A DNA stretch of 64,000 nucleotides from Deltaproteobacteria bacterium (GTDB lineage: Bacteria > Desulfobacterota > Binatia > UBA9968), in NCBI GenBank assembly GCA_005879605.1, contig VBKE01000005.1:69311-133310 (forward strand). Reading direction: 5' to 3'. The position numbers were made by a program, and so were the translations under genes. Below the pieces are notes generated by a model. It was not told the origin of the DNA. It saw only the letters and a list, made by a program, of their open reading frames with translations, and did not search any database. Positions 1-64,000 of the stretch are shown piece by piece; position 1 is the stretch's first letter, and the number at the start of each line of letters is the position of its first letter.

Positions 1-878
1 GGCTCGAGCCCCTTGACGGGTGGAATATCCAGAGGCGAGGGTAGATAGTCAACGACGCCATCCAGCATCGGCTGCACGCCCTTATTACGGAATGCCGAGC
101 CGCACAACGTTGGAACAATCTTTAACACAAGCGTGCCATGGCGAATCGCCTTACGAAGCTCCGCCTCGCCGATCTCTTTTCCCTCAAGATACTTCTCCAT
201 GATCGCTTCATCACAGTCAGCCAACGTTTCCAGGAGCTTTTCGCGATATTCTTCCGCCTGGGTTTTCATATCAGCCGGAATAGGCTCCTCGTGGAACTTG
301 GCCCCGAGGCTTTCCTCTTCCCAAACCACAGCTTTCATGGAAATCAAATCGACGATTCCAACAAACTTCTCCTCGGCGCCGATGGGAAGTTGGACAACCG
401 CGGGACGGGCGCCCAAACGTTCCTGAATCATCCTAACCACACGGAAGAAATCGGCCCCCAGCCGGTCCATCTTATTGACGAAGGCCAGGCGCGGAACGCC
501 GTACTTGTCCGCCTGACGCCAAACCGTCTCCGTTTGGGGCTCCACACCACCCACTGAACAAAAGACCGCGACGGCGCCATCGAGCACTCTCAAGGAACGT
601 TCGACCTCGATGGTAAAGTCGACGTGGCCCGGGGTATCAATGATATTGACCCGGTGGTCTCGCCACAAACAGGTGGTGGCGGCCGAAGTAATCGTAATGC
701 CTCGTTCCTGCTCCTGGACCATCCAGTCCATGGTCGCCGTCCCCTCGTGCACCTCGCCAATTTTATAGTTGATCCCAGTGTAGTACAGGATCCGCTCGGT
801 GGTGGTGGTTTTACCGGCATCAATATGAGCCATGATGCCGATATTACGAGTTCTTTCTAGTGAAACGGTTCTAGCCAT
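1..878 (-). CDS. fusA: Elongation factor G (partial, N-terminal part)
   Basis: Translation elongation factor G, the GTPase that translocates tRNA and mRNA on the ribosome. Only the first 292 codons lie in the window; the 3' part runs off the left edge. The N-terminus reads [20 protein letters not shown], followed by the P-loop AHIDAGKTT, the switch motif RGITITSA, the G3 motif DTPGHVDF and the G4 motif NKMD, all in the order of translational GTPases. The ATG is at 878. Its Shine-Dalgarno is weak (a GA-rich stretch just upstream). It is the last visible gene of an rpsL-rpsG-fusA str-type cluster but is separated from rpsG by a terminator-like hairpin. Confidence 0.97.
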
Positions 879-896
879 CTCGCTCTTTTTCGCTGG

Positions 897-928
897 AAAA
901 AAAGGAGGCGGTCACACCGCCTCCTTTT
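897..928 (-). terminator. Strong intrinsic-terminator hairpin between rpsG and fusA
   Basis: An 8-bp perfect GC-rich stem (GGAGGCGG at 904-911 with CCGCCTCC at 917-924, 5-nt loop) is extended by A/T pairs. On the minus strand it is followed by seven consecutive T residues, the layout of a Rho-independent terminator. It lies after the rpsG stop and only about 20 bp before the fusA start. It may therefore attenuate fusA rather than fully end the transcript, or fusA may have its own promoter. Confidence 0.75.
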
Positions 929-950
929 CAGCCAAACTTATCATCCTAAC

Positions 951-1427
<477 letters not shown>

Positions 1428-1799
1428 CTACTTAGGTTTTTTCGCGCCATATTTGGAACGACCCTGTCGCCTTTCCTGAACTCCAATGGAATCCAGGGTC
1501 CCGCGAATGATGTGATAGCGGACGCCAGGAAGATCCTTGACGCGGCCCCCGCGAATCAGGACCACCGAATGCTCCTGTAAGTTGTGGCCGACACCCGGAA
1601 TATAAGAAGTCACCTCAATCCCGTTCGTCAGTCGCACGCGGGCAACCTTACGCAGCGCGGAGTTTGGTTTTTTCGGCGTGGACGTATAGACGCGCGTGCA
1701 AACACCCCGTTTCTGCGGGCAACCCTGCAGCGCCGGCGCCGTATTCTTGGGTCGCTGTTGTTCCCTGCTTTCCCGAATGAGCTGAGTAATCGTTGGCAT
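1428..1799 (-). CDS. rpsL: 30S ribosomal protein S12
   Basis: S12 sits at the decoding centre of the small subunit. The 123-residue product begins [13 protein letters not shown] and contains the signature segments [20 protein letters not shown] and [17 protein letters not shown]. The lysines at the classic streptomycin positions are wild type. The gene follows rpoC by 65 bp with no obvious terminator between them, so it may be an extension of the rpoBC transcript. Confidence 0.98.
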
Positions 1800-1864
1800 A
1801 GCAAAAAGTTTATCACCTGGGCAAAAATGTTAATAATGACAAATAAACCAACCCTTGTCAAAAA

Positions 1865-4800
1865 CTATGCTTCTACCGCTTCAGAAAATTCTCCGTCGCC
1901 TCCTTCAGGTTCTTCAATTTCAATCTCGGGCTTGGCGTATTTGGCCAATCCGGTTCCCGCAGGAATCAATCGCCCCATGATCACATTCTCTTTGAGACCG
2001 CGGAGCAGATCGACTTTCCCTTGGATCGCCGCTTCAGTGAGAACTTTGGTGGTTTCCTGGAAGGAAGCGGCGGAAATGAAGCTCTCCGTCGAAAGCGACG
2101 CCTTCGTGATCCCCAGGAGCATAGGTTCTGCAATTGCGGGCTTGCCACTCTCTCCAATCGCTCGCTGATTCTCTTCGTCAAAACGCCATTTCTCAACCTG
2201 ATCTCCGACCAAGAAATCGGTATCGCCGACCTCTTTGATCCTCACCCGGCGCAGCATTTGTCGCACGATAACTTCAATATGCTTATCGTTAATGCGCACG
2301 CCCTGCAGGCGGTAGATTTCTTGCACTTCGTCGACCAGATATTTGGCAAGCGCCTTCTCACCCAAGATATTTAAAATATCATGCGGATTTGACGAGCCAT
2401 CCATCAATGCTTCGCCGGCTCGAATGCGGTCGCCCTCATGGACGCTGATGTGTTTGCCCTTGGGGATGAGATACTCTCGCGGCTCTCCCACTTCAGGAGT
2501 TACGATGACCTTGCGTTTGCCCTTAGTATCCTTGCCGAAAGAAACAATGCCATCGATTTCGCTGATGACGGCGAACTCCTTGGGCTTGCGTGCTTCGAAG
2601 AGCTCTGCAACCCGCGGAAGTCCTCCCGTAATGTCTTTGGTCTTGGTCGTCTCTCGGGGGATCTTGGCCAATACGTCGCCCGCGTAAACCGTTTGCCCGT
2701 CTTGCACGTTGATATGAGCCCCCACCGGCAAGAGATAACGAGCTTCTGACATTGCGGAAAGACGCGCGGTTTGTCCCCCGACATCTTTGATCGAGATACG
2801 CGGTCGCTTTTCGAGGTCTTTGGAGTCGATGATGACTTTCGTGGACAGACCCGTTCGCTCATCGACCTTTTCTTCCATCGTTACGGCTTCAGTGACGTCG
2901 CCGAACTTGATCTCACCCCCCACTTCCGTGAGAATCGGAATCGTGTAGGGGTCCCATTCAGCCAGAAGCTCACCTGCTTTGATTTTTGTTCCGTCTTTCT
3001 TTTTGAACTTCGCGCCATACACGACCGGGTAGCGCTCCCTTTCTCTCTCTCTGCCCTTCTCACCCTCAGGATAATCGACAATGGCGATTTCACCGTTTCG
3101 ATTCATCACCACCAAGTCGCCTTCCTTATTGGCGACCGTGCTCACGTTGATAAATTTTATAAAGCCGTCGTTGCGGGACTCTAAAGTCGTCTGCTCGGCC
3201 CGTCGACTGGCGGTACCACCGATATGGAAGGTCCGCATCGTCAGCTGCGTTCCAGGTTCGCCGATCGACTGTGCAGCGATGACGCCAACGGCTTCGCCGA
3301 GATTGACCATATGCCCTCGCCCAAGATCGCGACCATAGCACATGACGCAAACGCCCCGCCTCGATGCACAGGTCAACACCGAGCGGATCTTGATGCGCTC
3401 CAGGCCCGCGTCTTCGATGCGCTGAACCAATTCCTCGTCGATTTCCTCATTGGCCTTGATGATCACTTGGCCCGTAAAAGGATCTTTGACGTCATCCAGG
3501 GCCGCGCGGCCGAGAACGCGATCTCCCAACGGCTCAATGATCTCGCCGCCTTCCATGAGCGGAGTCATTTCGATTCCATCCATGGTACCGCAATCGTCTT
3601 CGGAAATGACGGAGTCTTGCGCCACATCTACGAGCCTACGAGTCAGGTAACCGGAGTTCGCCGTCTTGAGCGCCGTGTCGGCGAGACCCTTACGCGCTCC
3701 GTGCGTCGAGATGAAGTACTGCAAAACGGTGAGGCCTTCCCGGAAATTGGCAGTGATCGGCGTCTCAATGATTTCGCCGGACGGTTTCGCCATCAATCCG
3801 CGCATGCCCGCAAGCTGACGAATCTGTTGCGCGCTACCGCGGGCGCCGGAATCCGCCATCATGAAAATCGGATTGAAGCTCGGCACCGAGATCTCCCGAC
3901 CCGAATCATCGGTCACTTTTTCCGAACCCAGGTCGCGCAGCATCTCATCGGCGATGCGATCCGTCACCTCAGCCCAGATGTCGACCACTTTGTTGTAACG
4001 TTCCCCGTCGGTGATCAGGCCATTCTTGTATTGCTCCTCAATCTCGCGAACGTCATCATGGGCTTGCTTGAGCAGTTGCTCCTTGCTCGGCGGAATCACC
4101 ATATCTTTGATGGAAATGGAAATTCCCGCCTTAGTGGCATGCCGAAAGCCCATATCTTTTAGGCGATCTGCGAGAATAACGGTATCCTTGTTGCCGGCGA
4201 GCCGAAAGCTAATATCAATCAGGTTGGCGAGTTCTTTTTTCTTCATTACCCGGTTGATCTCTTTGAACGGAATCATAGAAGGAACAATTTCGTAGAGAAG
4301 CACGCGCCCGACCGTCGTCTCGACGCGCTCGGCGTCGATTCTAACGGTGATGGGCGCCTGCAGGTCCACTTCACCCTGATCGTAGGCCACTCTCACCTCG
4401 GCGGGGCTGCTAAAGAGACGACCGCTGCCTTTGGCGTGCGGGCGATCCCGGGTCATGTAATAGAGGCCCAAAACTATGTCTTGCGTCGGCACAATGATCG
4501 GTTTGCCGTTGGCAGGCGACAAGATGTTGTTGGTGGACATCATCAGTGCCCGTGCTTCAACTTGCGCTTCCACTGAGAGCGGCACGTGAACTGCCATCTG
4601 GTCGCCGTCGAAGTCGGCGTTATAGGCGGCGCAGACTAATGGATGAAGCTGAATCGCTTTGCCCTCGATCAGAATAGGCTCGAAGGCCTGGATGCCAAGC
4701 CGGTGCAACGTGGGCGCGCGGTTGAGCAAGATCGGATGTTCACGGATCACTTCGTCGAGGATATCCCAAACCTCGGGCAGCTCCTTTTCGACCATCTTTT

Positions 4801-5992
4801 TTGCGCTTTTGATCGTTGTGACGTGGCCGCGCTCTTCGAGCTTGTTATAGATAAACGGCTTAAAAAGCTCGAGCGCCATCTTTTTTGGCAAGCCACATTG
4901 ATGCAGACGAAGTTCCGGACCCACGACGATGACCGAGCGGCCAGAGTAATCGACTCTCTTTCCGAGTAGATTCTGCCGGAAGCGTCCGGTTTTTCCCTTG
5001 AGCATATCGCTCAACGATTTGAGCGGTCGGCGATTTTGGCCCGTGATCGCCCGGCCGCGCCGGCCGTTGTCGAACAGCGCGTCTACGGCTTCTTGGAGCA
5101 TCCGCTTCTCATTGCGGATGATCATGTCCGGAGCGCTGAGTTCCATCAACCGTTTGAGCCGATTGTTCCGGTTAATGACGCGGCGGTAAAGATCGTTAAG
5201 ATCCGAGGTCGCGAAGCGACCGCCGTCCAGCGGTACCAGCGGACGGAGATCCGGAGGGATGACGGGAATGACTTCCAAAACCATCCACTCCGGGCGGTTA
5301 CCCGAGGTTTTGAAGGCGTTAATCACCTTCAGCCGCTTGGCCATTTTCTTGCGGCGCACTTCAGAGTTGGCGTCGCGCATCTCTTGCCGAAGATCCTCGG
5401 AAAGCCTGGCCACATCGACAGCCTTGAGCAGCTTGCGGATCGCTTCCGCGCCCATTTCCGCGACAAATTTTGCACCATGTTCCTCCACCGCCTTGCGGTA
5501 GCGGGCTTCGGTCAAGAGTTCTTTGTATTGAAGAGGTGTCTCACCCGGATCGACGACGATGTAGGACTCGAAATAAAGCACCTTCTCGATGTCCTTGAGC
5601 GACATGTCGAGTAGTGCTCCAATGCGACTTGGCAGGCTCTTGAGGAACCAAATATGGACGACGGGCGTCGCCAACTCGATATGCCCCATTCGTTCCCGGC
5701 GCACCTTGGACTGAATGACTTCAACGCCGCATTTCTCACAGACCACGCCGCGATGACGCATGCGTTTGTACTTACCGCAATTACACTCGTAATCCTTGGT
5801 CGGCCCGAAAATTTTGGCGCAGAATAAACCGTCACGCTCCGGCTTAAAGGTTCGGTAGTTGATCGTCTCCGGCTTTTTGACTTCGCCGTGAGACCACGAG
5901 CGGATTTTTTCCGGAGAGGCAACGGAAACTTTGATAGCGTTGAAGCTTAGCGGGTTCTTGGGTTTTTCAAATAAATTAAAAAGATCTTCCAT
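1865..5992 (-). CDS. rpoC: DNA-directed RNA polymerase subunit beta'
   Basis: This is the largest catalytic subunit of RNA polymerase. The 1375-residue protein shows the N-terminal zinc ribbon (a CNCGKY segment followed by [10 protein letters not shown]) and the invariant catalytic [12 protein letters not shown] loop that holds the active-site magnesium. The second zinc site ([15 protein letters not shown]) and the conserved [16 protein letters not shown] bridge-helix/trigger-loop region are also present. The length is typical of proteobacteria. The acidic C-terminal tail ([11 protein letters not shown]) is also usual. It lies 46 bp downstream of rpoB in the same operon. Confidence 0.99.
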
Positions 5993-6038
5993 AAAAGGAT
6001 TACCTCCGGTTATAGCGATGCGGCCTCACTGGGGTCAC

Positions 6039-9000
6039 CTACTTCTTTTCTTCAACCAAATCGACATCCAGTCCCAGGCTCTGGAGTTCCTTGACCATAA
6101 CGTTGAAGGATTCCGGCAGCCCAGGCTCGAGCAGATTGTCGCCTTTTACAATGGCCTCGTACATGCGGGTTCTACCGACAACATCGTCGGACTTAACGGT
6201 CAGCATCTCCTGCAGAGTGTACGCCGCCCCATACGCTTCCAGCGCCCAGACTTCCATCTCGCCGAGGCGTTGACCGCCAAATTGCGCCTTTCCGCCGAGT
6301 GGCTGCTGCGTAACCAGCGAGTAAGGTCCGGTGGAACGCGCGTGAATTTTGTCGTCGACAAGGTGATGAAGTTTCATGATGTACATAACGCCTACTGTCA
6401 CTTTGCCGTCGAACGGTTCACCCGTTTGACCATCGTAAAGCGTGACCTGCCCGGTGGCCGGTAGGCCGGCCTTTCTAAGTAAATTGAAAATTTCCTCTTC
6501 AGCGGCTCCGTCGAACACGGGCGACGCGATGCGCACGCCGTCACGATACTTCTCCGCGATCTTCAATACATCCGCCTCTTTAACTCCGTCGATCAACTCG
6601 CTCGCCTCTTTTGTGTTCAAATATTCTTTCAGCCGGCGACGCAGCCCATCCCCGTCTTGCTGGTGAAGCCGAAGGAGCTCGTCGATCTGCTGTCCCAAGC
6701 TCCGCGCGGCCCAGCCGAGGTGAGCTTCAAGGATCTGTCCCACGTTCATCCGCGAGGGCACGCCCAACGGATTCAACACAACGTCCACCGGTGTGCCGTC
6801 CTCGAGATAGGGCATATCCTCTTCCGGCAGGATGCGAGAAATAACACCCTTGTTGCCATGCCGTCCGGCCATTTTGTCGCCCACTTGGAGTTTCCGCTTG
6901 ATGGCGACAAAGACCTTCACCATTTTGATGACGCCCGGCGGAAGCTCATCTCCTCCCTTGAGCTTGTCGATCCTGTCTTCGAATGAGCCTTTAATCAGAT
7001 TCACCTGCCCGGTGGTACTCTCGACGATACGGTGCAGCTCCGCTTCGACTGACTCATTATCGACCCGGATCTCACCCCAATAAGTCATCGGCAGCTGATC
7101 CAGATCTTCCTCGGTTATCTCTTGGCCCTTGTTGAGAAGCACCTTGCGGCTATCGTCGCTCAAGCGCGCGGCGAGGCGCCGTCCAACGAGCAACTTCTTA
7201 AGCCGCCGAAGCGCTCCTTCTTGAAGGATGCGAACCTCATCGTGCTGGTCTTTCTTCAGCCGGGTGATCTCTTCATCCTCGATCGCCTTGCTGCGCTCAT
7301 CTTTACCCAACCCCTTGCGCGAGAAGATCCGGACGTTGATCACGGTACCCTCGACGCCAGGCGGAACCCGCAGCGACGTATCCCGCACTTCACCCGCCTT
7401 CTCGCCGAAAATGGCCCGCAAGAGCTTTTCTTCCGGCGAGAGTTGGGTTTCACCCTTCGGGGTAATCTTCCCGACAAGAATGTTACCCGGTTTGACCTCG
7501 GCGCCGATGCGGATAATCCCGCTCTCATCGAGATCCATGAGGGCCTCGTCACCCACATTGGGAATGTCCCGGGTGATCTCTTCCGGCCCCAGTTTGGTGT
7601 CGCGAGAGACACACTCGAACTCTTCGATATGAATCGAAGTATAAATATCCTCTTTCACGACGCGCTCACTGATGAGAATCGAATCTTCGAAGTTGTACCC
7701 GCCCCAAGGCATGAGCGCCACGAGCACATTGCGGCCGAGCGCAAGCTCTCCCATCTCCGTGGAGGGGCCATCAGCGATAACATCCCCGGCTTTGACTTGG
7801 TCGCCGACGACTATGATCGGCCTCTGGTTAATGCAGGTATTTTGATTAGAGCGTTGATACTTGACGAGATTGTAGATATCGACGCCCGTATCCCGCGCAC
7901 CCGAAGGCTTGTCGGCCTTGACGACAATGCGGGTGGAGTCGACGCTTTCCACGATCCCGTCCCGCCGCGCCACAACGGTCACGCCCGAGTCCCGCGCCAC
8001 CGTCTTTTCCATGCCGGTTCCGACGAAAGGAGCCTCGGTGCGGAGCAGAGGCACCGCTTGCCGCTGCATGTTCGAGCCCATCAGCGCTCGGTTAGCGTCG
8101 TCGTTTTCCAAGAAAGGAATCAGCGATGCGGCTACGCTCACGAGCTGGTTGGGTGACACGTCCATGAAGTTGACCTCTTCCGATCGAGCCATGACGAACT
8201 CGCCGCCTTTGCGGGCGGAAATGAGATCGGCAGTGAAAACTCCTCGACCATCGATGGGCGCATTGGCCTGGGCGATCACGTGATCTTCCTCTTCGAGAGC
8301 GGAAAGATAACGAATGCGATCGGTCACCCGGCCATTCTCGACCTCACGATAGGGCGTCTCGATGAATCCGAACTCATTGACCCGCGCATAGGTCGTGAGT
8401 GACGCGATCAGGCCGATATTCGGACCTTCGGGAGTTTCAATCGGACAGACACGGCCATAGTGCGTCGGGTGCACGTCACGAACTTCGAAACCCGCTCTTT
8501 CCCGCGTCAAACCTCCCGGCCCCAGGGCGGAAAGGCGCCGCTTATGCGTGATTTCAGAAAGCGGGTTGGTTTGATCCATGAATTGAGAGAGCTGACTGGA
8601 GCCGAAAAATTCCTTGAGTGCGGCGGAAACCGGTTTGTAGTTGATCAGCTCTTGCGGCATCAAGGTCTCGATATCCTGCAGGCTCATCTTCTCCTTGATG
8701 GCCCGCTCCATCCGCACCAAGCCGACGCGGAAATGGTTCTCTACGAGCTCGCCGACCGCCCGCACCCGGCGATTACCGAGATGATCGATGTCATCGACGG
8801 AGCCGTTGCCGTTCTTGAGCTCCATGAGATAACGAACCACTTCGAGGATATCCTCTTTTCTAAGCGTGCCCTGCTCCAGAGGCACGTTGAGCTTGAGCCG
8901 GTGGTTTAATTTAAGCCGGCCGACCTTCGAGAGATCGTAGCGGTCTGGATTGAAAAATAGGTTGTTAAAGAAGTTCGTGGCCGATTCCACGGTCGGCGGA

Positions 9001-10145
9001 TCTCCAGGCCGTAAGCGGCGGTAGATTTCCAAGACCGCATCCTGGGGAGAACGAATCCGGTCTTGCAGTAACGTATTGCGCAGATACGGACCGACGCTGG
9101 ACTCATCAATGAAGAGAACGTCGATTTGAGGAATTCCCTTTTCCCGAATCAGATCGAGCTTCTCCTGGGTAATCTCATGGTTGCATTCCACGAGCACTTC
9201 TTTGGTCTGAGGCTCGACGATATCGTGAGATGCAATGCGCCCAAGAATATCTTCCCAGCCGATGGGAATCTGCTTAACTCTCGCTGCCTCCATCTGGCGC
9301 AGCACGGGTCGAGTGAATTTTTTACCCTCTTTGACGATGAGCTCGTTACTTTTAGGATCGCGCACATCCGCGCTCACTTTGCCGCCTAAGAGGTGATTCG
9401 CGTTGAATACCAAAGCCGGTTTGCGGCCGTCGAAGACGACAGCGTCGCTCTTGTAGTAGTAATTGAGCAGGTCCTCGGTGGTCATTCCCAATGCTCTTAG
9501 CAACACCGTGGCGTGGAACTTCCGGCGCCGGTCGATGCGTACGTAGAGAATATCCCGGGGATCGAATTCCAGATCGACCCATGAGCCGCGGTAGGGAATC
9601 ACGCGCGCCGAATAGAGCAATTTTCCGCTCGCGTGGGTTTTTCCCTTGTCATGTTCGAAGAAAACACCCGGAGAACGGTGCAGCTGACTGACGATGACAC
9701 GTTCGGTCCCGTTAACCATAAACGTCCCATTCGTAGTCATGAGCGGGATTTCGCCAAAGTAAACTTCCTGCTCCTTGACGTTTTTGATGCTGCGCGAGCC
9801 CGTCTGATTGTCCACGTCCCACAAGACCAGTTGCACCGTTACTTTTAACGGCGCCGCGTAAGTCATCCCGCGCTGATGACATTCCTCGACGTCGTATTTC
9901 GGCTCGCCCAAGGCGTAGCTCACAAATTCCAGAGAGGCCGTTTCGTTGAAGTCCTTGATGGGGAATACCGACTTGAACACCTCCTGGAGGCCGAGATTTT
10001 GGCGCTGCGTTGGTTGAATATCCCTTTGCAGGAAAAGATCGTAGGAGTTTTTCTGGATTTCAATCAAGTAGGGAAGATCGATAATCTTTCTGATTCTCCC
10101 GAAACTGCGACGAAATCTTAAATTATTGGCGACCTGAAATGCCAT
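6039..10145 (-). CDS. rpoB: DNA-directed RNA polymerase subunit beta
   Basis: This is the beta subunit of RNA polymerase (1368 residues), which forms the other half of the catalytic cleft. The rifampicin-pocket segment is visible ([20 protein letters not shown], then [20 protein letters not shown]) and carries no common resistance substitution. Also seen are the GYNFEDSI motif and, in the C-terminal clamp, [10 protein letters not shown] and [19 protein letters not shown]. The last of these is the region that meets beta'. The gene lies between rplL and rpoC, as in most bacteria. Confidence 0.99.
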
Positions 10146-10218
10146 GCTTGCTCCTCTATCGAACTAACGGTAAATGCTCCATCATTGAAAAACCTAACAG
10201 ATACCCGCTATCGGCGAT

Positions 10219-10596
<378 letters not shown>

Positions 10597-10633
10597 ATAA
10601 CGTCCCCCCTCTAACTATGTTCTGCTCAAAATG

Positions 10634-11182
10634 TTAAGCTTGCTCAGATTTACCCTTGCGTAATGTTTCCAGCAGCCTGACCACTCGCGCGCCCGGTTCC
10701 TGCATGAGCCGGACCAACTGGGTCGCCGGGGCTTGGATCATCGCAAGCAATTTCGCTTGCAGTTCCGGCTTGCTCGGCATTCGCGCCAAAAACTTTACTT
10801 TGGCCGGATCCATGAATTCCCCTTCAAAGACCCCGCCTTTGATCGTCAGTTTTTCGTTGTTGTCTTCGACAAACTTGACGAGCATTTTTGCGAGCATGAC
10901 CGGATCATCATACGCAAACACCCAACCGTTCGGTCCTTCGAGCAGACGCTCCAAGTCCTCATATGCGGTGCCTTTAAGCGCCCGGCGCACCAAAGTATTT
11001 TTGATGACCTGATATTCACCTGAGGCGTGACGGATCTCACGCCGCAAACGAGTCATTTGACCGACCGTGAGCCCTCGGTATTCCGTGACGATCGCCATTT
11101 TCGCAGCCTTTAACCTCTCATGCACGGCCATGACCGTCTCGGCCTTTTCTGCGTGACTGGCACGCGCAGTTTCCAACTCCAT
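10634..11182 (-). CDS. rplJ: 50S ribosomal protein L10
   Basis: L10 anchors the L7/L12 dimers to 23S rRNA. The 182-residue product has the conserved EYRGLTVGQMTRLRREIR segment near residue 34 and the VIKNTLVRRAL segment. The start at 11182 is supported by a GGGAG Shine-Dalgarno seven bases upstream. Internal ATGs further on lack one. The distal C-terminal helices bind L12. The usual order rplA-rplJ-rplL is kept; the leader before it is only 56 bp. Confidence 0.97.
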   Translation of the reverse strand: MELETARASHAEKAETVMAVHERLKAAKMAIVTEYRGLTVGQMTRLRREIRHASGEYQVIKNTLVRRALKGTAYEDLERLLEGPNGWVFAYDDPVMLAKMLVKFVEDNNEKLTIKGGVFEGEFMDPAKVKFLARMPSKPELQAKLLAMIQAPATQLVRLMQEPGARVVRLLETLRKGKSEQA

Positions 11183-11238
11183 TCTCGTCTCCCAGTTCGG
11201 ACTACTACTCTCCGCACCGCTACAATTCTTGCAGAAAC

Positions 11239-11943
11239 CTACGCAGCCATCGTTCTAACTTGTGACAGATCGACTTTGATCCCTGGGCCCATAGTCGTAG
11301 AGATCGTTACGCCCCGAACATAATTACCTTTTGCCGAGGCCGGCTTGGCCCTGAGAATCGACATCAAAACCGCTTTGGCGTTGTCGATCAACTGTTCGGC
11401 ACCAAAGGAAGCCTTGCCGACAGGCACGTGGACGATACCGGCTTTATCGACCCGGAATTCCAATTTTCCCGCTTTGATTTCTTTGATTGCTTTGCCGATA
11501 TCCGGCGTCACCGTACCGGTTTTTGGATTAGGCATCAGCCCTCTGGGGCCCAAAACCTTGCCGATCCGCCCGACAGTCGCCATCATGTCCGGCGTGGCGA
11601 CGGTTTTGTCGAAGTCGAACCAGCCTTCACTTATTCTTTTTATTAGCTCATCGCTGCCGACGAAATCCGCGCCCGCCTCTTGCGCCTCTTTTTCTTTTTC
11701 CCCCTTCGCGAAAGCCAGGACCCGGACCGCCCTTCCCATGCCGTGAGGCAACGTGACTGTCCCGCGAACATTCTGGTCAGCCTGCCTCGGATCGACGCCG
11801 AGTCGCACCGCCATCTCGACGGTTTCGTCAAACTTGGCTCGAGCTGTTTCCTTTACCAATCGAAGGGTGTCCTCGAGAAGATAACGTTGGTTACGATCCA
11901 CTTTCGCCAACGCCGCCCGATAAGATTTGCCATTCCCGCTCAT
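11239..11943 (-). CDS. rplA: 50S ribosomal protein L1
   Basis: L1 binds 23S rRNA at the mobile L1 stalk, and in many bacteria also represses its own mRNA. The product starting at ATG 11943 is 234 residues and begins [19 protein letters not shown], matching the family start. It contains the signature [22 protein letters not shown] four codons further upstream is also open, but the GGGGGAA Shine-Dalgarno lies between it and the ATG, which favours 11943. It follows rplK. Confidence 0.97.
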
Positions 11944-12009
11944 ATCTTCCCCCAAATTGCTGCCAAATAATATCTCCCTGACTATCGCAGAATCGATAGC
12001 TCTAACGGG

Positions 12010-12435
12010 TTAACCTTCAACCTCCAACCCAAGGCTGCGAGCTGTACCCTCCACGGACTTTTCGGCCGCCGCAAGATCTTTGGCGGTGAGATCTTTCAGC
12101 TTGAGCTCGGCGATTTGCCTAACCTGAGCTCGTGTCACCTTGCCAACCGTAGTCTTTCCGGGTTCAGAAGAGCCTTTCTCAACACCGGCGGCCTTTTTGA
12201 GCAATATCGAAGCTGGCGGAGTTTTAGTCAGGAATGTAAAGGACCGGTCCGCATAAACCGTAATGATCACAGGAATGATCATCCCTTGCTGAGACTGAGT
12301 TGCGGCATTGAACGACTTACAGAACTCCATGATATTGACGCCGCGCTGCCCGAGAGCCGGTCCCACAGGTGGGCTTGGGTTCGCCTGGCCTGCCGGAATT
12401 TGCAGCTTGATCTCGCCTATGACCTTCTTCGCCAT
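12010..12435 (-). CDS. rplK: 50S ribosomal protein L11
   Basis: L11 forms the GTPase-associated centre of the large subunit and is the target of thiopeptide antibiotics. The 141-residue product begins [20 protein letters not shown] and shows the conserved [19 protein letters not shown] and [17 protein letters not shown] segments. It lies 17 bp after nusG in the nusG-rplK-rplA order. Confidence 0.98.
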
Positions 12436-12452
12436 TTTTTCGATCCTTGTCT

Positions 12453-12983
12453 TTAGTTCCGTTCCACCTGGATGAATTCGAGCTCAACCGGCGTGGCCCG
12501 ACCGAAAATGCTGATTAGGACTCTGAGTTTCCCCTTATCCGGACGAACCTCTTCTACAACCCCGTTGAAATCAGCGAACGGACCATCGACGACTTTCACA
12601 TTCTCGCCCACCGAGAAAAGAACCCGAGGCTTTGGCTTGATGGCCCCTTCTTCCATTTGCTGGGTGATGGTTCTGACCTCCTCATCACTCACCGGAGGCG
12701 GATTGGTGCTACCACCGACAAATCCCGTCACCTTTGGTGTTTCCTTGACGACATGCCATGTATCGTTATTCAGCTCCATCTGAACCAAAATATAACCCGG
12801 AAAAAACTTCCTAGAAGACGTTCGCTTCTTCCCTTTGACCAGCTCGACCACCTTTTCGACCGGTACTAGAATCTCTCCAAAGTAATCCTGCTTGCCTAAC
12901 GCCTTGATTCTCTCCTCGAGCGCCGCCTTGGCTTTTTGTTCATAACCCGAAAAGGTGTGAACGATATACCATTGTTTCGCCAT
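12453..12983 (-). CDS. nusG: Transcription termination/antitermination protein NusG
   Basis: NusG couples RNA polymerase to Rho or to ribosomal S10. The 176-residue product has the N-terminal NGN domain (starts [19 protein letters not shown], with [12 protein letters not shown]) and, at about 120-176, a KOW domain ([15 protein letters not shown]). The gene begins 18 bp after secE, the almost universal secE-nusG pair. Confidence 0.98.
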
Positions 12984-13001
12984 AGGAGAGAACCAAGGAA
13001 A

Positions 13002-13217
13002 CTAGTCGATGATGGCCTGAATAGCTTTGGTTAGCCCTAAATCGACCAACGCAAGATAGATGGAAACCAAAACCACCACAATTAGAACGACCAAGGTCGC
13101 TGCGTAAGTCTCTTTACGTGACGGCCAATGCACTTTCTTGAGCTCTTGCCAGGATTCCTCAAAAAACTCAGTTGCGTGCCGAACACCATCCTGGACTTTT
13201 TGGATCCAATCCCCCAT
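13002..13217 (-). CDS. secE: Preprotein translocase subunit SecE
   Basis: This is the small essential subunit of the SecYEG channel. The 71-residue product from ATG 13217 has the amphipathic segment ESWQELKKVHWPSRKET followed by one membrane helix (about 43-62, VVLIVVVLVSIYLALV), the standard single-helix form. An in-frame TTG at 13235 would add six residues but sits almost against the tRNA-Trp 3' end, so the ATG is preferred. secE is placed between tRNA-Trp and nusG. Confidence 0.95.
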   Translation of the reverse strand: MGDWIQKVQDGVRHATEFFEESWQELKKVHWPSRKETYAATLVVLIVVVLVSIYLALVDLGLTKAIQAIID

Positions 13218-13240
13218 GAGCTTAACCAAACGCAATGAGA

Positions 13241-13318
13241 TGGCGGGTCAGGCAGGACTCGAACCTGCAACAACCGGATTTGGAGTCCGGCGCTCTAGCC
13301 AATTGGAGCTACTGACCC
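13241..13318 (-). tRNA. tRNA-Trp (CCA anticodon)
   Basis: The cloverleaf is readable on the minus strand. The acceptor stem GGGTCAG pairs with CTGACCC, the anticodon loop CTCCAAA contains CCA, and the T-arm GGTTCGAGTCC is present. The 3' CCA is encoded in the DNA. It lies between rpmG and secE, a common bacterial arrangement. Confidence 0.96.
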
Positions 13319-13329
13319 CTGTATCTCCG

Positions 13330-13482
13330 TCAGATCTTTACCTCACGATGCAAGGTATGGGTCCGGCAAGAAGAACAGAATTTCTTTAGAGCCAGTTTCT
13401 CCGTGGTATTCTTTCTGTTTTTCGTCGTTGTATAGTTCTTTCGCTTACATTGGTCGCAAGCAAATCCTACGAGTTCCCGCAT
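13330..13482 (-). CDS. rpmG: 50S ribosomal protein L33
   Basis: A 50-residue protein of the large subunit. It starts [20 protein letters not shown] and ends [16 protein letters not shown]. The two CxxC pairs (CDQC and CSSC) mark the zinc-binding form of L33. A GGGAGG Shine-Dalgarno lies seven bases before the ATG. It sits between tuf and tRNA-Trp, its usual place in the tuf-rpmG-tRNA-Trp-secE-nusG run. Confidence 0.95.
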
Positions 13483-13506
13483 GGCTGCAGCCTCCCTCGC
13501 CCGGCG

Positions 13507-14697
<1,191 letters not shown>

Positions 14698-14783
14698 CTC
14701 GTCCTCCTATGATTTGCCACTGCAGTCGCTCGGCTATTTTCTTAACGCTCGTTCAGCCTTTACGGCTCGCAACCTGGAACAAA

Positions 14784-14856
14784 AGCCCAGGAGCGGGATC
14801 GAACCGCCGACCTCGTCCTTACCAAGGACGTGCTCTACCGACTGAGCTACCTGGGC
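14784..14856 (-). tRNA. tRNA-Thr (GGT anticodon)
   Basis: The acceptor GCCCAGG pairs with CCTGGGC. The anticodon loop TTGGTAA gives GGT, and the T-arm GGTTCGATCCC is normal. CCA is not encoded; the sequence continues with T residues. It is the last tRNA before tuf. Confidence 0.95.
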
Positions 14857-14938
14857 GCATCAGTCGATGGCTTATAGCATATGGCTGACTGCTAAAATCC
14901 AAAGGCCATTTGCTATCTGCCATCAGCCATACGCGATT

Positions 14939-15014
14939 TGGAGCGGGAAACGGGACTCGAACCCGCGACCCCGAGCTTGGAAGGCTCGCGCTCTACCAAC
15001 TGAGCTATTCCCGC
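14939..15014 (-). tRNA. tRNA-Gly (TCC anticodon)
   Basis: The acceptor GCGGGAA pairs with TTCCCGC. The anticodon loop CTTCCAA gives TCC, the T-arm is GGTTCGAGTCC, and CCA is encoded after a T discriminator. It is third in the four-tRNA block upstream of tuf. Confidence 0.95.
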
Positions 15015-15025
15015 AAAACAAAAAT

Positions 15026-15110
<85 letters not shown>

Positions 15111-15208
15111 GCTTCTTCGTAAACCCTCCACAGTTTCACTCACTGCGCGCCGTTCAATGCTCGATGCCAATTCGGTTTCATCTAAAATTAATCTCAAAAT
15201 CGTCTGAA

Positions 15209-15283
15209 TGGAGCTGGCGATAGGACTTGAACCTACAACCTGCTGATTACAAATCAGCTGCTCTGCCGTTGAGCTACGCCAGC
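15209..15283 (-). tRNA. tRNA-Thr (TGT anticodon)
   Basis: The acceptor GCTGGCG pairs with CGCCAGC-type 3' bases. The anticodon stem-loop GCTGA-TTTGTAA-TCAGC gives TGT, and CCA is encoded. It is the first gene of the tRNA-Thr/Tyr/Gly/Thr-tuf block, the same order as thrU-tyrU-glyT-thrT-tufB of enterobacteria. Confidence 0.94.
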
Positions 15284-15384
15284 CTAGTCCACAAAGATTT
15301 TTCGCGTGCCAGCACAAAAGCTTCGGTTTGCCTTTAGAGGGCAGCGGGAATGACTGACTAATGACGGCTAATCAACAGTTTGTA

Positions 15385-15418
15385 ATTATAAAGTATGAAT
15401 CCTGAGCCACTAAGGCAA
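15385..15418 (-). promoter_or_regulatory. Candidate promoter of the tRNA-tuf-rpoBC block
   Basis: On the minus strand TTGCCT (15418-15413) and TACTTT (15395-15390) are spaced 17 bp, with an overlapping TATAAT hexamer at 15390-15385. The site is about 100 bp upstream of the first tRNA, in the 260-bp A/T-richer gap after rlmB. This is a sequence match only. The rest of the gap (15284-15543) shows no gene. Confidence 0.35.
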
Positions 15419-15543
15419 AAGATGACACGGCGGTGCTTTTTCCCCGTTAGCAAACAAACATTTAAAGCACCTTCAGGTTGCCATGTCAAGCGGCGAGGCT
15501 CTAAAGCACTATAAATCCTTATAACTCTATCCTTGCTGTCCTA

Positions 15544-16314
15544 TTATCTCTTGGCCCCCGTCTTGTCAATGGTCCGCCTTTGTCGAAGCAACTCGTAAAG
15601 AAAGACCGCTCCTGCGACTGCTACGTTCAATGAGGCAATTTTGCCCAACATCGGAATAGAAACAAGATAATCGCATTCCCTCAGGATTATGGGCCGAACG
15701 CCTTTCCCCTCACTGCCTAAGACAATGCCCAGCCTCTCCGGATACTCGACTTCGTGAATAGTTGCCTCGGCTTGAGCATCGAGTCCCACCATCCAGAATC
15801 CACGCTCTTTGAGCGTAACGATGGCGCGTCTCAAATTCGTTGCCCTATAGATATTGAGGTGATGCACTGCCCCGGCGGAAGCTTTGACCACGGTCGGGGT
15901 CACCCCCACAGACCGGTTCTTAGGAATCACCACATGCTGAACTCCCACTGCTTCAGCGCTTCGTAAAAGAGCACCGAAATTCCGCGGGTCTGTCAAACCA
16001 TCCAGAATCAAGAGCCAGTCTGAGCCCGAAGACACCGAAAGTCGTCGCACCAATTCAGTGAATGCCAGGTGAACGTACGCTTCAACCTTCGCAAGCACTC
16101 CTTGATGTTTTCCGCCCCCGGTCAGTCGGCTCAGCAAATCAGGACTCACATAGGTGACGCGCAAGCCGAGGCGCTTCGCTTCCACATCAATCGATCGCAA
16201 GGCTGGTCCCTCGGGGCGGTCCGCGATCAGGATTTCCAAAACGTCGTGAGACGAAGCTTTTAATTTCTCGCGCACAGGATTGATTCCGAAGACGAGAGTT
16301 TGTTCGTTTTTCAT
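15544..16314 (-). CDS. rlmB: 23S rRNA (guanosine-2'-O)-methyltransferase, RlmB/TrmH family
   Basis: A SPOUT-fold methyltransferase that in characterised relatives methylates the 2'-O of G2251 in 23S rRNA. The N-terminal substrate-binding domain starts TLVFGINPVREKLKAS. The knotted catalytic domain shows motif 1 (LDGLTDPRNFGALLRSAEAVG), motif 2 (GLVLGSEGKGVRP) and motif 3 (VSIPMLGKIASLNVAVAGAV). ATG 16314 gives 256 residues and has AAGG upstream; a TTG at 16338 is also open. It is divergent from lptF. Confidence 0.93.
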   Translation of the reverse strand: MKNEQTLVFGINPVREKLKASSHDVLEILIADRPEGPALRSIDVEAKRLGLRVTYVSPDLLSRLTGGGKHQGVLAKVEAYVHLAFTELVRRLSVSSGSDWLLILDGLTDPRNFGALLRSAEAVGVQHVVIPKNRSVGVTPTVVKASAGAVHHLNIYRATNLRRAIVTLKERGFWMVGLDAQAEATIHEVEYPERLGIVLGSEGKGVRPIILRECDYLVSIPMLGKIASLNVAVAGAVFLYELLRQRRTIDKTGAKR

Positions 16315-16382
16315 AAACAGGTACCTTTTCAACGGCAAAAGGATTTTACAAAAAAAGACTCAACAGATAACATGTTGGTACT

Positions 16383-17576
16383 GTGAAGCGAAAGATACTT
16401 TCCGGCTACCTGGTTTTTGAAATCCTCCCTCCTTTTTTCTTCGGACTTTTGGCCTTTACTTTCGTCCTTTTGATTGCGCGCATCTTGAAGCTCGTTGAGC
16501 TTGTGGTAACCCGCGGCGTGCCGCTGCTTCAAATTGGCAAGTTGTTCTCGCTTATCCTACCAACCTTTCTGGAGCTGACGGTTCCCATGGCTTTTCTCCT
16601 TGCGATCCTGCTAGGCCTCGGCCGATTATCCAGCGATCAAGAACTTCTCGCCATGAAAGGTTCAGGGATCAGTCCCGCACAGATCCTTTGGCCGATCGCC
16701 CTCTTTGCCTTGGGAGTCGCCGTCACAACCCTGTTTCTCACCACGTTCGCTCGACCGGCGGCCAATTTCGCGCTCAAAAAAGAACTGTATAACATCGCCA
16801 AGAGTCGTGTTGGGACAGCTTTAAAGGAAAAAGTCTTCAACGACGACTTCCCTAAGATTCTCATCTATACGGAAGAAATCATCCCGCCGGGCAATACCGC
16901 GCAGGGCGTGTTAATTGTCGACAAACGCGACCCCGTGAGACAGGACGTTATTCTGGGAAAAGTTGCCCTCATTACCACAGACGACGAGACCAATACTTTG
17001 GGACTGAGGCTCTTCGACGGCTCAATTTACGAAACGGAAAAAAATCGCCCGGGTTTTAGCCAGACCCGATTCAATATCTATGATTTTAAACTTGACCTGG
17101 ATGATCTTATAGGACCCGTGAAGAGAAAAGAGGCAGGACCAAAAGAAATGTCCCTAAGACACTTGATCCGGACCATTCGAGAGAAACGAAACCAAGGAAC
17201 CATGGTCACACCCGAAATCATGGAATTCCATCAACGGATCTCATTCAGTTTCGCTCCCATCGTCTTCTGTCTGCTCGGGGTCTCTTTAACTTTATTACCC
17301 AGAAGCGCCCGTGCCAACCGCTCGTGGGGGTTTATGCTCTGCCTTTTTTGGCTGCTCACTTATTACGCGTTTCTGTCTCTCGGCAAGGCGCTCGGCGACA
17401 AAGGCGTTCTGCATCCCATTCCAGCCCTCTGGCTTCCTAACTTCGTCGTGGGCGGGATCGCGATTCACTTCTTCAGTAAGGCGCTCCGTGAATCCCCGCT
17501 TGCGTTTCAAGCTAAGCTGGAGACTGCAGTCGTTTGGGCGGGCCAATGTTTGGACCGACTTAAGCGGAAAGGATAA
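16383..17576 (+). CDS. lptF: LPS export ABC transporter permease LptF
   Basis: One of the two inner-membrane permease subunits of the LptB2FG transporter, which extracts lipopolysaccharide from the inner membrane. The 397-residue protein has an N-terminal membrane segment (IARILKLVELVVTRGVPLLQ), further helices to about residue 125, a periplasmic beta-jellyroll (about 130-290, with ILIYTEEI and LRLFDGSIYE) and C-terminal helices (SFAPIVFCLLGVSLTLLP). The start is GTG without a clear Shine-Dalgarno. It lies 18 bp before lptG. Confidence 0.93.
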   Translation: MKRKILSGYLVFEILPPFFFGLLAFTFVLLIARILKLVELVVTRGVPLLQIGKLFSLILPTFLELTVPMAFLLAILLGLGRLSSDQELLAMKGSGISPAQILWPIALFALGVAVTTLFLTTFARPAANFALKKELYNIAKSRVGTALKEKVFNDDFPKILIYTEEIIPPGNTAQGVLIVDKRDPVRQDVILGKVALITTDDETNTLGLRLFDGSIYETEKNRPGFSQTRFNIYDFKLDLDDLIGPVKRKEAGPKEMSLRHLIRTIREKRNQGTMVTPEIMEFHQRISFSFAPIVFCLLGVSLTLLPRSARANRSWGFMLCLFWLLTYYAFLSLGKALGDKGVLHPIPALWLPNFVVGGIAIHFFSKALRESPLAFQAKLETAVVWAGQCLDRLKRKG

Positions 17577-17594
17577 CAACACTGAAATCACACC

Positions 17595-18663
17595 ATGGCA
17601 GCTAGGGAAAACGTCAAATTTCTACCGGTCGGCAGCATCCTCGACCGCTATTTGGTTCAAGACTTTCTGCGCATTTTTTTTACCAGCCTGATCTGCGTTA
17701 CATCCCTATACCTTATCGTCGACTTCTTTGACCGCATCAGCGCTTTTCTCGACACGGGAGCCTCGATTTGGACTGTTATCCGCTATTTTTTCTATAAAGC
17801 CCCTCTGTCGGTTTCCCGTGTGATTGGCTTCGCAACTTTGTTCTCCGCTTTGTTTTGTCTTGGAATGATGGCCCGAACGCACGAAATCACCGCGATGCGT
17901 TCCAGTGGAATCAGCGTTCAGCGTGTCGCACTCCCTTTACTGGTTCTTTCATTGTTCATCTGCCTGTTCACCTTTTTCTGGAACGAAGCCCTGGTGCCGA
18001 TATTCGCCCATCAAGCACAAACGATCTTTAAGACGGAAGTCAAACGCAAGCAACAGCAGAGCTTATTCGGAACGGTGGACATATGGATAAGAGGAGAGCG
18101 TAGCTTTATCAACGTCAATCGTTTCGACACCGCAAACAATACACTTCAAGGCGTAACCATCTTTCTTCTCAATCGCGACTTTAGCTTGCGCGGAATAGTG
18201 GAGACTCCTACGGCTCGTTGGACCGGCCGCAGTTGGGAAGCCAAGGAAATCACATCGTGGAGCGTATCGCCTGATGGCAAAATGGTCCTTGAAAAATCAG
18301 CCGCCCTCCCACCCATTACGGAAACCCCCGAGGACCTCAAGCTACTCGCGAGGGACGCCGAAGAATTCACCTTTTTCGACCTACAAAAGCAGATCGCCGA
18401 CATGAAAGCTAAAGTCATAGATGCCACGTCTTACGATGTGGATCTCCAATCGAAGCTCGCCTTGCCGTTGATTTCCCCGTATGAGTGGCAGCATGGCGCT
18501 GAGCTTTGCTTCGGCCATGGTTATCGGCTTTGGCTATTGGGTTCTCTCTGCGTTTTGCGTTTCCCTGGGCCACAGTGGTGGGCTTCCACCGTTGTTAGCC
18601 GCATGGTTACCCAACTCCATATTCGCGATGATCGGATTGTTCTTCTTTACAGCGGAAGAGTGA
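17595..18663 (+). pseudogene. lptG: LPS export ABC transporter permease LptG, interrupted by a deletion/frameshift
   Basis: This is the partner permease of LptF. The first 295 codons (17595 to about 18480) read as a normal LptG: the start LDRYLVQDFLRIFFTSL, membrane helices, and a jellyroll ending LQSKLALPLISP. Directly after this the frame leaves the family sequence. The remaining family C-terminus (MALSFASAMVIGFGYWVLSA, then LGHSGGLPPLLAAWLPN and FAMIGLFFFTAEE) is found in another frame at 18495-18663. About 20 residues normally lying between the two parts are absent, so both a small deletion and a frame change occurred. LptG is essential in most Gram-negative bacteria, so an assembly error is a real alternative. 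Read without correction, the frame continues to 18767 with unrelated sequence. Confidence 0.85.
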
Positions 18664-18834
18664 TCGGACGGCGCCGGCCATCGCCGAGCAACTTCGGCTG
18701 GCCCATGCACGTTGAGATTCAATTTCTATACAGCCACTCGCGCCGGCCGCGTCAGGGGCGGTGTTGACTAGCCGACCAATCGCGCCAAGGACGCAACGTT
18801 TATTCGTTCGGGCGGTCTAGCGGAAGAAAAGATG

Positions 18835-19227
18835 TTAACGTTTGGAGTACTGCGGTCGTTTCCGCGCCTTGTGGCGCCCGTACTTTTTTCGCTCCACGGC
18901 ACGAGGATCACGGGTCACGAAACCGGCCTTTTTTAGCGGCGGACGAAATTCTGGATTAACCAGCATCAGCGCCCGGGTAATCCCGTGACGAATGGCCCCC
19001 GCTTGCCCGGAGCTCCCTCCGCCACTAACGTTGATGTCGATGTCAAAGCTCCCCGTCGTTTGTGTCACGTCAAAAGGCTGGAGCACGATCATGCGAGCCG
19101 TTTCACGACCAAAGTATTCTTGTAGGGTTCGATCATTGATTTTGATGATCCCCTTACCGTGCTTTAGGAAAACTCGCGCCACAGAGGTTTTCCTTCGGCC
19201 GGTTGCATTAATAACCTTTTCTGCCAT
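18835..19227 (-). CDS. rpsI: 30S ribosomal protein S9
   Basis: S9 has a C-terminal tail that reaches the P-site tRNA. The product from ATG 19227 is 130 residues and starts [20 protein letters not shown]. It contains [20 protein letters not shown] and ends with the basic tail [17 protein letters not shown]. The open frame extends eight codons further into rplM, but the TAGGAG Shine-Dalgarno ten bases before 19227 fixes the start. Confidence 0.97.
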
Positions 19228-19240
19228 CGCTCTTCTACTC

Positions 19241-19666
19241 CTACGCGTCAATCGCCAGGGGCTGTGGTTTTTGCGCCTCGTGCGGATGTTCCGGACCGGG
19301 ATATATTTTCAGTTTGGTGACCAGTCTTCGACTCAACCGATTTTTCGGTAGCATTCCTTTCACCGCCAGCCGGATTAGCTCCCCGGGCTTTTCAGCAAGC
19401 ATTTTTGCGGCATTTTTCTCACGGATTCCACCCGGATATTCCGTGTGACGATAATAAACCTTCTTTTCTAGCTTCTTACCGGTAAGCCTGACACCCCGCG
19501 CATTCACAACAATCACGAAATCGCCCACATCGACATTGGGGGTAAAGATCGGTTTATGCTTTCCCCGGAGCACTTTTGCGATCTCGCTAGCCATTCGCCC
19601 AAGAATTTTCCCTTGGGCATCGACAACGTACCATTGTCGCTGCGCGAGAGCTTCTTCTGTTTTCAT
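19241..19666 (-). CDS. rplM: 50S ribosomal protein L13
   Basis: An early-assembly protein of the large subunit. From ATG 19666 the product is 141 residues, with the signatures [19 protein letters not shown] and [18 protein letters not shown]. An in-frame GTG at 19681 would add five residues; family alignment favours the ATG. It lies 13 bp before rpsI, the standard rplM-rpsI operon. Confidence 0.97.
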
Positions 19667-19722
19667 GTTAGCCAACCCCACAATCGATTGCTCTCTAATT
19701 CTGCTGCCCTCTCAATAGAAGG

Positions 19723-19799
<77 letters not shown>

Positions 19800-19821
19800 G
19801 ACAATCAATAGATTTGCCCAG

Positions 19822-19896
19822 TGGTGGGCGGTACAGGATTTGAACCTGTGACCCCCGGCTTGTAAGGCCGATGCTCTCCCGCTGAGCTAACCGCCC
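19822..19896 (-). tRNA. tRNA-Val (TAC anticodon)
   Basis: The acceptor GGGCGGT pairs with ACCGCCC. The anticodon loop CTTACAA gives TAC, the T-arm is AGGTTCAAATCCT, and CCA is encoded. It is 22 bp before tRNA-Asp. Confidence 0.96.
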
Positions 19897-19993
19897 CTTG
19901 CCCGAAAACACCCGCCCTAAGCGTCGGCAGTAGACCAATTTCTTCAGTCTTCGACCCGCAAGTTTCCTGGCTTGATTCTCCAGAAGAACGATT

Positions 19994-20266
19994 TTAGCTG
20001 AGGGAATCTTTCAAGATTTTCCCGGCCTTGAACTTCGCGGCTCGAGAAGGAGCGATTTCAATACTTTCTCCGGTCTTTGGATTTCTGCCCATTCGCCCTT
20101 TGCGCTGAGAAACGGAAAATGTGCCGAAGCCGGAAACATTTACTTTGTCTCCATTCTTCAAAGCAGCGACAATATCGTCAAAGAATCCGTTTACAATCTC
20201 TTCGGCTTTCGGCCGGGGTAGCTCATGGCGCTTCGCCACCGAATCAATTAGATCGGCTTTGGTCAT
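19994..20266 (-). CDS. hup: DNA-binding protein HU
   Basis: A histone-like dimeric protein that bends DNA. It has 90 residues, the HU length, starting MTKADLIDSVAKRHELPRPK. The beta-arm region includes the conserved VNVSGFGTFSVSQRKGRMGR and the minor-groove inserting NPKTGE, and the C-terminus is AAKFKAGKILKDSLS. IHF subunits look similar, so HU versus IHF rests on the overall pattern. It is downstream of lon, the classical lon-hupB order. Confidence 0.93.
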   Translation of the reverse strand: MTKADLIDSVAKRHELPRPKAEEIVNGFFDDIVAALKNGDKVNVSGFGTFSVSQRKGRMGRNPKTGESIEIAPSRAAKFKAGKILKDSLS

Positions 20267-20325
20267 TATCCCTCTTCATTCCCCTGCCATAACCCGCCGG
20301 GCAAGGAGTGGATTTATATAACAGC

Positions 20326-20359
20326 AGCTATGCCGGGTGTCAAATCACCCGGCATAGCT
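20326..20359 (-). terminator. Long hairpin between lon and hup
   Basis: A perfect 14-bp inverted repeat (AGCTATGCCGGGTG at 20326-20339 and CACCCGGCATAGCT at 20346-20359) with a 6-nt loop lies 16 bp after the lon stop. On the minus strand it is followed only by an A/T-rich stretch, not a clean T run. It could end lon or act as a processing site before hup. Confidence 0.6.
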
Positions 20360-20374
20360 CTCGCTCGAAAGGAA

Positions 20375-22840
20375 TTACTGAGGCAAGATATCGGGACCCG
20401 GAGCGTCCTCAACCTTATCGCCGAACGGAGGATTTTCTTCTTTTGCATCGGCTGAGGCCGCAAGACCTTTGAACAGAGCATCCGGATCGTCAATGACGAG
20501 TGCCTTCTTTAGCACCTCGTCCATGTGAGACACGGCGATCATCTCAACCGTCTTTAGAACAGTCGCCGGAATCTCTTCTATGTCTTTTTCGTTATCCGCC
20601 GGGATCAGTACTTTCTTTATCCCAGCCCGGTGAGCCGCTAGCACCTTTTCTTTCAGGCCACCGATGGGAAGCACCGTCCCTCTTAAGGTAATTTCGCCGG
20701 TCATCGCCAAATCATTATAAACCGGAACCTTGATCAACGCGGAAACCAGCGAAGTAGCCATAGTGATTCCTGCGGAAGGTCCATCTTTCGGAATAGCCCC
20801 TTCCGGCACATGAATATGGACATCGATCTTTTGATAAAAGTCCCTTTCCAATCCCAACTCCATCGCCCGCGACCGCACGTAGCTCATCGCCGCCTGTGCA
20901 GACTCCTGCATTACGTCTCCGAGTTTACCTGTAATGGTAAGCTGCCCCTTTCCCGGCATAATGGTTACCTCAGTCGCCAGGAGCTCGCCGCCGAGCTCGG
21001 TCCACGCCAGGCCAGTCGCCACACCGATCTTGTGCTCCGCCTCCGCTTTACCGTATCGGAATCTTTCCGGGCCCAAATATTTGTGCAGGCTTTTCGTGCC
21101 GACTTGAATATGGGCGTTCCTATCCTTCTTTACCACTTCCACGGCAACCTTGCGGCAGATAGCGGCGATTTCTCGCTCTAGATTTCGTACGCCAGCCTCT
21201 TTTGTGTAATGTCGAATGACACCGAGAAGAGCATTATCCGTAAAGGCGACATTCTCGGGTGTAAGCCCGTTCGCCTCTTTCTGTTTCTCCAGCAGGTATT
21301 TCTTCGCGATGCTGAGCTTCTCGAGCTCGGTGTATCCGGCAATGCGGATGATCTCCATCCGGTCTTGAAGAGGACGGGGGATACGGTCCAATGTGTTGGC
21401 CGTGGTAATGAACATCACCTTCGATAGATCGTAATCTAGGTCCAAATAGTGATCATTAAAGGTGGTGTTTTGCTCAGGATCCAAGACCTCGAGGAGCGCC
21501 GACGACGGATCCCCCCGGAAATCCGTCGACATCTTGTCAATCTCGTCCATCAAGAAGACCGGATTGCTCGATCCCGCCTTCTTCATCGATTGAATAATCT
21601 TGCCTGGCAATGCCCCGATATAAGTCCGCCGGTGGCCGCGGATCTCCGCCTCGTCCCTAACGCCGCCGAGCGAAACTCTCACGAACTTTCTTCCGGTTGC
21701 CCGCGCGATGGAGCGCCCGAGTGAAGTCTTGCCGACGCCCGGAGGGCCAACCAAACAGAGAATGGGACCCTTGATCTTACCCACGAGACTCTGGACCGCG
21801 AGATATTCGAGAATCCGCTCTTTAACTTTTTCCAGGCCATAATGGTCTTCTTCGAGCACTTTTTCGGCTTCATTGATATCCAGTTTGTCGTCGGTCAACT
21901 CGTTCCATGGTAGGCTAAGAATCCAGTCGATATAATTTCTCACTACCGTGGCTTCCGCGGACATCGGCGACATCATCTTGAGCTTCTTGAGTTCCTTTTC
22001 GACCTTGTCCTTCGCTTCGGCCGAGAGTTTCTTCTGTTTGAGCTTTTCCTCGATCTCCTGAATCTCATTTTTGAACTCGTCTTTTTCACCGAGCTCTTTC
22101 TGGATAGCTCGCATCTGTTCATTCAAGTAGTACTCTTTCTGCGAGCGCTCCATCTGTTTCTTGACGCGAGATCGGATGCGCCGTTCGACTTCGAGGATTT
22201 CGATCTCGGCGCGCATGTGTCCGAGTACCTTCTCCAGTCGCTCGGCAGCATTGAAAGTTTCCAGAAGGTTTTGCCGGTCTTCAATTTTGATCCCGAGGTG
22301 AGCGACGATGGTATCTGCCAGCCGACCGGGATCATCAATGGATGAAACCGACATGACCATTTCAGGCGGGATCTTTTTCTTCAGCTTGACGTAGTTCTCG
22401 AAGGTCGTGCGCACTTCGCGGGTCAATGCCTCGACTTCGGTGTTGCGCTCAACGACCTCCGGTGCTTCTTCGATCTCAACCAGGAAGAAATCCGGACTGT
22501 TCACGAAGCGAACGATTTTCGCCCGTCGCTTGCCTTCGATGAGCACCTTCACGGTACCGTCGGGAAGCTTGAGCATCTGGACGACCGTGCCGACAGTCCC
22601 GGTTTTATAGATATCTTCCTCCGTGGGCTCATTGGTCTTGGCGTCTTTCTGAGATGAAAGAAAGATCGGGCTCTGCTTTTGCGTGGCTTCTTCCAACGCT
22701 TTGATCGACCGCTGCCGGCCGACAAAGAGAGGCACAACCATATGCGGGAAAACGATAATATCCCTGAGAGGTAACAGCGGCACACGTGTCGGACCACCGA
22801 CTGACTCTTTATCGTCTTTCTTTTCGTTACGAAATAGCAT
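20375..22840 (-). CDS. lon: ATP-dependent protease Lon
   Basis: A cytoplasmic AAA+ serine protease that degrades misfolded and regulatory proteins. It has 821 residues. The LON substrate-binding domain starts at about residue 20 ([20 protein letters not shown]), followed by a helical linker rich in Glu and Lys. Next come the AAA+ module with Walker [10 protein letters not shown] near residue 370 and Walker [11 protein letters not shown], then the protease domain with the catalytic Ser in [13 protein letters not shown] and the Lys in [12 protein letters not shown]. It follows clpX by 9 bp. Confidence 0.98.
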
Positions 22841-22849
22841 CGATTCCTC

Positions 22850-24103
22850 CTAAGCGCTCTCCGCGGCCTTGGTGTACACGACGATCGGAGGTTCAGTCTT
22901 ATCAACTACGTCCTCAGAGATGACGACTTCCTTGATATTAGGCTGAGAAGGCATGTCATACATTATATCGAGCATGATATTCTCCATAATTGCCCTAAGT
23001 CCCCTTGCGCCCGATTTTCTTTTCATGGCCTCCCGGGCGATAGCGCGAAGCGCCTCTTCGGTAAATTTGAGATGCACGGTTTCCATCTCAAACAGTTTGG
23101 AGTACTGCTTGGTGAGGGCGTTCTTAGGCTCTTTCAAAATGCGCATAAGAGCGGATTCATCCAATTCATCCAGCGTAGCTATGACGGGCAACCGTCCGAT
23201 AAATTCCGGAATCAGCCCAAACTTAAGCAAATCCTCAGGTTGCACGTCGTGCAGAAGCTCGGTCGGTCGTCTGCCGTCCCTCTCTTCAATCTGTCCGCCA
23301 AATCCCAAGCGCTTGCGCCCGGTTCGTTTGCGGATAATATCCTCAAGCCCGACAAAGGCTCCGCCGCAGATAAAAAGTATATTCGTGGTGTCGACCTGGA
23401 GAAATTCCTGCTGCGGGTGTTTCCTTCCCCCTTTAGGAGGAACGCTCGCCATGGTTCCCTCGATGATTTTCAGCAAGGCCTGCTGCACCCCTTCACCCGA
23501 CACATCCCGCGTGATTGATGGGTTGTCCGATTTCCGCGAGATTTTATCGATCTCATCTATATAGACGATTCCGCGCTGCGCCTTTTCAACGTCATAGTCG
23601 GCCGCCTGCAACAGGTTTAGGATAATGTTCTCAACATCTTCTCCGACGTATCCCGCTTCCGTCAGGCTCGTTGCGTCCGCGATGGTGAATGGAACCTGGA
23701 GAAATCGGGCCAGTGTCTGCGCCAGCAGAGTTTTTCCAGAACCCGTGGGTCCCAAAAGCAGAATGTTGCTTTTCTGCAGCTCCACATCTCCCGTCACCAT
23801 TTGGCTGTCGATTCGCTTATAGTGATTATGGACCGCCACCGCCAGAATTTTCTTCGCACGCTCCTGTCCAATCACATATTGATCAAGAACGCGTTTGATC
23901 TCGGCGGGTTTCGGAACATTTGACGAGGCCGTCAGGTTCTCATCATGGTCGCATTCTTCAGCGATGATATCGTTGCAAAGATCGATGCATTCATCGCAGA
24001 TATAGACGGTTGGGCCGGCGATGAGTTTGCGCACCTCGTCCTGGCTCTTCCCGCAAAACGAGCAGACGAGATTTCCCGACCCATGTTCACCGTGCTTTGC
24101 CAT
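22850..24103 (-). CDS. clpX: ATP-dependent Clp protease ATP-binding subunit ClpX
   Basis: An AAA+ unfoldase that feeds substrates to ClpP. The 417-residue protein begins with the C4 zinc-binding dimerisation domain ([13 protein letters not shown] and [13 protein letters not shown]), then Walker [13 protein letters not shown], Walker [12 protein letters not shown], and the pore and sensor regions ([20 protein letters not shown]). It lies 26 bp after clpP in the tig-clpP-clpX-lon operon. Confidence 0.98.
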
Positions 24104-24129
24104 AGAACCCCCGCATAACTAAGATTCCT

Positions 24130-24732
24130 TCATTTCTTTAAGCTTCCCTCGGGCCGAGCCGCAATAACCTCATCGACCAATCCGTATTCCTGGGCCTGCT
24201 TGCCTGACAGGAACATATCTCGGTCCGTATCCTTCTCGATCTTCTTGAGACTCTGCCCGGTGTGTTTCATAAGAATATTGTTCAACTCTTCCCGCATGCG
24301 CAAGATCTCGCGCGCCTGAATATCGATATCGGCCGCCTGACCCTGAAAACCACCTAAAGGCTGGTGAATCATGATGCGAGAATGGGGAAGCGCAAAACGT
24401 TTTCCTTTAGTTCCGGCCGCCAACAGCACTGCGCCCATACTGGCCGCCTGCCCGACACAGACTGTGGATATCTGCGGTCGAACGTATTGCATGGTGTCGT
24501 AAATCGCCAAGCCCGCCGTAACCGCACCGCCCGGGCTATTGATGTAAAAGAAAATATCCCGCTCGGGATCTTCGGATTCAAGAAACAGAAGCTGCGCGGT
24601 AATTAGGTTTGCAACCTCGTCGGTAACGATTGATCCCAGGAACACAATTCGGTCTTTCAGGAGTCGAGAGTAAATGTCGTACGCCCGCTCCCCGCGCCCC
24701 GTCTGCTCAACCACAATCGGAATGAAATTCAT
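24130..24732 (-). CDS. clpP: ATP-dependent Clp protease proteolytic subunit ClpP
   Basis: A tetradecameric serine protease. The 200-residue protein carries the catalytic Ser in [14 protein letters not shown] and the His in [14 protein letters not shown]; the Asp of the triad is expected further on, in [20 protein letters not shown]. Its length and [16 protein letters not shown] start match the housekeeping type. The gene lies between tig and clpX. Confidence 0.98.
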
Positions 24733-24765
24733 CCCCCGCGAACTCCTAAGCTGTCGAAACCCATT

Positions 24766-26091
24766 CTAGCTTTTTTCACCCGACTCATCAACCTTATATG
24801 CCGGCGGATCGACCTCCTTGATCTTCGCTCGTTCCAGCAAAACATTAACAGTTCGGTCGAACGTGATCTGAGCGCGCAATTCATCGCGCGCATCCGAGCT
24901 CGAATACATCTCGCGCACTGATTTTGCCTTATCGCCCGCGGCCCTGGCCAACTGGTCGACCCTTTCCTGCACTTCTTTATCGGCCACCTCGATTCTTTCA
25001 AGCTGAGAGATTCTTTCCACCAATAATGTGGCCTGAACTTGCCGCATCGCACGAGCCTCCATGCTCTTTCGGATTTCTTCCATGGAGGTTGGCGATTCGG
25101 ATTCGGGTCGAGCCTGACCCGGTACCCGATTCTGGTATCGCTCCATGAGGTACCTCGTTTGTCGCTCCACCATCGTAGGCGGCGGAGTAACAGGGTGAGT
25201 CGCAATAAGACGGTTGACAATCTGCTCTTTAAGCTCCTCCTTTTGAAGGCGCTCGAGTTCGTTTCCGAGCCGGGTGCGGATCGATGCTTTTAAATCATCC
25301 AGCGACGCACATTCCCCGTGATCTTTAGCGAACTCATCATCCATAGTAGGTAACACCTTTTGTTTGATTTCGTGAACTATTAGGGAAAATTCCACAGCCT
25401 TGCCAGCGATCTCGCGGTTTGGGTAATCCTCCGGATAGGTCAACTGAATAGTCTCTCTCGCGCCAACTTTCAAACCGATAACCGCACTTTCGAACTGCGG
25501 CAGTGCTCGGCCACCACCAACCTCGAGCAGGTAGTTTTCTCCCTTCCCTCCGGGAAACGATTTACCCGCGATGGATCCCTCGAAGTCCAGGGTTACGAAG
25601 TCACCCTGCTTCACGACATCGCGATTTTCCACAGGTTCCAACCGCGCATGGCTCTCTTGAAGACGACGAAGAGCCTCGTCGACTTGGGCATCGGAGACCG
25701 AGAGTCTGACCTTTTCAACCTCCACGCCCGAATAATCGTTCACATTGACATCTGGCTTCACCTCGAATACGGCAGAAAAGGAGAAGCCGCGCCCTTCCTC
25801 CGGATCATTAGCTTCGATTTCTGGCCGTGAAACAATCTGCAAGCCGCGCCCTTTGATCGCTTCTCCGAGAGAATCCTCCACCAGTTGCGAGCGTACCTGC
25901 CCTTTGATCTCGTCACCATAAAGGCCCTGGAGTACACTGCGCGGAGTCTTACCCACACGAAATCCTTTGACGCGCGTCCTTTGGCCTAAATTCTTATAGG
26001 CGCGCGAAAATTCACTGGTGACCGTTTCCGGTGTGAGCTCAACGCGAATTTTTCTCTGGACCGAGTTCAGTTCTTCGATGTCAATCTTCAT
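24766..26091 (-). CDS. tig: Trigger factor
   Basis: A ribosome-associated chaperone and peptidyl-prolyl isomerase. From ATG 26091 the product is 441 residues. It has the N-terminal ribosome-binding domain with the signature GFRVGKTPRSVL at about residues 43-54, the FKBP-like domain (about 150-240, GDFVTLDFEGSIAGKSFPGG) and a long helical C-terminal arm. The open frame extends 21 codons upstream, but the family start MKIDIEELNSVQRKIRVEL supports 26091. It is first in the tig-clpP-clpX-lon operon. Confidence 0.96.
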   Translation of the reverse strand: MKIDIEELNSVQRKIRVELTPETVTSEFSRAYKNLGQRTRVKGFRVGKTPRSVLQGLYGDEIKGQVRSQLVEDSLGEAIKGRGLQIVSRPEIEANDPEEGRGFSFSAVFEVKPDVNVNDYSGVEVEKVRLSVSDAQVDEALRRLQESHARLEPVENRDVVKQGDFVTLDFEGSIAGKSFPGGKGENYLLEVGGGRALPQFESAVIGLKVGARETIQLTYPEDYPNREIAGKAVEFSLIVHEIKQKVLPTMDDEFAKDHGECASLDDLKASIRTRLGNELERLQKEELKEQIVNRLIATHPVTPPPTMVERQTRYLMERYQNRVPGQARPESESPTSMEEIRKSMEARAMRQVQATLLVERISQLERIEVADKEVQERVDQLARAAGDKAKSVREMYSSSDARDELRAQITFDRTVNVLLERAKIKEVDPPAYKVDESGEKS

Positions 26092-26223
26092 GACCGCATA
26101 CGAAAGGCAAGCTCGCACTTGCGCGGGAAAAGGGATAAATAACAGGAAGTGCAAATCTCGCCGCTACAAGTTGCCGACTATCTAAAATAAAGCAAAAATC
26201 TTTCTTTTAAAATCCGAGTCGCT

Positions 26224-26306
26224 TGGTGCGAGAGGGGGGACTCGAACCCCCACGGTTACCCGCTAGATCCTAAGTCTAGTGCGTCTGCCAGTTCCGCCAC
26301 TCTCGC
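26224..26306 (-). tRNA. tRNA-Leu (TAG anticodon)
   Basis: A class II tRNA with a long variable arm. The acceptor GCGAGAG pairs with CTCTCGC, the anticodon is TAG in ACTTAGG, the T-arm is GGGGTTCGAGTCCCC, and CCA is encoded. It lies upstream of tig on the same strand. Confidence 0.96.
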
Positions 26307-26505
26307 GCTTTAAGATCTACAAAACCTTCCAAATTCCTTGAACTTGCAAAGCAGAGTAAGAAACACGCGTGGGTAAGTCAAGCGGTAATTGAGTAAGATG
26401 TCAGCGGGAATGGTGTGCAGACTATCCCGCTTCTTCGATGCGTGCAGTTATTGCAGAAATACAAGACATTCTCTGCCGGATAGAAGCGGGAAAAACTTGC
26501 CTGTT

Positions 26506-26823
26506 TCACGGCGAATCGGCTCGCCGGTCCCTACATGCAGCGCAAGGACAAATAGACCGCAAGTATTCAAAGGTATATATGCCGGTACTGTGGCCATCCT
26601 GCCATCTGAATTCGACGGCATAGTTCCCCACCGCGCAAATATCCTGGAGCCTTGCCTCTGGCACTGAAATGAATTTGCGTTGCGCGCCGTGTCCCTGACA
26701 GAGTGCGCACGGACAGTACCCACGAAGATATTCCTGCGCGTACTCTCCCACGTGGCCGTCGTCCCAGGTGATCCGAACGACGCCTTCAGATTTGATGTGA
26801 TTGATTTCGACTGGAAATTGCAT
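26506..26823 (-). CDS. DUF971 (GBBH-like N-terminal domain) protein with duplicated CPCxxC motif
   Basis: This 105-residue protein matches the DUF971 or gamma-butyrobetaine-hydroxylase N-terminal type: an opening beta-strand pattern VVRITWDDGHVGEYAQEYLR, then CPCALC, and a second half with FRWQDGHSTGIYTFEYLR followed by CPCAAC. The domain is often found as a stand-alone protein or fused to iron-sulfur carrier ATPases; its function is not known. The six cysteines in two CPCAxC motifs suggest a metal or cluster site (inference). It starts 6 bp after the stop of the upstream unknown gene, so the two probably form one transcript. Confidence 0.8.
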   Translation of the reverse strand: MQFPVEINHIKSEGVVRITWDDGHVGEYAQEYLRGYCPCALCQGHGAQRKFISVPEARLQDICAVGNYAVEFRWQDGHSTGIYTFEYLRSICPCAACRDRRADSP

Positions 26824-26829
26824 CTATCT

Positions 26830-27354
26830 TCACAGCTCAACGAAACCATCGCCCAACGCCGTCATAAAGGCAATCTTGGTCCGGTTGACCAGATAAGTGC
26901 GCGGTCCCACGTCCGGCCGGTCAAGTATCGCTGCATCGGTCACCGGGATCAACCGGGACTTTGCCAATAATAGATCGTGAAGGGCACCACCCGGCGCAAT
27001 ATGAATATTTCCTTGGACCCAATAGGGACCGACACCGAGCAAAGCCCTGCTCGTTTCCTTTTTCACGTATAGGTGCTCCAAAAGCGCAGGATCGGATCTG
27101 AACTGGGGACTCAAGTCGGCGATCAGAAATAGTTCCTGCATATATATGAGATACTCATCCGAACCCGCGGTCACGGTTTTTCGGTTGAGGCCTTCCAGCG
27201 TCGCCTCTTTAAGAGAAAAGACCTCATCGCCTTCTCGCAGAAACAGATAATTGCTGAGACGATCCTGGTTAGTGACAAGGACGCCTCGCACCACGGCTGT
27301 CTGGAGGTAAACCTCTAGTGGCATTGTATAGGTTAGGCCTTCTTCAAGGGCCAT
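26830..27354 (-). CDS. Unrecognised protein with two similar halves
   Basis: A 174-residue soluble protein that I cannot assign. Two halves of about 70 residues share a pattern: a short hydrophobic strand with RGVLV or RALLG, an N-Y-L or N-I-H turn, a gap, then YLIYMQELFLIADL in half one and YLVNRTKIAFMTAL in half two. This looks like an internal duplication of a small beta-domain. There is no signal peptide or membrane segment. It is directly upstream of the DUF971 gene with a 6-bp gap, suggesting they work together. Confidence 0.7.
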   Translation of the reverse strand: MALEEGLTYTMPLEVYLQTAVVRGVLVTNQDRLSNYLFLREGDEVFSLKEATLEGLNRKTVTAGSDEYLIYMQELFLIADLSPQFRSDPALLEHLYVKKETSRALLGVGPYWVQGNIHIAPGGALHDLLLAKSRLIPVTDAAILDRPDVGPRTYLVNRTKIAFMTALGDGFVEL

Positions 27355-27595
27355 GCGCTTCCCCTATTCGCTACATTGCAAAAATCCATAGCAATCAGCG
27401 AAATAACGAGCTAATTATCGCACCACCGAGCGGGCTTAACAACTGGAATGTTGGACAAACCGATCACCCGGAAGGACACTATGACCCGCAAAAGGGGAAT
27501 GTAATAAAGATTTGGAACAGATCGGAGAGCGCGAGGCGGACTAGCCAGTTAACCCAAGCGCTCTTAAAGATTAATCGTCGCAGATGATCGAATAG

Positions 27596-28126
27596 CTATG
27601 TGGCTACCGTTGGAACTTCCTCCATTGGTTCACGGCGCAGTCCGCGACGCTGCAATTCGCTTTGAATAAAGAGCTGCAAGCGTTTCCGTTCGACTTGCTG
27701 TAAACGTAGAAATTCCAATCCGATTCGATTGACCTGCATGTTGCGCACGACAGCAGCGTCCACCGTGACGGGAAGATCATCGCCTGGAATCTGGAGCGAA
27801 ACTTTGACAATCTGCGCATATGACAGTTGTGTCTCGGAGCGAATTGTGCAGCCGCCCATGGAAATATCGGAAACCCATCCTTTGCCCGCTACCTCGCCGC
27901 TTACGAACGCCACAGGGAAGTTTACCGGTACGCGTTCGTACTCTCGGCGGTCTTGGTCTACCCTGAAATATCTTACGCCCCATTGAACGGAGCTGAATCG
28001 GTACCCACAGAGTTGACATCGAAAAGGGTAAACATAAAGGAGGCTCACCAGGCGTTCGGCGATCGCTTCTCTACGAACGCGTATGACGTATTCCGTGGAA
28101 CATTGTGGGCAAATTGGTGGCTTCAG
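27596..28126 (-). CDS. PilZ-domain protein with N-terminal zinc ribbon, probable CTG start
   Basis: Predicted c-di-GMP-binding protein. The PilZ signature is clear: RREYERVPVN (the RxxxR element) and DISMGGCTIRSE (the D/NxSxxG element), with a C-terminal helix. The first ATG/GTG-type start is at 28048, but the frame stays open upstream. It adds PPICPQCSTEYVIRVRREA, giving a four-cysteine zinc ribbon (CPQC and CQLC). A GGAGG Shine-Dalgarno lies six bases before a CTG at 28126 and no other usable start codon is present there, so I place the start at this CTG (176 residues). With the GTG start the protein would be 150 residues and keep only half of the ribbon. Confidence 0.8.
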   Translation of the reverse strand: MKPPICPQCSTEYVIRVRREAIAERLVSLLYVYPFRCQLCGYRFSSVQWGVRYFRVDQDRREYERVPVNFPVAFVSGEVAGKGWVSDISMGGCTIRSETQLSYAQIVKVSLQIPGDDLPVTVDAAVVRNMQVNRIGLEFLRLQQVERKRLQLFIQSELQRRGLRREPMEEVPTVAT

Positions 28127-28504
28127 GAAACTCCTCCGTTCCTTTGACCGATTACTTAGGGCAAGATTGCATGGGCACGATAATCAAGCCTCAGCAAGAT
28201 ATGTTCCAACCGGCAATACAGCAGAAATAGTAGGCTTTAGAACAGCCTTCGCAGCCGCCGTCTGTTGCCGTAAATTGAAAATCCGGCGCTCTTTGAGCAA
28301 TTACGTTTCCCATAGTATGTTATCTAGTGCCCGCTTATGAACAATCTCTGCGGCCCCTGCATCAAGATCACGTCTTGCATGGATACCTTAAATGCGCGGA
28401 ATGTGGAGAAGCTAGGCGGAAAAAGAGTGGGGAAACTTTTTGACGGATTAGGATAAGTACACCGGACTCCCGCAGTACGGAAGCCCGAAAAATTTTGCGG
28501 TCGC
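28127..28504. other. Gap without recognisable gene
   Basis: About 380 bp between the fprA-like gene and the PilZ gene. Short open frames occur on both strands but none shows family resemblance or a good Shine-Dalgarno. It probably carries the promoter of the PilZ gene. Confidence 0.5.
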
Positions 28505-29851
28505 TTAGCTCGCGACCGCTTTCGGCGCTGAGATGATCTCGAGCATCTCTTCGTCCGTGGCGTATTTGTGCTCCCAAGTGTTGCGCTTTTTGGCTTCTTG
28601 TTTTTCCCCTGCTTCGAGCAGTGCGACGTCGTCTTTCGTGACGTATGACACTTTGTTCTCTTCGAGCTTATCGAGAACCGCTTCGATCTTTCGCTCGATG
28701 ACTTCCGGCTCAAAACCTTCTTGAGACGTCAAATAGGCGTTGATGACTTTCATGCCCCGTTCGGCGTCTTGTTTGGCCACGCCGACAAGCCCGACGCTCG
28801 CGTTGCGCGACCAGCCGATCACGTAGATGCCTTCGAGAACTTGCTTGCTGGCTGGATCGTAGGGTTGATAGTGCGCGGGATTCGGATCGCCCGACAATTC
28901 CGCGGGATTGGTCACAAAGGCACCGCGAGCGTAGGGAAGCCCCAGGGACCCATCGACCTGATCGCCGATCGCGTAGATGACGCAATCGAGCGGGATTTGA
29001 GTACGCTGACCTGTGCCTTTGGGCGCGGTTCGACCGTTTTCAACGACGAGTTTATTTAATTCGACTTCTAAGCCGGCAACTTTTCCATCGCTGTTGCCAA
29101 CCACTTTGGTAGGTGAGCACAGGTATCGGAAACGCAGTCTTTGGTTCGCCGGCGGAGTCGTCGATCCAACGAACTTGTCAATGATTTCATCGACGTTCTG
29201 CCCCGCCGTTTCAAGATCCGGCCTGATGCGCTCGATCTCTTTCCGCATATCGTCGTTGTCGAGGTACTTTTCGATGACTTCGAACTCGCTGTCATCGTAG
29301 GCCTTTTCCCTAGGACCGCGACGGGCAACGACCGTGACCTCAGCGATGTCTTTGTAGTTGAGCAGCCAGTTAGCAACGTCGACCATAACGTTCCCCATAC
29401 CAATGATGGCGATTCTGCTGCCCAGCTCGAAATGGCGTTGACTGAACGGCGGCAGCTTGTTGTAGTGATAGACGACGTCTTTGGCGTGATAGACGCCGGT
29501 GAACTCTTCGCCCGGAAGACCGAGTTTCTTGGTGCCCTGCGCGCCCGCGGAAACGACAATCGCGCCGAACCCAATCTCCTGTAGATCCTTGAGTGTAAGA
29601 GATTTACCCTCTCCCACGGTCACATGCCCGAGGTAAGAAACCTTCGGATCCGCCAGAATGCGGTGGAATTGCTTGCGCAGTCCAGTCTTCATCTTTTCTT
29701 TGTCCAGGAATATCCCGTATTCGGCCAAGCCTCCTGGCTTGATGTCCCGATTGATCAGTAGCACTCGATGCCCAGCTTCGGTCAGTTTGCGCGTGCCATA
29801 AATGCCCGCTGGGCCGGCGCCGATGACGGCCACTAGATGTTGCTTGGACAT
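28505..29851 (-). CDS. Adrenodoxin-reductase-like FAD/NADP oxidoreductase (FprA type)
   Basis: Likely passes electrons between NADPH and a ferredoxin-like partner. The 448-residue protein has an N-terminal FAD Rossmann motif (VIGAGPAGIYGTRKL), the PGGLAEYGI segment typical of adrenodoxin reductase/FprA, a second dinucleotide motif (IIGMGNVMVDVANWL) and the C-terminal GWSRNASVGLVGVAKQDAERG. In characterised FprA enzymes this last segment reads RGPTGVIGTN, so the substituted residues are notable. A charged tail of about 70 residues after the fold is extra. It is a single gene with no ferredoxin next to it. Confidence 0.8.
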   Translation of the reverse strand: MSKQHLVAVIGAGPAGIYGTRKLTEAGHRVLLINRDIKPGGLAEYGIFLDKEKMKTGLRKQFHRILADPKVSYLGHVTVGEGKSLTLKDLQEIGFGAIVVSAGAQGTKKLGLPGEEFTGVYHAKDVVYHYNKLPPFSQRHFELGSRIAIIGMGNVMVDVANWLLNYKDIAEVTVVARRGPREKAYDDSEFEVIEKYLDNDDMRKEIERIRPDLETAGQNVDEIIDKFVGSTTPPANQRLRFRYLCSPTKVVGNSDGKVAGLEVELNKLVVENGRTAPKGTGQRTQIPLDCVIYAIGDQVDGSLGLPYARGAFVTNPAELSGDPNPAHYQPYDPASKQVLEGIYVIGWSRNASVGLVGVAKQDAERGMKVINAYLTSQEGFEPEVIERKIEAVLDKLEENKVSYVTKDDVALLEAGEKQEAKKRNTWEHKYATDEEMLEIISAPKAVAS

Positions 29852-29938
29852 ATGCTTTGCCTCAATATGAATGTACTAAATTTCTCTCGCTGTTGAGAGA
29901 GCTACAACGAGCCGGGGAAGGAAAACAGGGAAGGCGAT

Positions 29939-30208
29939 TTACTGAAGTTCCCTTTTGCCTTCGTACTCTAACTCTGTACCGCGAGAGTCTTTGTGGGTGA
30001 AAGAGACCAGCTCCCAGGAGCCATCTTCAAGAGGTCCCTTGAGAATATAGGAGTTCTCGTCGTCTCCTAATACGCGATAATAACATGCTTGCTCGCCGTA
30101 CCACCGGTCCACCACTGCACCGACCTGAATAATTCGAGTGCCTAATAGAAACCGGGATGGGGTTTCTTGCCCTTTTGAATCGGCGAGAGATTCCACTTTG
30201 ATCTTCAT
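29939..30208 (-). CDS. Small conserved-looking protein of unknown function
   Basis: An 89-residue acidic, soluble protein without signal peptide. It is rich in beta-type segments (IIQVGAVVDRWYGEQACYYRV and SWELVSFTHKD) and aromatic residues. I do not recognise the family. It starts with ATG 69 bp from the divergent aldolase-like gene, so the two share a short divergent promoter region. Confidence 0.6.
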   Translation of the reverse strand: MKIKVESLADSKGQETPSRFLLGTRIIQVGAVVDRWYGEQACYYRVLGDDENSYILKGPLEDGSWELVSFTHKDSRGTELEYEGKRELQ

Positions 30209-30276
30209 GCTAAACTCGCTTTGCCTGGGATTGGGGATAATATAGCGTAAATCCTATCAAATTCAAAGGAGCCTTA

Positions 30277-30981
30277 ATGGTATCTGCCATACGACAACTC
30301 AAGCAGGACGTCATCAGTGCATGTAGAATTCTCTCCCAGCAAAAACTCGTCGAGGGATTTGGTCATGTCAGCGCGCGGATTCCCCATTCGGATTTCTTTT
30401 TGCTAACTCCAAGAATCGCCCTCGCGCTGGTTACGGAGAACGATCTGCTGACCATCAACCTCGCGGGAGAAATCGTTGACGGTCAGCGCCCCGTCCCGTC
30501 TGAAACGTGGCTTCATACGGCGATCATGAAAGCCAAACCCGAACTCCATGCGATCACCCGGATTCACGCGCGGGTTGCCAATATGTTCTCCGTGACCGAC
30601 CGGATACTGGAGCCGGTGCATAATCATGGAAGTTTTTTTTCGGGAGGGGTCCCGGTCTTTAACACCCCCGACTTGATTTCCAACCGAAAATTGGGCGAGG
30701 CAGTCGTTGAAACCCTCGGCAACAAACCGGCCGTGTTACTCCGGGGCAACGGCCAAGTGACGGTTGGAAAATCCATTCCCGAGGCGGTGATGATGGCGAT
30801 CTATCTCGAGGAGGCGGCGGAAATACTTTACGGCGCGCTGCAAATCGGCATGCCCATTCCGCTCACAGCCAGCGAATCCGCGGAGCGGCAATTGGAAGCG
30901 CTTCCCCGGGTGGACTTGGAGCGCGCCTGGAACTATTTTAAAAATCGAGCTTTGGGCAACCGGCCGATCCGACGACGGTGA
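30277..30981 (+). CDS. Class II aldolase/adducin-family protein with altered metal ligands
   Basis: The family covers Zn-dependent aldolases, epimerases and decarboxylases. The 234-residue protein has GFGHVSARIPHSDFFLLTPR and VHNHGSFFSGGVPVF, and ends with an AEILYGALQIG helix region. An excellent AAGGAG Shine-Dalgarno precedes ATG 30277. The usual HxH zinc pair appears here as RIH (TRIHARVAN), and the third ligand region LLRGHG reads LLRGNG. Two of three expected zinc ligands are thus changed, so activity as an aldolase is doubtful; a decarboxylase-like or non-metal role is possible. Confidence 0.85.
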   Translation: MVSAIRQLKQDVISACRILSQQKLVEGFGHVSARIPHSDFFLLTPRIALALVTENDLLTINLAGEIVDGQRPVPSETWLHTAIMKAKPELHAITRIHARVANMFSVTDRILEPVHNHGSFFSGGVPVFNTPDLISNRKLGEAVVETLGNKPAVLLRGNGQVTVGKSIPEAVMMAIYLEEAAEILYGALQIGMPIPLTASESAERQLEALPRVDLERAWNYFKNRALGNRPIRRR

Positions 30982-30983
30982 GA

Positions 30984-31015
30984 AAGCACGGCATCCCGAA
31001 ATGAGTGCCGTGCTT
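30984..31015. terminator. Bidirectional hairpin between convergent genes
   Basis: A perfect 10-bp inverted repeat (AAGCACGGCA at 30984-30993 and TGCCGTGCTT at 31006-31015) sits between the aldolase-like gene and the convergent cupredoxin-like gene. Its placement suits a shared terminator; the T tracts are short. Confidence 0.6.
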
Positions 31016-31032
31016 AACAGAACAGGAATATT

Positions 31033-31746
31033 TTACTTGCCGGTTACCTCGAAGTTGACCTTCGCGTCTTCCTTCGCTTTCACCGTGACTTTCTGAGTCG
31101 ACTTGCCGAGCTTCTCGTGCCAGACCTCTACGGTGTAGTTCCCCGGCGGCACATCGGTCAACTTGAAGCTTCCGGAGTTGTCCGTCACCGCAAAATAGGG
31201 GGTCTCGGTCGCAACCAACCACCCCTCCATCCAGCCGTGCACGTCGCATTTTACTTGGATGGCCTCGGGCTTGTCGATCTTCTGTTCCATCGTTTTCTTG
31301 AACTTTGGCTGCGCCATATTAAATGGAGTATTTATCTTGCTATAGGAATGGATGTTATGAAGAATCCCGTCCGGATTGACGATCTCAATCGCAGAACCGG
31401 CTGGGAAAGCCAGAACGTGGGGATGGTATTCGCAATCCTTCTGATCTAGGGTGACTTTTTTAGTCTCGAGCTTTTTCCCCTTTTTGATATCCGTAATCGT
31501 CACCACTGCATTTACCAGGTTGCCGTTATTGACCACCAGCGATTGGTCGGTCTTGGCGGTTTTCCCGCAAACTTCCTTGTCCTTGCTCACATCCAGCTTT
31601 TTCGGCGTCGGAGCGCTCCCTTTGAATTTAACCGTTCCCGAGATCGTCCCGCCGTCTTTTACATCACCGCCTTCATAGGCCGCCATGCCGCTTACCGGCA
31701 GCGCGATCAACGCAGCAGACAAAACCAGCGAGCTCAATTTATTCAT
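31033..31746 (-). CDS. Secreted cupredoxin-like protein with carboxypeptidase-regulatory-like domain
   Basis: A predicted periplasmic electron carrier. The 237-residue protein has a signal peptide (LVLSAALIALPVSGMAA, cleavage near residue 23) and a beta-sandwich with a probable type-1 copper site: His130 or His133 in ILHNIHS, Cys167, His170 and Met173 in KCDVHGWMEG. A C-terminal carboxypeptidase-regulatory-like beta domain follows (GSFKLTDVPPGNYTVEVWHE). The site pattern is seen; copper binding and electron transfer are inferred. It starts 60 bp downstream of the octaheme cytochrome gene on the same strand, so it is a natural candidate acceptor for the bc complex. Confidence 0.82.
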   Translation of the reverse strand: MNKLSSLVLSAALIALPVSGMAAYEGGDVKDGGTISGTVKFKGSAPTPKKLDVSKDKEVCGKTAKTDQSLVVNNGNLVNAVVTITDIKKGKKLETKKVTLDQKDCEYHPHVLAFPAGSAIEIVNPDGILHNIHSYSKINTPFNMAQPKFKKTMEQKIDKPEAIQVKCDVHGWMEGWLVATETPYFAVTDNSGSFKLTDVPPGNYTVEVWHEKLGKSTQKVTVKAKEDAKVNFEVTGK

Positions 31747-31806
31747 AACCCCTCCTTAGAATCAAAATAGTCTTTAATTAATCGACGTTCAAGAACGGCC
31801 CGTTAT

Positions 31807-34515
31807 TCACCGCTTGGCGACTTTCGTTTTAGTCGCGGGCGCCGGAGTGGGCGCGGATACCGTGCCGGCGCCTCGACCGAGGGTCATGATGTAATCGCGC
31901 AGAGCTTCAATCTGGAGATCTTCTTTCCCACCCAGGACATCATCCGGTCCGCCGGGATAAAACGACGGCATCTTCGTGCCCGGCTGAACCTTTTGCGGGT
32001 CGCGCAACCACTTGACAATCCACTGTGGACTCAAACGCTGGCGTGCCAGCGTTAGATCCGGCGCCCAGCCTTCCTCTGGTCCTTCCGGTTTCTTGTCGCC
32101 CTGCTGATGGCAGCTAAAGCAATTGAAATAATCCTTCGAGACCAATTTCCGCGCCGCCTCCAAATTCTCCTGCGGCACTTTGGCATCTTCAAAATGGGCG
32201 TAAGGGCTGTCAACTTTGGAAAGACCGTTGAAGAAAGCAACCAACATGTGATCATCCTGGTCGGAAAAGCCGAAGGTCGGCATTCTGAGCTTGAGCCAGG
32301 GGCGAATCGGAACAGGCGCCTTGAGAAAGCTGAACAGCCACGGAGACTGCACCTTCTCCCCTTCGCCGTTGAGAATGGGCGGCGCGAAAGTCGGACTCTC
32401 CTGATAGTATTTTCGGATAAAGCCGCCACGGCCTTCGATTTCATGACAGCCGATACAGTTGTATTGGTGCATGAGCCGTCGCCCGTCGGCGACCTGAATA
32501 GTCCTGGCGCCGTGATCCGCCAAATAACGGGTGGGAATCCTGCGATCGCGGAAGCCGGCGAGCACGACTCGCAACGCCTTGATATCTTCGTCGGCCAAGT
32601 CGAACTGTGGCATTATTTGCTCAACACGCTCCGTAGCGTAAGTTCGCGGGGTCTTGAGCTTATTGTAGGTCCAATCGTCCCACGTCTCTTTAATATCAGT
32701 ATGGTTGCCGAAGAAAAGCTCTTCGAGTGTCTTAGCGCCAAAAGTAGTCAGCTCGACGCCGATGCGCGACTCCTTTTCCATTCCTGGAATATCGTGACAA
32801 CCAAAACAACCATATTTGCGAACCAGGGATTCGCCGCGCGCGATGTTTTTGGGGTCTTGCAGCCGCCCGTCGATCTTCGCGATAGGCTCCGGCTTGCTTC
32901 CCAAAGTGGAAAGATAAGCCGTGATCGCCAGCGCCTCCTGATCGCTCAGCCGTAGGCTCGGCATCCGGGTCTCGGCGTAATAGCCCCGCGGATTTTTGAT
33001 CCAGTGATAGATCCACTGTGGACCCACCTTGGTGGCGATATTCTGGAGATTGGGAACCAGGTCCTTCGCCTGACCGAGCACCGTCGAAAACTCGCCTTCA
33101 GCGAAGCCATGGCAGCCCTTGCAACCGATATTCTCGGTTAGTTCTTTGCCCTGGGCGATCAGGCTCTTGTCGCCCTCTTTAAAGCCGGAAGGCAGCGGAT
33201 GGTCCTGCAGCCATTTTTCTCCTTCCTGCTTTGAAACCGACCAGAGATACGAAGCGATCGCGACGGCTTCATCCTCTTTGAAAGCAAAATTCGGCATGCG
33301 CGTGCGCGGACGAAAACGATGCGGGTTTTCGATCCAGCCGACCATCCAGCTGGAGTCAACCTTAGCGCTGATCCGCCTTAAACTCGGACCGATTTTGGGA
33401 ATATTTTCATATCCTTTGACGAGGTGACATCCGGTGCAGCCGATCTGCTCGAACAACCGTTGTCCCTGGGCGAGAAGCGCCGCATCCTTCAGCGACTGGA
33501 CGTCCAAGTGACAAGAGACGCAGCTGCTCTGAACCTTGGCGCCGCGTAAGAGCGGCGTTTCCCAGTAGGGCACCTCTCCGTGGGCCTGCTTGACGCTATT
33601 CACGGCAGCTCCTTGCCCCTCGTGGCAAGAAGTGCAGCCGAATTTCTCCGGAGGATGGACGTTATCCGCCAATAGCACTTCGCGGTTCGGGTGAGTGCGA
33701 AAGGGTTGCGGCTCTTTTTCAAAGCCTGGGCGGTTGATGCCAACGTGACAACTCTGGCAGCGGTCCACACGCGCAACCGGCTCATCGAAGTTGTTACGGT
33801 CGAACTCGGGCAACGTTACCTGTTTAATATTGGGGATTTTGTAGAATGAAATCAGTTTCAGCTCACTGATCTTGACCGTCGAGGACGCGTTTTCCATGAC
33901 GCGGATCCATTTGTCTCGCTCCGCGGTCGCCTTCTTGAGCTGGTCTTCCAGCCCCTTGACGCTGCCGTTGAGCTTGTCTATCTGGTCTTTCAACTGATCG
34001 CGCCTCTGCTGCGCTTTTTCGAGGTCGGGGTCCAGTTTGGCTTTATCTTTATTGAGCGCTTGGATGCGCGCCAAAGCCGGCTTGGGGTTGCCTCCGGTCT
34101 GGACGGCATAGTCGTGATCGTACCAGGCCTCCTCCAGTTCGCTCTTGAAAAACTTGATTTCCTGATCCAGCTCCGCAAATCGAACCTTTGCCTGTGTTTC
34201 TTCTTGGGTTAAGCTCTCGAGCTTCTTCCGCGTCTCGCCTTTGGCCAGGCTGGTCTGTACCGCCGCGATTTTTTTTGTTAGCTCTTGATAGGCCGGCTCC
34301 GCCTGAAGCTTCTTGTCTTCTTCGTTATAGGCCACCTGAGCTTTTTGATAGTCGAGCCGGTAAAACCGCGCTTGAAACGCTTTCCAAGGCCGCCGGGTAA
34401 TGTTGTCGTCCCAGAAGGACCAGAGGGTGAGGACCACCAGGATGACGCTGCCCAGCACAAAAATACTGCCGTAGGATTTTTTCTCTTCGCGCTCGTCTAT
34501 GCCCCTAACCGCCAT
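31807..34515 (-). CDS. Membrane-anchored octaheme c-type cytochrome of the bc complex
   Basis: A 902-residue cytochrome probably replacing cytochrome f or c1. It has one N-terminal membrane helix (about 15-34, IFVLGSVILVVLTLWSFW), a long charged coiled coil (about 55-215), then eight CxxCH heme motifs: CQSCH about 252, CTSCH 292, CVSCH 329, CTGCH 358, CKGCH 463, CFGCH 568, CIGCH 685 and CFSCH 797. Each of the last five is followed by a Met-Pro element (MPNFAF, MPSLRL, MPQFDL, MPTFGF, MPSFYP) as in class I cytochrome c domains, so five Met-ligated domains are likely. The first three hemes are packed closely without this element. The protein ends in a Pro/Ala/Lys tail. It lies last after Rieske and cytochrome b genes. 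Confidence 0.9.
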   Translation of the reverse strand: MAVRGIDEREEKKSYGSIFVLGSVILVVLTLWSFWDDNITRRPWKAFQARFYRLDYQKAQVAYNEEDKKLQAEPAYQELTKKIAAVQTSLAKGETRKKLESLTQEETQAKVRFAELDQEIKFFKSELEEAWYDHDYAVQTGGNPKPALARIQALNKDKAKLDPDLEKAQQRRDQLKDQIDKLNGSVKGLEDQLKKATAERDKWIRVMENASSTVKISELKLISFYKIPNIKQVTLPEFDRNNFDEPVARVDRCQSCHVGINRPGFEKEPQPFRTHPNREVLLADNVHPPEKFGCTSCHEGQGAAVNSVKQAHGEVPYWETPLLRGAKVQSSCVSCHLDVQSLKDAALLAQGQRLFEQIGCTGCHLVKGYENIPKIGPSLRRISAKVDSSWMVGWIENPHRFRPRTRMPNFAFKEDEAVAIASYLWSVSKQEGEKWLQDHPLPSGFKEGDKSLIAQGKELTENIGCKGCHGFAEGEFSTVLGQAKDLVPNLQNIATKVGPQWIYHWIKNPRGYYAETRMPSLRLSDQEALAITAYLSTLGSKPEPIAKIDGRLQDPKNIARGESLVRKYGCFGCHDIPGMEKESRIGVELTTFGAKTLEELFFGNHTDIKETWDDWTYNKLKTPRTYATERVEQIMPQFDLADEDIKALRVVLAGFRDRRIPTRYLADHGARTIQVADGRRLMHQYNCIGCHEIEGRGGFIRKYYQESPTFAPPILNGEGEKVQSPWLFSFLKAPVPIRPWLKLRMPTFGFSDQDDHMLVAFFNGLSKVDSPYAHFEDAKVPQENLEAARKLVSKDYFNCFSCHQQGDKKPEGPEEGWAPDLTLARQRLSPQWIVKWLRDPQKVQPGTKMPSFYPGGPDDVLGGKEDLQIEALRDYIMTLGRGAGTVSAPTPAPATKTKVAKR

Positions 34516-34524
34516 CCGTGCCTC

Positions 34525-34692
34525 TCAAGTTATTTTGTTCTCCAGCGCTCGGCCCAAAGAAAAGACCCCGACACCGATCAACGTCAGTACGATCTCCTCC
34601 GCCATTGTCGCATGCTGCACGATCCCGACATAGATGGCGTAACCCACGTCAGCAACGCCGATCGCTTCGAAGATCTTAGCTACGTAGAACAT
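34525..34692 (-). CDS. 55-residue small membrane-type protein of the bc operon
   Basis: This short gene lies between the cytochrome b C-terminal gene and the octaheme cytochrome gene. Its ATG overlaps the upstream stop in a TGATG arrangement, which implies translational coupling. The product starts MFYVAKIFEAIGVADVGYAI and holds one hydrophobic stretch (IVLTLIGVGVFSLGRAL). I know no named family for it; small single-helix subunits occur in b6f and bc complexes, so a structural subunit is a fair inference. Confidence 0.72.
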   Translation of the reverse strand: MFYVAKIFEAIGVADVGYAIYVGIVQHATMAEEIVLTLIGVGVFSLGRALENKIT

Positions 34693-35465
34693 CAGATGTT
34701 AAGCCAGGGCGTGACCATGATGTATTTCACGTTGAAAGCCAGGCGCAGGAACATCTTCACGGGAAGAGCCACCATCGTTACGAAGAGGAAAGCAGTGATC
34801 GCAAAGCGCACCGGTCCCCAACGTTCCATGAACTCCCTTCCCTTGATTCGGATCACCCACCAGTGGAACAGACCGATGCCCGCGGCGAAATATGCTAAAA
34901 TGCAAAACAGTCCGAACACAGCGGACCATTTATAATCGCGAAATCCCAGAAGATAGGGCAGATCTATGTTGGTCAACGCCACGACTTTGTGCGGATCCCA
35001 GCGCTGCCACGGCCAGAACAAATTCCACCCGGGCCCCCGGAAAAAGGTTCCGATCATGATCATGCTGACCCACAGCACGTGGAAACCGAGAAAGAAAGTT
35101 AAGATCTCGTACTTCCTGTCTTTGAAACAATAATAGCCACTTCCTTTGGGATTGATATCGATAAAAGGGATCACCATGAGACCGACGATAATGAGGCTGG
35201 GCATCACGACGCCCGCGTTCCACGGATCGAAATAGACGAGCATCTCCTGCAACCCGAGAAAGTACCAGGGTGCTTTCGACGGATTGGGAGTGCGCGTCGG
35301 GTTCGCCGGCTCTTCCAGAGGCGCGTCGATCAACAGCGCCCAGAGAATCAGAACGATCATAACGAACATCGCGCAGAGAAACTCGTTTCGCACGAGATTG
35401 GGCCAGGTGTGGATTTTGTCGTCGACTACTACGGGTTTTTTCTTTTCTTGAGCGATTTCAGCCAT
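34692..35465 (-). CDS. Cytochrome b C-terminal subunit (subunit IV-like) of a quinol:cytochrome c oxidoreductase
   Basis: This is the C-terminal half of cytochrome b as a separate polypeptide, as in b6f-type complexes. The 257-residue protein has an N-terminal extension, a first helix (FLCAMFVMIVLILWALLI), and the quinol-oxidation-site loop KAPWYFLGLQEML. In this loop the usual PEWY glutamate is absent (APWY), a variant I recall from menaquinol-type complexes. DPWNAGVVMPSLIIVGL, IDINPKGSGYY and further helices follow. It lies 75 bp after the cytochrome b N-terminal gene. Confidence 0.9.
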   Translation of the reverse strand: MAEIAQEKKKPVVVDDKIHTWPNLVRNEFLCAMFVMIVLILWALLIDAPLEEPANPTRTPNPSKAPWYFLGLQEMLVYFDPWNAGVVMPSLIIVGLMVIPFIDINPKGSGYYCFKDRKYEILTFFLGFHVLWVSMIMIGTFFRGPGWNLFWPWQRWDPHKVVALTNIDLPYLLGFRDYKWSAVFGLFCILAYFAAGIGLFHWWVIRIKGREFMERWGPVRFAITAFLFVTMVALPVKMFLRLAFNVKYIMVTPWLNI

Positions 35466-35540
35466 AAAGCCTCTATCCCATTTTTCGATTTTGGATTTTC
35501 GAAAAACCGTTGATCCTTTGAAACCTCTTTAGCCGTTTGT

Positions 35541-36317
35541 TTAGAGCGATGGTCCCGAAAAGCCGTCTCTGCGAATGCGCCAGAAGTGCACGGTCATGAG
35601 AACGCTGGCTACTATCGGGATGAAGATACAGTGGAGAATATAAAACCGCAGGAGAGTGTGCGGCCCGATCTCCCCTCCGCCAAACAGAAAGGCCCTAGCA
35701 TCGTAGATAGGGTTAGCGCCGACAAACTCGGCAAAGGGGCCCTCGTTTCCGAGCAGAGGAGTCGCGCGCGCCATATTGGAGCCGACGGTCACGGCCCAAA
35801 TGGAAAGCTGATCCCAAGGCAGGAGGTATCCCGTAAAGCTCAAAAGCAAGGTCAGCACGAGCAGCAGAACACCGACGACCCAGTTGAATTCCCGCGGCGG
35901 TTTGTAAGAGCCGGTAAGAAAGACACGGAACATGTGCAGCCACACGAAGACGATCATGGCATGAGCAGACCAACGATGCATATTTCGCATCAGCATGCCG
36001 AACGGCATGTCAAATTCCAGATATTTCATATCGGCGTAGGCGTACTCGGAGACTGGGCGGTAATAAAACATCAAGTAGATGCCGGTGACCACCGTAACCA
36101 AAAACATGAGAAAGGTGAGTCCGCCCATGCACCAGGTAAAGCGCATCCTCACGCCGTGCCGCCGCACCTTGGCCGGATGTAAATGGAGGAACACGTTGGC
36201 CGTGACCATGAGCACGCGATTTCGTGGAGTGTCCTCGTAGCCGTGACGGAAGATCGCCTTCCAGACGTGGCTCTCAACAATATCCCGCTTAATCTCTTCC
36301 CACTTCTTTGAGCTCAT
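35541..36317 (-). CDS. Cytochrome b N-terminal subunit (b6-type)
   Basis: This subunit holds the two b hemes of the complex. It has 258 residues and four membrane helices. The heme ligands are His114 and His128 in helix B (MHRWSAHAMIVFVWLHMF), and His229 and His244 in helix D (LHCIFIPIVASVLMTVHF). Fourteen residues lie between the helix D histidines, the mark of b6-type rather than mitochondrial-type cytochrome b. The Qo-site region FTGYLLPWDQLSIWA is intact. It starts 13 bp after the Rieske gene. Confidence 0.95.
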   Translation of the reverse strand: MSSKKWEEIKRDIVESHVWKAIFRHGYEDTPRNRVLMVTANVFLHLHPAKVRRHGVRMRFTWCMGGLTFLMFLVTVVTGIYLMFYYRPVSEYAYADMKYLEFDMPFGMLMRNMHRWSAHAMIVFVWLHMFRVFLTGSYKPPREFNWVVGVLLLVLTLLLSFTGYLLPWDQLSIWAVTVGSNMARATPLLGNEGPFAEFVGANPIYDARAFLFGGGEIGPHTLLRFYILHCIFIPIVASVLMTVHFWRIRRDGFSGPSL

Positions 36318-36330
36318 AGGGTATTTCCCA

Positions 36331-36849
36331 TCACACTTTCAGGATGCTCGCTGGAAATTGCTCGTCAGGTTCGACGCCCGCCTGCATTTTGTAGACAGTT
36401 TTTTTATCCACGACCAACTGTCCGTCTTCACCCACGTCGACCTTAAATCGATCCATGGGCCTGGGCGCGGGACCTTCGAAATTAAGCCCGCTCTTGTAAT
36501 AACCGCTGCCATGACAAGGACACTTGAACTTTTCCTCGGCGGCCAGCCACCGCGGGGTGCAGCCCAGATGCGTGCATTTGGCAAAGATAGCGTAGATGCC
36601 TTCCTTTTCGCGCACGATCCAAACTCGCTGGTCTTGCTTGTATTTCTCGCTCACCTCGCCGATTGCGTAGTCGTTAGCGGACCCGGCTTTAAAGGTTGAC
36701 GGCGGCTGAAACAAGACCCTGGGAAACGCGGAACGGACAAAGCCAGCCAGGATTCCGAGGCTGAAAATACCGAAACCACCCCAACCAAGCCGAGTAAAAA
36801 AATCTCTGCGCGACCAGATACCGGGTTTTTGCTTTTCTTTTTCCGCCAT
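36331..36849 (-). CDS. Rieske iron-sulfur protein
   Basis: The [2Fe-2S] subunit that takes the first electron from quinol. The 172-residue protein has an N-terminal transmembrane anchor (about 20-40, WGGFGIFSLGILAGFVRSAF) preceded by a twin-arginine-like WSRRDFF element. The cluster-binding boxes are CTHLGC near residue 91 and CPCHGS near residue 109. It is upstream of the cytochrome b gene in the same operon. Confidence 0.95.
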   Translation of the reverse strand: MAEKEKQKPGIWSRRDFFTRLGWGGFGIFSLGILAGFVRSAFPRVLFQPPSTFKAGSANDYAIGEVSEKYKQDQRVWIVREKEGIYAIFAKCTHLGCTPRWLAAEEKFKCPCHGSGYYKSGLNFEGPAPRPMDRFKVDVGEDGQLVVDKKTVYKMQAGVEPDEQFPASILKV

Positions 36850-36855
36850 AAACCT

Positions 36856-37203
36856 TTACCTTTTAAACCAGCTGATGAGTGCTCCCCAAGCCACGAAGAT
36901 AAATCCACCTAACATCAGAAACAAACCCACCGGTCCAACAATGAATGATAAGCCGGCGCCCAAACAAAATATTAAAACTCCTGTTCCCAGTGGATTGAAT
37001 GGAGCTGGAGTCGATCCTCCTCTGCTTTCTTCACCCTCGGCCTTGTGGATCAGTTCCTCGCGGATAAGGGCAAACGCCAACTCTTTGAGATCTTCCCGTC
37101 GCTCCGAGTCGGCGCGCTGAATCAGACGGCCAATCTCTTGAGCTAGTCTCTCGATCTCTTGCTCACGCTCTTGAGGCGTTACATGGGGAGTATCGGATGC
37201 CAC
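36856..37203 (-). CDS. Coiled-coil membrane protein of unknown function upstream of the Rieske gene
   Basis: A 115-residue protein. Residues 8-60 are charged and predicted helical (EREQEIERLAQEIGRLIQRA and following). A Gly/Pro linker (STPAPFNPLG) leads to two hydrophobic helices (VLIFCLGAGLSFIVGPVGLF and LGGFIFVAWGALISWF). I recognise no family. It ends 6 bp before the Rieske gene, so it is probably the first gene of the bc operon and may help its assembly (inference). Confidence 0.75.
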   Translation of the reverse strand: MASDTPHVTPQEREQEIERLAQEIGRLIQRADSERREDLKELAFALIREELIHKAEGEESRGGSTPAPFNPLGTGVLIFCLGAGLSFIVGPVGLFLMLGGFIFVAWGALISWFKR

Positions 37204-37266
37204 TAAGATTAGGTTTGTTGATTATTATAGAAAAATTTCTTTGTCAACCATTTCGCCGACGATGAA

Positions 37267-37752
37267 TCATCCTCTGCGCAGCAAAACCACCGCCGTCGCG
37301 GCCATTCCTTCGCCCTTGCCTAACCAACCGAGCTTTTCCGTTGTGGTTGCCTTGATGCTGATCTTGTGTTCGGCAGTTTTGAGCTGCTCCGCCACGCTCT
37401 TTCTCATGGCCGAATAGTATGGCGCCAGTTTCGGCTGTTGAGCAACGACCGTCACATCCGCATTCACCAGCGTGAAACGTTTTCGCCGCATCAGACGCAA
37501 GGTGGCTTGCAGCAGCTTCGTGCTGGAAATGTTTTCGTAGCGCGGATCACTATCCGGAAAATGCGTCCCGATGTCCCCCTCAGTCATGGCACCGAGAAGG
37601 GCATTGATGAGCGCGTGCAGCAGCACATCGGCGTCCGAATGGCCCATCAGCCCTACACGGTGAGAGATTTCGATTCCGCCGAGAATCAGTTTTCGTCCCC
37701 GGCGGAATCGGTGAACATCAAATCCATGTCCGATACGAAACTCTCGGGCCAT
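37267..37752 (-). CDS. ispF: 2-C-methyl-D-erythritol 2,4-cyclodiphosphate synthase
   Basis: Cyclises CDP-methylerythritol 2-phosphate in the non-mevalonate isoprenoid pathway. The 161-residue trimeric-type enzyme shows the metal-binding GHGFDVHRF, the signature GHSDADVLLHALINALLGA and DIGTHFPDSDPRY, and the C-terminal IKATTTEKLGWLGKGEGMAA. Its usual partner ispD is not beside it. The next gene upstream is DUF3750 on the other strand. Confidence 0.97.
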   Translation of the reverse strand: MAREFRIGHGFDVHRFRRGRKLILGGIEISHRVGLMGHSDADVLLHALINALLGAMTEGDIGTHFPDSDPRYENISSTKLLQATLRLMRRKRFTLVNADVTVVAQQPKLAPYYSAMRKSVAEQLKTAEHKISIKATTTEKLGWLGKGEGMAATAVVLLRRG

Positions 37753-37997
37753 ATTCTAAGATCTCATATCAGCTCGAAGCTGGTCGATATCTTTCCCACG
37801 AACTGCAAAGCCATCCAGGCTCAACCGCGCTGCTTCGTGAGCACGATTACGCGGCCATAATCACTCCATACGAAACAACAATCAATAACGGCCACGTCCG
37901 TGGACGTTTCAAGACCATGGAATCGAATCTTTTGTCTCAATCATGACGGCTGGTATTGCCGCCATCTGTGGGCTATACTTTAGTGCAAGGTAAAATA

Positions 37998-38747
37998 ATG
38001 TGGGCGCGCGTTTTGTTCTTCTCTTCTTCGTTAGGTCTCGTGGGACTTCCGCTTTATACCGTTCTTTCAGGACAGGCTCCGTTGGGCAGGGATTATCGCA
38101 CCGCTGACCGCTCCAGCGCGGGCATCGCGCCGCTCGCGGAGACCACACCCGAAGCGGTGGTGCAAGTCTACGCGGCGCGAGCCCTCAATTGGCGCGGCAT
38201 TTTCGGGGTCCACACCTGGATCGCCACCAAGCCCGAGAATGCCAAGGAGTATACGGTACATCAAGTGATCGGTTGGCGCCGGTACCGCAACTTGCCGGTG
38301 CTGGCTTCGGCTCCCGGAATTCCCGACGGCCGATGGTTCGGCAACGAACCGGAGCTTCTCGCCGAGCTGCGCGGTGAGGCGGCGGCCAAAGCCATTCCAA
38401 AGATCACGGACGCCGTCGCGACGTATCCTTATCCGAATGATTACCGACTATGGCCCGGCCCCAACAGCAACACTTTTATGGCCTATGTCGGACGGCAGGC
38501 CCCGGAGCTTGAATTGGATTTGCCGGTGACAGCCATAGGCAAAGACTATCCGATCAATGGATCCGTCATTGATCGAGCTCCCAGCGGCACCGGTTATCAA
38601 TTATCGATGCTCGGCCTGCTCGGGCTGACCTTGGCGCGTGACGAAGGCCTCGAACTGAACCTGCTCGGTTTAAGCTTTGGCATCGACTTTTCAAAACCGG
38701 CAATCAAACTTCCTTTCATCGGCCGGCTCGGGTTGGCTGCGGACTGA
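37998..38747 (+). CDS. DUF3750 family protein
   Basis: A 249-residue protein of the DUF3750 type, function unknown. It has an N-terminal hydrophobic signal or anchor (about 5-25), then conserved-looking segments WRGIFGVHTWIATKP, YPNDYRLWPGPNSNTFMAYV and AIGKDYPING. An AAGG Shine-Dalgarno precedes ATG 37998; an earlier in-frame start at 37956 lacks one. The presumed location is the envelope. The GPNSNTF segment resembles a cysteine-less peptidase-like turn, but no catalytic residues can be assigned. Confidence 0.8.
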   Translation: MWARVLFFSSSLGLVGLPLYTVLSGQAPLGRDYRTADRSSAGIAPLAETTPEAVVQVYAARALNWRGIFGVHTWIATKPENAKEYTVHQVIGWRRYRNLPVLASAPGIPDGRWFGNEPELLAELRGEAAAKAIPKITDAVATYPYPNDYRLWPGPNSNTFMAYVGRQAPELELDLPVTAIGKDYPINGSVIDRAPSGTGYQLSMLGLLGLTLARDEGLELNLLGLSFGIDFSKPAIKLPFIGRLGLAAD

Positions 38748-38803
38748 GCTACGGATTTTGTTTCGCCGAAGCCTTGGCGATAAATTTTGTTGAACTGGTT
38801 TTG

Positions 38804-39598
38804 CTACTTAACGATGGGCCAGTAACGTCCTTTCCTTTTCATCACCGCGAGCGACACGCCGTACAGCTCTTCCAAGACGTTCCGCTTCAATACATCGGGG
38901 GTATTTCCAGCATGCAGCACTTTCCCCTCTTTCAGCACGAGCGTGTTGCGGAACAACGGCAGAATCTCTTCGACATGATGGGTGACAAAAATGAGCGAGG
39001 GTATCTTTTTCTGCTTGCCGACGGATTGGAGAGTCGCGAGGAAATTCTCCCGCGCGCCCGGATCCATCCCCGCGCAAGGCTCATCGAGAATGATGAGATA
39101 AGGTTTGGTCATCCGCGCGCGAGCGATCAGAACCTTCTGTTGTTCTCCTTGCGACAAGACCCCGAATTCTTGATCGCGCAAGTTACCAGAGCCCATCTGC
39201 GCTAAATATCTCTCGGCTAGGCGATAGTCTTGCCGAGTCGCTTCGCCGCCAAACCCTTCAACATACCCGATCTGAGCGAATTTTCCCGAGACAACGGTTC
39301 TCAGGACTCTCTCACGAGAGGGAATCTCTGCCGGCAGCGCCGAGGTCACCCACCCGATGCTTTTGCGAAGTTCGGGTAAATGAATCAGGATTTTGCCTTT
39401 TCTGTAGACCTCCCCGCCCGCGTTCGGCCAGAGATAACCACAGGCGAGCTTGAGCAGGGTCGTCTTCCCGGAACCGTTGGGGCCTAGGATCGCCCAGTGC
39501 TCGCCTTGCTCGACGGTCCAGTTGATGGAGTGAAGGATCTTTCTTCCGGCAGCGACGTAAGAGACGCTGCGAAGCTCAAACGCGGGAACTTTTTTCAT
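38804..39598 (-). CDS. ABC transporter ATP-binding protein (orphan)
   Basis: A 264-residue ATPase. Walker A is GPNGSGKTTLLKLACG, the signature is VLSQGEQQKVLIARA, Walker B is LIILDEPCAGMDPGAR, and the switch is IFVTHHVEEI. The sequence is of the ModF/YlmA type, in which ATPases occur without a clear permease. No permease or binding protein is adjacent, so the partner and substrate are unknown. It is convergent with DUF3750. Confidence 0.9.
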   Translation of the reverse strand: MKKVPAFELRSVSYVAAGRKILHSINWTVEQGEHWAILGPNGSGKTTLLKLACGYLWPNAGGEVYRKGKILIHLPELRKSIGWVTSALPAEIPSRERVLRTVVSGKFAQIGYVEGFGGEATRQDYRLAERYLAQMGSGNLRDQEFGVLSQGEQQKVLIARARMTKPYLIILDEPCAGMDPGARENFLATLQSVGKQKKIPSLIFVTHHVEEILPLFRNTLVLKEGKVLHAGNTPDVLKRNVLEELYGVSLAVMKRKGRYWPIVK

Positions 39599-39727
39599 GA
39601 TCGGGAGCCGTCACGCGGTTGCTGGTTTCGCATTAGATACATAAAAACTGCATCGATGGAAGAATGAGGAAGCAATGATGAGCAAACCGGAATTCGGCTG
39701 AGCGAACGGAACTTTCGTTCGGTGAAT

Positions 39728-40981
39728 TTAAGCCGATCCAGCCTTCACGAGATCGAGAATTTTCTGTCGCCGGAGATCGATGACGGCCACCTGATCGGTG
39801 CTCTCGCAGCCGACGAAGGCGCACGCGCCGTCGGGATCAAAAGCCAGATGAGCCGGAGCTCCGCCCACCTGCAAGCGAGCCTTTGATTCGCGCGTGCGGG
39901 CATCGATCACACAGACGCTCGACTCCCCTGTGTTGGAAACCACCATCCACTGGCTGTCAGGACTGATGGCGAAAAAGTGTGGATAAATTCCGACGGGAAT
40001 GCGCGCGATGACGCTATGATCTTTCGTATCCCAGACCGTCACGTCATCCGAAGCAAAGTTGGCCACGTAACCGTAGCGGCCGTCCGGGCTGACCAAGGGC
40101 AGGTGCGCGGCTACGCCCGCGGAAATTGTCGTCATGACTTCGTGATTTGATGTATCGACGACCGTGACGTCGTCAGAGAGTGTGTTCGCAACGTACGCGA
40201 AACGACTTTCCGGGTCGAAGGCGATGTGGCCGGGGCCGAAACCGACTTTGATTTCGCCGACAACTGACTGGCTGCGCGCGTCGATGACGCTCACCGTGTG
40301 CGAGCCGGAATTCGGCTGGTACGCCCAACGGTTATTCGGCGATACGGCGATGTCGTGCGGCGCCGCACCGACGGCGATTGTCGCTTTTAGCGCACCTGCG
40401 GCATCGAGTACCGTTACTGTCCTACCGGGCCCGCTTGGCAAGTAGACGGCATTGCCGTCGGGCGCCACGCAAGGAAGCAAAGGCCGCTTTCCGGTCGGAA
40501 CCGTCGCCATCACCCGATCACTCACCGTATCGATGATCGTCACGTCATCCGAGCCGCTGTTCGCGACATAAAGCCTCCGACCGTCATGCGAAAGTTCTAG
40601 ATGCGAGGGATCATCTCCGACCGCAATGTGCTTGAGAACCTTCCGCGTCGATCCGTCGAGAACGGCTACCCGGTTCCCGGTCGTATTCGTGTAAACACGA
40701 CCATCGCGATGGCTTACCACTGAGTGCGCCCCGCGAAGCCCAAGTCGCGGTGTCGAATCATCAGGTCGGAGAACTAACCACGTCGCTTCACCTTCACGCT
40801 CTAGTGTGACCCGGTATCCCCGCTCCAGCATGGAAATGTATTGCCGGACAGGGCGTTCTTCGACTTGAGCCCGCACTACGGAGCCCGTGCCGCGAAGCGC
40901 AACATACTGTTCCTTCAGGCAATCGACCTGCTGATCAGGTTTCCGCCCACGCAAGTCGAGGTGTAGGGTTTGCGCAGCCAT
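39728..40981 (-). CDS. TusA/DUF2249-like domain fused to a YVTN beta-propeller
   Basis: A 417-residue cytoplasmic-looking protein. Residues 5-70 (LHLDLRGRKPDQQVDCLKEQ and the following RQYISMLERGYRV) resemble the TusA/DUF2249 sulfur-carrier-like fold but lack a proper CPxP. The rest is a seven-bladed propeller of about 42-residue repeats, with the recurrent patterns VYVANSGSDDVTIIDT, RWAYQPNSGSHTVSVIDA and FAYVANTLSDDVTVVDT. No signal peptide is seen, which is unusual for YVTN propellers. The open frame extends ten codons upstream of ATG 40981 into the repeat region. Confidence 0.78.
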   Translation of the reverse strand: MAAQTLHLDLRGRKPDQQVDCLKEQYVALRGTGSVVRAQVEERPVRQYISMLERGYRVTLEREGEATWLVLRPDDSTPRLGLRGAHSVVSHRDGRVYTNTTGNRVAVLDGSTRKVLKHIAVGDDPSHLELSHDGRRLYVANSGSDDVTIIDTVSDRVMATVPTGKRPLLPCVAPDGNAVYLPSGPGRTVTVLDAAGALKATIAVGAAPHDIAVSPNNRWAYQPNSGSHTVSVIDARSQSVVGEIKVGFGPGHIAFDPESRFAYVANTLSDDVTVVDTSNHEVMTTISAGVAAHLPLVSPDGRYGYVANFASDDVTVWDTKDHSVIARIPVGIYPHFFAISPDSQWMVVSNTGESSVCVIDARTRESKARLQVGGAPAHLAFDPDGACAFVGCESTDQVAVIDLRRQKILDLVKAGSA

Positions 40982-40993
40982 GAGAATCCAAAT

Positions 40994-41056
40994 TTGGAGT
41001 GCTGGAGTCATGGGTCTTTAAGAATCCAACACTCCAATATTCCATCACTCCATTTT
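40994..41056. repeat. ACTCCAT-type heptamer repeat cluster with inverted arm
   Basis: Degenerate heptamers (CACTCCA, ATTCCAT, CACTCCA) run from 41026 to 41056. They are preceded at 40994-41015 by the opposite-strand form (TTGGAGTGCTGGAGTC). The two arms can pair. The element fills the gap between the amidohydrolase stop and the propeller gene start. Confidence 0.65.
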
Positions 41057-41060
41057 TCCG

Positions 41061-42056
41061 TTACTGTTTGAAGCGCGTGAAAACCCGTGCCGCATTGTTG
41101 TGGAAAATTTGCTCTTTTTGTTCGCTGTTCAGCCAAGAGATGCTTTCGATCTGCGGCCGCACGTCGTCGTACCATCGCCCCGTTCGAGGATCGGTCTTCG
41201 AGCCGGCGCCGGGGCGCTCTGTGCCGAACAGGCAGCGATCCGGACCGACGACTTTGAACAGCAGTTCAAGCGACTCCACATTGTAGAGCGCCGTGTCGAA
41301 ATAGAGCTGGCGCAGCCGCTGGTCGAAATTTTCCGTGTCGTTAGGTCCGCGCAGCTGCGAGCGCCACCTGCCCACTTGGTACGGCACCGAGCCGCCGCCG
41401 TGGGAGATGATCAACTTGAGCTTGGGAAAGTCCTCGAACACTTTCGAATCCACCAGCGAGAGGATCGCGATGCTTTCCTCAGTAATGAAATGGCCGTGGA
41501 ACGATTCGCGGGGATTCTTACAGCTCGCTCCGTGCACCAAGCCAGGGACGTCCATTTGAACCATCTTTTCATAGAGCGGGTACCAGTATTCGTCACCCAT
41601 CGCCGGCGTCTGGCCGTCGCCTTCGCCGGGATCCGGGTTGACCATGATGCCGACGAAACCCAGCTCGTCAACGCAACGATCTAGCTCGTCGAAGGTATTC
41701 TTCACACCTGCGCCGCCGCATTGCGGCAGGCCGCCGATGGCGCGAAATTTTTTTGGTTCCACCTTCACTTGTAAAGCCAATGCGTCGTTGACTGCTTCGC
41801 AATACCAATGAACGATCTTCTCCGGCTTCGCCGAGTGCATCATCGTGTAGGGCCGGGGCGAGATAAAAGCGTAGTCGGTGCCGACCTCATCCAAGACTTC
41901 GGAATGTTTGTGGCCGCGCCACTTGGCCTTTTGAATGCTCTCTTCGGTCACGACGGTCCCTGCCGGCCGATGGAACCCCGCGCTATTGATCAAGCCGGCC
42001 TGAAAATTCTGCAGTTCATTACCGGCAACGATATGGTTGTGAACGTCAATAATCAT
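41061..42056 (-). CDS. Amidohydrolase family 2 protein (ACMSD-like)
   Basis: A TIM-barrel metal hydrolase or decarboxylase of the amidohydrolase-2 group, 331 residues. The metal motif DVHNHI (HxH) is at the N-terminus. Later ligands lie in GLVHGASCKN and LIISHGGGSVPYQVGRW, and the last acidic position is in LFGTERPGAGSK, where the family Asp is replaced by a GTE/GTEC-type Glu. Relatives act on aromatic acids such as resorcylate or aminocarboxymuconate; the substrate here is unknown. An MFS transporter lies just upstream on the same strand. Confidence 0.85.
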   Translation of the reverse strand: MIIDVHNHIVAGNELQNFQAGLINSAGFHRPAGTVVTEESIQKAKWRGHKHSEVLDEVGTDYAFISPRPYTMMHSAKPEKIVHWYCEAVNDALALQVKVEPKKFRAIGGLPQCGGAGVKNTFDELDRCVDELGFVGIMVNPDPGEGDGQTPAMGDEYWYPLYEKMVQMDVPGLVHGASCKNPRESFHGHFITEESIAILSLVDSKVFEDFPKLKLIISHGGGSVPYQVGRWRSQLRGPNDTENFDQRLRQLYFDTALYNVESLELLFKVVGPDRCLFGTERPGAGSKTDPRTGRWYDDVRPQIESISWLNSEQKEQIFHNNAARVFTRFKQ

Positions 42057-42136
42057 GGTCCGATCCTTTCGCTTTGAGAACTGATCGAAGCTATAAAAAA
42101 CCGGTGCCTGTCTGTCAAGCCGGAGGCGAACGGAAC

Positions 42137-42202
42137 GATGGAGTATTGGAGTGTTGGAGTAATGGCTTGGGTATTTTCAACACTCCATCACTCCATTACC
42201 CC
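42137..42202. repeat. ACTCCAT-type heptamer repeat cluster, inverted pair
   Basis: The left arm (42137-42165, repeated TGGAGT heptamers) and right arm (42178-42202, CAACACTCCATCACTCCATT) are opposite-strand versions of the same heptamer. They can pair, for example GGAGTGTTG with CAACACTCC. The element begins 3 bp after the MFS stop and may also serve as a hairpin terminator. Confidence 0.7.
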
Positions 42203-42205
42203 ATT

Positions 42206-43507
42206 TCATACCCTGGCTACCTTCTGCGGCGGACGCAGCATGAGACTTAGAAAAGCCGACGTGATCAATGCACAGCCAAAAATGGCGAAAGAGAGACCGT
42301 AGCCGTGAGTAAGGTCAAAAAGAAATCCAAAGAAAGGCGGTCCCGCGGCGGCGAGTGCCTGCGAGATTAACAAACCCAAACCACGCACTCTGCCTAGGGA
42401 GCGGCGACCGAAATAGTTCGCCCAGAGAATCTCAGGTAGAACCATGTTGCCACCCAGACCGATGCCATACAGAAAAAATCCCGCATAGAGACAGAAAAGA
42501 TTTTCCGTCGAAATGGCCAGTCCCAAACCCACGGCTTGAATGACGAATCTCAGCATGGCAGCGACGCGGACTTCGATGCGCTCGGCGAGAAGTCCCCACG
42601 CCAAGGGTGAAGCGAGCTGCATGGAAGCGATGACGCTCATCACGGTGGCAGCGATCATCGGAGGATGGCCGAGGTCGGTAACGTAAGAGAAGACGTGCAG
42701 ATTCAGCCCCGTGACACCGACACTGGCAATACCGAAAGTAATCACCAACAACCAAAACGCCTGTGTGCGCATCGCTTCCCCGCGCGCCCAAACTAGGTCT
42801 TGATCTATGATCGGCTCAGGCGAGGTCTTTTGTTGATTCGCGGTCACGCTATCGAACCGGATCGGGTCCTGAGATCCATCCGGGAAAAAGCCCATGTCCT
42901 CCGGCGAGCGCCTGATGAACAAAAGAGCCGGCCCAACCGCGAGAACTAAAGTCACGAGCCCGAAAACCGACCACGTTGGACGCCAGCCGAGCCAGACCAT
43001 GAGCGACGCCGCAAAGAGGGGCATACAGACTTTCGCGAAACCGACCCCCATGCTCGAGAGGGCGAGGGCGCGACCGCGCCGGCGCAAAAACCACTGCGCG
43101 ATGACAATGTTCACCACCATGGAACCCATCATCGAGTCGCCCAGAGTCACGAAGGTCAAGCGAACGAATGCAAATTGCGTGAAAGTCTCAACGTGGCCGA
43201 GCAAGAAATAGCCCACCGCAACGACCATGGTGCCGATGGCGATCAACCAGCGGCCGCCGTGACGATCGACGAGCGTTCCCACGAGAGGAGCGACACACGC
43301 GCCGATGATTGCCTCGCCGGAGCGGAGCAAGGAAAAAACGCCGCGTGAGATGCCAAGATCCGCCGTGAGAGGTTTAAGGAAAATGCTAAGGGTACTGGCG
43401 AGGGCAAATGAGGAAGCGATATTGGCAAGAAATCCTACGCCGACGATGGTCCAGCCGTAAAAAAATTTCCGGCTGCTCGGGCTGGCTGCTTGATCCACCG
43501 TCGTCAC
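42206..43507 (-). CDS. Major facilitator superfamily transporter
   Basis: A 433-residue inner-membrane transporter with about twelve hydrophobic helices. The conserved loop 2-3 motif appears as PLVGTLVDRHGGRWL, and the start KFFYGWTIVGVGFLANIASS is typical of the oxalate/monocarboxylate-type MFS branch. The two halves are joined by a charged central loop around residues 215-240. It is upstream of the amidohydrolase, separated by a repeat hairpin, so uptake of a hydrolase substrate is conceivable. Confidence 0.9.
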   Translation of the reverse strand: MTTVDQAASPSSRKFFYGWTIVGVGFLANIASSFALASTLSIFLKPLTADLGISRGVFSLLRSGEAIIGACVAPLVGTLVDRHGGRWLIAIGTMVVAVGYFLLGHVETFTQFAFVRLTFVTLGDSMMGSMVVNIVIAQWFLRRRGRALALSSMGVGFAKVCMPLFAASLMVWLGWRPTWSVFGLVTLVLAVGPALLFIRRSPEDMGFFPDGSQDPIRFDSVTANQQKTSPEPIIDQDLVWARGEAMRTQAFWLLVITFGIASVGVTGLNLHVFSYVTDLGHPPMIAATVMSVIASMQLASPLAWGLLAERIEVRVAAMLRFVIQAVGLGLAISTENLFCLYAGFFLYGIGLGGNMVLPEILWANYFGRRSLGRVRGLGLLISQALAAAGPPFFGFLFDLTHGYGLSFAIFGCALITSAFLSLMLRPPQKVARV

Positions 43508-43694
43508 AGGTATGAATTAGCAGGGATTCGTCTTTTCATGCAATGTAATTACGGCGATGAGATGATATGAGAAAAAAGGAAAACAGAATGCCCGATGTCG
43601 GTTTGAAGGACAAAAAGATCTCCTGCCCACGTTACCCTCGGCTGCCTGCCCGTCCTAGAACCGCTTCGCGAGCTCATGATATACAGGCGGCAGC

Positions 43695-44885
43695 ATGGAC
43701 AACGACCAATTTGCCGAGCTCTCCGCCTGGATCACCGAGGCCGGGTTGGCAGGTCAGAGCGAATCAGCAATCCTTGCCGGTTTTTGTGAGCGCGAAGTGG
43801 CTCGCGGTCTGCCGCTGGCCCGCGCGCTCGTGCTCATTGACACGCTTCACCCGATTTACGAAGGCCGCGCCTTCCGCTGGACGCGCGCACAAAAGGAAAC
43901 GACCCTCACCGAATACGGCCGAAGCGACGACGATTTGAGCCGGTGGCAACGCAGCCCCTTCTACCGGCTCGAGGAGTCCGGCGAGCCGCTTCTCCGACGC
44001 CACTTGACCGCCGAGACGGAGCCCGAGTTCTCCATCTTTGCCGATCTGCGCGCCGACGGCATGACCGATTACGTGGCGATTGCCAACCGGTTCACCGGCG
44101 ATGAGATCATCGGCCGCATGGACTGCGTATATTCCTCCTGGGCAACCGACGCCTCCCAAGGCTTCGACGATGATGATGTCGCCGATCTATGCCGGCTCAT
44201 GCCCTTTCTTGCGCTCGCGGTGAAGTCCGCGTCGTTGGCGCGCATTGCCGGAACGTTGGTCGAGACCTACCTCGGCCGCGATCCCGGCCGGCGAGTTCTG
44301 CAAGGCCGCATTGCGCGTGGCGTCGCCGAGCGGATCGAAGCGGTCCTGTGGTTCAGCGACCTCCGCGGCTACACCCGGATCAGCGACACGGCGAGTCCGG
44401 GAGATATTATTCCCCTGCTCAACCACTACGCCGACGCAATTATCTCTGCCATTCATGAGCAAGGCGGAGACGTTCTGAAATTGATGGGCGACGGCCTGCT
44501 CGCCATCTTCACGGCGGAGGATCGCGGCCGCGCCTGCGATGCGGCGCTCACCGCCGCTCTCGCGGCTCGCCGAAGCGTAACCTTAGTGAACCAGCGCCGG
44601 GCTGCCAAGGGTCTTCCCATCACCGACATGTATCTCGGTCTTCATATCGGTGAAGTGTTCTACGGCAACATCGGCAGCAAGGACCGGCTCGATTTCACAG
44701 TGGTCGGTCCGGCGGTCAATGAAGTGAGCCGGATCGCCGCATTGTGCCGCTCCGTCGAGCAGCCGCTGCTCGTCTCTTCTACCTTCGCCTCGGCGCTCGG
44801 CGAAGCGAGAAGCCGCCTCGTCTCGGTTGGACGTTACGCGCTTCGCGGCGTCGGACGCGCCCAAGATTTATTCACACTCGAATAG
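43695..44885 (+). CDS. Class III adenylate/guanylate cyclase with N-terminal sensor region
   Basis: Makes cyclic nucleotide from NTP. Residues 1-190 form a domain seen in alphaproteobacterial cyclases (MDNDQFAELSAWITEAGLAG). The catalytic domain at about 215-390 has both metal aspartates (WFSDLRGYT and LKLMGDGLLAIF), the purine-binding Lys in LKLMGD, Asp in RLDFTVVGPAVNEVSRIAA, and the transition-state Asn/Arg in the same segment. The cyclase therefore looks active. Its base composition is more GC-rich than the neighbours, which fits acquisition by transfer. Confidence 0.92.
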   Translation: MDNDQFAELSAWITEAGLAGQSESAILAGFCEREVARGLPLARALVLIDTLHPIYEGRAFRWTRAQKETTLTEYGRSDDDLSRWQRSPFYRLEESGEPLLRRHLTAETEPEFSIFADLRADGMTDYVAIANRFTGDEIIGRMDCVYSSWATDASQGFDDDDVADLCRLMPFLALAVKSASLARIAGTLVETYLGRDPGRRVLQGRIARGVAERIEAVLWFSDLRGYTRISDTASPGDIIPLLNHYADAIISAIHEQGGDVLKLMGDGLLAIFTAEDRGRACDAALTAALAARRSVTLVNQRRAAKGLPITDMYLGLHIGEVFYGNIGSKDRLDFTVVGPAVNEVSRIAALCRSVEQPLLVSSTFASALGEARSRLVSVGRYALRGVGRAQDLFTLE

Positions 44886-44981
44886 GTCGGAGCACGGCGG
44901 ATTGTCGAGGCAGGCTTTACAACGTAACCATGGACAACTCGCGCGTTCCGGAAGTCGAGTCGAAAAAGTCTTGTCGTCTGC

Positions 44982-45866
44982 TTATTCAAATCGAAACGAC
45001 GCGTCCGTGCCGGTGACGGCGCCCTTGAGCGATAAATTATTCAGCGTGCCTTTGAATTTGAGGTCCTTGATGGTGTAGACACCGTCAAACCGCAGCGCTT
45101 TCGGCAAAGCCTTTCTGAGCTGAGGCATGGCGTTGTTGACCTTTCCCAGATCGAGGGCATCAGCGCGAATGTCGCCATCGAGGGGGACGTCGCGATAGTC
45201 GCGATTTCCTGCGATAGGGCCGACCCGGCTCTTGAACTTCAGGTTGTGTTTGGCGGCCATGACCGCAGCCTCCAGCTGAATGTCAAAGGGCTCGTCCCAT
45301 TCGAAGTCATTCACTTTAAGGTTGATCAGCGTCGCCGTTAGCTCGCTGCCGTTCTTGAGGTCGCGATAACGCAGCGTGCCATCGGAAACATTCAACGACG
45401 CAACCAAAAATAGCTGGCTGCCTTGCTTCCTGTCAGATGCGTTTTTGCTACTATCCGCGCTCTCCCGGTCGCTTTTCTCATTGCGGGCGTTGCTCGCGAA
45501 GTTGTATTGGCCTCTGGCATCGCGAACGATGGTGATGACCGGCGACTCAAGGACCAGCCTTTTGAGCCGGAACTGGCCGATTAACAAGGGCAGAAGTCGA
45601 AGGTCTACTTGAAGATCCTTAGCGCGCAGAAAGGCGGCGGCGGAAAAGGCCGGATCGTCGGCCATGGCAAAATTTACCAAACGAGCGCCGACGGGCGTGA
45701 GGGTAACCTCGATCTTGTCCACGGTAATCTTGCGCCCCAGCGACTGTTCCACCTGGCCGATCAGATAATCTTTGTTGCGCCGAACCAGGAAGTTGACGTT
45801 CAACACCGTCAGAACCAGAACGCCACTCATGGCCAACACCACAGCGCCGATGATCCGTTTACGCAT
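44982..45866 (-). CDS. AsmA-family envelope protein
   Basis: A 294-residue protein with one N-terminal membrane helix (IIGAVVLAMSGVLVLTVL) and an AsmA-type beta-rich periplasmic part (GRKITVDKIEVTLTPVGARL, FLRAKDLQVDLRLLPLL and LKRLVLESPVITIVRD). AsmA-like proteins are bridge-type lipid-transport or assembly factors in the envelope. This one is short. It starts 2 bp after the pbp1A stop, so the two are co-transcribed. Confidence 0.85.
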   Translation of the reverse strand: MRKRIIGAVVLAMSGVLVLTVLNVNFLVRRNKDYLIGQVEQSLGRKITVDKIEVTLTPVGARLVNFAMADDPAFSAAAFLRAKDLQVDLRLLPLLIGQFRLKRLVLESPVITIVRDARGQYNFASNARNEKSDRESADSSKNASDRKQGSQLFLVASLNVSDGTLRYRDLKNGSELTATLINLKVNDFEWDEPFDIQLEAAVMAAKHNLKFKSRVGPIAGNRDYRDVPLDGDIRADALDLGKVNNAMPQLRKALPKALRFDGVYTIKDLKFKGTLNNLSLKGAVTGTDASFRFE

Positions 45867-45867
45867 G

Positions 45868-48303
45868 TTACCTTTCCCGCAGATACCCGTCTCTTTCCAG
45901 CTGCTCCTGCTCCCACTGCTCTCGCTTCTGCCTTAACCGCTCCATCAGTCGCTCCTTCTCGCGTTGCCTTTCCAGTCTTCTCTGCCCCTGTCGCTCTTGC
46001 GTATCCTCTAATCTCTCTCTCTCGCGTTCCGTTGGTTCTGCTCGCGGCGCTTCACGCTCTACGTCGCGGCGCGGCGGAGGCAGTGGCAAAGGTGCCGGTT
46101 TGGCTCTCTCTCCGGACAACCAGTCTCTGACGGTGTCAAACAACCAATCTTTGGCTGCGTCCCAATAGGGCTCCAAGATAGAATCGCGCGGTCTTGCGTA
46201 CGGGAAGCGGGCACCGCTGTCGATTAATCGCGCATCGAGAATGTGCTCAAAAAAATCTCCGACCAGAAGCACGGCGTTGTGCCCGCCCCCGCCCCAATAG
46301 GTACTGCGCATCATGACGCGCGAGTCGTTGAAGCCGACCCACGCCCCGGCGACGAGCCGCGGATGCATCAAGATAAACCAGCCGTCGGTATTTTTTTGCG
46401 TGGTGCCAGTTTTTCCCGCAACATCGGCGCGCACGCCGAACCGCGCTCGCACCGCTTGCCCGGTGCCTTGATCGACGGCGTCGCGCAGCATGTTGATCAA
46501 GTTGCCCACGGTCTTGTCGGACATGACGCGCTGATTTTCGGTGGCGAATCTGGCGAGCAGGTTGCCGTTCTTATCAGTGATGCGGGTGATAAAGATCGGC
46601 TGGCGGTATTCGCCGCCCGAAGCGATGGTGCTATAAGCGGAGACCATTTCCAACGGGGTCACCGGACTGGTGCCGAGCGCCAACGACGGCACCTCGTCGA
46701 GCTTGCTTTGGTCAACTCCCATTCGCCGCGCAAGCTCCGCGGTTTTTTTGGGGCCGACTTCCTGCATGACCTGCGCGGTGATCGTGTTTTTCGAATAGAT
46801 GAGACCCTCGCGCGCGGTCATCGACTGGCCGGTCGGCGGCGATAGATCGGAAGGGCGCCACACGGTGCCGTCCGGCAGAGGAATTTCCACGGCGCGATCG
46901 ATGAAGCGTTTGTCGGGCGACATCCCCTGCTCGAGCGCCGCGCCGTAAACAAACGGTTTAAACGTCGAACCCGGTTGCCGCCGGGCTTGCGCCACGTGAT
47001 CGAACTGGTCGGTGTTGAAGTCGCTGCTACCGACCCATGCCTTTACCTGGCCGGTGACCGGATCTATCGCTACAAAACCCGCCTGTAGGCGTGTTTTGTC
47101 GGCGCGCAGCTTAACCATGAATTCCTTATTGCTCTTCAACTGCGCCAGCGCAGCTTCAGGCGCCGCGCCGGAATCGACCGCGCTGCGGTAAGTCGTGGAT
47201 TCTCGAATAAAGACGTCGAGCAAGCCCGGCTTGGTTTTCCAAAAATAGGCGAACGGCTGCACGCGCCGGCGCTGATCGACGTATGTGCTTGGGCTCGACG
47301 ATATCAATCGTTCGGAGCTCACTCCCCACTCAACGTCTGCGACCGCTTGCAAGGCCTCCATTTGGACGTGTACGGCTTGGTTGGCAACCGCCTGCAAACG
47401 TGAGTCGATGGTGGTGTGCACGATCAACCCGTCGGAATAAATGTTTTTGTCGTTACGGTCCGCCCAGTCGATCAGCCATTTACGAATGTGCGCGGCAAGA
47501 TGCGGAGCGGGGCCGACTGGTTCCGGCTGGCGTTCGAAATTAAGACCTATCGGCCTGGTTTTTAGCCGATCGAAATCGGCCTGGTTTAACACGCCGCGCT
47601 TGACCATTTGCGACAGCACCACGTTGCGGCGTGCAAGCGCGCGCTCGGGATTGAGCACCGGGTTGTAGTAGCTCGTGCCTTTCAACATGGCGATCAAAGT
47701 TGCGCTTTCAATGACACTGAGTTGCTGCGCCCGCTTGTCGAAATAGGTGCGCGCAGCCATTTCGATACCGAAAGCGTTGTACAAAAACGGCATGGTGTTG
47801 AGGTACGTTTCTAATATCTCTTTTTTTGTATATGCGTATTCGATTTTGATCGCAGCGATCGTCTCCTTTATTTTCCGTGTGATCGTCCGCTTTCGGCCAA
47901 TTTCCTCCGGATATAGGTTGCGCGCGAGTTGCTGGGTTAGAGTGGAACCGCCCTCCCGATCGCCGATCAAGGTGCGCAGGAGTCCCGTCGCGGTGCGCCG
48001 CAAATCGACGCCGAAGTGTTGGTAAAAGCGATGATCTTCCGTGGCGATCAGGGCATCGATCACATGCGGAGAGACTTGATTTAACCGGACCCACTCGCGG
48101 TTCATCGGCTTAAAAGTGGCCAGGCGCTTGCCGTCGGCCGAAACCAGCACGCTGGGTTGATCGATTTTGGCTTTGCGTATATCGGAAATACTCGGCGTGA
48201 ACGGTATCAAAATGACCGCGTACGCACACAACAGCGCCAGTCCAAGCGCACCTAACGCGGCCAGTCCCTTCGCGCCAGCAATAATCCTGACCCGCTTACT
48301 CAA
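45868..48303 (-). CDS. Class A penicillin-binding protein (PBP1A type)
   Basis: A bifunctional peptidoglycan glycosyltransferase/transpeptidase of 811 residues. It has an N-terminal signal-anchor (LALLCAYAVILIPF), then the GT51 domain with the catalytic Glu in TEDHRFYQHFGVD and GGSTLTQQLARNLYPE. The transpeptidase has the active Ser in GSTFKPFVYGAALE, SKN as SxN motif, and KTGTT. The C-terminal 75 residues are an extreme Arg/Glu-rich helix (from about 735), unusual for the family. It lies upstream of an AsmA gene. Confidence 0.95.
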   Translation of the reverse strand: MSKRVRIIAGAKGLAALGALGLALLCAYAVILIPFTPSISDIRKAKIDQPSVLVSADGKRLATFKPMNREWVRLNQVSPHVIDALIATEDHRFYQHFGVDLRRTATGLLRTLIGDREGGSTLTQQLARNLYPEEIGRKRTITRKIKETIAAIKIEYAYTKKEILETYLNTMPFLYNAFGIEMAARTYFDKRAQQLSVIESATLIAMLKGTSYYNPVLNPERALARRNVVLSQMVKRGVLNQADFDRLKTRPIGLNFERQPEPVGPAPHLAAHIRKWLIDWADRNDKNIYSDGLIVHTTIDSRLQAVANQAVHVQMEALQAVADVEWGVSSERLISSSPSTYVDQRRRVQPFAYFWKTKPGLLDVFIRESTTYRSAVDSGAAPEAALAQLKSNKEFMVKLRADKTRLQAGFVAIDPVTGQVKAWVGSSDFNTDQFDHVAQARRQPGSTFKPFVYGAALEQGMSPDKRFIDRAVEIPLPDGTVWRPSDLSPPTGQSMTAREGLIYSKNTITAQVMQEVGPKKTAELARRMGVDQSKLDEVPSLALGTSPVTPLEMVSAYSTIASGGEYRQPIFITRITDKNGNLLARFATENQRVMSDKTVGNLINMLRDAVDQGTGQAVRARFGVRADVAGKTGTTQKNTDGWFILMHPRLVAGAWVGFNDSRVMMRSTYWGGGGHNAVLLVGDFFEHILDARLIDSGARFPYARPRDSILEPYWDAAKDWLFDTVRDWLSGERAKPAPLPLPPPRRDVEREAPRAEPTERERERLEDTQERQGQRRLERQREKERLMERLRQKREQWEQEQLERDGYLRER

Positions 48304-48856
48304 GGTTGGATCGATTGCAGCTCTAAGCGCCTGACCCGTCCGGGAGGCCGTACGTTTTCAGCCACTATGGTTCCCTACGTTTTTGGCGACGCTGAAAAGG
48401 TCGCTAGAACTGGATCGATGGTCACCACGGAGCTTGAGACGGAGCAACTGCGCAGCATTTCGCGCAGCGTTTTAGGCCATCCTGCCGCTTGCCGCCGCTC
48501 GCTGGCGATGTTTTTATGTCTCAACTCTCGCAACCCTTCCAGAAAAGCACGCAGCAGGCTCGCTCGCAAACGAAGCGATCCGATGATCTAGAGAGCTTCT
48601 TCTCCTCTGGCAATCGGTAACAGCGAATAACCCGCAGTCGTAAGAGAATTGGCTGACTTGAAGCGTGAGATCACATCGTCTGCAAGAAAGCGAACCCTGG
48701 CCAATGGCATCCCGTCACGGACACGCGGCGTAATCTGTTTAGACGAATGGACTGTGAATAAGTTAATGACGACCGCCGTGGTTCTATGAATAGGGAGGAG
48801 AAGTAGTGTGAGGATGACAGGGTCAGACTTTTTACGGACACCATAGACTTTCCAAC
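48304..48856. other. 550-bp gap without a clear gene
   Basis: Located between the pbp1A start and the M48 gene stop. Open frames of 64-75 codons exist on both strands (48367-48591 plus, 48375-48569 minus) but neither has a good Shine-Dalgarno, family resemblance or expected composition. It may be a decayed gene or regulatory DNA. Confidence 0.5.
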
Positions 48857-49633
48857 CTACGGGTTTGAGGGCTCGGGAGTGCTCCCGGCTTCCTCAGTCA
48901 CTTTCAGCTCGGACTTTTTCGCTTCGATTAGCTTTTTGAGATTTTCGATTCTCTCTTGTCCGCTGGGGTGACTGCTCAAGAACGGAATCCTGACGCCGCT
49001 CGGGAGCTTGAGCATTTTTTCGTGGAGTCGCACCGTGGCTCCGGGATCGAATCCCGCAGCCGTCATGTACTCCACGCCGAATGCGTCGGCTTCCCGTTCG
49101 TCGTCGCGGCTGTAAGATGCTTCAATCAACTCGGCGCCGAACCCGCTGATATATCCCGCGCCGGGCACGCCCGCCATTCCCAATCCAACGCCGACCAGAG
49201 TTCCAGCAGCCTGAATGCTGTTGGCCCGTGTCTTCCCGGCATCGACGTGCCCCGTGGCCCAGTGCGCCGTCTCATGACCCAGCAATGCCGCAAATTCGTC
49301 CACATCCTCACCGACGAGTCTCGCCATGGCAGCATTGATCGCGATGACGCGCCGCCCGTTCACCAGCGCGGCAAAGGCGTTGGGATCCTCTCCGTCCACG
49401 AGCAGCAGGTCCGCTTGAACCTTGGCCGCGCGAGTAATGCGCAGGTGCGACAGAAATACTTTCTGTATGGTCTGCTTATTAACGCTTAGAATAAGCCTCT
49501 CGCCGGGAGCCGTGAGCGCGATCGTCGGTTCAGGCACCAAAACCAATTCGCGCACGTTCCAGTACAAATGAGAGCGCGTGGCGCAACCGGCGAGCAGGAA
49601 CAGCAATAAGACAGGCAACCTGATTTGTTTCAT
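48857..49633 (-). CDS. M48-family metalloprotease lipoprotein
   Basis: A periplasmic membrane-tethered zinc protease, 258 residues. A lipoprotein signal (PVLLLFLLAGCATRS, lipobox LLAGC) is followed by the zinc motif HETAHWATGH, and the third ligand region is DDEREADAFGVEYM. Relatives include BepA/YfgC and Oma1-like quality-control proteases. It ends with a short charged region (PSGQERIENLKKLIEAKKSE). It is divergent from the SIMPL gene. Confidence 0.93.
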   Translation of the reverse strand: MKQIRLPVLLLFLLAGCATRSHLYWNVRELVLVPEPTIALTAPGERLILSVNKQTIQKVFLSHLRITRAAKVQADLLLVDGEDPNAFAALVNGRRVIAINAAMARLVGEDVDEFAALLGHETAHWATGHVDAGKTRANSIQAAGTLVGVGLGMAGVPGAGYISGFGAELIEASYSRDDEREADAFGVEYMTAAGFDPGATVRLHEKMLKLPSGVRIPFLSSHPSGQERIENLKKLIEAKKSELKVTEEAGSTPEPSNP

Positions 49634-49748
49634 AGCGAACGAAATCTAGCGCGCCATAGTCCAACAGAAACAGGCGGTGGTCAAGCGTAGCGGGAGAGGT
49701 AATTTTGCTGTAGCCTCTATTTCGTAAGTTTTCCCGAAAGGATCTCAC

Positions 49749-50462
49749 ATGAAAAGTTTTGTGTTCGTGTTGGCTGCCCTTTTGTTAACAACTAGAGCCT
49801 ACGCTCAACCAACCGAGAAAGAACCAAGACCACCTTCAGTGACGGCCAGCGGCGAAGCCGTCATTACAGTCGAGCCTGATCAGGCAGAGATCGACATCGG
49901 CGTCGTCACTCAAGCAAAGAACGCACCGGACGCGGCGAGGGAAAACGCGGACAAGCTTTCGCGAGTTATGGCCGAGGTTAAGAAAATTCTCGGCAAAAGC
50001 GACGAGGTGAAGACCGCCAGCTATTCGCTGACTCCGAATTACCGCTATCCCCAAGGCGGCAAACCGGATCTCGTCGGCTACACGGCGACCAACGTATTGC
50101 GCATCAAAACCGTGACATTGAGCAATGTCGGCAAGTTGATTGACGCCGGGATGCAATCGGGTGCAAACACCATCAGTCGCCTCGCGTTCACGCTCAAAGA
50201 CGAACAAAGCGCCCAACTGCAGGCGCTTCGCCTCGCGTCACAAAAAGCAAAAGTAAAGGCCGATGAAATTGCAACCGCGCTGGGCTTGAAGATTGTCCGG
50301 GTGCTCTCGGTCACCGAGGCCGAACGCGGAATTCGTCCGATTGTAATGGCTCAGCGAGGCGCGCAAATGGAAGCGCTGGCGGCCGCGCCGACTCCCGTCG
50401 AGTCGGGTACCATCGAAGTTCGCTCGTCTGTGACGTTAACTGGTGAACTCGGCCCGAAGTAG
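49749..50462 (+). CDS. SIMPL-domain (DUF541) periplasmic protein
   Basis: A 237-residue secreted protein. A signal peptide (SFVFVLAALLLTTRAYAQ) precedes the SIMPL fold, with PPSVTASGEAVITVEPDQAE and the repetitive strand pattern GYTATNVLRIKTVTLSNVGK. SIMPL proteins such as BP26 form channel-like rings; the function is not settled. An AAGGAT Shine-Dalgarno precedes the ATG. Confidence 0.93.
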   Translation: MKSFVFVLAALLLTTRAYAQPTEKEPRPPSVTASGEAVITVEPDQAEIDIGVVTQAKNAPDAARENADKLSRVMAEVKKILGKSDEVKTASYSLTPNYRYPQGGKPDLVGYTATNVLRIKTVTLSNVGKLIDAGMQSGANTISRLAFTLKDEQSAQLQALRLASQKAKVKADEIATALGLKIVRVLSVTEAERGIRPIVMAQRGAQMEALAAAPTPVESGTIEVRSSVTLTGELGPK

Positions 50463-50479
50463 TCACGGGCCGACTCGAT

Positions 50480-50511
50480 CCAACACTCCGTTACTCCATC
50501 ACTCCAACTCC
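50480..50511 (+). repeat. ACTCCAT-type heptamer repeat cluster
   Basis: Four successive heptamer-like units (CAACACTCCGTTACTCCATCACTCCAACTCC-type, read in 7-bp steps) lie between the SIMPL stop and the polysaccharide-deacetylase stop. They belong to the same family as the clusters at 41026, 42178 and 55706, here without a visible inverted arm. Confidence 0.7.
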
Positions 50512-50522
50512 TGCTCTCACAT

Positions 50523-51404
50523 CTAACCTTCGTACCTGCCCGGATCTTCATAGTAGTGACGGTAGTACCAGTCGGCGATCTCCCACCCGGTCGTCCGCCA
50601 GACGCCGTCGTGGGAACAGATATAATCCAAAGCCTTCTCCAAATATTTGATCCGGTAAGGAAGGCCGATGACAAAGGGATGAAGCGGAAGACACAGCACT
50701 CTGCCACCCGTCGCGCTGTCGCGATAGAGAGTATCGAAGTGGTCGCAAACCATCCGGTAATATTCCTCGGGTGTGTGGTTCTCGCGAATGAAAACACGGA
50801 TATCGTTAACCCCCAGCTCGTACGGAACCACGATCATCCGGCCGCTCTTGACGCGCATCGGCACCGGCTGCTCGTCGCAGCCCCAGTCACAGACGTATTC
50901 GAACCCTTCGGCTGCCAGATGGTCCGGCGTGTTAAAGGTCTCACCCAATCCTGGACCGAGCCAGCCCTTCGGCGCCTTTCCCGTCGCCGAGGTAACGATC
51001 TGTTTGACCTTGCGAATGATGTCGAGTTCTTCTTCGACAGGATAATCGAGCATTGAAATGCTGTTCGTCATGCCGTGGCCCAGCCATTCCCATTCCCGCT
51101 TGTTGCCCTCCTCGATAATCGCCGGGTGATGCTGGCAGACTTCGGCGTTAAGGAGCACGCTGGCGCGTATGTTGAATTGTTCGAGCACGTCCATAATGCG
51201 AAAAACACCGACGCGCGAGCCATAATCGCGCAGCGTGTAACCCGGCACGTCCGGCGCGTGATTGCTGCCGGAGCCGCGAATCGGCATGTCGAAGTGGAAA
51301 AATTCGATATTCGGCGCGACCCACAGGGCGATCCGCGTGTCCTTCGGCCAGGTGATTTTCTTTCGTCTAATGATGGGAACATAGTCGTATCGGCGATTTT
51401 GCAT
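50523..51404 (-). CDS. Polysaccharide deacetylase family protein (PuuE-like)
   Basis: A 293-residue metal-dependent deacetylase-fold enzyme. It starts MQNRRYDYVPIIRRKKITWP and contains TLRDYGSRVGVFRIMDVLEQ, LGHGMTNSISMLDYP and LPLHPFVIGLPYRIKYLE. This pattern fits the allantoinase/PuuE branch rather than chitin deacetylases, so the true substrate may be a small amide. A GAGG Shine-Dalgarno precedes the ATG. Confidence 0.87.
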   Translation of the reverse strand: MQNRRYDYVPIIRRKKITWPKDTRIALWVAPNIEFFHFDMPIRGSGSNHAPDVPGYTLRDYGSRVGVFRIMDVLEQFNIRASVLLNAEVCQHHPAIIEEGNKREWEWLGHGMTNSISMLDYPVEEELDIIRKVKQIVTSATGKAPKGWLGPGLGETFNTPDHLAAEGFEYVCDWGCDEQPVPMRVKSGRMIVVPYELGVNDIRVFIRENHTPEEYYRMVCDHFDTLYRDSATGGRVLCLPLHPFVIGLPYRIKYLEKALDYICSHDGVWRTTGWEIADWYYRHYYEDPGRYEG

Positions 51405-51437
51405 AGGCTCAGCTCCTCTCCGGCTGGTGGGGCCCCC

Positions 51438-51574
51438 CGAATTTCTTTATCCGGGGTCCAGTCATAGTTTCGTCTGGATTCCCGATAGAAGCATTCGGGA
51501 ATGACAGACTTTTAGAGACTGAGAATCGTTTTTACACCGCAAGCTGCGGGATTTGACCCAAAGAGACATTAAAC
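51438..51574 (+). repeat. Dispersed repeat of about 130 bp, copy 1
   Basis: Aligns over its full length in the same orientation with 53116-53249, with many substitutions. It contains an internal hairpin (ATTCCCG, then CGGGAATGAC) and ends with GACCCAAAGAGA. It lies between the deacetylase and tpx genes. Single-direction copies with an internal palindrome resemble a REP- or MITE-type element. Confidence 0.8.
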
Positions 51575-51633
51575 AAGAAGCCTCGCTGGGAACACCAGCC
51601 GGGCTTGCTGCGTCAACACTCGAAGCTACGCAA

Positions 51634-52137
51634 CTACTTGGCTGCAGCAAGAGCGGTGTCATAGTTGGGATGATCACCGATGCTGCTCACGTATTCTACA
51701 TGTTTGAGTTTGTTGTCCGGCCCGACGACAAAGACTGCGCGCGCAAGCACGCGATCCAGCGGGCCGCCGGAGATCAAGACGCCATAGTTTTTGCCGAAAG
51801 AGGCGTCCCGGTGATCGCTTGCGGTGATAACCTTGTCGATATTCGCGGCGCCGCACCAGCGTTTCTGAGCGAACGGCAAATCCATACTAACGCAGATGAT
51901 CTCAACGTTCGGCAGTTTACTCGCCTCCTCATTAAATCTTTTGGTCTCCAGGTCGCAGACGGGCGTGTCGAGTGAAGGAACGCTGGCAATAATGCGCGTC
52001 TTTCCGGCAGCGCTGGCCAACGTGTAATCGCTCATGTCACTGCTCTTTTGAATCTTGAAGTCCGGCGCCGCCTGCCCGACCTTTACTTCGTTTCCTAACA
52101 GCGTCACCGGTTTGTCTTTAAACATGACTGTCGCCAT
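51634..52137 (-). CDS. tpx: Thiol peroxidase
   Basis: A thioredoxin-dependent atypical 2-Cys peroxidase that removes lipid and hydrogen peroxides. The 167-residue protein has the peroxidatic Cys in SLDTPVCDLET, the resolving Cys in AQKRWCGAANI, and the Tpx-specific segments SDHRDASFGKNYGV and GPLDRVLARAVFVV. A GGAGG-like Shine-Dalgarno precedes the ATG. Confidence 0.96.
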   Translation of the reverse strand: MATVMFKDKPVTLLGNEVKVGQAAPDFKIQKSSDMSDYTLASAAGKTRIIASVPSLDTPVCDLETKRFNEEASKLPNVEIICVSMDLPFAQKRWCGAANIDKVITASDHRDASFGKNYGVLISGGPLDRVLARAVFVVGPDNKLKHVEYVSSIGDHPNYDTALAAAK

Positions 52138-52242
52138 ATTGTTTCCTCCTAACTTTTGTATTTCGTTGAGGGAAGTTCTCAGACGTTTTTAGTCACTTAA
52201 TGACGAACTATCAAGAGACGAAAGTAAAACTGAAAACCCGTC

Positions 52243-52953
52243 TTATCGGAGATGGAATTTAGTCCGAAGCCGATCCCAGGAATCAAACCGAGCCAGGTTT
52301 TGCAACACCGTCGTCGTAGGCGGAAGAATGGGAAAGTCTTGTCGATAAGCTCGCGACATAACCTCTCCGGGCTTTATCCAAACGCTGTGTGTTACCTCTT
52401 CGGAACATGTCAGTGGCGTCTGATTCGCCGGTAGCGCGGCCATATAGAAGCATGTGTCGAAGCGCATCGAATAGATTTCCGGCGTCACCCAATGGTCAAA
52501 GTAGACCGCCCGAGACAGGTCGCAAAAAAGATTCTCCAAATCAAGGAAGGAGCCAAAGTCCAATTCTTTTCTCACAACCGCTTGGCGTTTGAGTTCGATT
52601 CGCTTCCTCGTCGGCTCATCGAGTAGGTCAATGCTATGGGCAGATTCAGTCACGCAGAGAAGGACGCCAACTTCTTCAAAGAGTTCCCGGATGACGGCAA
52701 CCCAATGACCCAGAGCGATTTCGTTGTCATGTCGATGACCTAGTATTTTTCGAGCTTCATCGCCTGAAAGCCCGTGGCATCTTTCAAGCACCCGCGGTGA
52801 ATAATCGGACTCATGGATGGTCCCTCCCGGAAAAACGTAAAATCCGCCGAGAAACCGCATCTGCGGCGGACGCCGAGTTAAAAGAATGTCGAAGCCGCCG
52901 TGCTCGTTGGGACGAACCAGAACGACAGTGGAAGCATAACGAGCGCGAGCCAT
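52243..52953 (-). CDS. NUDIX hydrolase with interrupted Nudix box
   Basis: A pyrophosphohydrolase-fold protein of 236 residues. The Nudix box begins as FPGGTIHESDYSP and resumes after an insertion of about 35 residues as HWVAVIRELFEEVGVLL, giving REx2EEx. The same split box is known in NUDT19-type coenzyme A diphosphatases, so a CoA-ester substrate is possible. It follows tpx upstream on the same strand. Confidence 0.87.
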   Translation of the reverse strand: MARARYASTVVLVRPNEHGGFDILLTRRPPQMRFLGGFYVFPGGTIHESDYSPRVLERCHGLSGDEARKILGHRHDNEIALGHWVAVIRELFEEVGVLLCVTESAHSIDLLDEPTRKRIELKRQAVVRKELDFGSFLDLENLFCDLSRAVYFDHWVTPEIYSMRFDTCFYMAALPANQTPLTCSEEVTHSVWIKPGEVMSRAYRQDFPILPPTTTVLQNLARFDSWDRLRTKFHLR

Positions 52954-53048
52954 GACAAAAAGTGTGGCTCGTTAGACGGGAGAAAGCTAGAGAGCCAACA
53001 AAGACACGGAACGTCGCGGCCAATTCTTTTGCATTATTAATGAATGAA

Positions 53049-53072
53049 CTACCCCGCAGCAAGCTGCAGGGT
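53049..53072. repeat. Short palindrome near dispersed repeat
   Basis: An inverted repeat (TACCC with GCAG, centre CAAG, then CTGC with GGGTA) of about 10 bp per arm lies 40 bp before the second copy of the dispersed repeat. It resembles the GCAAGCTGCGGG end of that repeat, so it may be a fragment of the same family. Confidence 0.5.
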
Positions 53073-53115
53073 ATGGAAAGATTTTGTGATCATTTTCCCC
53101 AAAGTTGTCACCACC

Positions 53116-53249
53116 GAATGATCTTATCGGGGGTCCAGCCCGAGTTCGCCTGGATTCCCGCTAAAAGCATGCGGGAATGACGGACTTTGAGACTCGGAAT
53201 CGCCATTACGCAGCAAGCTACGGGAAATTGACCCGAAGAGATTGAAAGA
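53116..53249 (+). repeat. Dispersed repeat of about 130 bp, copy 2
   Basis: Same-orientation copy of 51438-51574. Shared landmarks are GGGGTCCAG, TGGATTCCCG, CGGGAATGAC, GACTTT, GAATCG and a terminal GACCC(A/G)AAGAGA. It sits between the NUDIX start and the solute-binding protein stop and ends 10 bp before that stop. Confidence 0.8.
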
Positions 53250-53259
53250 CCCCCGGTAA

Positions 53260-54333
53260 CTACTTTCTGCCGATCTCGCGCAGCAGCTTTTCCCACTTAC
53301 TATTTTCTTTCTCGTATTCCTCCACGGTCATGCCCTGCTCGGCGTACCAGCGCTTGAAGTCGGGCTTGTTGACGGCGCTGTCGAGTCCGAATTTGCCGAG
53401 GAGCTTCTGCCCTTCGGGGCTGAGAAGATAATCACAGAAAAGCAAAGCAGCATGCGGGTGTGGCGCGTTAGCCGGGAAAGCCACTCCACCCGCATTGGTG
53501 GGCACGACATCCATCGGCACCCATTTGATCGGCGCGCCTTTCGAGATCGAGACGCGCGAGTGGCTGAGAAAAACCGTGGGAGAGGCGCCCAGCTCGCCGG
53601 AGATAACCATGTCGAGTATCGCCCGTCCGGAAACAGCGTGAAGAGTGACCTCCTGCGATTTTAGTTTCTGAACGAACTCGGCTCCTCTGGTGGCTAACAT
53701 GGCGCCGATCACTCGACTGCCTGTGTCGCTGGTGGCAAATCCGATTTTGTCTTTTAGCTCGGGCCTGAGCAGGTCTGCGAATTTTTTTGGAGCGGCGCTC
53801 AGTGGGATCACGTTGGTGTTGTATGCGAGTCCAATGTAGGACTCGCGATCGGTCGCCCAGTACACGAGGCCTTTGTCCGCCCTTTCTTTCACCTCGTCTG
53901 GGTACTGTGCCAGATAGGGTGAAAAGTATGTGGCCAGGAGTTTGTAATCCTGCATGACTTTGAGAATGGGAAACGTTGTCTCGATCGAATCGACCAGATA
54001 GCGTTTGGCCTGCGCTTCTTGAAGCACTCTGGAGATAAGAGCATCGCTGTCGCCGCGATAGACATCGGCTTTGATGCCCGGATATTTCACTTCGAAGGCC
54101 TTCGGCACCTCCAGGTTCGGGCCGCCCGTGAGCGACGTATACCACAGCACCTTACCTTCTTTTTTTGCGCCCTCGTAGAGAACTTTCTCACGGTCCGGTT
54201 TGTTATACGTGGCCAGCTCGGCCACAGTCGCCGCTTTTCCAGTTTGGGGCAAAAGCAGCGACGGTCCGAGTAAAAGGATAAAAGCAAAGCCGATCAGAAC
54301 TCTGACAAATTCCGTCCGCACCAGCTTTCTCAA
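53260..54333 (-). CDS. Iron(III)-type ABC transporter substrate-binding protein (orphan)
   Basis: A 357-residue periplasmic binding protein of extracellular solute-binding family 1. A signal sequence (VLIGFAFILLLGPSLLLPQTG) is followed by VLWYTSLTGGPNLEVPKAFE and the two-lobed fold with YWATDRESYIGLAYNTNVIP. No permease or ATPase lies nearby. The start is a TTG whose bases overlap the TGA stop of the upstream propeller gene (TTGA), which implies translational coupling. Its ligand is unknown. Confidence 0.87.
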   Translation of the reverse strand: MRKLVRTEFVRVLIGFAFILLLGPSLLLPQTGKAATVAELATYNKPDREKVLYEGAKKEGKVLWYTSLTGGPNLEVPKAFEVKYPGIKADVYRGDSDALISRVLQEAQAKRYLVDSIETTFPILKVMQDYKLLATYFSPYLAQYPDEVKERADKGLVYWATDRESYIGLAYNTNVIPLSAAPKKFADLLRPELKDKIGFATSDTGSRVIGAMLATRGAEFVQKLKSQEVTLHAVSGRAILDMVISGELGASPTVFLSHSRVSISKGAPIKWVPMDVVPTNAGGVAFPANAPHPHAALLFCDYLLSPEGQKLLGKFGLDSAVNKPDFKRWYAEQGMTVEEYEKENSKWEKLLREIGRK

Positions 54334-55430
54334 TGCGCTTCCATCGCTAAGTTATGGTAGTGGTGCGACTTGGAGACCGGTCCAATGCCTCGAATTATGG
54401 TTTGCCAATGATCTCCCTCATCGTTGCTGTAGAAAACATCGCCATCCGTGGTGCCGGCGAAGAGAGCGCAGCCGCCGTTCCAAACATCCATTGCCATACC
54501 TTCGATATTGGCACGAATGTGCTCCGGCAAACCCTCGCTCAAGATGTCCCAAGTCCTGCCGCCGTCTCGGCTACGGGCGATGCGCGCGTCCGCCGTATGC
54601 AACGTTCTCCAGGTGCCCGGGCCCGTTTTGGCGCCGCCGACGAATAATAGATTCGGATTTTTCGGATGCACGAAGAACGGATCCACGTAACCGATTCTAA
54701 AATCACGCGGTGTCATGCTTATCCAGCTCTGGCCGCCGTCCGTACTCACGCAAAAGCCGGCGGCGACTTCCGGTCCGCAGTTGGTGGTCGGCGCGGTGCC
54801 ATAAACCTTGGTCGGATCGGAGGTCGGGATCAACACTCGATGAGCATCAGGATTCACGCCGGAAACAACTGACCAGGTTTTGCCGCCGTCCGTGCTTTTT
54901 AAAAAGCCGCCGACTTCCACGGCGACGTAGATGATGTTTGGATCATTGGGGTGAAAGGTAATGCTCTTGGCATGCGCCTGATGCGGCGGACCGGGGAACG
55001 TCCATTTCTCCACGCCGGGAACCTGGCGCAAACCGGGAAGCTCAGTCCAGCTCTTGCCCAAATCATCGCTGTAAAACAGGTGTGCCGGCTGGGTGCCGGC
55101 GTACACGCGTGGTCGCCCGTCGATCACCTGGCTGGCTAAAGAATAAATTTCGAGTTGGCCGATGCCCTGATCGCGCCGCTCCCAATTTTTGCCGAGATCC
55201 GTGCTGGCAAAGACTTCTGAGCTGTAGGTGCCGGCAAAAAGGGTTTGGCTCACCGGCTCAAAGATAATCGAACTGACGTGCTTCCCGGGAATCAGGGTTC
55301 CCTGATTCTCCCAAGAACCGTTTCGCTTGAAAAACGAGAAGATTCCATCGACGGTGCCGACAAGAATTTTATCCTTCGGCGACTCGCCAACCGTGACTGA
55401 CTGCCCTCCGGGCGATAAACAGATAAACAT
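54330..55430 (-). CDS. Asp-box (BNR/sortilin-like) beta-propeller protein
   Basis: A 366-residue protein with at least six Asp-box motifs of the form SxDxGxxW (STDLGKNWE, SDDLGKSWT, STDGGKTWS, STDGGQSWI, SRDGGRTWD, SNDEGDHWQ). These mark propeller blades. No signal peptide is visible. Proteins of this type occur in environmental bacteria without a known role. A GGAGG Shine-Dalgarno precedes ATG 55430. The next gene starts inside its stop codon. Confidence 0.85.
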   Translation of the reverse strand: MFICLSPGGQSVTVGESPKDKILVGTVDGIFSFFKRNGSWENQGTLIPGKHVSSIIFEPVSQTLFAGTYSSEVFASTDLGKNWERRDQGIGQLEIYSLASQVIDGRPRVYAGTQPAHLFYSDDLGKSWTELPGLRQVPGVEKWTFPGPPHQAHAKSITFHPNDPNIIYVAVEVGGFLKSTDGGKTWSVVSGVNPDAHRVLIPTSDPTKVYGTAPTTNCGPEVAAGFCVSTDGGQSWISMTPRDFRIGYVDPFFVHPKNPNLLFVGGAKTGPGTWRTLHTADARIARSRDGGRTWDILSEGLPEHIRANIEGMAMDVWNGGCALFAGTTDGDVFYSNDEGDHWQTIIRGIGPVSKSHHYHNLAMEAH

Positions 55431-55666
55431 GCTTGCCTCCTTTCTTTGTTACGACGGTATCCAGACAACCACAATTTTAAAACAAATCCCTAACTTCGGC
55501 GCTCACTCTATTAAGGTCTGGTCACGTCGTCAAGCCATTCGAGAAGCAGCAGCCGACCTATCGCCGGTTCGATCCAGTCCGATCACGATAACCGCCTTTC
55601 GTGGAACATTTTGAAAGCCCGGTCGTCTAATCGTCCCAGGTACGTGTCACAAAGAAACCAATAAAA

Positions 55667-56638
55667 ATGCAACCACGAGCAAACCCCGGAGAAACAAGCA
55701 TCACCCATCACTCCATTGCTCCAGTACTCCATTCTCCCATTACCCGCCGACCCCTACTTTTGTTTTCGAACGATCCGCGCCACTACCAGATCGCCGTTCT
55801 GTCGTCCCTTCTGTTTTACGGCGTCGGCTGGCTCGAATTCGACATCGCTTGGCCGCAAATCCTCATTTCCCTCGGAACCGCTTTAATCACCCAATACGTT
55901 TGTACTCGAATAAGGCGCCTGCCGTCCTTCGATCCGCGTAGCCCGCTCATTTCCGGGCTTTCGCTCTGTTTGCTGCTCCGCACGAACAGCCTCGCTCTCG
56001 CGTTTCTGACCGCCGCACTGACCATCGCCAGCAAATTTCTTCTCAAGTACCATGAGAAACACATCTTCAACCCCACCAACTTCGGCATCATCGCTATGAT
56101 GCTTTTAACCAATCAAGTTTGGGTTTCTCCCGCCCAGTGGGGAAGTAAACTCTACTTCGCCTTCCTCATCTCCTGCGCGGGCGGGATCGTCATCTACCGC
56201 GCCGCGCGCAGCGACGTCAGCTACGCTTTCGTGATTTCCTACGCTGCTATTTTGTTTGGTCGAGCCCTCTGGCTCGGAGATCCCTGGGCCATTCCGATCA
56301 AGCAGCTGCAAAGCGGCGCCCTGCTGCTTTTCACCTTCTACATGATCTCCGATCCCAAAACGACGCCTGATTCCCGGGCCGGAAGAATTCTTTTTGCACT
56401 CCTCGTTGCGGCCGGCACCGCCTATATCCAGTTCGGACTTTACCGAACGAATGGCTTGCTTTGGTCACTGGCTCTATTTTCTCTCCTGACACCGCTCATT
56501 GACCGCTTCTTGCCCGGAATCAAATACGAATGGAACGCTTCGTCATCGAAATTTGTAAAAGGAGAATTTTATGAGAAAGGCAATCTTGTTCCTCGCCCTG
56601 TTCCCCGTCCTGTTAATCAAGTCTCAACCGGCCCATAG
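55667..56638 (+). CDS. NqrB/RnfD-like membrane protein (stand-alone)
   Basis: A 323-residue protein with eight to ten membrane helices resembling NqrB/RnfD of Na+ or H+ pumping electron-transfer complexes: DPRHYQIAVLSSLLFYGVGW, KHIFNPTNFGIIAMMLLTNQ and MISDPKTTPDSRAGRI. The flavin attachment motif of canonical subunits (SGAT-type) is not seen, and no other Rnf/Nqr genes are present, so the pump role is doubtful. The first about 25 codons are made by the repeat at 55706; a TTG or another start downstream is possible. It overlaps the DUF2330 gene by 68 bp. Confidence 0.82.
   Translation: MQPRANPGETSITHHSIAPVLHSPITRRPLLLFSNDPRHYQIAVLSSLLFYGVGWLEFDIAWPQILISLGTALITQYVCTRIRRLPSFDPRSPLISGLSLCLLLRTNSLALAFLTAALTIASKFLLKYHEKHIFNPTNFGIIAMMLLTNQVWVSPAQWGSKLYFAFLISCAGGIVIYRAARSDVSYAFVISYAAILFGRALWLGDPWAIPIKQLQSGALLLFTFYMISDPKTTPDSRAGRILFALLVAAGTAYIQFGLYRTNGLLWSLALFSLLTPLIDRFLPGIKYEWNASSSKFVKGEFYEKGNLVPRPVPRPVNQVSTGP
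55706..55743 (+). repeat. ACTCCAT-type heptamer repeat cluster inside coding region
   Basis: Five heptamer-like units (CATCACTCCATTGCTCCAG and onwards) of the dispersed family. Here they are read in frame as the N-terminal part of the NqrB/RnfD-like open frame (THHSIAPVLHSPIT). This questions the annotated start of that gene. Confidence 0.7.
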
Positions 56639-57923
56639 CTTCTGCGGCTTTTACGTCGCCAAGGCCGACACAAAAATCTTCAACAAGGCGTCACAGGTCG
56701 TATTGGTCCGTCAAGATGACAAGACGGTGATCACCATGGTCAACGATTTCAAAGGCGACCCCAAAGAGTTCGCCGTTGTCATTCCCGTGCCCACTCTTAT
56801 CGAAAAAGGTCAGATTCACATCGGCGACAAGAAAATCGTCGATCACTTGGACGCCTATACGTCGCCTCGACTCGTCGAATATTACGATGGGAGTCCCTGC
56901 CGGTTGCCGGCGTTGCGTGAAGGCAGGGCAGCCGGTGGGGTCGCAGCGCAGTCTTCGCTCGATGCACTACGGGCCAGGGCCACCGCTCTGGGGGTTACGA
57001 TTCAGGCCCAGTATACCGTCGGCGAATACGACATCGTCATTCTTTCGGCCAAAGAGGGTCAAGGACTGGAAACATGGCTGAAAGAAAATGGTTATCGTCT
57101 GCCCAAGGGAGCTTCCTCAGTTCTCGGCAGCTACGTAAAACAGAAAATGCATTTTTTTGTTGCCAAGGTGAACCTCCAAGAGCGATCGAAGCTCGGCTAC
57201 AGCTCGCTCCGTCCCATTCAAGTGGCGTATGAATCGCCAAAGTTCATGTTGCCGCTAAGGCTCGGCACCCTCAACGGCGACGGTTACCAAGAACTTTTCA
57301 TCTACACACTCACACCAAAGGGACGGGTCGAGCCCATCAACTATCGCTCTGTAAGGCTCCCGAGCGACATGGACTTGCCAATCTACATCAAAGACCGCTT
57401 CAAAGACTTTTATCGCGACATGTTCGATCGCCAGGTCAAAAAAGAAGATATGCGCGCAGTCTTCCTGGAATACGCTTGGGATATGAACTGGTGCGATCCA
57501 TGCGCCGCCGATCCCCTATCGATGGAAGAACTGAGAAGCCTCGGTGTGTTCTGGCTAGACGAGCCTTCATCCGCGGGCCGACCTGTGATAGGCGGCGCCA
57601 GGAATGTCTTCGCCACGCGCATGCATTTGCGCTATGACGGCCAGCATTTCCCTGAGGACCTGGTGTTGCAGGAAACCGCCGACCGCAACAACTTTCAGGC
57701 GCGCTATGTCCTTCGTCATCCATGGCAAGGAAATGACGAATGTCCGGCCACCGAAGAGTATCGGCGTGAAGTCGTGAGAAAACAGGAAAATGAAGCGCGA
57801 CAACTGGCCCAGCTCACCGGTTGGAACATCAACGACGTTCGCGCGCAGATGAATCTCCGTGGGCCGAATTCTCAAGGCGACACGAACGAAAAAGCCTGGT
57901 GGCAAAAGCTTTGGAATCGATAA
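56571..57923 (+). CDS. DUF2330 domain protein
   Basis: A 450-residue secreted or membrane-anchored protein. Its signal peptide (AILFLALFPVLLIKSQPAHS) is followed at once by the family mark FCGFYVAKADTKIFNKASQ and VVIPVPTLIEKGQIHIGD. The function of DUF2330 is unknown. An AAAGGAG Shine-Dalgarno precedes ATG 56571. The gene starts inside the NqrB/RnfD-like gene, so the two are likely translated together. Relatives of this pair occur next to each other in other genomes as far as I recall; this needs a check. Confidence 0.88.
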   Translation: MRKAILFLALFPVLLIKSQPAHSFCGFYVAKADTKIFNKASQVVLVRQDDKTVITMVNDFKGDPKEFAVVIPVPTLIEKGQIHIGDKKIVDHLDAYTSPRLVEYYDGSPCRLPALREGRAAGGVAAQSSLDALRARATALGVTIQAQYTVGEYDIVILSAKEGQGLETWLKENGYRLPKGASSVLGSYVKQKMHFFVAKVNLQERSKLGYSSLRPIQVAYESPKFMLPLRLGTLNGDGYQELFIYTLTPKGRVEPINYRSVRLPSDMDLPIYIKDRFKDFYRDMFDRQVKKEDMRAVFLEYAWDMNWCDPCAADPLSMEELRSLGVFWLDEPSSAGRPVIGGARNVFATRMHLRYDGQHFPEDLVLQETADRNNFQARYVLRHPWQGNDECPATEEYRREVVRKQENEARQLAQLTGWNINDVRAQMNLRGPNSQGDTNEKAWWQKLWNR

Positions 57924-58047
57924 CGCGCACTGCAAAAAGCCCGCGCCGCCGGCATGGTGTTTTTCGCGGCGGAGATTTGTCTAAAACATGCGTGCCCACT
58001 CGGAGGAAGCAAAGGGAAAGAGAACAGGGGTATTCATTGAAGCTCGA

Positions 58048-59076
58048 TCACTCCCCGAGTATTTTCTTCATATGCTCAATGACATCTCGCGGCTGCGCAA
58101 CGACTGATTTGGCGATGGGTTCGAGTTCCTCTCCCGTGTTCGGATCGATCTCGAACTTTCTGTTTTTGACGTCTGCCAGAAAAGCCGGATCGCTCATGGT
58201 TTTTTGAAAAGCATCGCGGAGTATTTTCAGCCGATCGGCAGGAAGTCCCGGTGGCACGACGAACGGCCGCCCGAGGTCACCCGAGGCCAGTACCGTCGAG
58301 ACCAAGGATCGGGTTCCCGCGGGTGTTTTATAGTCGTTCATCAATTCATGAATGGTCGGCACGTCCGCCGCTCTCGGGTCGCGCTTGCGGCCGGTTTGCA
58401 CCAGGACGCGAACGAGCTTATTCTTTCGCCAAGTGTTAAAAGGCTCGCGCGCAAAAAATGTCGGAATGCTGAGCGCGCGGCACACCACCTCGCCTCGCTC
58501 GAATGCTAAGTCCTGCTCGGCGCCTCCCTGGTAACCCATCACGACATTGAATTTGGCTCCCAATGCTTCTTCAAGGAGTTTGGGAATGAAGTGCCCGCTG
58601 GTTCCCGTGCCCGTGGCCGAGCATTTCGGCGGCTGTGACGCTTTGCGCACGTCTTCAATTGACTTATAGGGTGTGTCGCTTTTCATATACAGCAGCCACG
58701 GTGTATTCTCCGGCGACCCGATCCAACCAAACTTCGCCCAGTCGAAATGCACTTCTTTCTTGCCGACGAGCTGATCGAGATATAACGAGGGTCCGATGGA
58801 ACCCAAGGTCAATCCATCCGGCTTCGACACGTTGTAAACGTAGTTCGCCGCGATCATCGAGCCCGCCCCGGGCATATTTTGAACGATCATGCTCGGATTG
58901 CCGGGAATATGTTTTGCCATATGGGCCGCTAGCAGCCGCGCCCATATGTCATAGCCGTCGCCGGCTTGATAGCCGACGATGATCGTGACGGTTTTGCCTT
59001 GGTAATACGGAGTCTGAGCAACTGCGCTGCCAATGGCGAGCAAAAAGGAAGTTAGAGCAAGCGGAAGTTTTCTCAC
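58048..59076 (-). CDS. Tripartite tricarboxylate transporter substrate-binding protein (TctC/Bug type, orphan)
   Basis: A 342-residue periplasmic binding protein. From the GTG at 59076 it starts with a canonical signal peptide (RKLPLALTSFLLAIGSAVAQ). An upstream ATG at 59136 would put 20 extra residues before the signal and is less likely. The TctC fold shows in YQGKTVTIIVGYQAGDGYDI and QNMPGAGSMIAANYVYN. No TctA/TctB membrane genes are near. It lies about 60 bp after the MBL gene. Confidence 0.9.
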   Translation of the reverse strand: MRKLPLALTSFLLAIGSAVAQTPYYQGKTVTIIVGYQAGDGYDIWARLLAAHMAKHIPGNPSMIVQNMPGAGSMIAANYVYNVSKPDGLTLGSIGPSLYLDQLVGKKEVHFDWAKFGWIGSPENTPWLLYMKSDTPYKSIEDVRKASQPPKCSATGTGTSGHFIPKLLEEALGAKFNVVMGYQGGAEQDLAFERGEVVCRALSIPTFFAREPFNTWRKNKLVRVLVQTGRKRDPRAADVPTIHELMNDYKTPAGTRSLVSTVLASGDLGRPFVVPPGLPADRLKILRDAFQKTMSDPAFLADVKNRKFEIDPNTGEELEPIAKSVVAQPRDVIEHMKKILGE

Positions 59077-59137
59077 GTTATTCGAGTCTTTCAACTCAAA
59101 GTTCGCGCTACCAGCACTCGCGCCTCGGAGACACAAA

Positions 59138-60580
59138 CTACTTTGCAGCCGGTGCTGGCTTCTTGCCGATAGCAGCTAGCAGCTCGCTGTAAGGAACCAT
59201 TCTTCCATGCAACGGCAGGATCTGATCGACGTCAATATTCAAGCGCCGAACATTGGCCTCGAGAGCAACCGAGAACGGATTCGGAACTTTGGGTGGCTCC
59301 GCGCCCGCCGCACCTGGAGTAAAGGCATCGGCTTCGACCAGAATTTTTTCCCTGCGCAAATAGGCCATGATGATCCCATCATGATGGGTGTTACCGCCGA
59401 TCTGATAGAGCTCCACCGAGCGCGTACCGTCGGTCAAAACCATATTGTCGCCCATGGTCTGGAAAACTGGCTTCTTTCCCGATCTCGCTAACTTATCAGG
59501 GCTATAATTGTGCGAGTTGATCAGCGCCTTTTCATAATAGGGCCGATTGACCTCATGCGTGACGATCGTCACGCCCTCCGCCGCGTAGGCACGAATGCCC
59601 CCGGAGTGGTCAAAATGATGGTGCGTGTTGACCAAGTACTTAATCGGCTTATTCGGTACGAGCTTTTTCACCTCGGCCATTACCGCCGTCGAACGTTGGT
59701 CGCTCTGCGGCCCTTCGACGACGATCAGGTAATCCTTCATTTCAATCAGCGCGCTGTGATGCGAGCCGCCGGTGATGTACCAAATCCCGTCCGCCGCCTT
59801 TTCGGACTTAACCGGCACGGGATTAGTACGCACATTTTCCGGCACCTCGATATTTACCGGCGGATTCGCTCTGACGGCGGTAATCGTCAGATCCAAAGTC
59901 GGCAAACCATCTTGGTATTGAATAATCTTGGTAGGGAACTTGACGCCAGCGAAATCGCGGTAGGTGCCGTAGTGTGTCACAACCTTCAAGTCGCCGGCGA
60001 CAGGGTGGCCGTACCAAGACTCGACGCGTTCGATCTGGTTCTGATCGTTCGCATAGGCGTTGACTTTTTGTTTGCCCTTTTCGACAAACGAAATGACCGT
60101 CATCTCGCGACCTTCAATTTTTTGTTTCGTCACTGTCGCATTATTCGCAAACGCGGCTCGCATGACCCCATGAGGAGAAGTCGAGATGTAATGCTGCCGT
60201 TCGTTGACTTCCCAGAATCTCGGTAGCCTGTCTTTGCCGACTTCGTTCCAAGCATGGTCGCCGCTGACTATTATCACTGTTTGTTGCTCAGCTCCGATCG
60301 GCAGGGTCTCGGCCGGCATACGCACCATTTCATCGCGCATCGAGCCAGTCGTGAAATCGTAAACCCGCGTCAAACTTTTCACGAAGGACCTCGGCCAAGC
60401 GGCTGCCGGGCTGGTGCTCTGTCCGAGCGAGTACATCGTGCCGTTCCCGGTGAACTGAAACGTCTTGGTTGCCGATACCTCGAGCGCGTCGGCGATCTGC
60501 TGAAGCTCGGAATCGGCCGCTTCCGCTCTAAAATCACAGACCACGACGAGTGCAAGCGCAAGAACTAGCTTCTTCAACAT
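59138..60580 (-). CDS. Secreted metallo-beta-lactamase-fold hydrolase
   Basis: A 480-residue protein with a signal peptide (LVLALALVVVCDFRAEAA). An N-terminal domain of about 250 residues is followed by an MBL domain carrying NTHHHFDHSGG (the HxHxDH zinc motif), VTHEVNRPYY and GGNTHHDGIIM. ATG 60580 has a good GGAGG Shine-Dalgarno; an upstream ATG lacks one. The substrate is unknown; the domain layout differs from beta-lactamases proper, so no resistance is implied. Confidence 0.88.
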   Translation of the reverse strand: MLKKLVLALALVVVCDFRAEAADSELQQIADALEVSATKTFQFTGNGTMYSLGQSTSPAAAWPRSFVKSLTRVYDFTTGSMRDEMVRMPAETLPIGAEQQTVIIVSGDHAWNEVGKDRLPRFWEVNERQHYISTSPHGVMRAAFANNATVTKQKIEGREMTVISFVEKGKQKVNAYANDQNQIERVESWYGHPVAGDLKVVTHYGTYRDFAGVKFPTKIIQYQDGLPTLDLTITAVRANPPVNIEVPENVRTNPVPVKSEKAADGIWYITGGSHHSALIEMKDYLIVVEGPQSDQRSTAVMAEVKKLVPNKPIKYLVNTHHHFDHSGGIRAYAAEGVTIVTHEVNRPYYEKALINSHNYSPDKLARSGKKPVFQTMGDNMVLTDGTRSVELYQIGGNTHHDGIIMAYLRREKILVEADAFTPGAAGAEPPKVPNPFSVALEANVRRLNIDVDQILPLHGRMVPYSELLAAIGKKPAPAAK

Positions 60581-60716
60581 AGCTTCGCCTCCTAGTTTGC
60601 AATACAAGTCTGATTCTGCCTCCGTTTGGCGCGCAGACTACCCGATGAGCTTCGCCGCTGTCAATGCCGCTTGAGGCTGGAATACAGGCCAGTGAATCTG
60701 CGCTCTCCAGGGCCGG

Positions 60717-61274
60717 CTAGTCTTTGAAACGTCCGATCCAAATCACAAAAGCTTCTAGAAATTTTTTAACGTGCTGCCGCGTCGTCTCGTCCGTCAGTCT
60801 TCCCTCCGCGTCAAATATTTTTGCCACCGAGGGAATTTTAATTTCCGGCTGAAGCATGACGTAAGTCTCGGTAAAGACAAAAGACTGGCGCAGCGCGTGT
60901 TGCGCGCGAATGGTTCCGCCCAGCCCCGGGGAGCAGCCCATGATGGCGGCAGGCTTTCGGTTCAACACGGAGTTATTGCTTGGTCGCGAAGCCCAGTCAA
61001 TCGCGTTTTTAAGGACCCCGGGCACGCCGTAATTGTACTCCGGCGTTGCAATGAGCATGGCATCCGCCTCGCGGATGGCGGTTTTAAACGCCGCCACGGG
61101 CTCCGGGTCGCCCTTGGCCATAACGTCATCGTTGTAGGGCGCGATATCCCCGAGCCGCTTGAACGTGGTAATTTCCATGCCTGTGGGCGCCAGCTCGATG
61201 GCCGCACGCAGAAGCATTTTGTTAAATGATCCTTCTCTGAGACTCCCTGGGATTCCAATCACGCGAATACTCAT
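60717..61274 (-). CDS. NADPH-dependent FMN reductase
   Basis: A 185-residue flavodoxin-like flavin reductase (chromate-reductase type). The FMN phosphate loop is GIPGSLREGSFNKMLLR, and the second flavin contact is TPEYNYGVPGVLKNAIDW. A GGAGG Shine-Dalgarno lies just before ATG 61274; a longer open frame upstream is unlikely. Confidence 0.9.
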   Translation of the reverse strand: MSIRVIGIPGSLREGSFNKMLLRAAIELAPTGMEITTFKRLGDIAPYNDDVMAKGDPEPVAAFKTAIREADAMLIATPEYNYGVPGVLKNAIDWASRPSNNSVLNRKPAAIMGCSPGLGGTIRAQHALRQSFVFTETYVMLQPEIKIPSVAKIFDAEGRLTDETTRQHVKKFLEAFVIWIGRFKD

Positions 61275-61367
61275 ACTTCCTCCAAAAGTTTGTTCTCTTC
61301 GATCGACGACACTCAAGGAGTCGATCAGGCGGTAAAGACACAGGCGCCGTCAACGCGGCAAAGCGGG

Positions 61368-61859
61368 CTAATGAAGGTAACCATCATTGCCGGAACTTTC
61401 GGATTCGGCGAGCGCCAGATTCTGGCGCACCGCTTCCAGATGCGGATGGATCTCAAGCGCTCTCCGAAAACAGATCGCCGCTTCACGGAACTGGCCCAGC
61501 GACATGTGACAGAGTCCTTGGCCCGAAGCGGCGCCGAAGTGATTGGGGTTGCGCGCCAGAGTTTCCTGGCAATCGGCGATGGAGTCCCCGAAGTGCCTCA
61601 TCATGTAACGCACCGTCGCGCGCTTGTTCCAACCTTCGGCAAAGTCAGGGGCCCGCTTTACGACCCGGCTGAATAAGATCTCCGCCTCGGCAAGTTTTCG
61701 CTGTTGCATCGCCTCCACTCCGGCGCGAAAGGTCCCATCCACTTCCGAATCACCCGAACGGCACCAGAGGCTCCACAGCATCGCCTCCGCGGTGGCGGCA
61801 AGCTCCCGATCATTGCCTCTGAGCGCGTCCAGTGCTTCTTTTTCCGTCGTCGGATACAT
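61368..61859 (-). CDS. TPR-repeat protein
   Basis: A 163-residue soluble protein from ATG 61859. Residues 48-150 contain about three tetratricopeptide repeats (AEILFSRVVKRAPDFAEGWN, DSIADCQETLARNPNHFGAA, EAAICFRRALEIHPHLEAVR). It is a protein-protein interaction module with no recognised function. It begins 22 bp after the stop of the hydrolase gene, so it is probably in one operon with it. Confidence 0.82.
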   Translation of the reverse strand: MYPTTEKEALDALRGNDRELAATAEAMLWSLWCRSGDSEVDGTFRAGVEAMQQRKLAEAEILFSRVVKRAPDFAEGWNKRATVRYMMRHFGDSIADCQETLARNPNHFGAASGQGLCHMSLGQFREAAICFRRALEIHPHLEAVRQNLALAESESSGNDGYLH

Positions 61860-61881
61860 AAGCGTAAGTCCAAACTTCGAT

Positions 61882-62556
61882 TCAGAGCTTAAACATCCAC
61901 GCCGCGGTTTTCTTTGCCACCTGATCGAGCACTTCGTCATCGGAACGGCCGGAGCTTTTAAGCATGTGAAACGAGTGATCGCCACCGTCGATGACAAACA
62001 GGTCGACGCGCTTGCCAAGCCGAGCGCAGAGCGGTTTCAAGAGTTTGAGATCCGCTAACGTATCGCGCGAGCCTTGCAGGAAAAGCATCGGGACTTTGAC
62101 ATCGAACAAATGCTGACCGCGGTCCGCCGACGACTTTCCCGCCGCGTGCAGCGGAAATCCGAAAAAGATTAGCCCGCGCACGCCGTCCAACGGTTCTCTG
62201 GCTGCAGCGAGCGACGTCATCCGTCCACCCATAGATTTGCCCGCGGCGAAAAGCGGCAAATCGTCGGCATACTTCCCGCCAGCGGAAACGGCGGCGCGGG
62301 CCGTTTCAGTCAGCACGAGCTCCGAGTCGGGCCTTTTGATGCCCTTTTCCATATAAGGAAACTGGTAGCGCAACGTTGCCACGCCGACAAGCGCGAGTTT
62401 TTCCGCGATCGCTTCCATGAATTTGTGGCGCATGCCTGCGCCCGCGCCGTGCGCCAGCACCAGCAAAGCAGCGACGCCCTTCGGACGGAGCAAAAGTCCG
62501 GAGACTTCGCCCACTTTGTCGTTCACCCGAAAGTGAATTTCCTTTGATTGGCTCAC
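61882..62556 (-). CDS. Alpha/beta hydrolase (KANL3/Tex30-type)
   Basis: A 224-residue enzyme. The nucleophile elbow GKSMGGRMTS, the HGAGAGMRHKF oxyanion region and the His in DGGDHSFHMLKSSGRSDDEV are visible, and the catalytic Asp is probably near SRDTLADL. The GTG at 62556 is chosen because AGGAG lies ten bases upstream; the open frame goes on to 62640 without a Shine-Dalgarno. It is upstream of the TPR gene. Confidence 0.85.
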   Translation of the reverse strand: MSQSKEIHFRVNDKVGEVSGLLLRPKGVAALLVLAHGAGAGMRHKFMEAIAEKLALVGVATLRYQFPYMEKGIKRPDSELVLTETARAAVSAGGKYADDLPLFAAGKSMGGRMTSLAAAREPLDGVRGLIFFGFPLHAAGKSSADRGQHLFDVKVPMLFLQGSRDTLADLKLLKPLCARLGKRVDLFVIDGGDHSFHMLKSSGRSDDEVLDQVAKKTAAWMFKL

Positions 62557-62706
62557 TACGCTAAAGTCTCCTGACAGGATCAGTTTTCTAGTGAAGCTCA
62601 TCGCAACCGCATCACAATTGCCTACTATAAGATCTCGCAAAGCGCTAGCGTGGTTGCGTCTGATTCAGCGAAAATTTGTCGCGGCGACCTCCTGTAGTCG
62701 CCCGAT

Positions 62707-62729
62707 GGGGCAGGCACGGGGCCTGCCCC
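62707..62729. other. Perfect GC hairpin in divergent intergenic region
   Basis: A 9-bp inverted repeat (GGGGCAGGC and GCCTGCCCC, loop ACGGG) lies between the divergent hydrolase and MFS genes. Since no gene ends here it is not an ordinary terminator; it may be a REP-like element or an operator. The rest of this 270-bp gap shows no gene. Confidence 0.5.
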
Positions 62730-62912
62730 TTCATGACACGTTGTTGAAATCAACTCCCTGATACATTTTGCGCGAACATAATTCAGCTCTGATTAATCGC
62801 CCAAACTCGATCTCTCCGGTCCGTCGTGCTAACTTACAGCTTCTTTGCAGTCCCGGCCCGGGCATCAACTCAGCGGGCACGCGCAACAACCTCTGTCCAC
62901 GATTACGACTCG

Positions 62913-64000
62913 ATGGCCACTGTGAAACCCGACTCCATCTGGACGCCGACCTTCACGCTGCTCTGTCTGGCGCAGTTTCTCGGCTACGCGCAGCATTCCA
63001 TACTCACGCCCGCCTTTCCGCTTTATGTGACGCAGCTTGGAGGATCGCCGTTCGTCGTAGGCTTGGTCCTCGGCTCCTTTGCCGTGACCAGTGTGATTGT
63101 CCGTCCGGTCATCGGTCACTGGGCCGATCGTTGGAGCGAAACGGGAGTGATGATCTCGGGCCTGCTCTTTTTGGGCGCCAGCCTGCTTTTCTGTTTCGTC
63201 CCCTTCGTCGAAGCGACGATGCTCGCCAACGGTCTTCGGGGCATCGGCTGGGCCGGACTCAACACCGGCGGCTATACACTATTAGCCCTAACCGCGCCTG
63301 AAGCGAGACGCGGCGAAGCTTCGGGTTATTATAGCGGAGCTCAGAGCAGCGCCACGGTTTTGTTTCCCGCTGTGGCCCTCTGGTTGATCTACGCCCCTTT
63401 TGGCGGATTTCGCGTCGTCTTCGCTTTAGCCATCGCCCTCGTTATCATTGGCGCGGCGGTCGGCGCAGCCATAGCACGGTACACACCCCACCCTGCCCGC
63501 CACCCACAGGTCGATGATTCAAGTTCATGGTGGCGCGAGCCGTTCAATTTCCTGGAGCGCGAGGTCTTGTTGCCCTCCGCCCTGCTCTTCTGTCTCAACC
63601 TCTCTCTTCCCGCTGTCACGAGCTTTATCGTCCTATACGCGGGCGAAATCGGCATAAGTAACTTCGGCGCGTATTTCGTAGTGGCCGGAGCGACGAGCCT
63701 CCTCGCCCGCCCGCTGCTTGGCCGCGCGTCAGATAAAATCGGAAGGGGCCCCTCTCTGGCGGCGGGCTTTACATTGCAAATTGTAGCCTTGTTTCTGCTG
63801 GTCGCGGTCTCCAGCCTTTTTGGTATGCTTGTTTCCGGCGCTCTCTACATGCTCGGCAATGCCATCGGCAGCTCGACGACTTTAGCGCTTGCCGTGGAAA
63901 GGGCCGACCCTCGAAGGCGAGGCAAAGCGATGGCCACGTTCTCGGTGGCGTATCCCCTGAGTTACGGCGTTGGTTCTCTCTTGACCGGCAGCGCGGTGGA
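62913..64000 (+). CDS. Major facilitator superfamily transporter (partial)
   Basis: A 362-codon 5' part of an MFS transporter that runs off the right edge. From ATG 62913 it starts MATVKPDSIWTPTFTLLCLA. It shows the loop motif RPVIGHWADRW, several membrane helices, and a second-half loop RPLLGRASDKIGRG. The substrate cannot be told. Confidence 0.9.
   Translation, partial: MATVKPDSIWTPTFTLLCLAQFLGYAQHSILTPAFPLYVTQLGGSPFVVGLVLGSFAVTSVIVRPVIGHWADRWSETGVMISGLLFLGASLLFCFVPFVEATMLANGLRGIGWAGLNTGGYTLLALTAPEARRGEASGYYSGAQSSATVLFPAVALWLIYAPFGGFRVVFALAIALVIIGAAVGAAIARYTPHPARHPQVDDSSSWWREPFNFLEREVLLPSALLFCLNLSLPAVTSFIVLYAGEIGISNFGAYFVVAGATSLLARPLLGRASDKIGRGPSLAAGFTLQIVALFLLVAVSSLFGMLVSGALYMLGNAIGSSTTLALAVERADPRRRGKAMATFSVAYPLSYGVGSLLTGSAV

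Follow-up and report, generated by a model that had tools for sequence, protein, structure and literature searches.

A frameshifting 41-nt gap in lptG and a second, intact lptG in the same Binatia assembly

The lptF-lptG locus and its interruption

We analyzed a 64,000-nt stretch of DNA, here called the window, from a Deltaproteobacteria bacterium of the Binatia (assembly GCA_005879605.1, contig VBKE01000005.1, here C126). The window contains the gene order rlmB-lptF-lptG-rpsI, which is kept in the closest relatives, and its lptG takes the orthologous position, downstream of lptF and before rpsI. The gene starts at the ATG at 17595-17597, 18 bases past the stop of lptF. The features of the locus are listed below, in window positions.

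16383..17576, + strand: lptF, intact, 397 aa (PF03739, 289 bits; TIGR04407, 237.8 bits against a cutoff of 230)
17595..18479, + strand: 5′ part of lptG in the original frame, 295 codons, with TM1-3, the periplasmic domain and the start of TM4 (TIGR04408 positions 1-276, 212 bits)
18479..18481, + strand: deletion junction, 41 nt absent compared with relatives and the frame shifted (DNA alignment; 29-mer unique)
18481..18663, + strand: 3′ part of lptG in the shifted frame, 60 codons plus TGA (PF03739 positions 302-351, 41 bits; stop at 18661-18663)
18480..18767, + strand: out-of-frame tail, about 95 nonsense codons followed by TGA (translation)

The LptG-like open frame that begins at ATG 17595 runs for 295 codons and ends with the proline codon at 18477-18479. 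A single base, T at 18480, is left over between the two frames, and the LptG frame picks up at the ATG at 18481-18483, one frame over, and ends at the TGA at 18661-18663. A DNA alignment of the window and nine relatives shows that exactly 41 nt are missing at 18479/18480, with a placement that is uncertain by about 1 nt across the 10 loci. A sequence-only reading had described an lptG that is interrupted and resumes in another frame, which the reading frames, the DNA alignment and the PF03739 match, divided between profile positions 1-280 and 294-351, all bear out. The loss amounts to 13.7 codons (13-14), and not to the roughly 20 residues of that reading. The loss of 41 nt by itself shifts the frame, and the gene carries a single lesion; a deletion and a frameshift are both present, as one event and not as two. 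The same reading correctly called the partner lptF intact (397 aa; TIGR04407, 237.8 bits over 230).

A ribosome that continues past the deletion would read about 95 nonsense codons before the stop at 18765-18767, for a predicted product of 390 aa, and the 3′ piece (18481-18663) codes for a normal TM5-TM6 and a normal C-terminus in the shifted frame. Against TIGR04408, the LptG equivalog model with a cutoff of 240 bits, the window gene scores 212 bits over positions 1-276 of 351 and therefore has no full-length match above the cutoff. Its six transmembrane helices do not share one frame: TM4 is cut and TM5-TM6 lie in the other frame. In the LptB2FG permease, TM5 of LptG and TM1 of LptF form one of two lateral gates, and in Escherichia coli every LptB2FG component is essential (PMC5548808). 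Because TM5, with its lateral gate, and TM6 are lost, the product of the window gene is very unlikely to work. Compared with LptG of that permease (TIGR04408/PF03739), the window copy is alike in its adjacency to lptF, its sequence and its domain layout, but differs by the 41-nt deletion in TM4 and the frameshift that places TM5-TM6 out of frame.

Comparison with relatives and age of the lesion

We read the C-termini of LptG at 43 loci, the window included and some records duplicated, and read-through fails only in the window and in one other genome, G010. A shortened version that stays in frame is absent from all 42 other loci, so that a natural short loop, which the sequence-only reading had offered as a way for its claim to fail, is rejected. 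In G010, the lptG (L030, G010:C109, about 2054-2900) has its own frameshifting deletion of about 20 nt, which lies roughly 35 nt upstream of the window site. A second LptG was not found in this genome, which is 80% complete, and such lesions consequently also appear in metagenome-assembled genomes (MAGs) in which no backup copy was found. In a further genome, an LptG match (G099:C36:7823-8521) ends at profile position 231, though its open frame is 377 aa long; it is possibly another frameshifted MAG copy.

The sequence of the window gene bears on how long ago it was broken. Relative to its orthologue in G001, its codon positions 1, 2 and 3 differ by 17, 10 and 50%, a pattern indicating that purifying selection acted on it up to very recent times. 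Protein identity to G001 is about 77-78% for the window LptG and 80% for LptF. The window LptG departs at two of 53 family-invariant columns, both glycines, where intact copies depart at between 0 and 4, and this count offers no separate hint that function was lost. With a normal C-terminus and a normal codon-position pattern, an older decay of the whole gene is rejected. The absence of decay beyond the deletion indicates that the lesion is either recent or artefactual, and the two fit equally well.

A second lptG in the same assembly

The same assembly contains a second lptG, on contig C502 (107221-108336, minus strand), which is intact and codes for 371 aa. Its product is 70% identical to the window copy and matches TIGR04408 over positions 1-348 with 270.6 bits (cutoff 240), compared with 89.8 bits for the LptF model. 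None of the 53 family-invariant columns is altered, and among PDB sequences it matches LptG chains such as 6mit_G best, with end-to-end alignments. At the level of sequence, both its intactness and its membership in the LptG family are thus as plain as the lesion in the window. The sequence-only reading presumed that the sole lptG was broken, and held that a second intact copy elsewhere in the genome would overturn it; the C502 gene (371 aa, 270.6 bits) is very probably such a copy, and the premise falls. That reading left a choice between an assembly error and a mutated LPS exporter. The gene is indeed either mutated or mis-assembled, but with another, complete lptG in the assembly the exporter as a whole may well be in working order.

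The C502 gene sits apart from lptF. The genome has one copy each of lptF, lptB and lptD, with lptF and lptD on C126 and lptB on C566, and a profile search of the genome found no second LptF. Upstream of the C502 lptG lies a LuxR-type two-component pair. Downstream follow, in order, a PMT_2 protein, two VTT-domain proteins, a fatty-acid desaturase and another ArnT-like protein; the sole NCBIfam match of the PMT_2 protein is the ArnT equivalog, at 197 of 567 bits and so below its cutoff. The region C502:99990-108336 (mostly L037) therefore holds the extra lptG, two ArnT-like PMT glycosyltransferases, two VTT-domain proteins and the desaturase, and is possibly an island for lipid-A modification that includes an LptG of its own. 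The PMT protein on C502 has a 70% identical counterpart at C560/C478, in surroundings like those of the G001 orthologue. The ends of these two contigs (L062:1-189 and L063:1-189) overlap by about 189 bases within one glycosyltransferase gene, at least 150 of them checked as identical, and the contigs are evidently adjacent. The C502 genes appear to be a second set of envelope genes, diverged from the first and gained either from a relative or by an old duplication.

A phylogenetic tree groups the window lptG with those of G001, G006 and G013 (support 97/95) and places the C502 lptG outside this group, which suggests an origin in a donor lineage or an old duplication. The tree speaks against a recent duplication within the genome, yet a topology constrained to pair the two copies is not rejected (p-AU 0.157). 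Elsewhere on the contig, C502:53375-56032 holds gene DNA about 69% identical to parts of the window lon (20375-22849), and Lon appears to be duplicated in this genome as well.

The bin that holds both C502 and the window comprises 6.59 Mb in 581 contigs and is 94.3% complete and 7.4% contaminated; given this contamination and fragmentation, two related organisms might have supplied C126 and C502. The GC content of C502 and of the window is 54.4% each, and their tetranucleotide correlation is 0.93-0.98, compared with 0.926 between one half of the window and the other. Two core genes, folD and gcvPB, are present in the bin only on C502, which speaks against its being a redundant contaminant; core genes are shared out among the contigs and not repeated, a distribution that favors one organism. 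Across the family, gcvPB is essentially single-copy, and the nearest relatives of the C502 gcvPB are those of G013, G001 and G006, which are also nearest to the window lptG. Together these sequence features make it very probable that C502 and the window share a single genome. A dispersed repeat of about 135 bp on C502 (118415-118550; L037:18163-18298) has copies on at least six other contigs at 82-98% identity; as the window has no copy of it, the repeat was of no help in joining C502 to C126.

Weighing the explanations

The explanation we consider probable is that the canonical lptG was recently disabled by the 41-bp loss, and that the loss is tolerated through the intact lptG on C502. A recent deletion of 41 bp would have struck the lptG of the rlmB-lptF-lptG-rpsI locus where TM4 begins; it would remove the second half of that helix and throw TM5 and TM6 out of frame, leaving a non-functional copy. 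The loss would be tolerated because a full-length, diverged lptG is present on C502, whose product could pair with the single LptF of the window and the single LptB of C566 to form LptB2FG. We infer here that the C502 copy is expressed and that its product does pair with LptF. We give a lower, tentative standing to an extended form in which the native lptG is caught in mid-replacement: an incoming lptG, accompanied by an ArnT-like glycosyltransferase, VTT/DedA-like proteins and a desaturase, would have taken over from the native gene, which would only just have been knocked out, and LptF would now work with a partner matched to a modified LPS.

The most serious rival, possible and yet in our judgement rather unlikely, is that the organism's canonical lptG is whole, the 41-nt gap being a product of the short-read assembler or of mixed strains. 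In its favor, the rest of the window lptG is without decay, the bin is a contaminated MAG in many fragments, G010 has a similar frameshift with no second lptG found, and in G099 the match ends at profile position 231. Against it, the junction 29-mer has one occurrence in the genome and lies deep within a 142-kb contig (C126), and an artefact would have to coincide with the one family genome found to have a second close LptG. A broken lptG occurs in two of about 24 family genomes, which gives this coincidence a p of about 0.08 by simple counting, a mild value. A repeat-mediated mis-join was considered and rejected, as the junction is not found elsewhere in the genome and the alignment shows no repeat there. 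The unique junction, the lack of a visible repeat, the site deep in the contig and the coincidence with a second lptG favor a real deletion, which we infer to be distinctly the more probable of the two. The gap may possibly be a minority allele caught in the consensus.

It is improbable that the C502 copy is a contaminant and that the window organism has only the broken lptG, or is a segregating mutant. The estimated contamination of 7.4% and the roughly 70% identical counterparts that the C502 lptG and its glycosyltransferase each have elsewhere in the bin would fit a contaminant; however, the GC content and tetranucleotides of C502 match the window, it carries the bin's only folD and gcvPB, and one would expect a contaminating relative to contribute an lptF as well, yet just one is present. 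A plain contaminant contig is thus unlikely. Least credible of all is a split but functional LptG, in which the N-terminal product works with a C-terminal piece started at ATG 18481, or in which translation crosses the gap. Each piece has an open frame and an ATG lies directly at the junction, but both products lack about 14 residues from TM4 and its loop, which frameshifting could not bring back; no Shine-Dalgarno sequence is visible by eye before ATG 18481, and no relative is split at the same place.

The finding is most likely an ordinary event, the disruption of one member of a duplicated gene pair. The window lptG resembles a duplicate turned pseudogene whose paralogue or xenologue survives intact in trans, in that one copy is disrupted while the other is intact and fully conserved; it differs in a lesion so recent that the assembly shows no further decay. 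Several members of the class have additional LptF/LptG-family proteins, with 3-5 TIGR04408 matches, but these are more distant from one another, and a second close LptG occurs within the family only in this genome. A limited literature search found no report of a duplicated or pseudogenised lptG. The analysis removes a false alarm, in that an apparently broken essential gene of a MAG is explained by a copy outside the single window. If the lesion is real, the genome offers a minor case from nature in which an essential permease gene is swapped for a diverged copy that lies away from its partner gene, and possibly of the replacement of an essential gene in progress.
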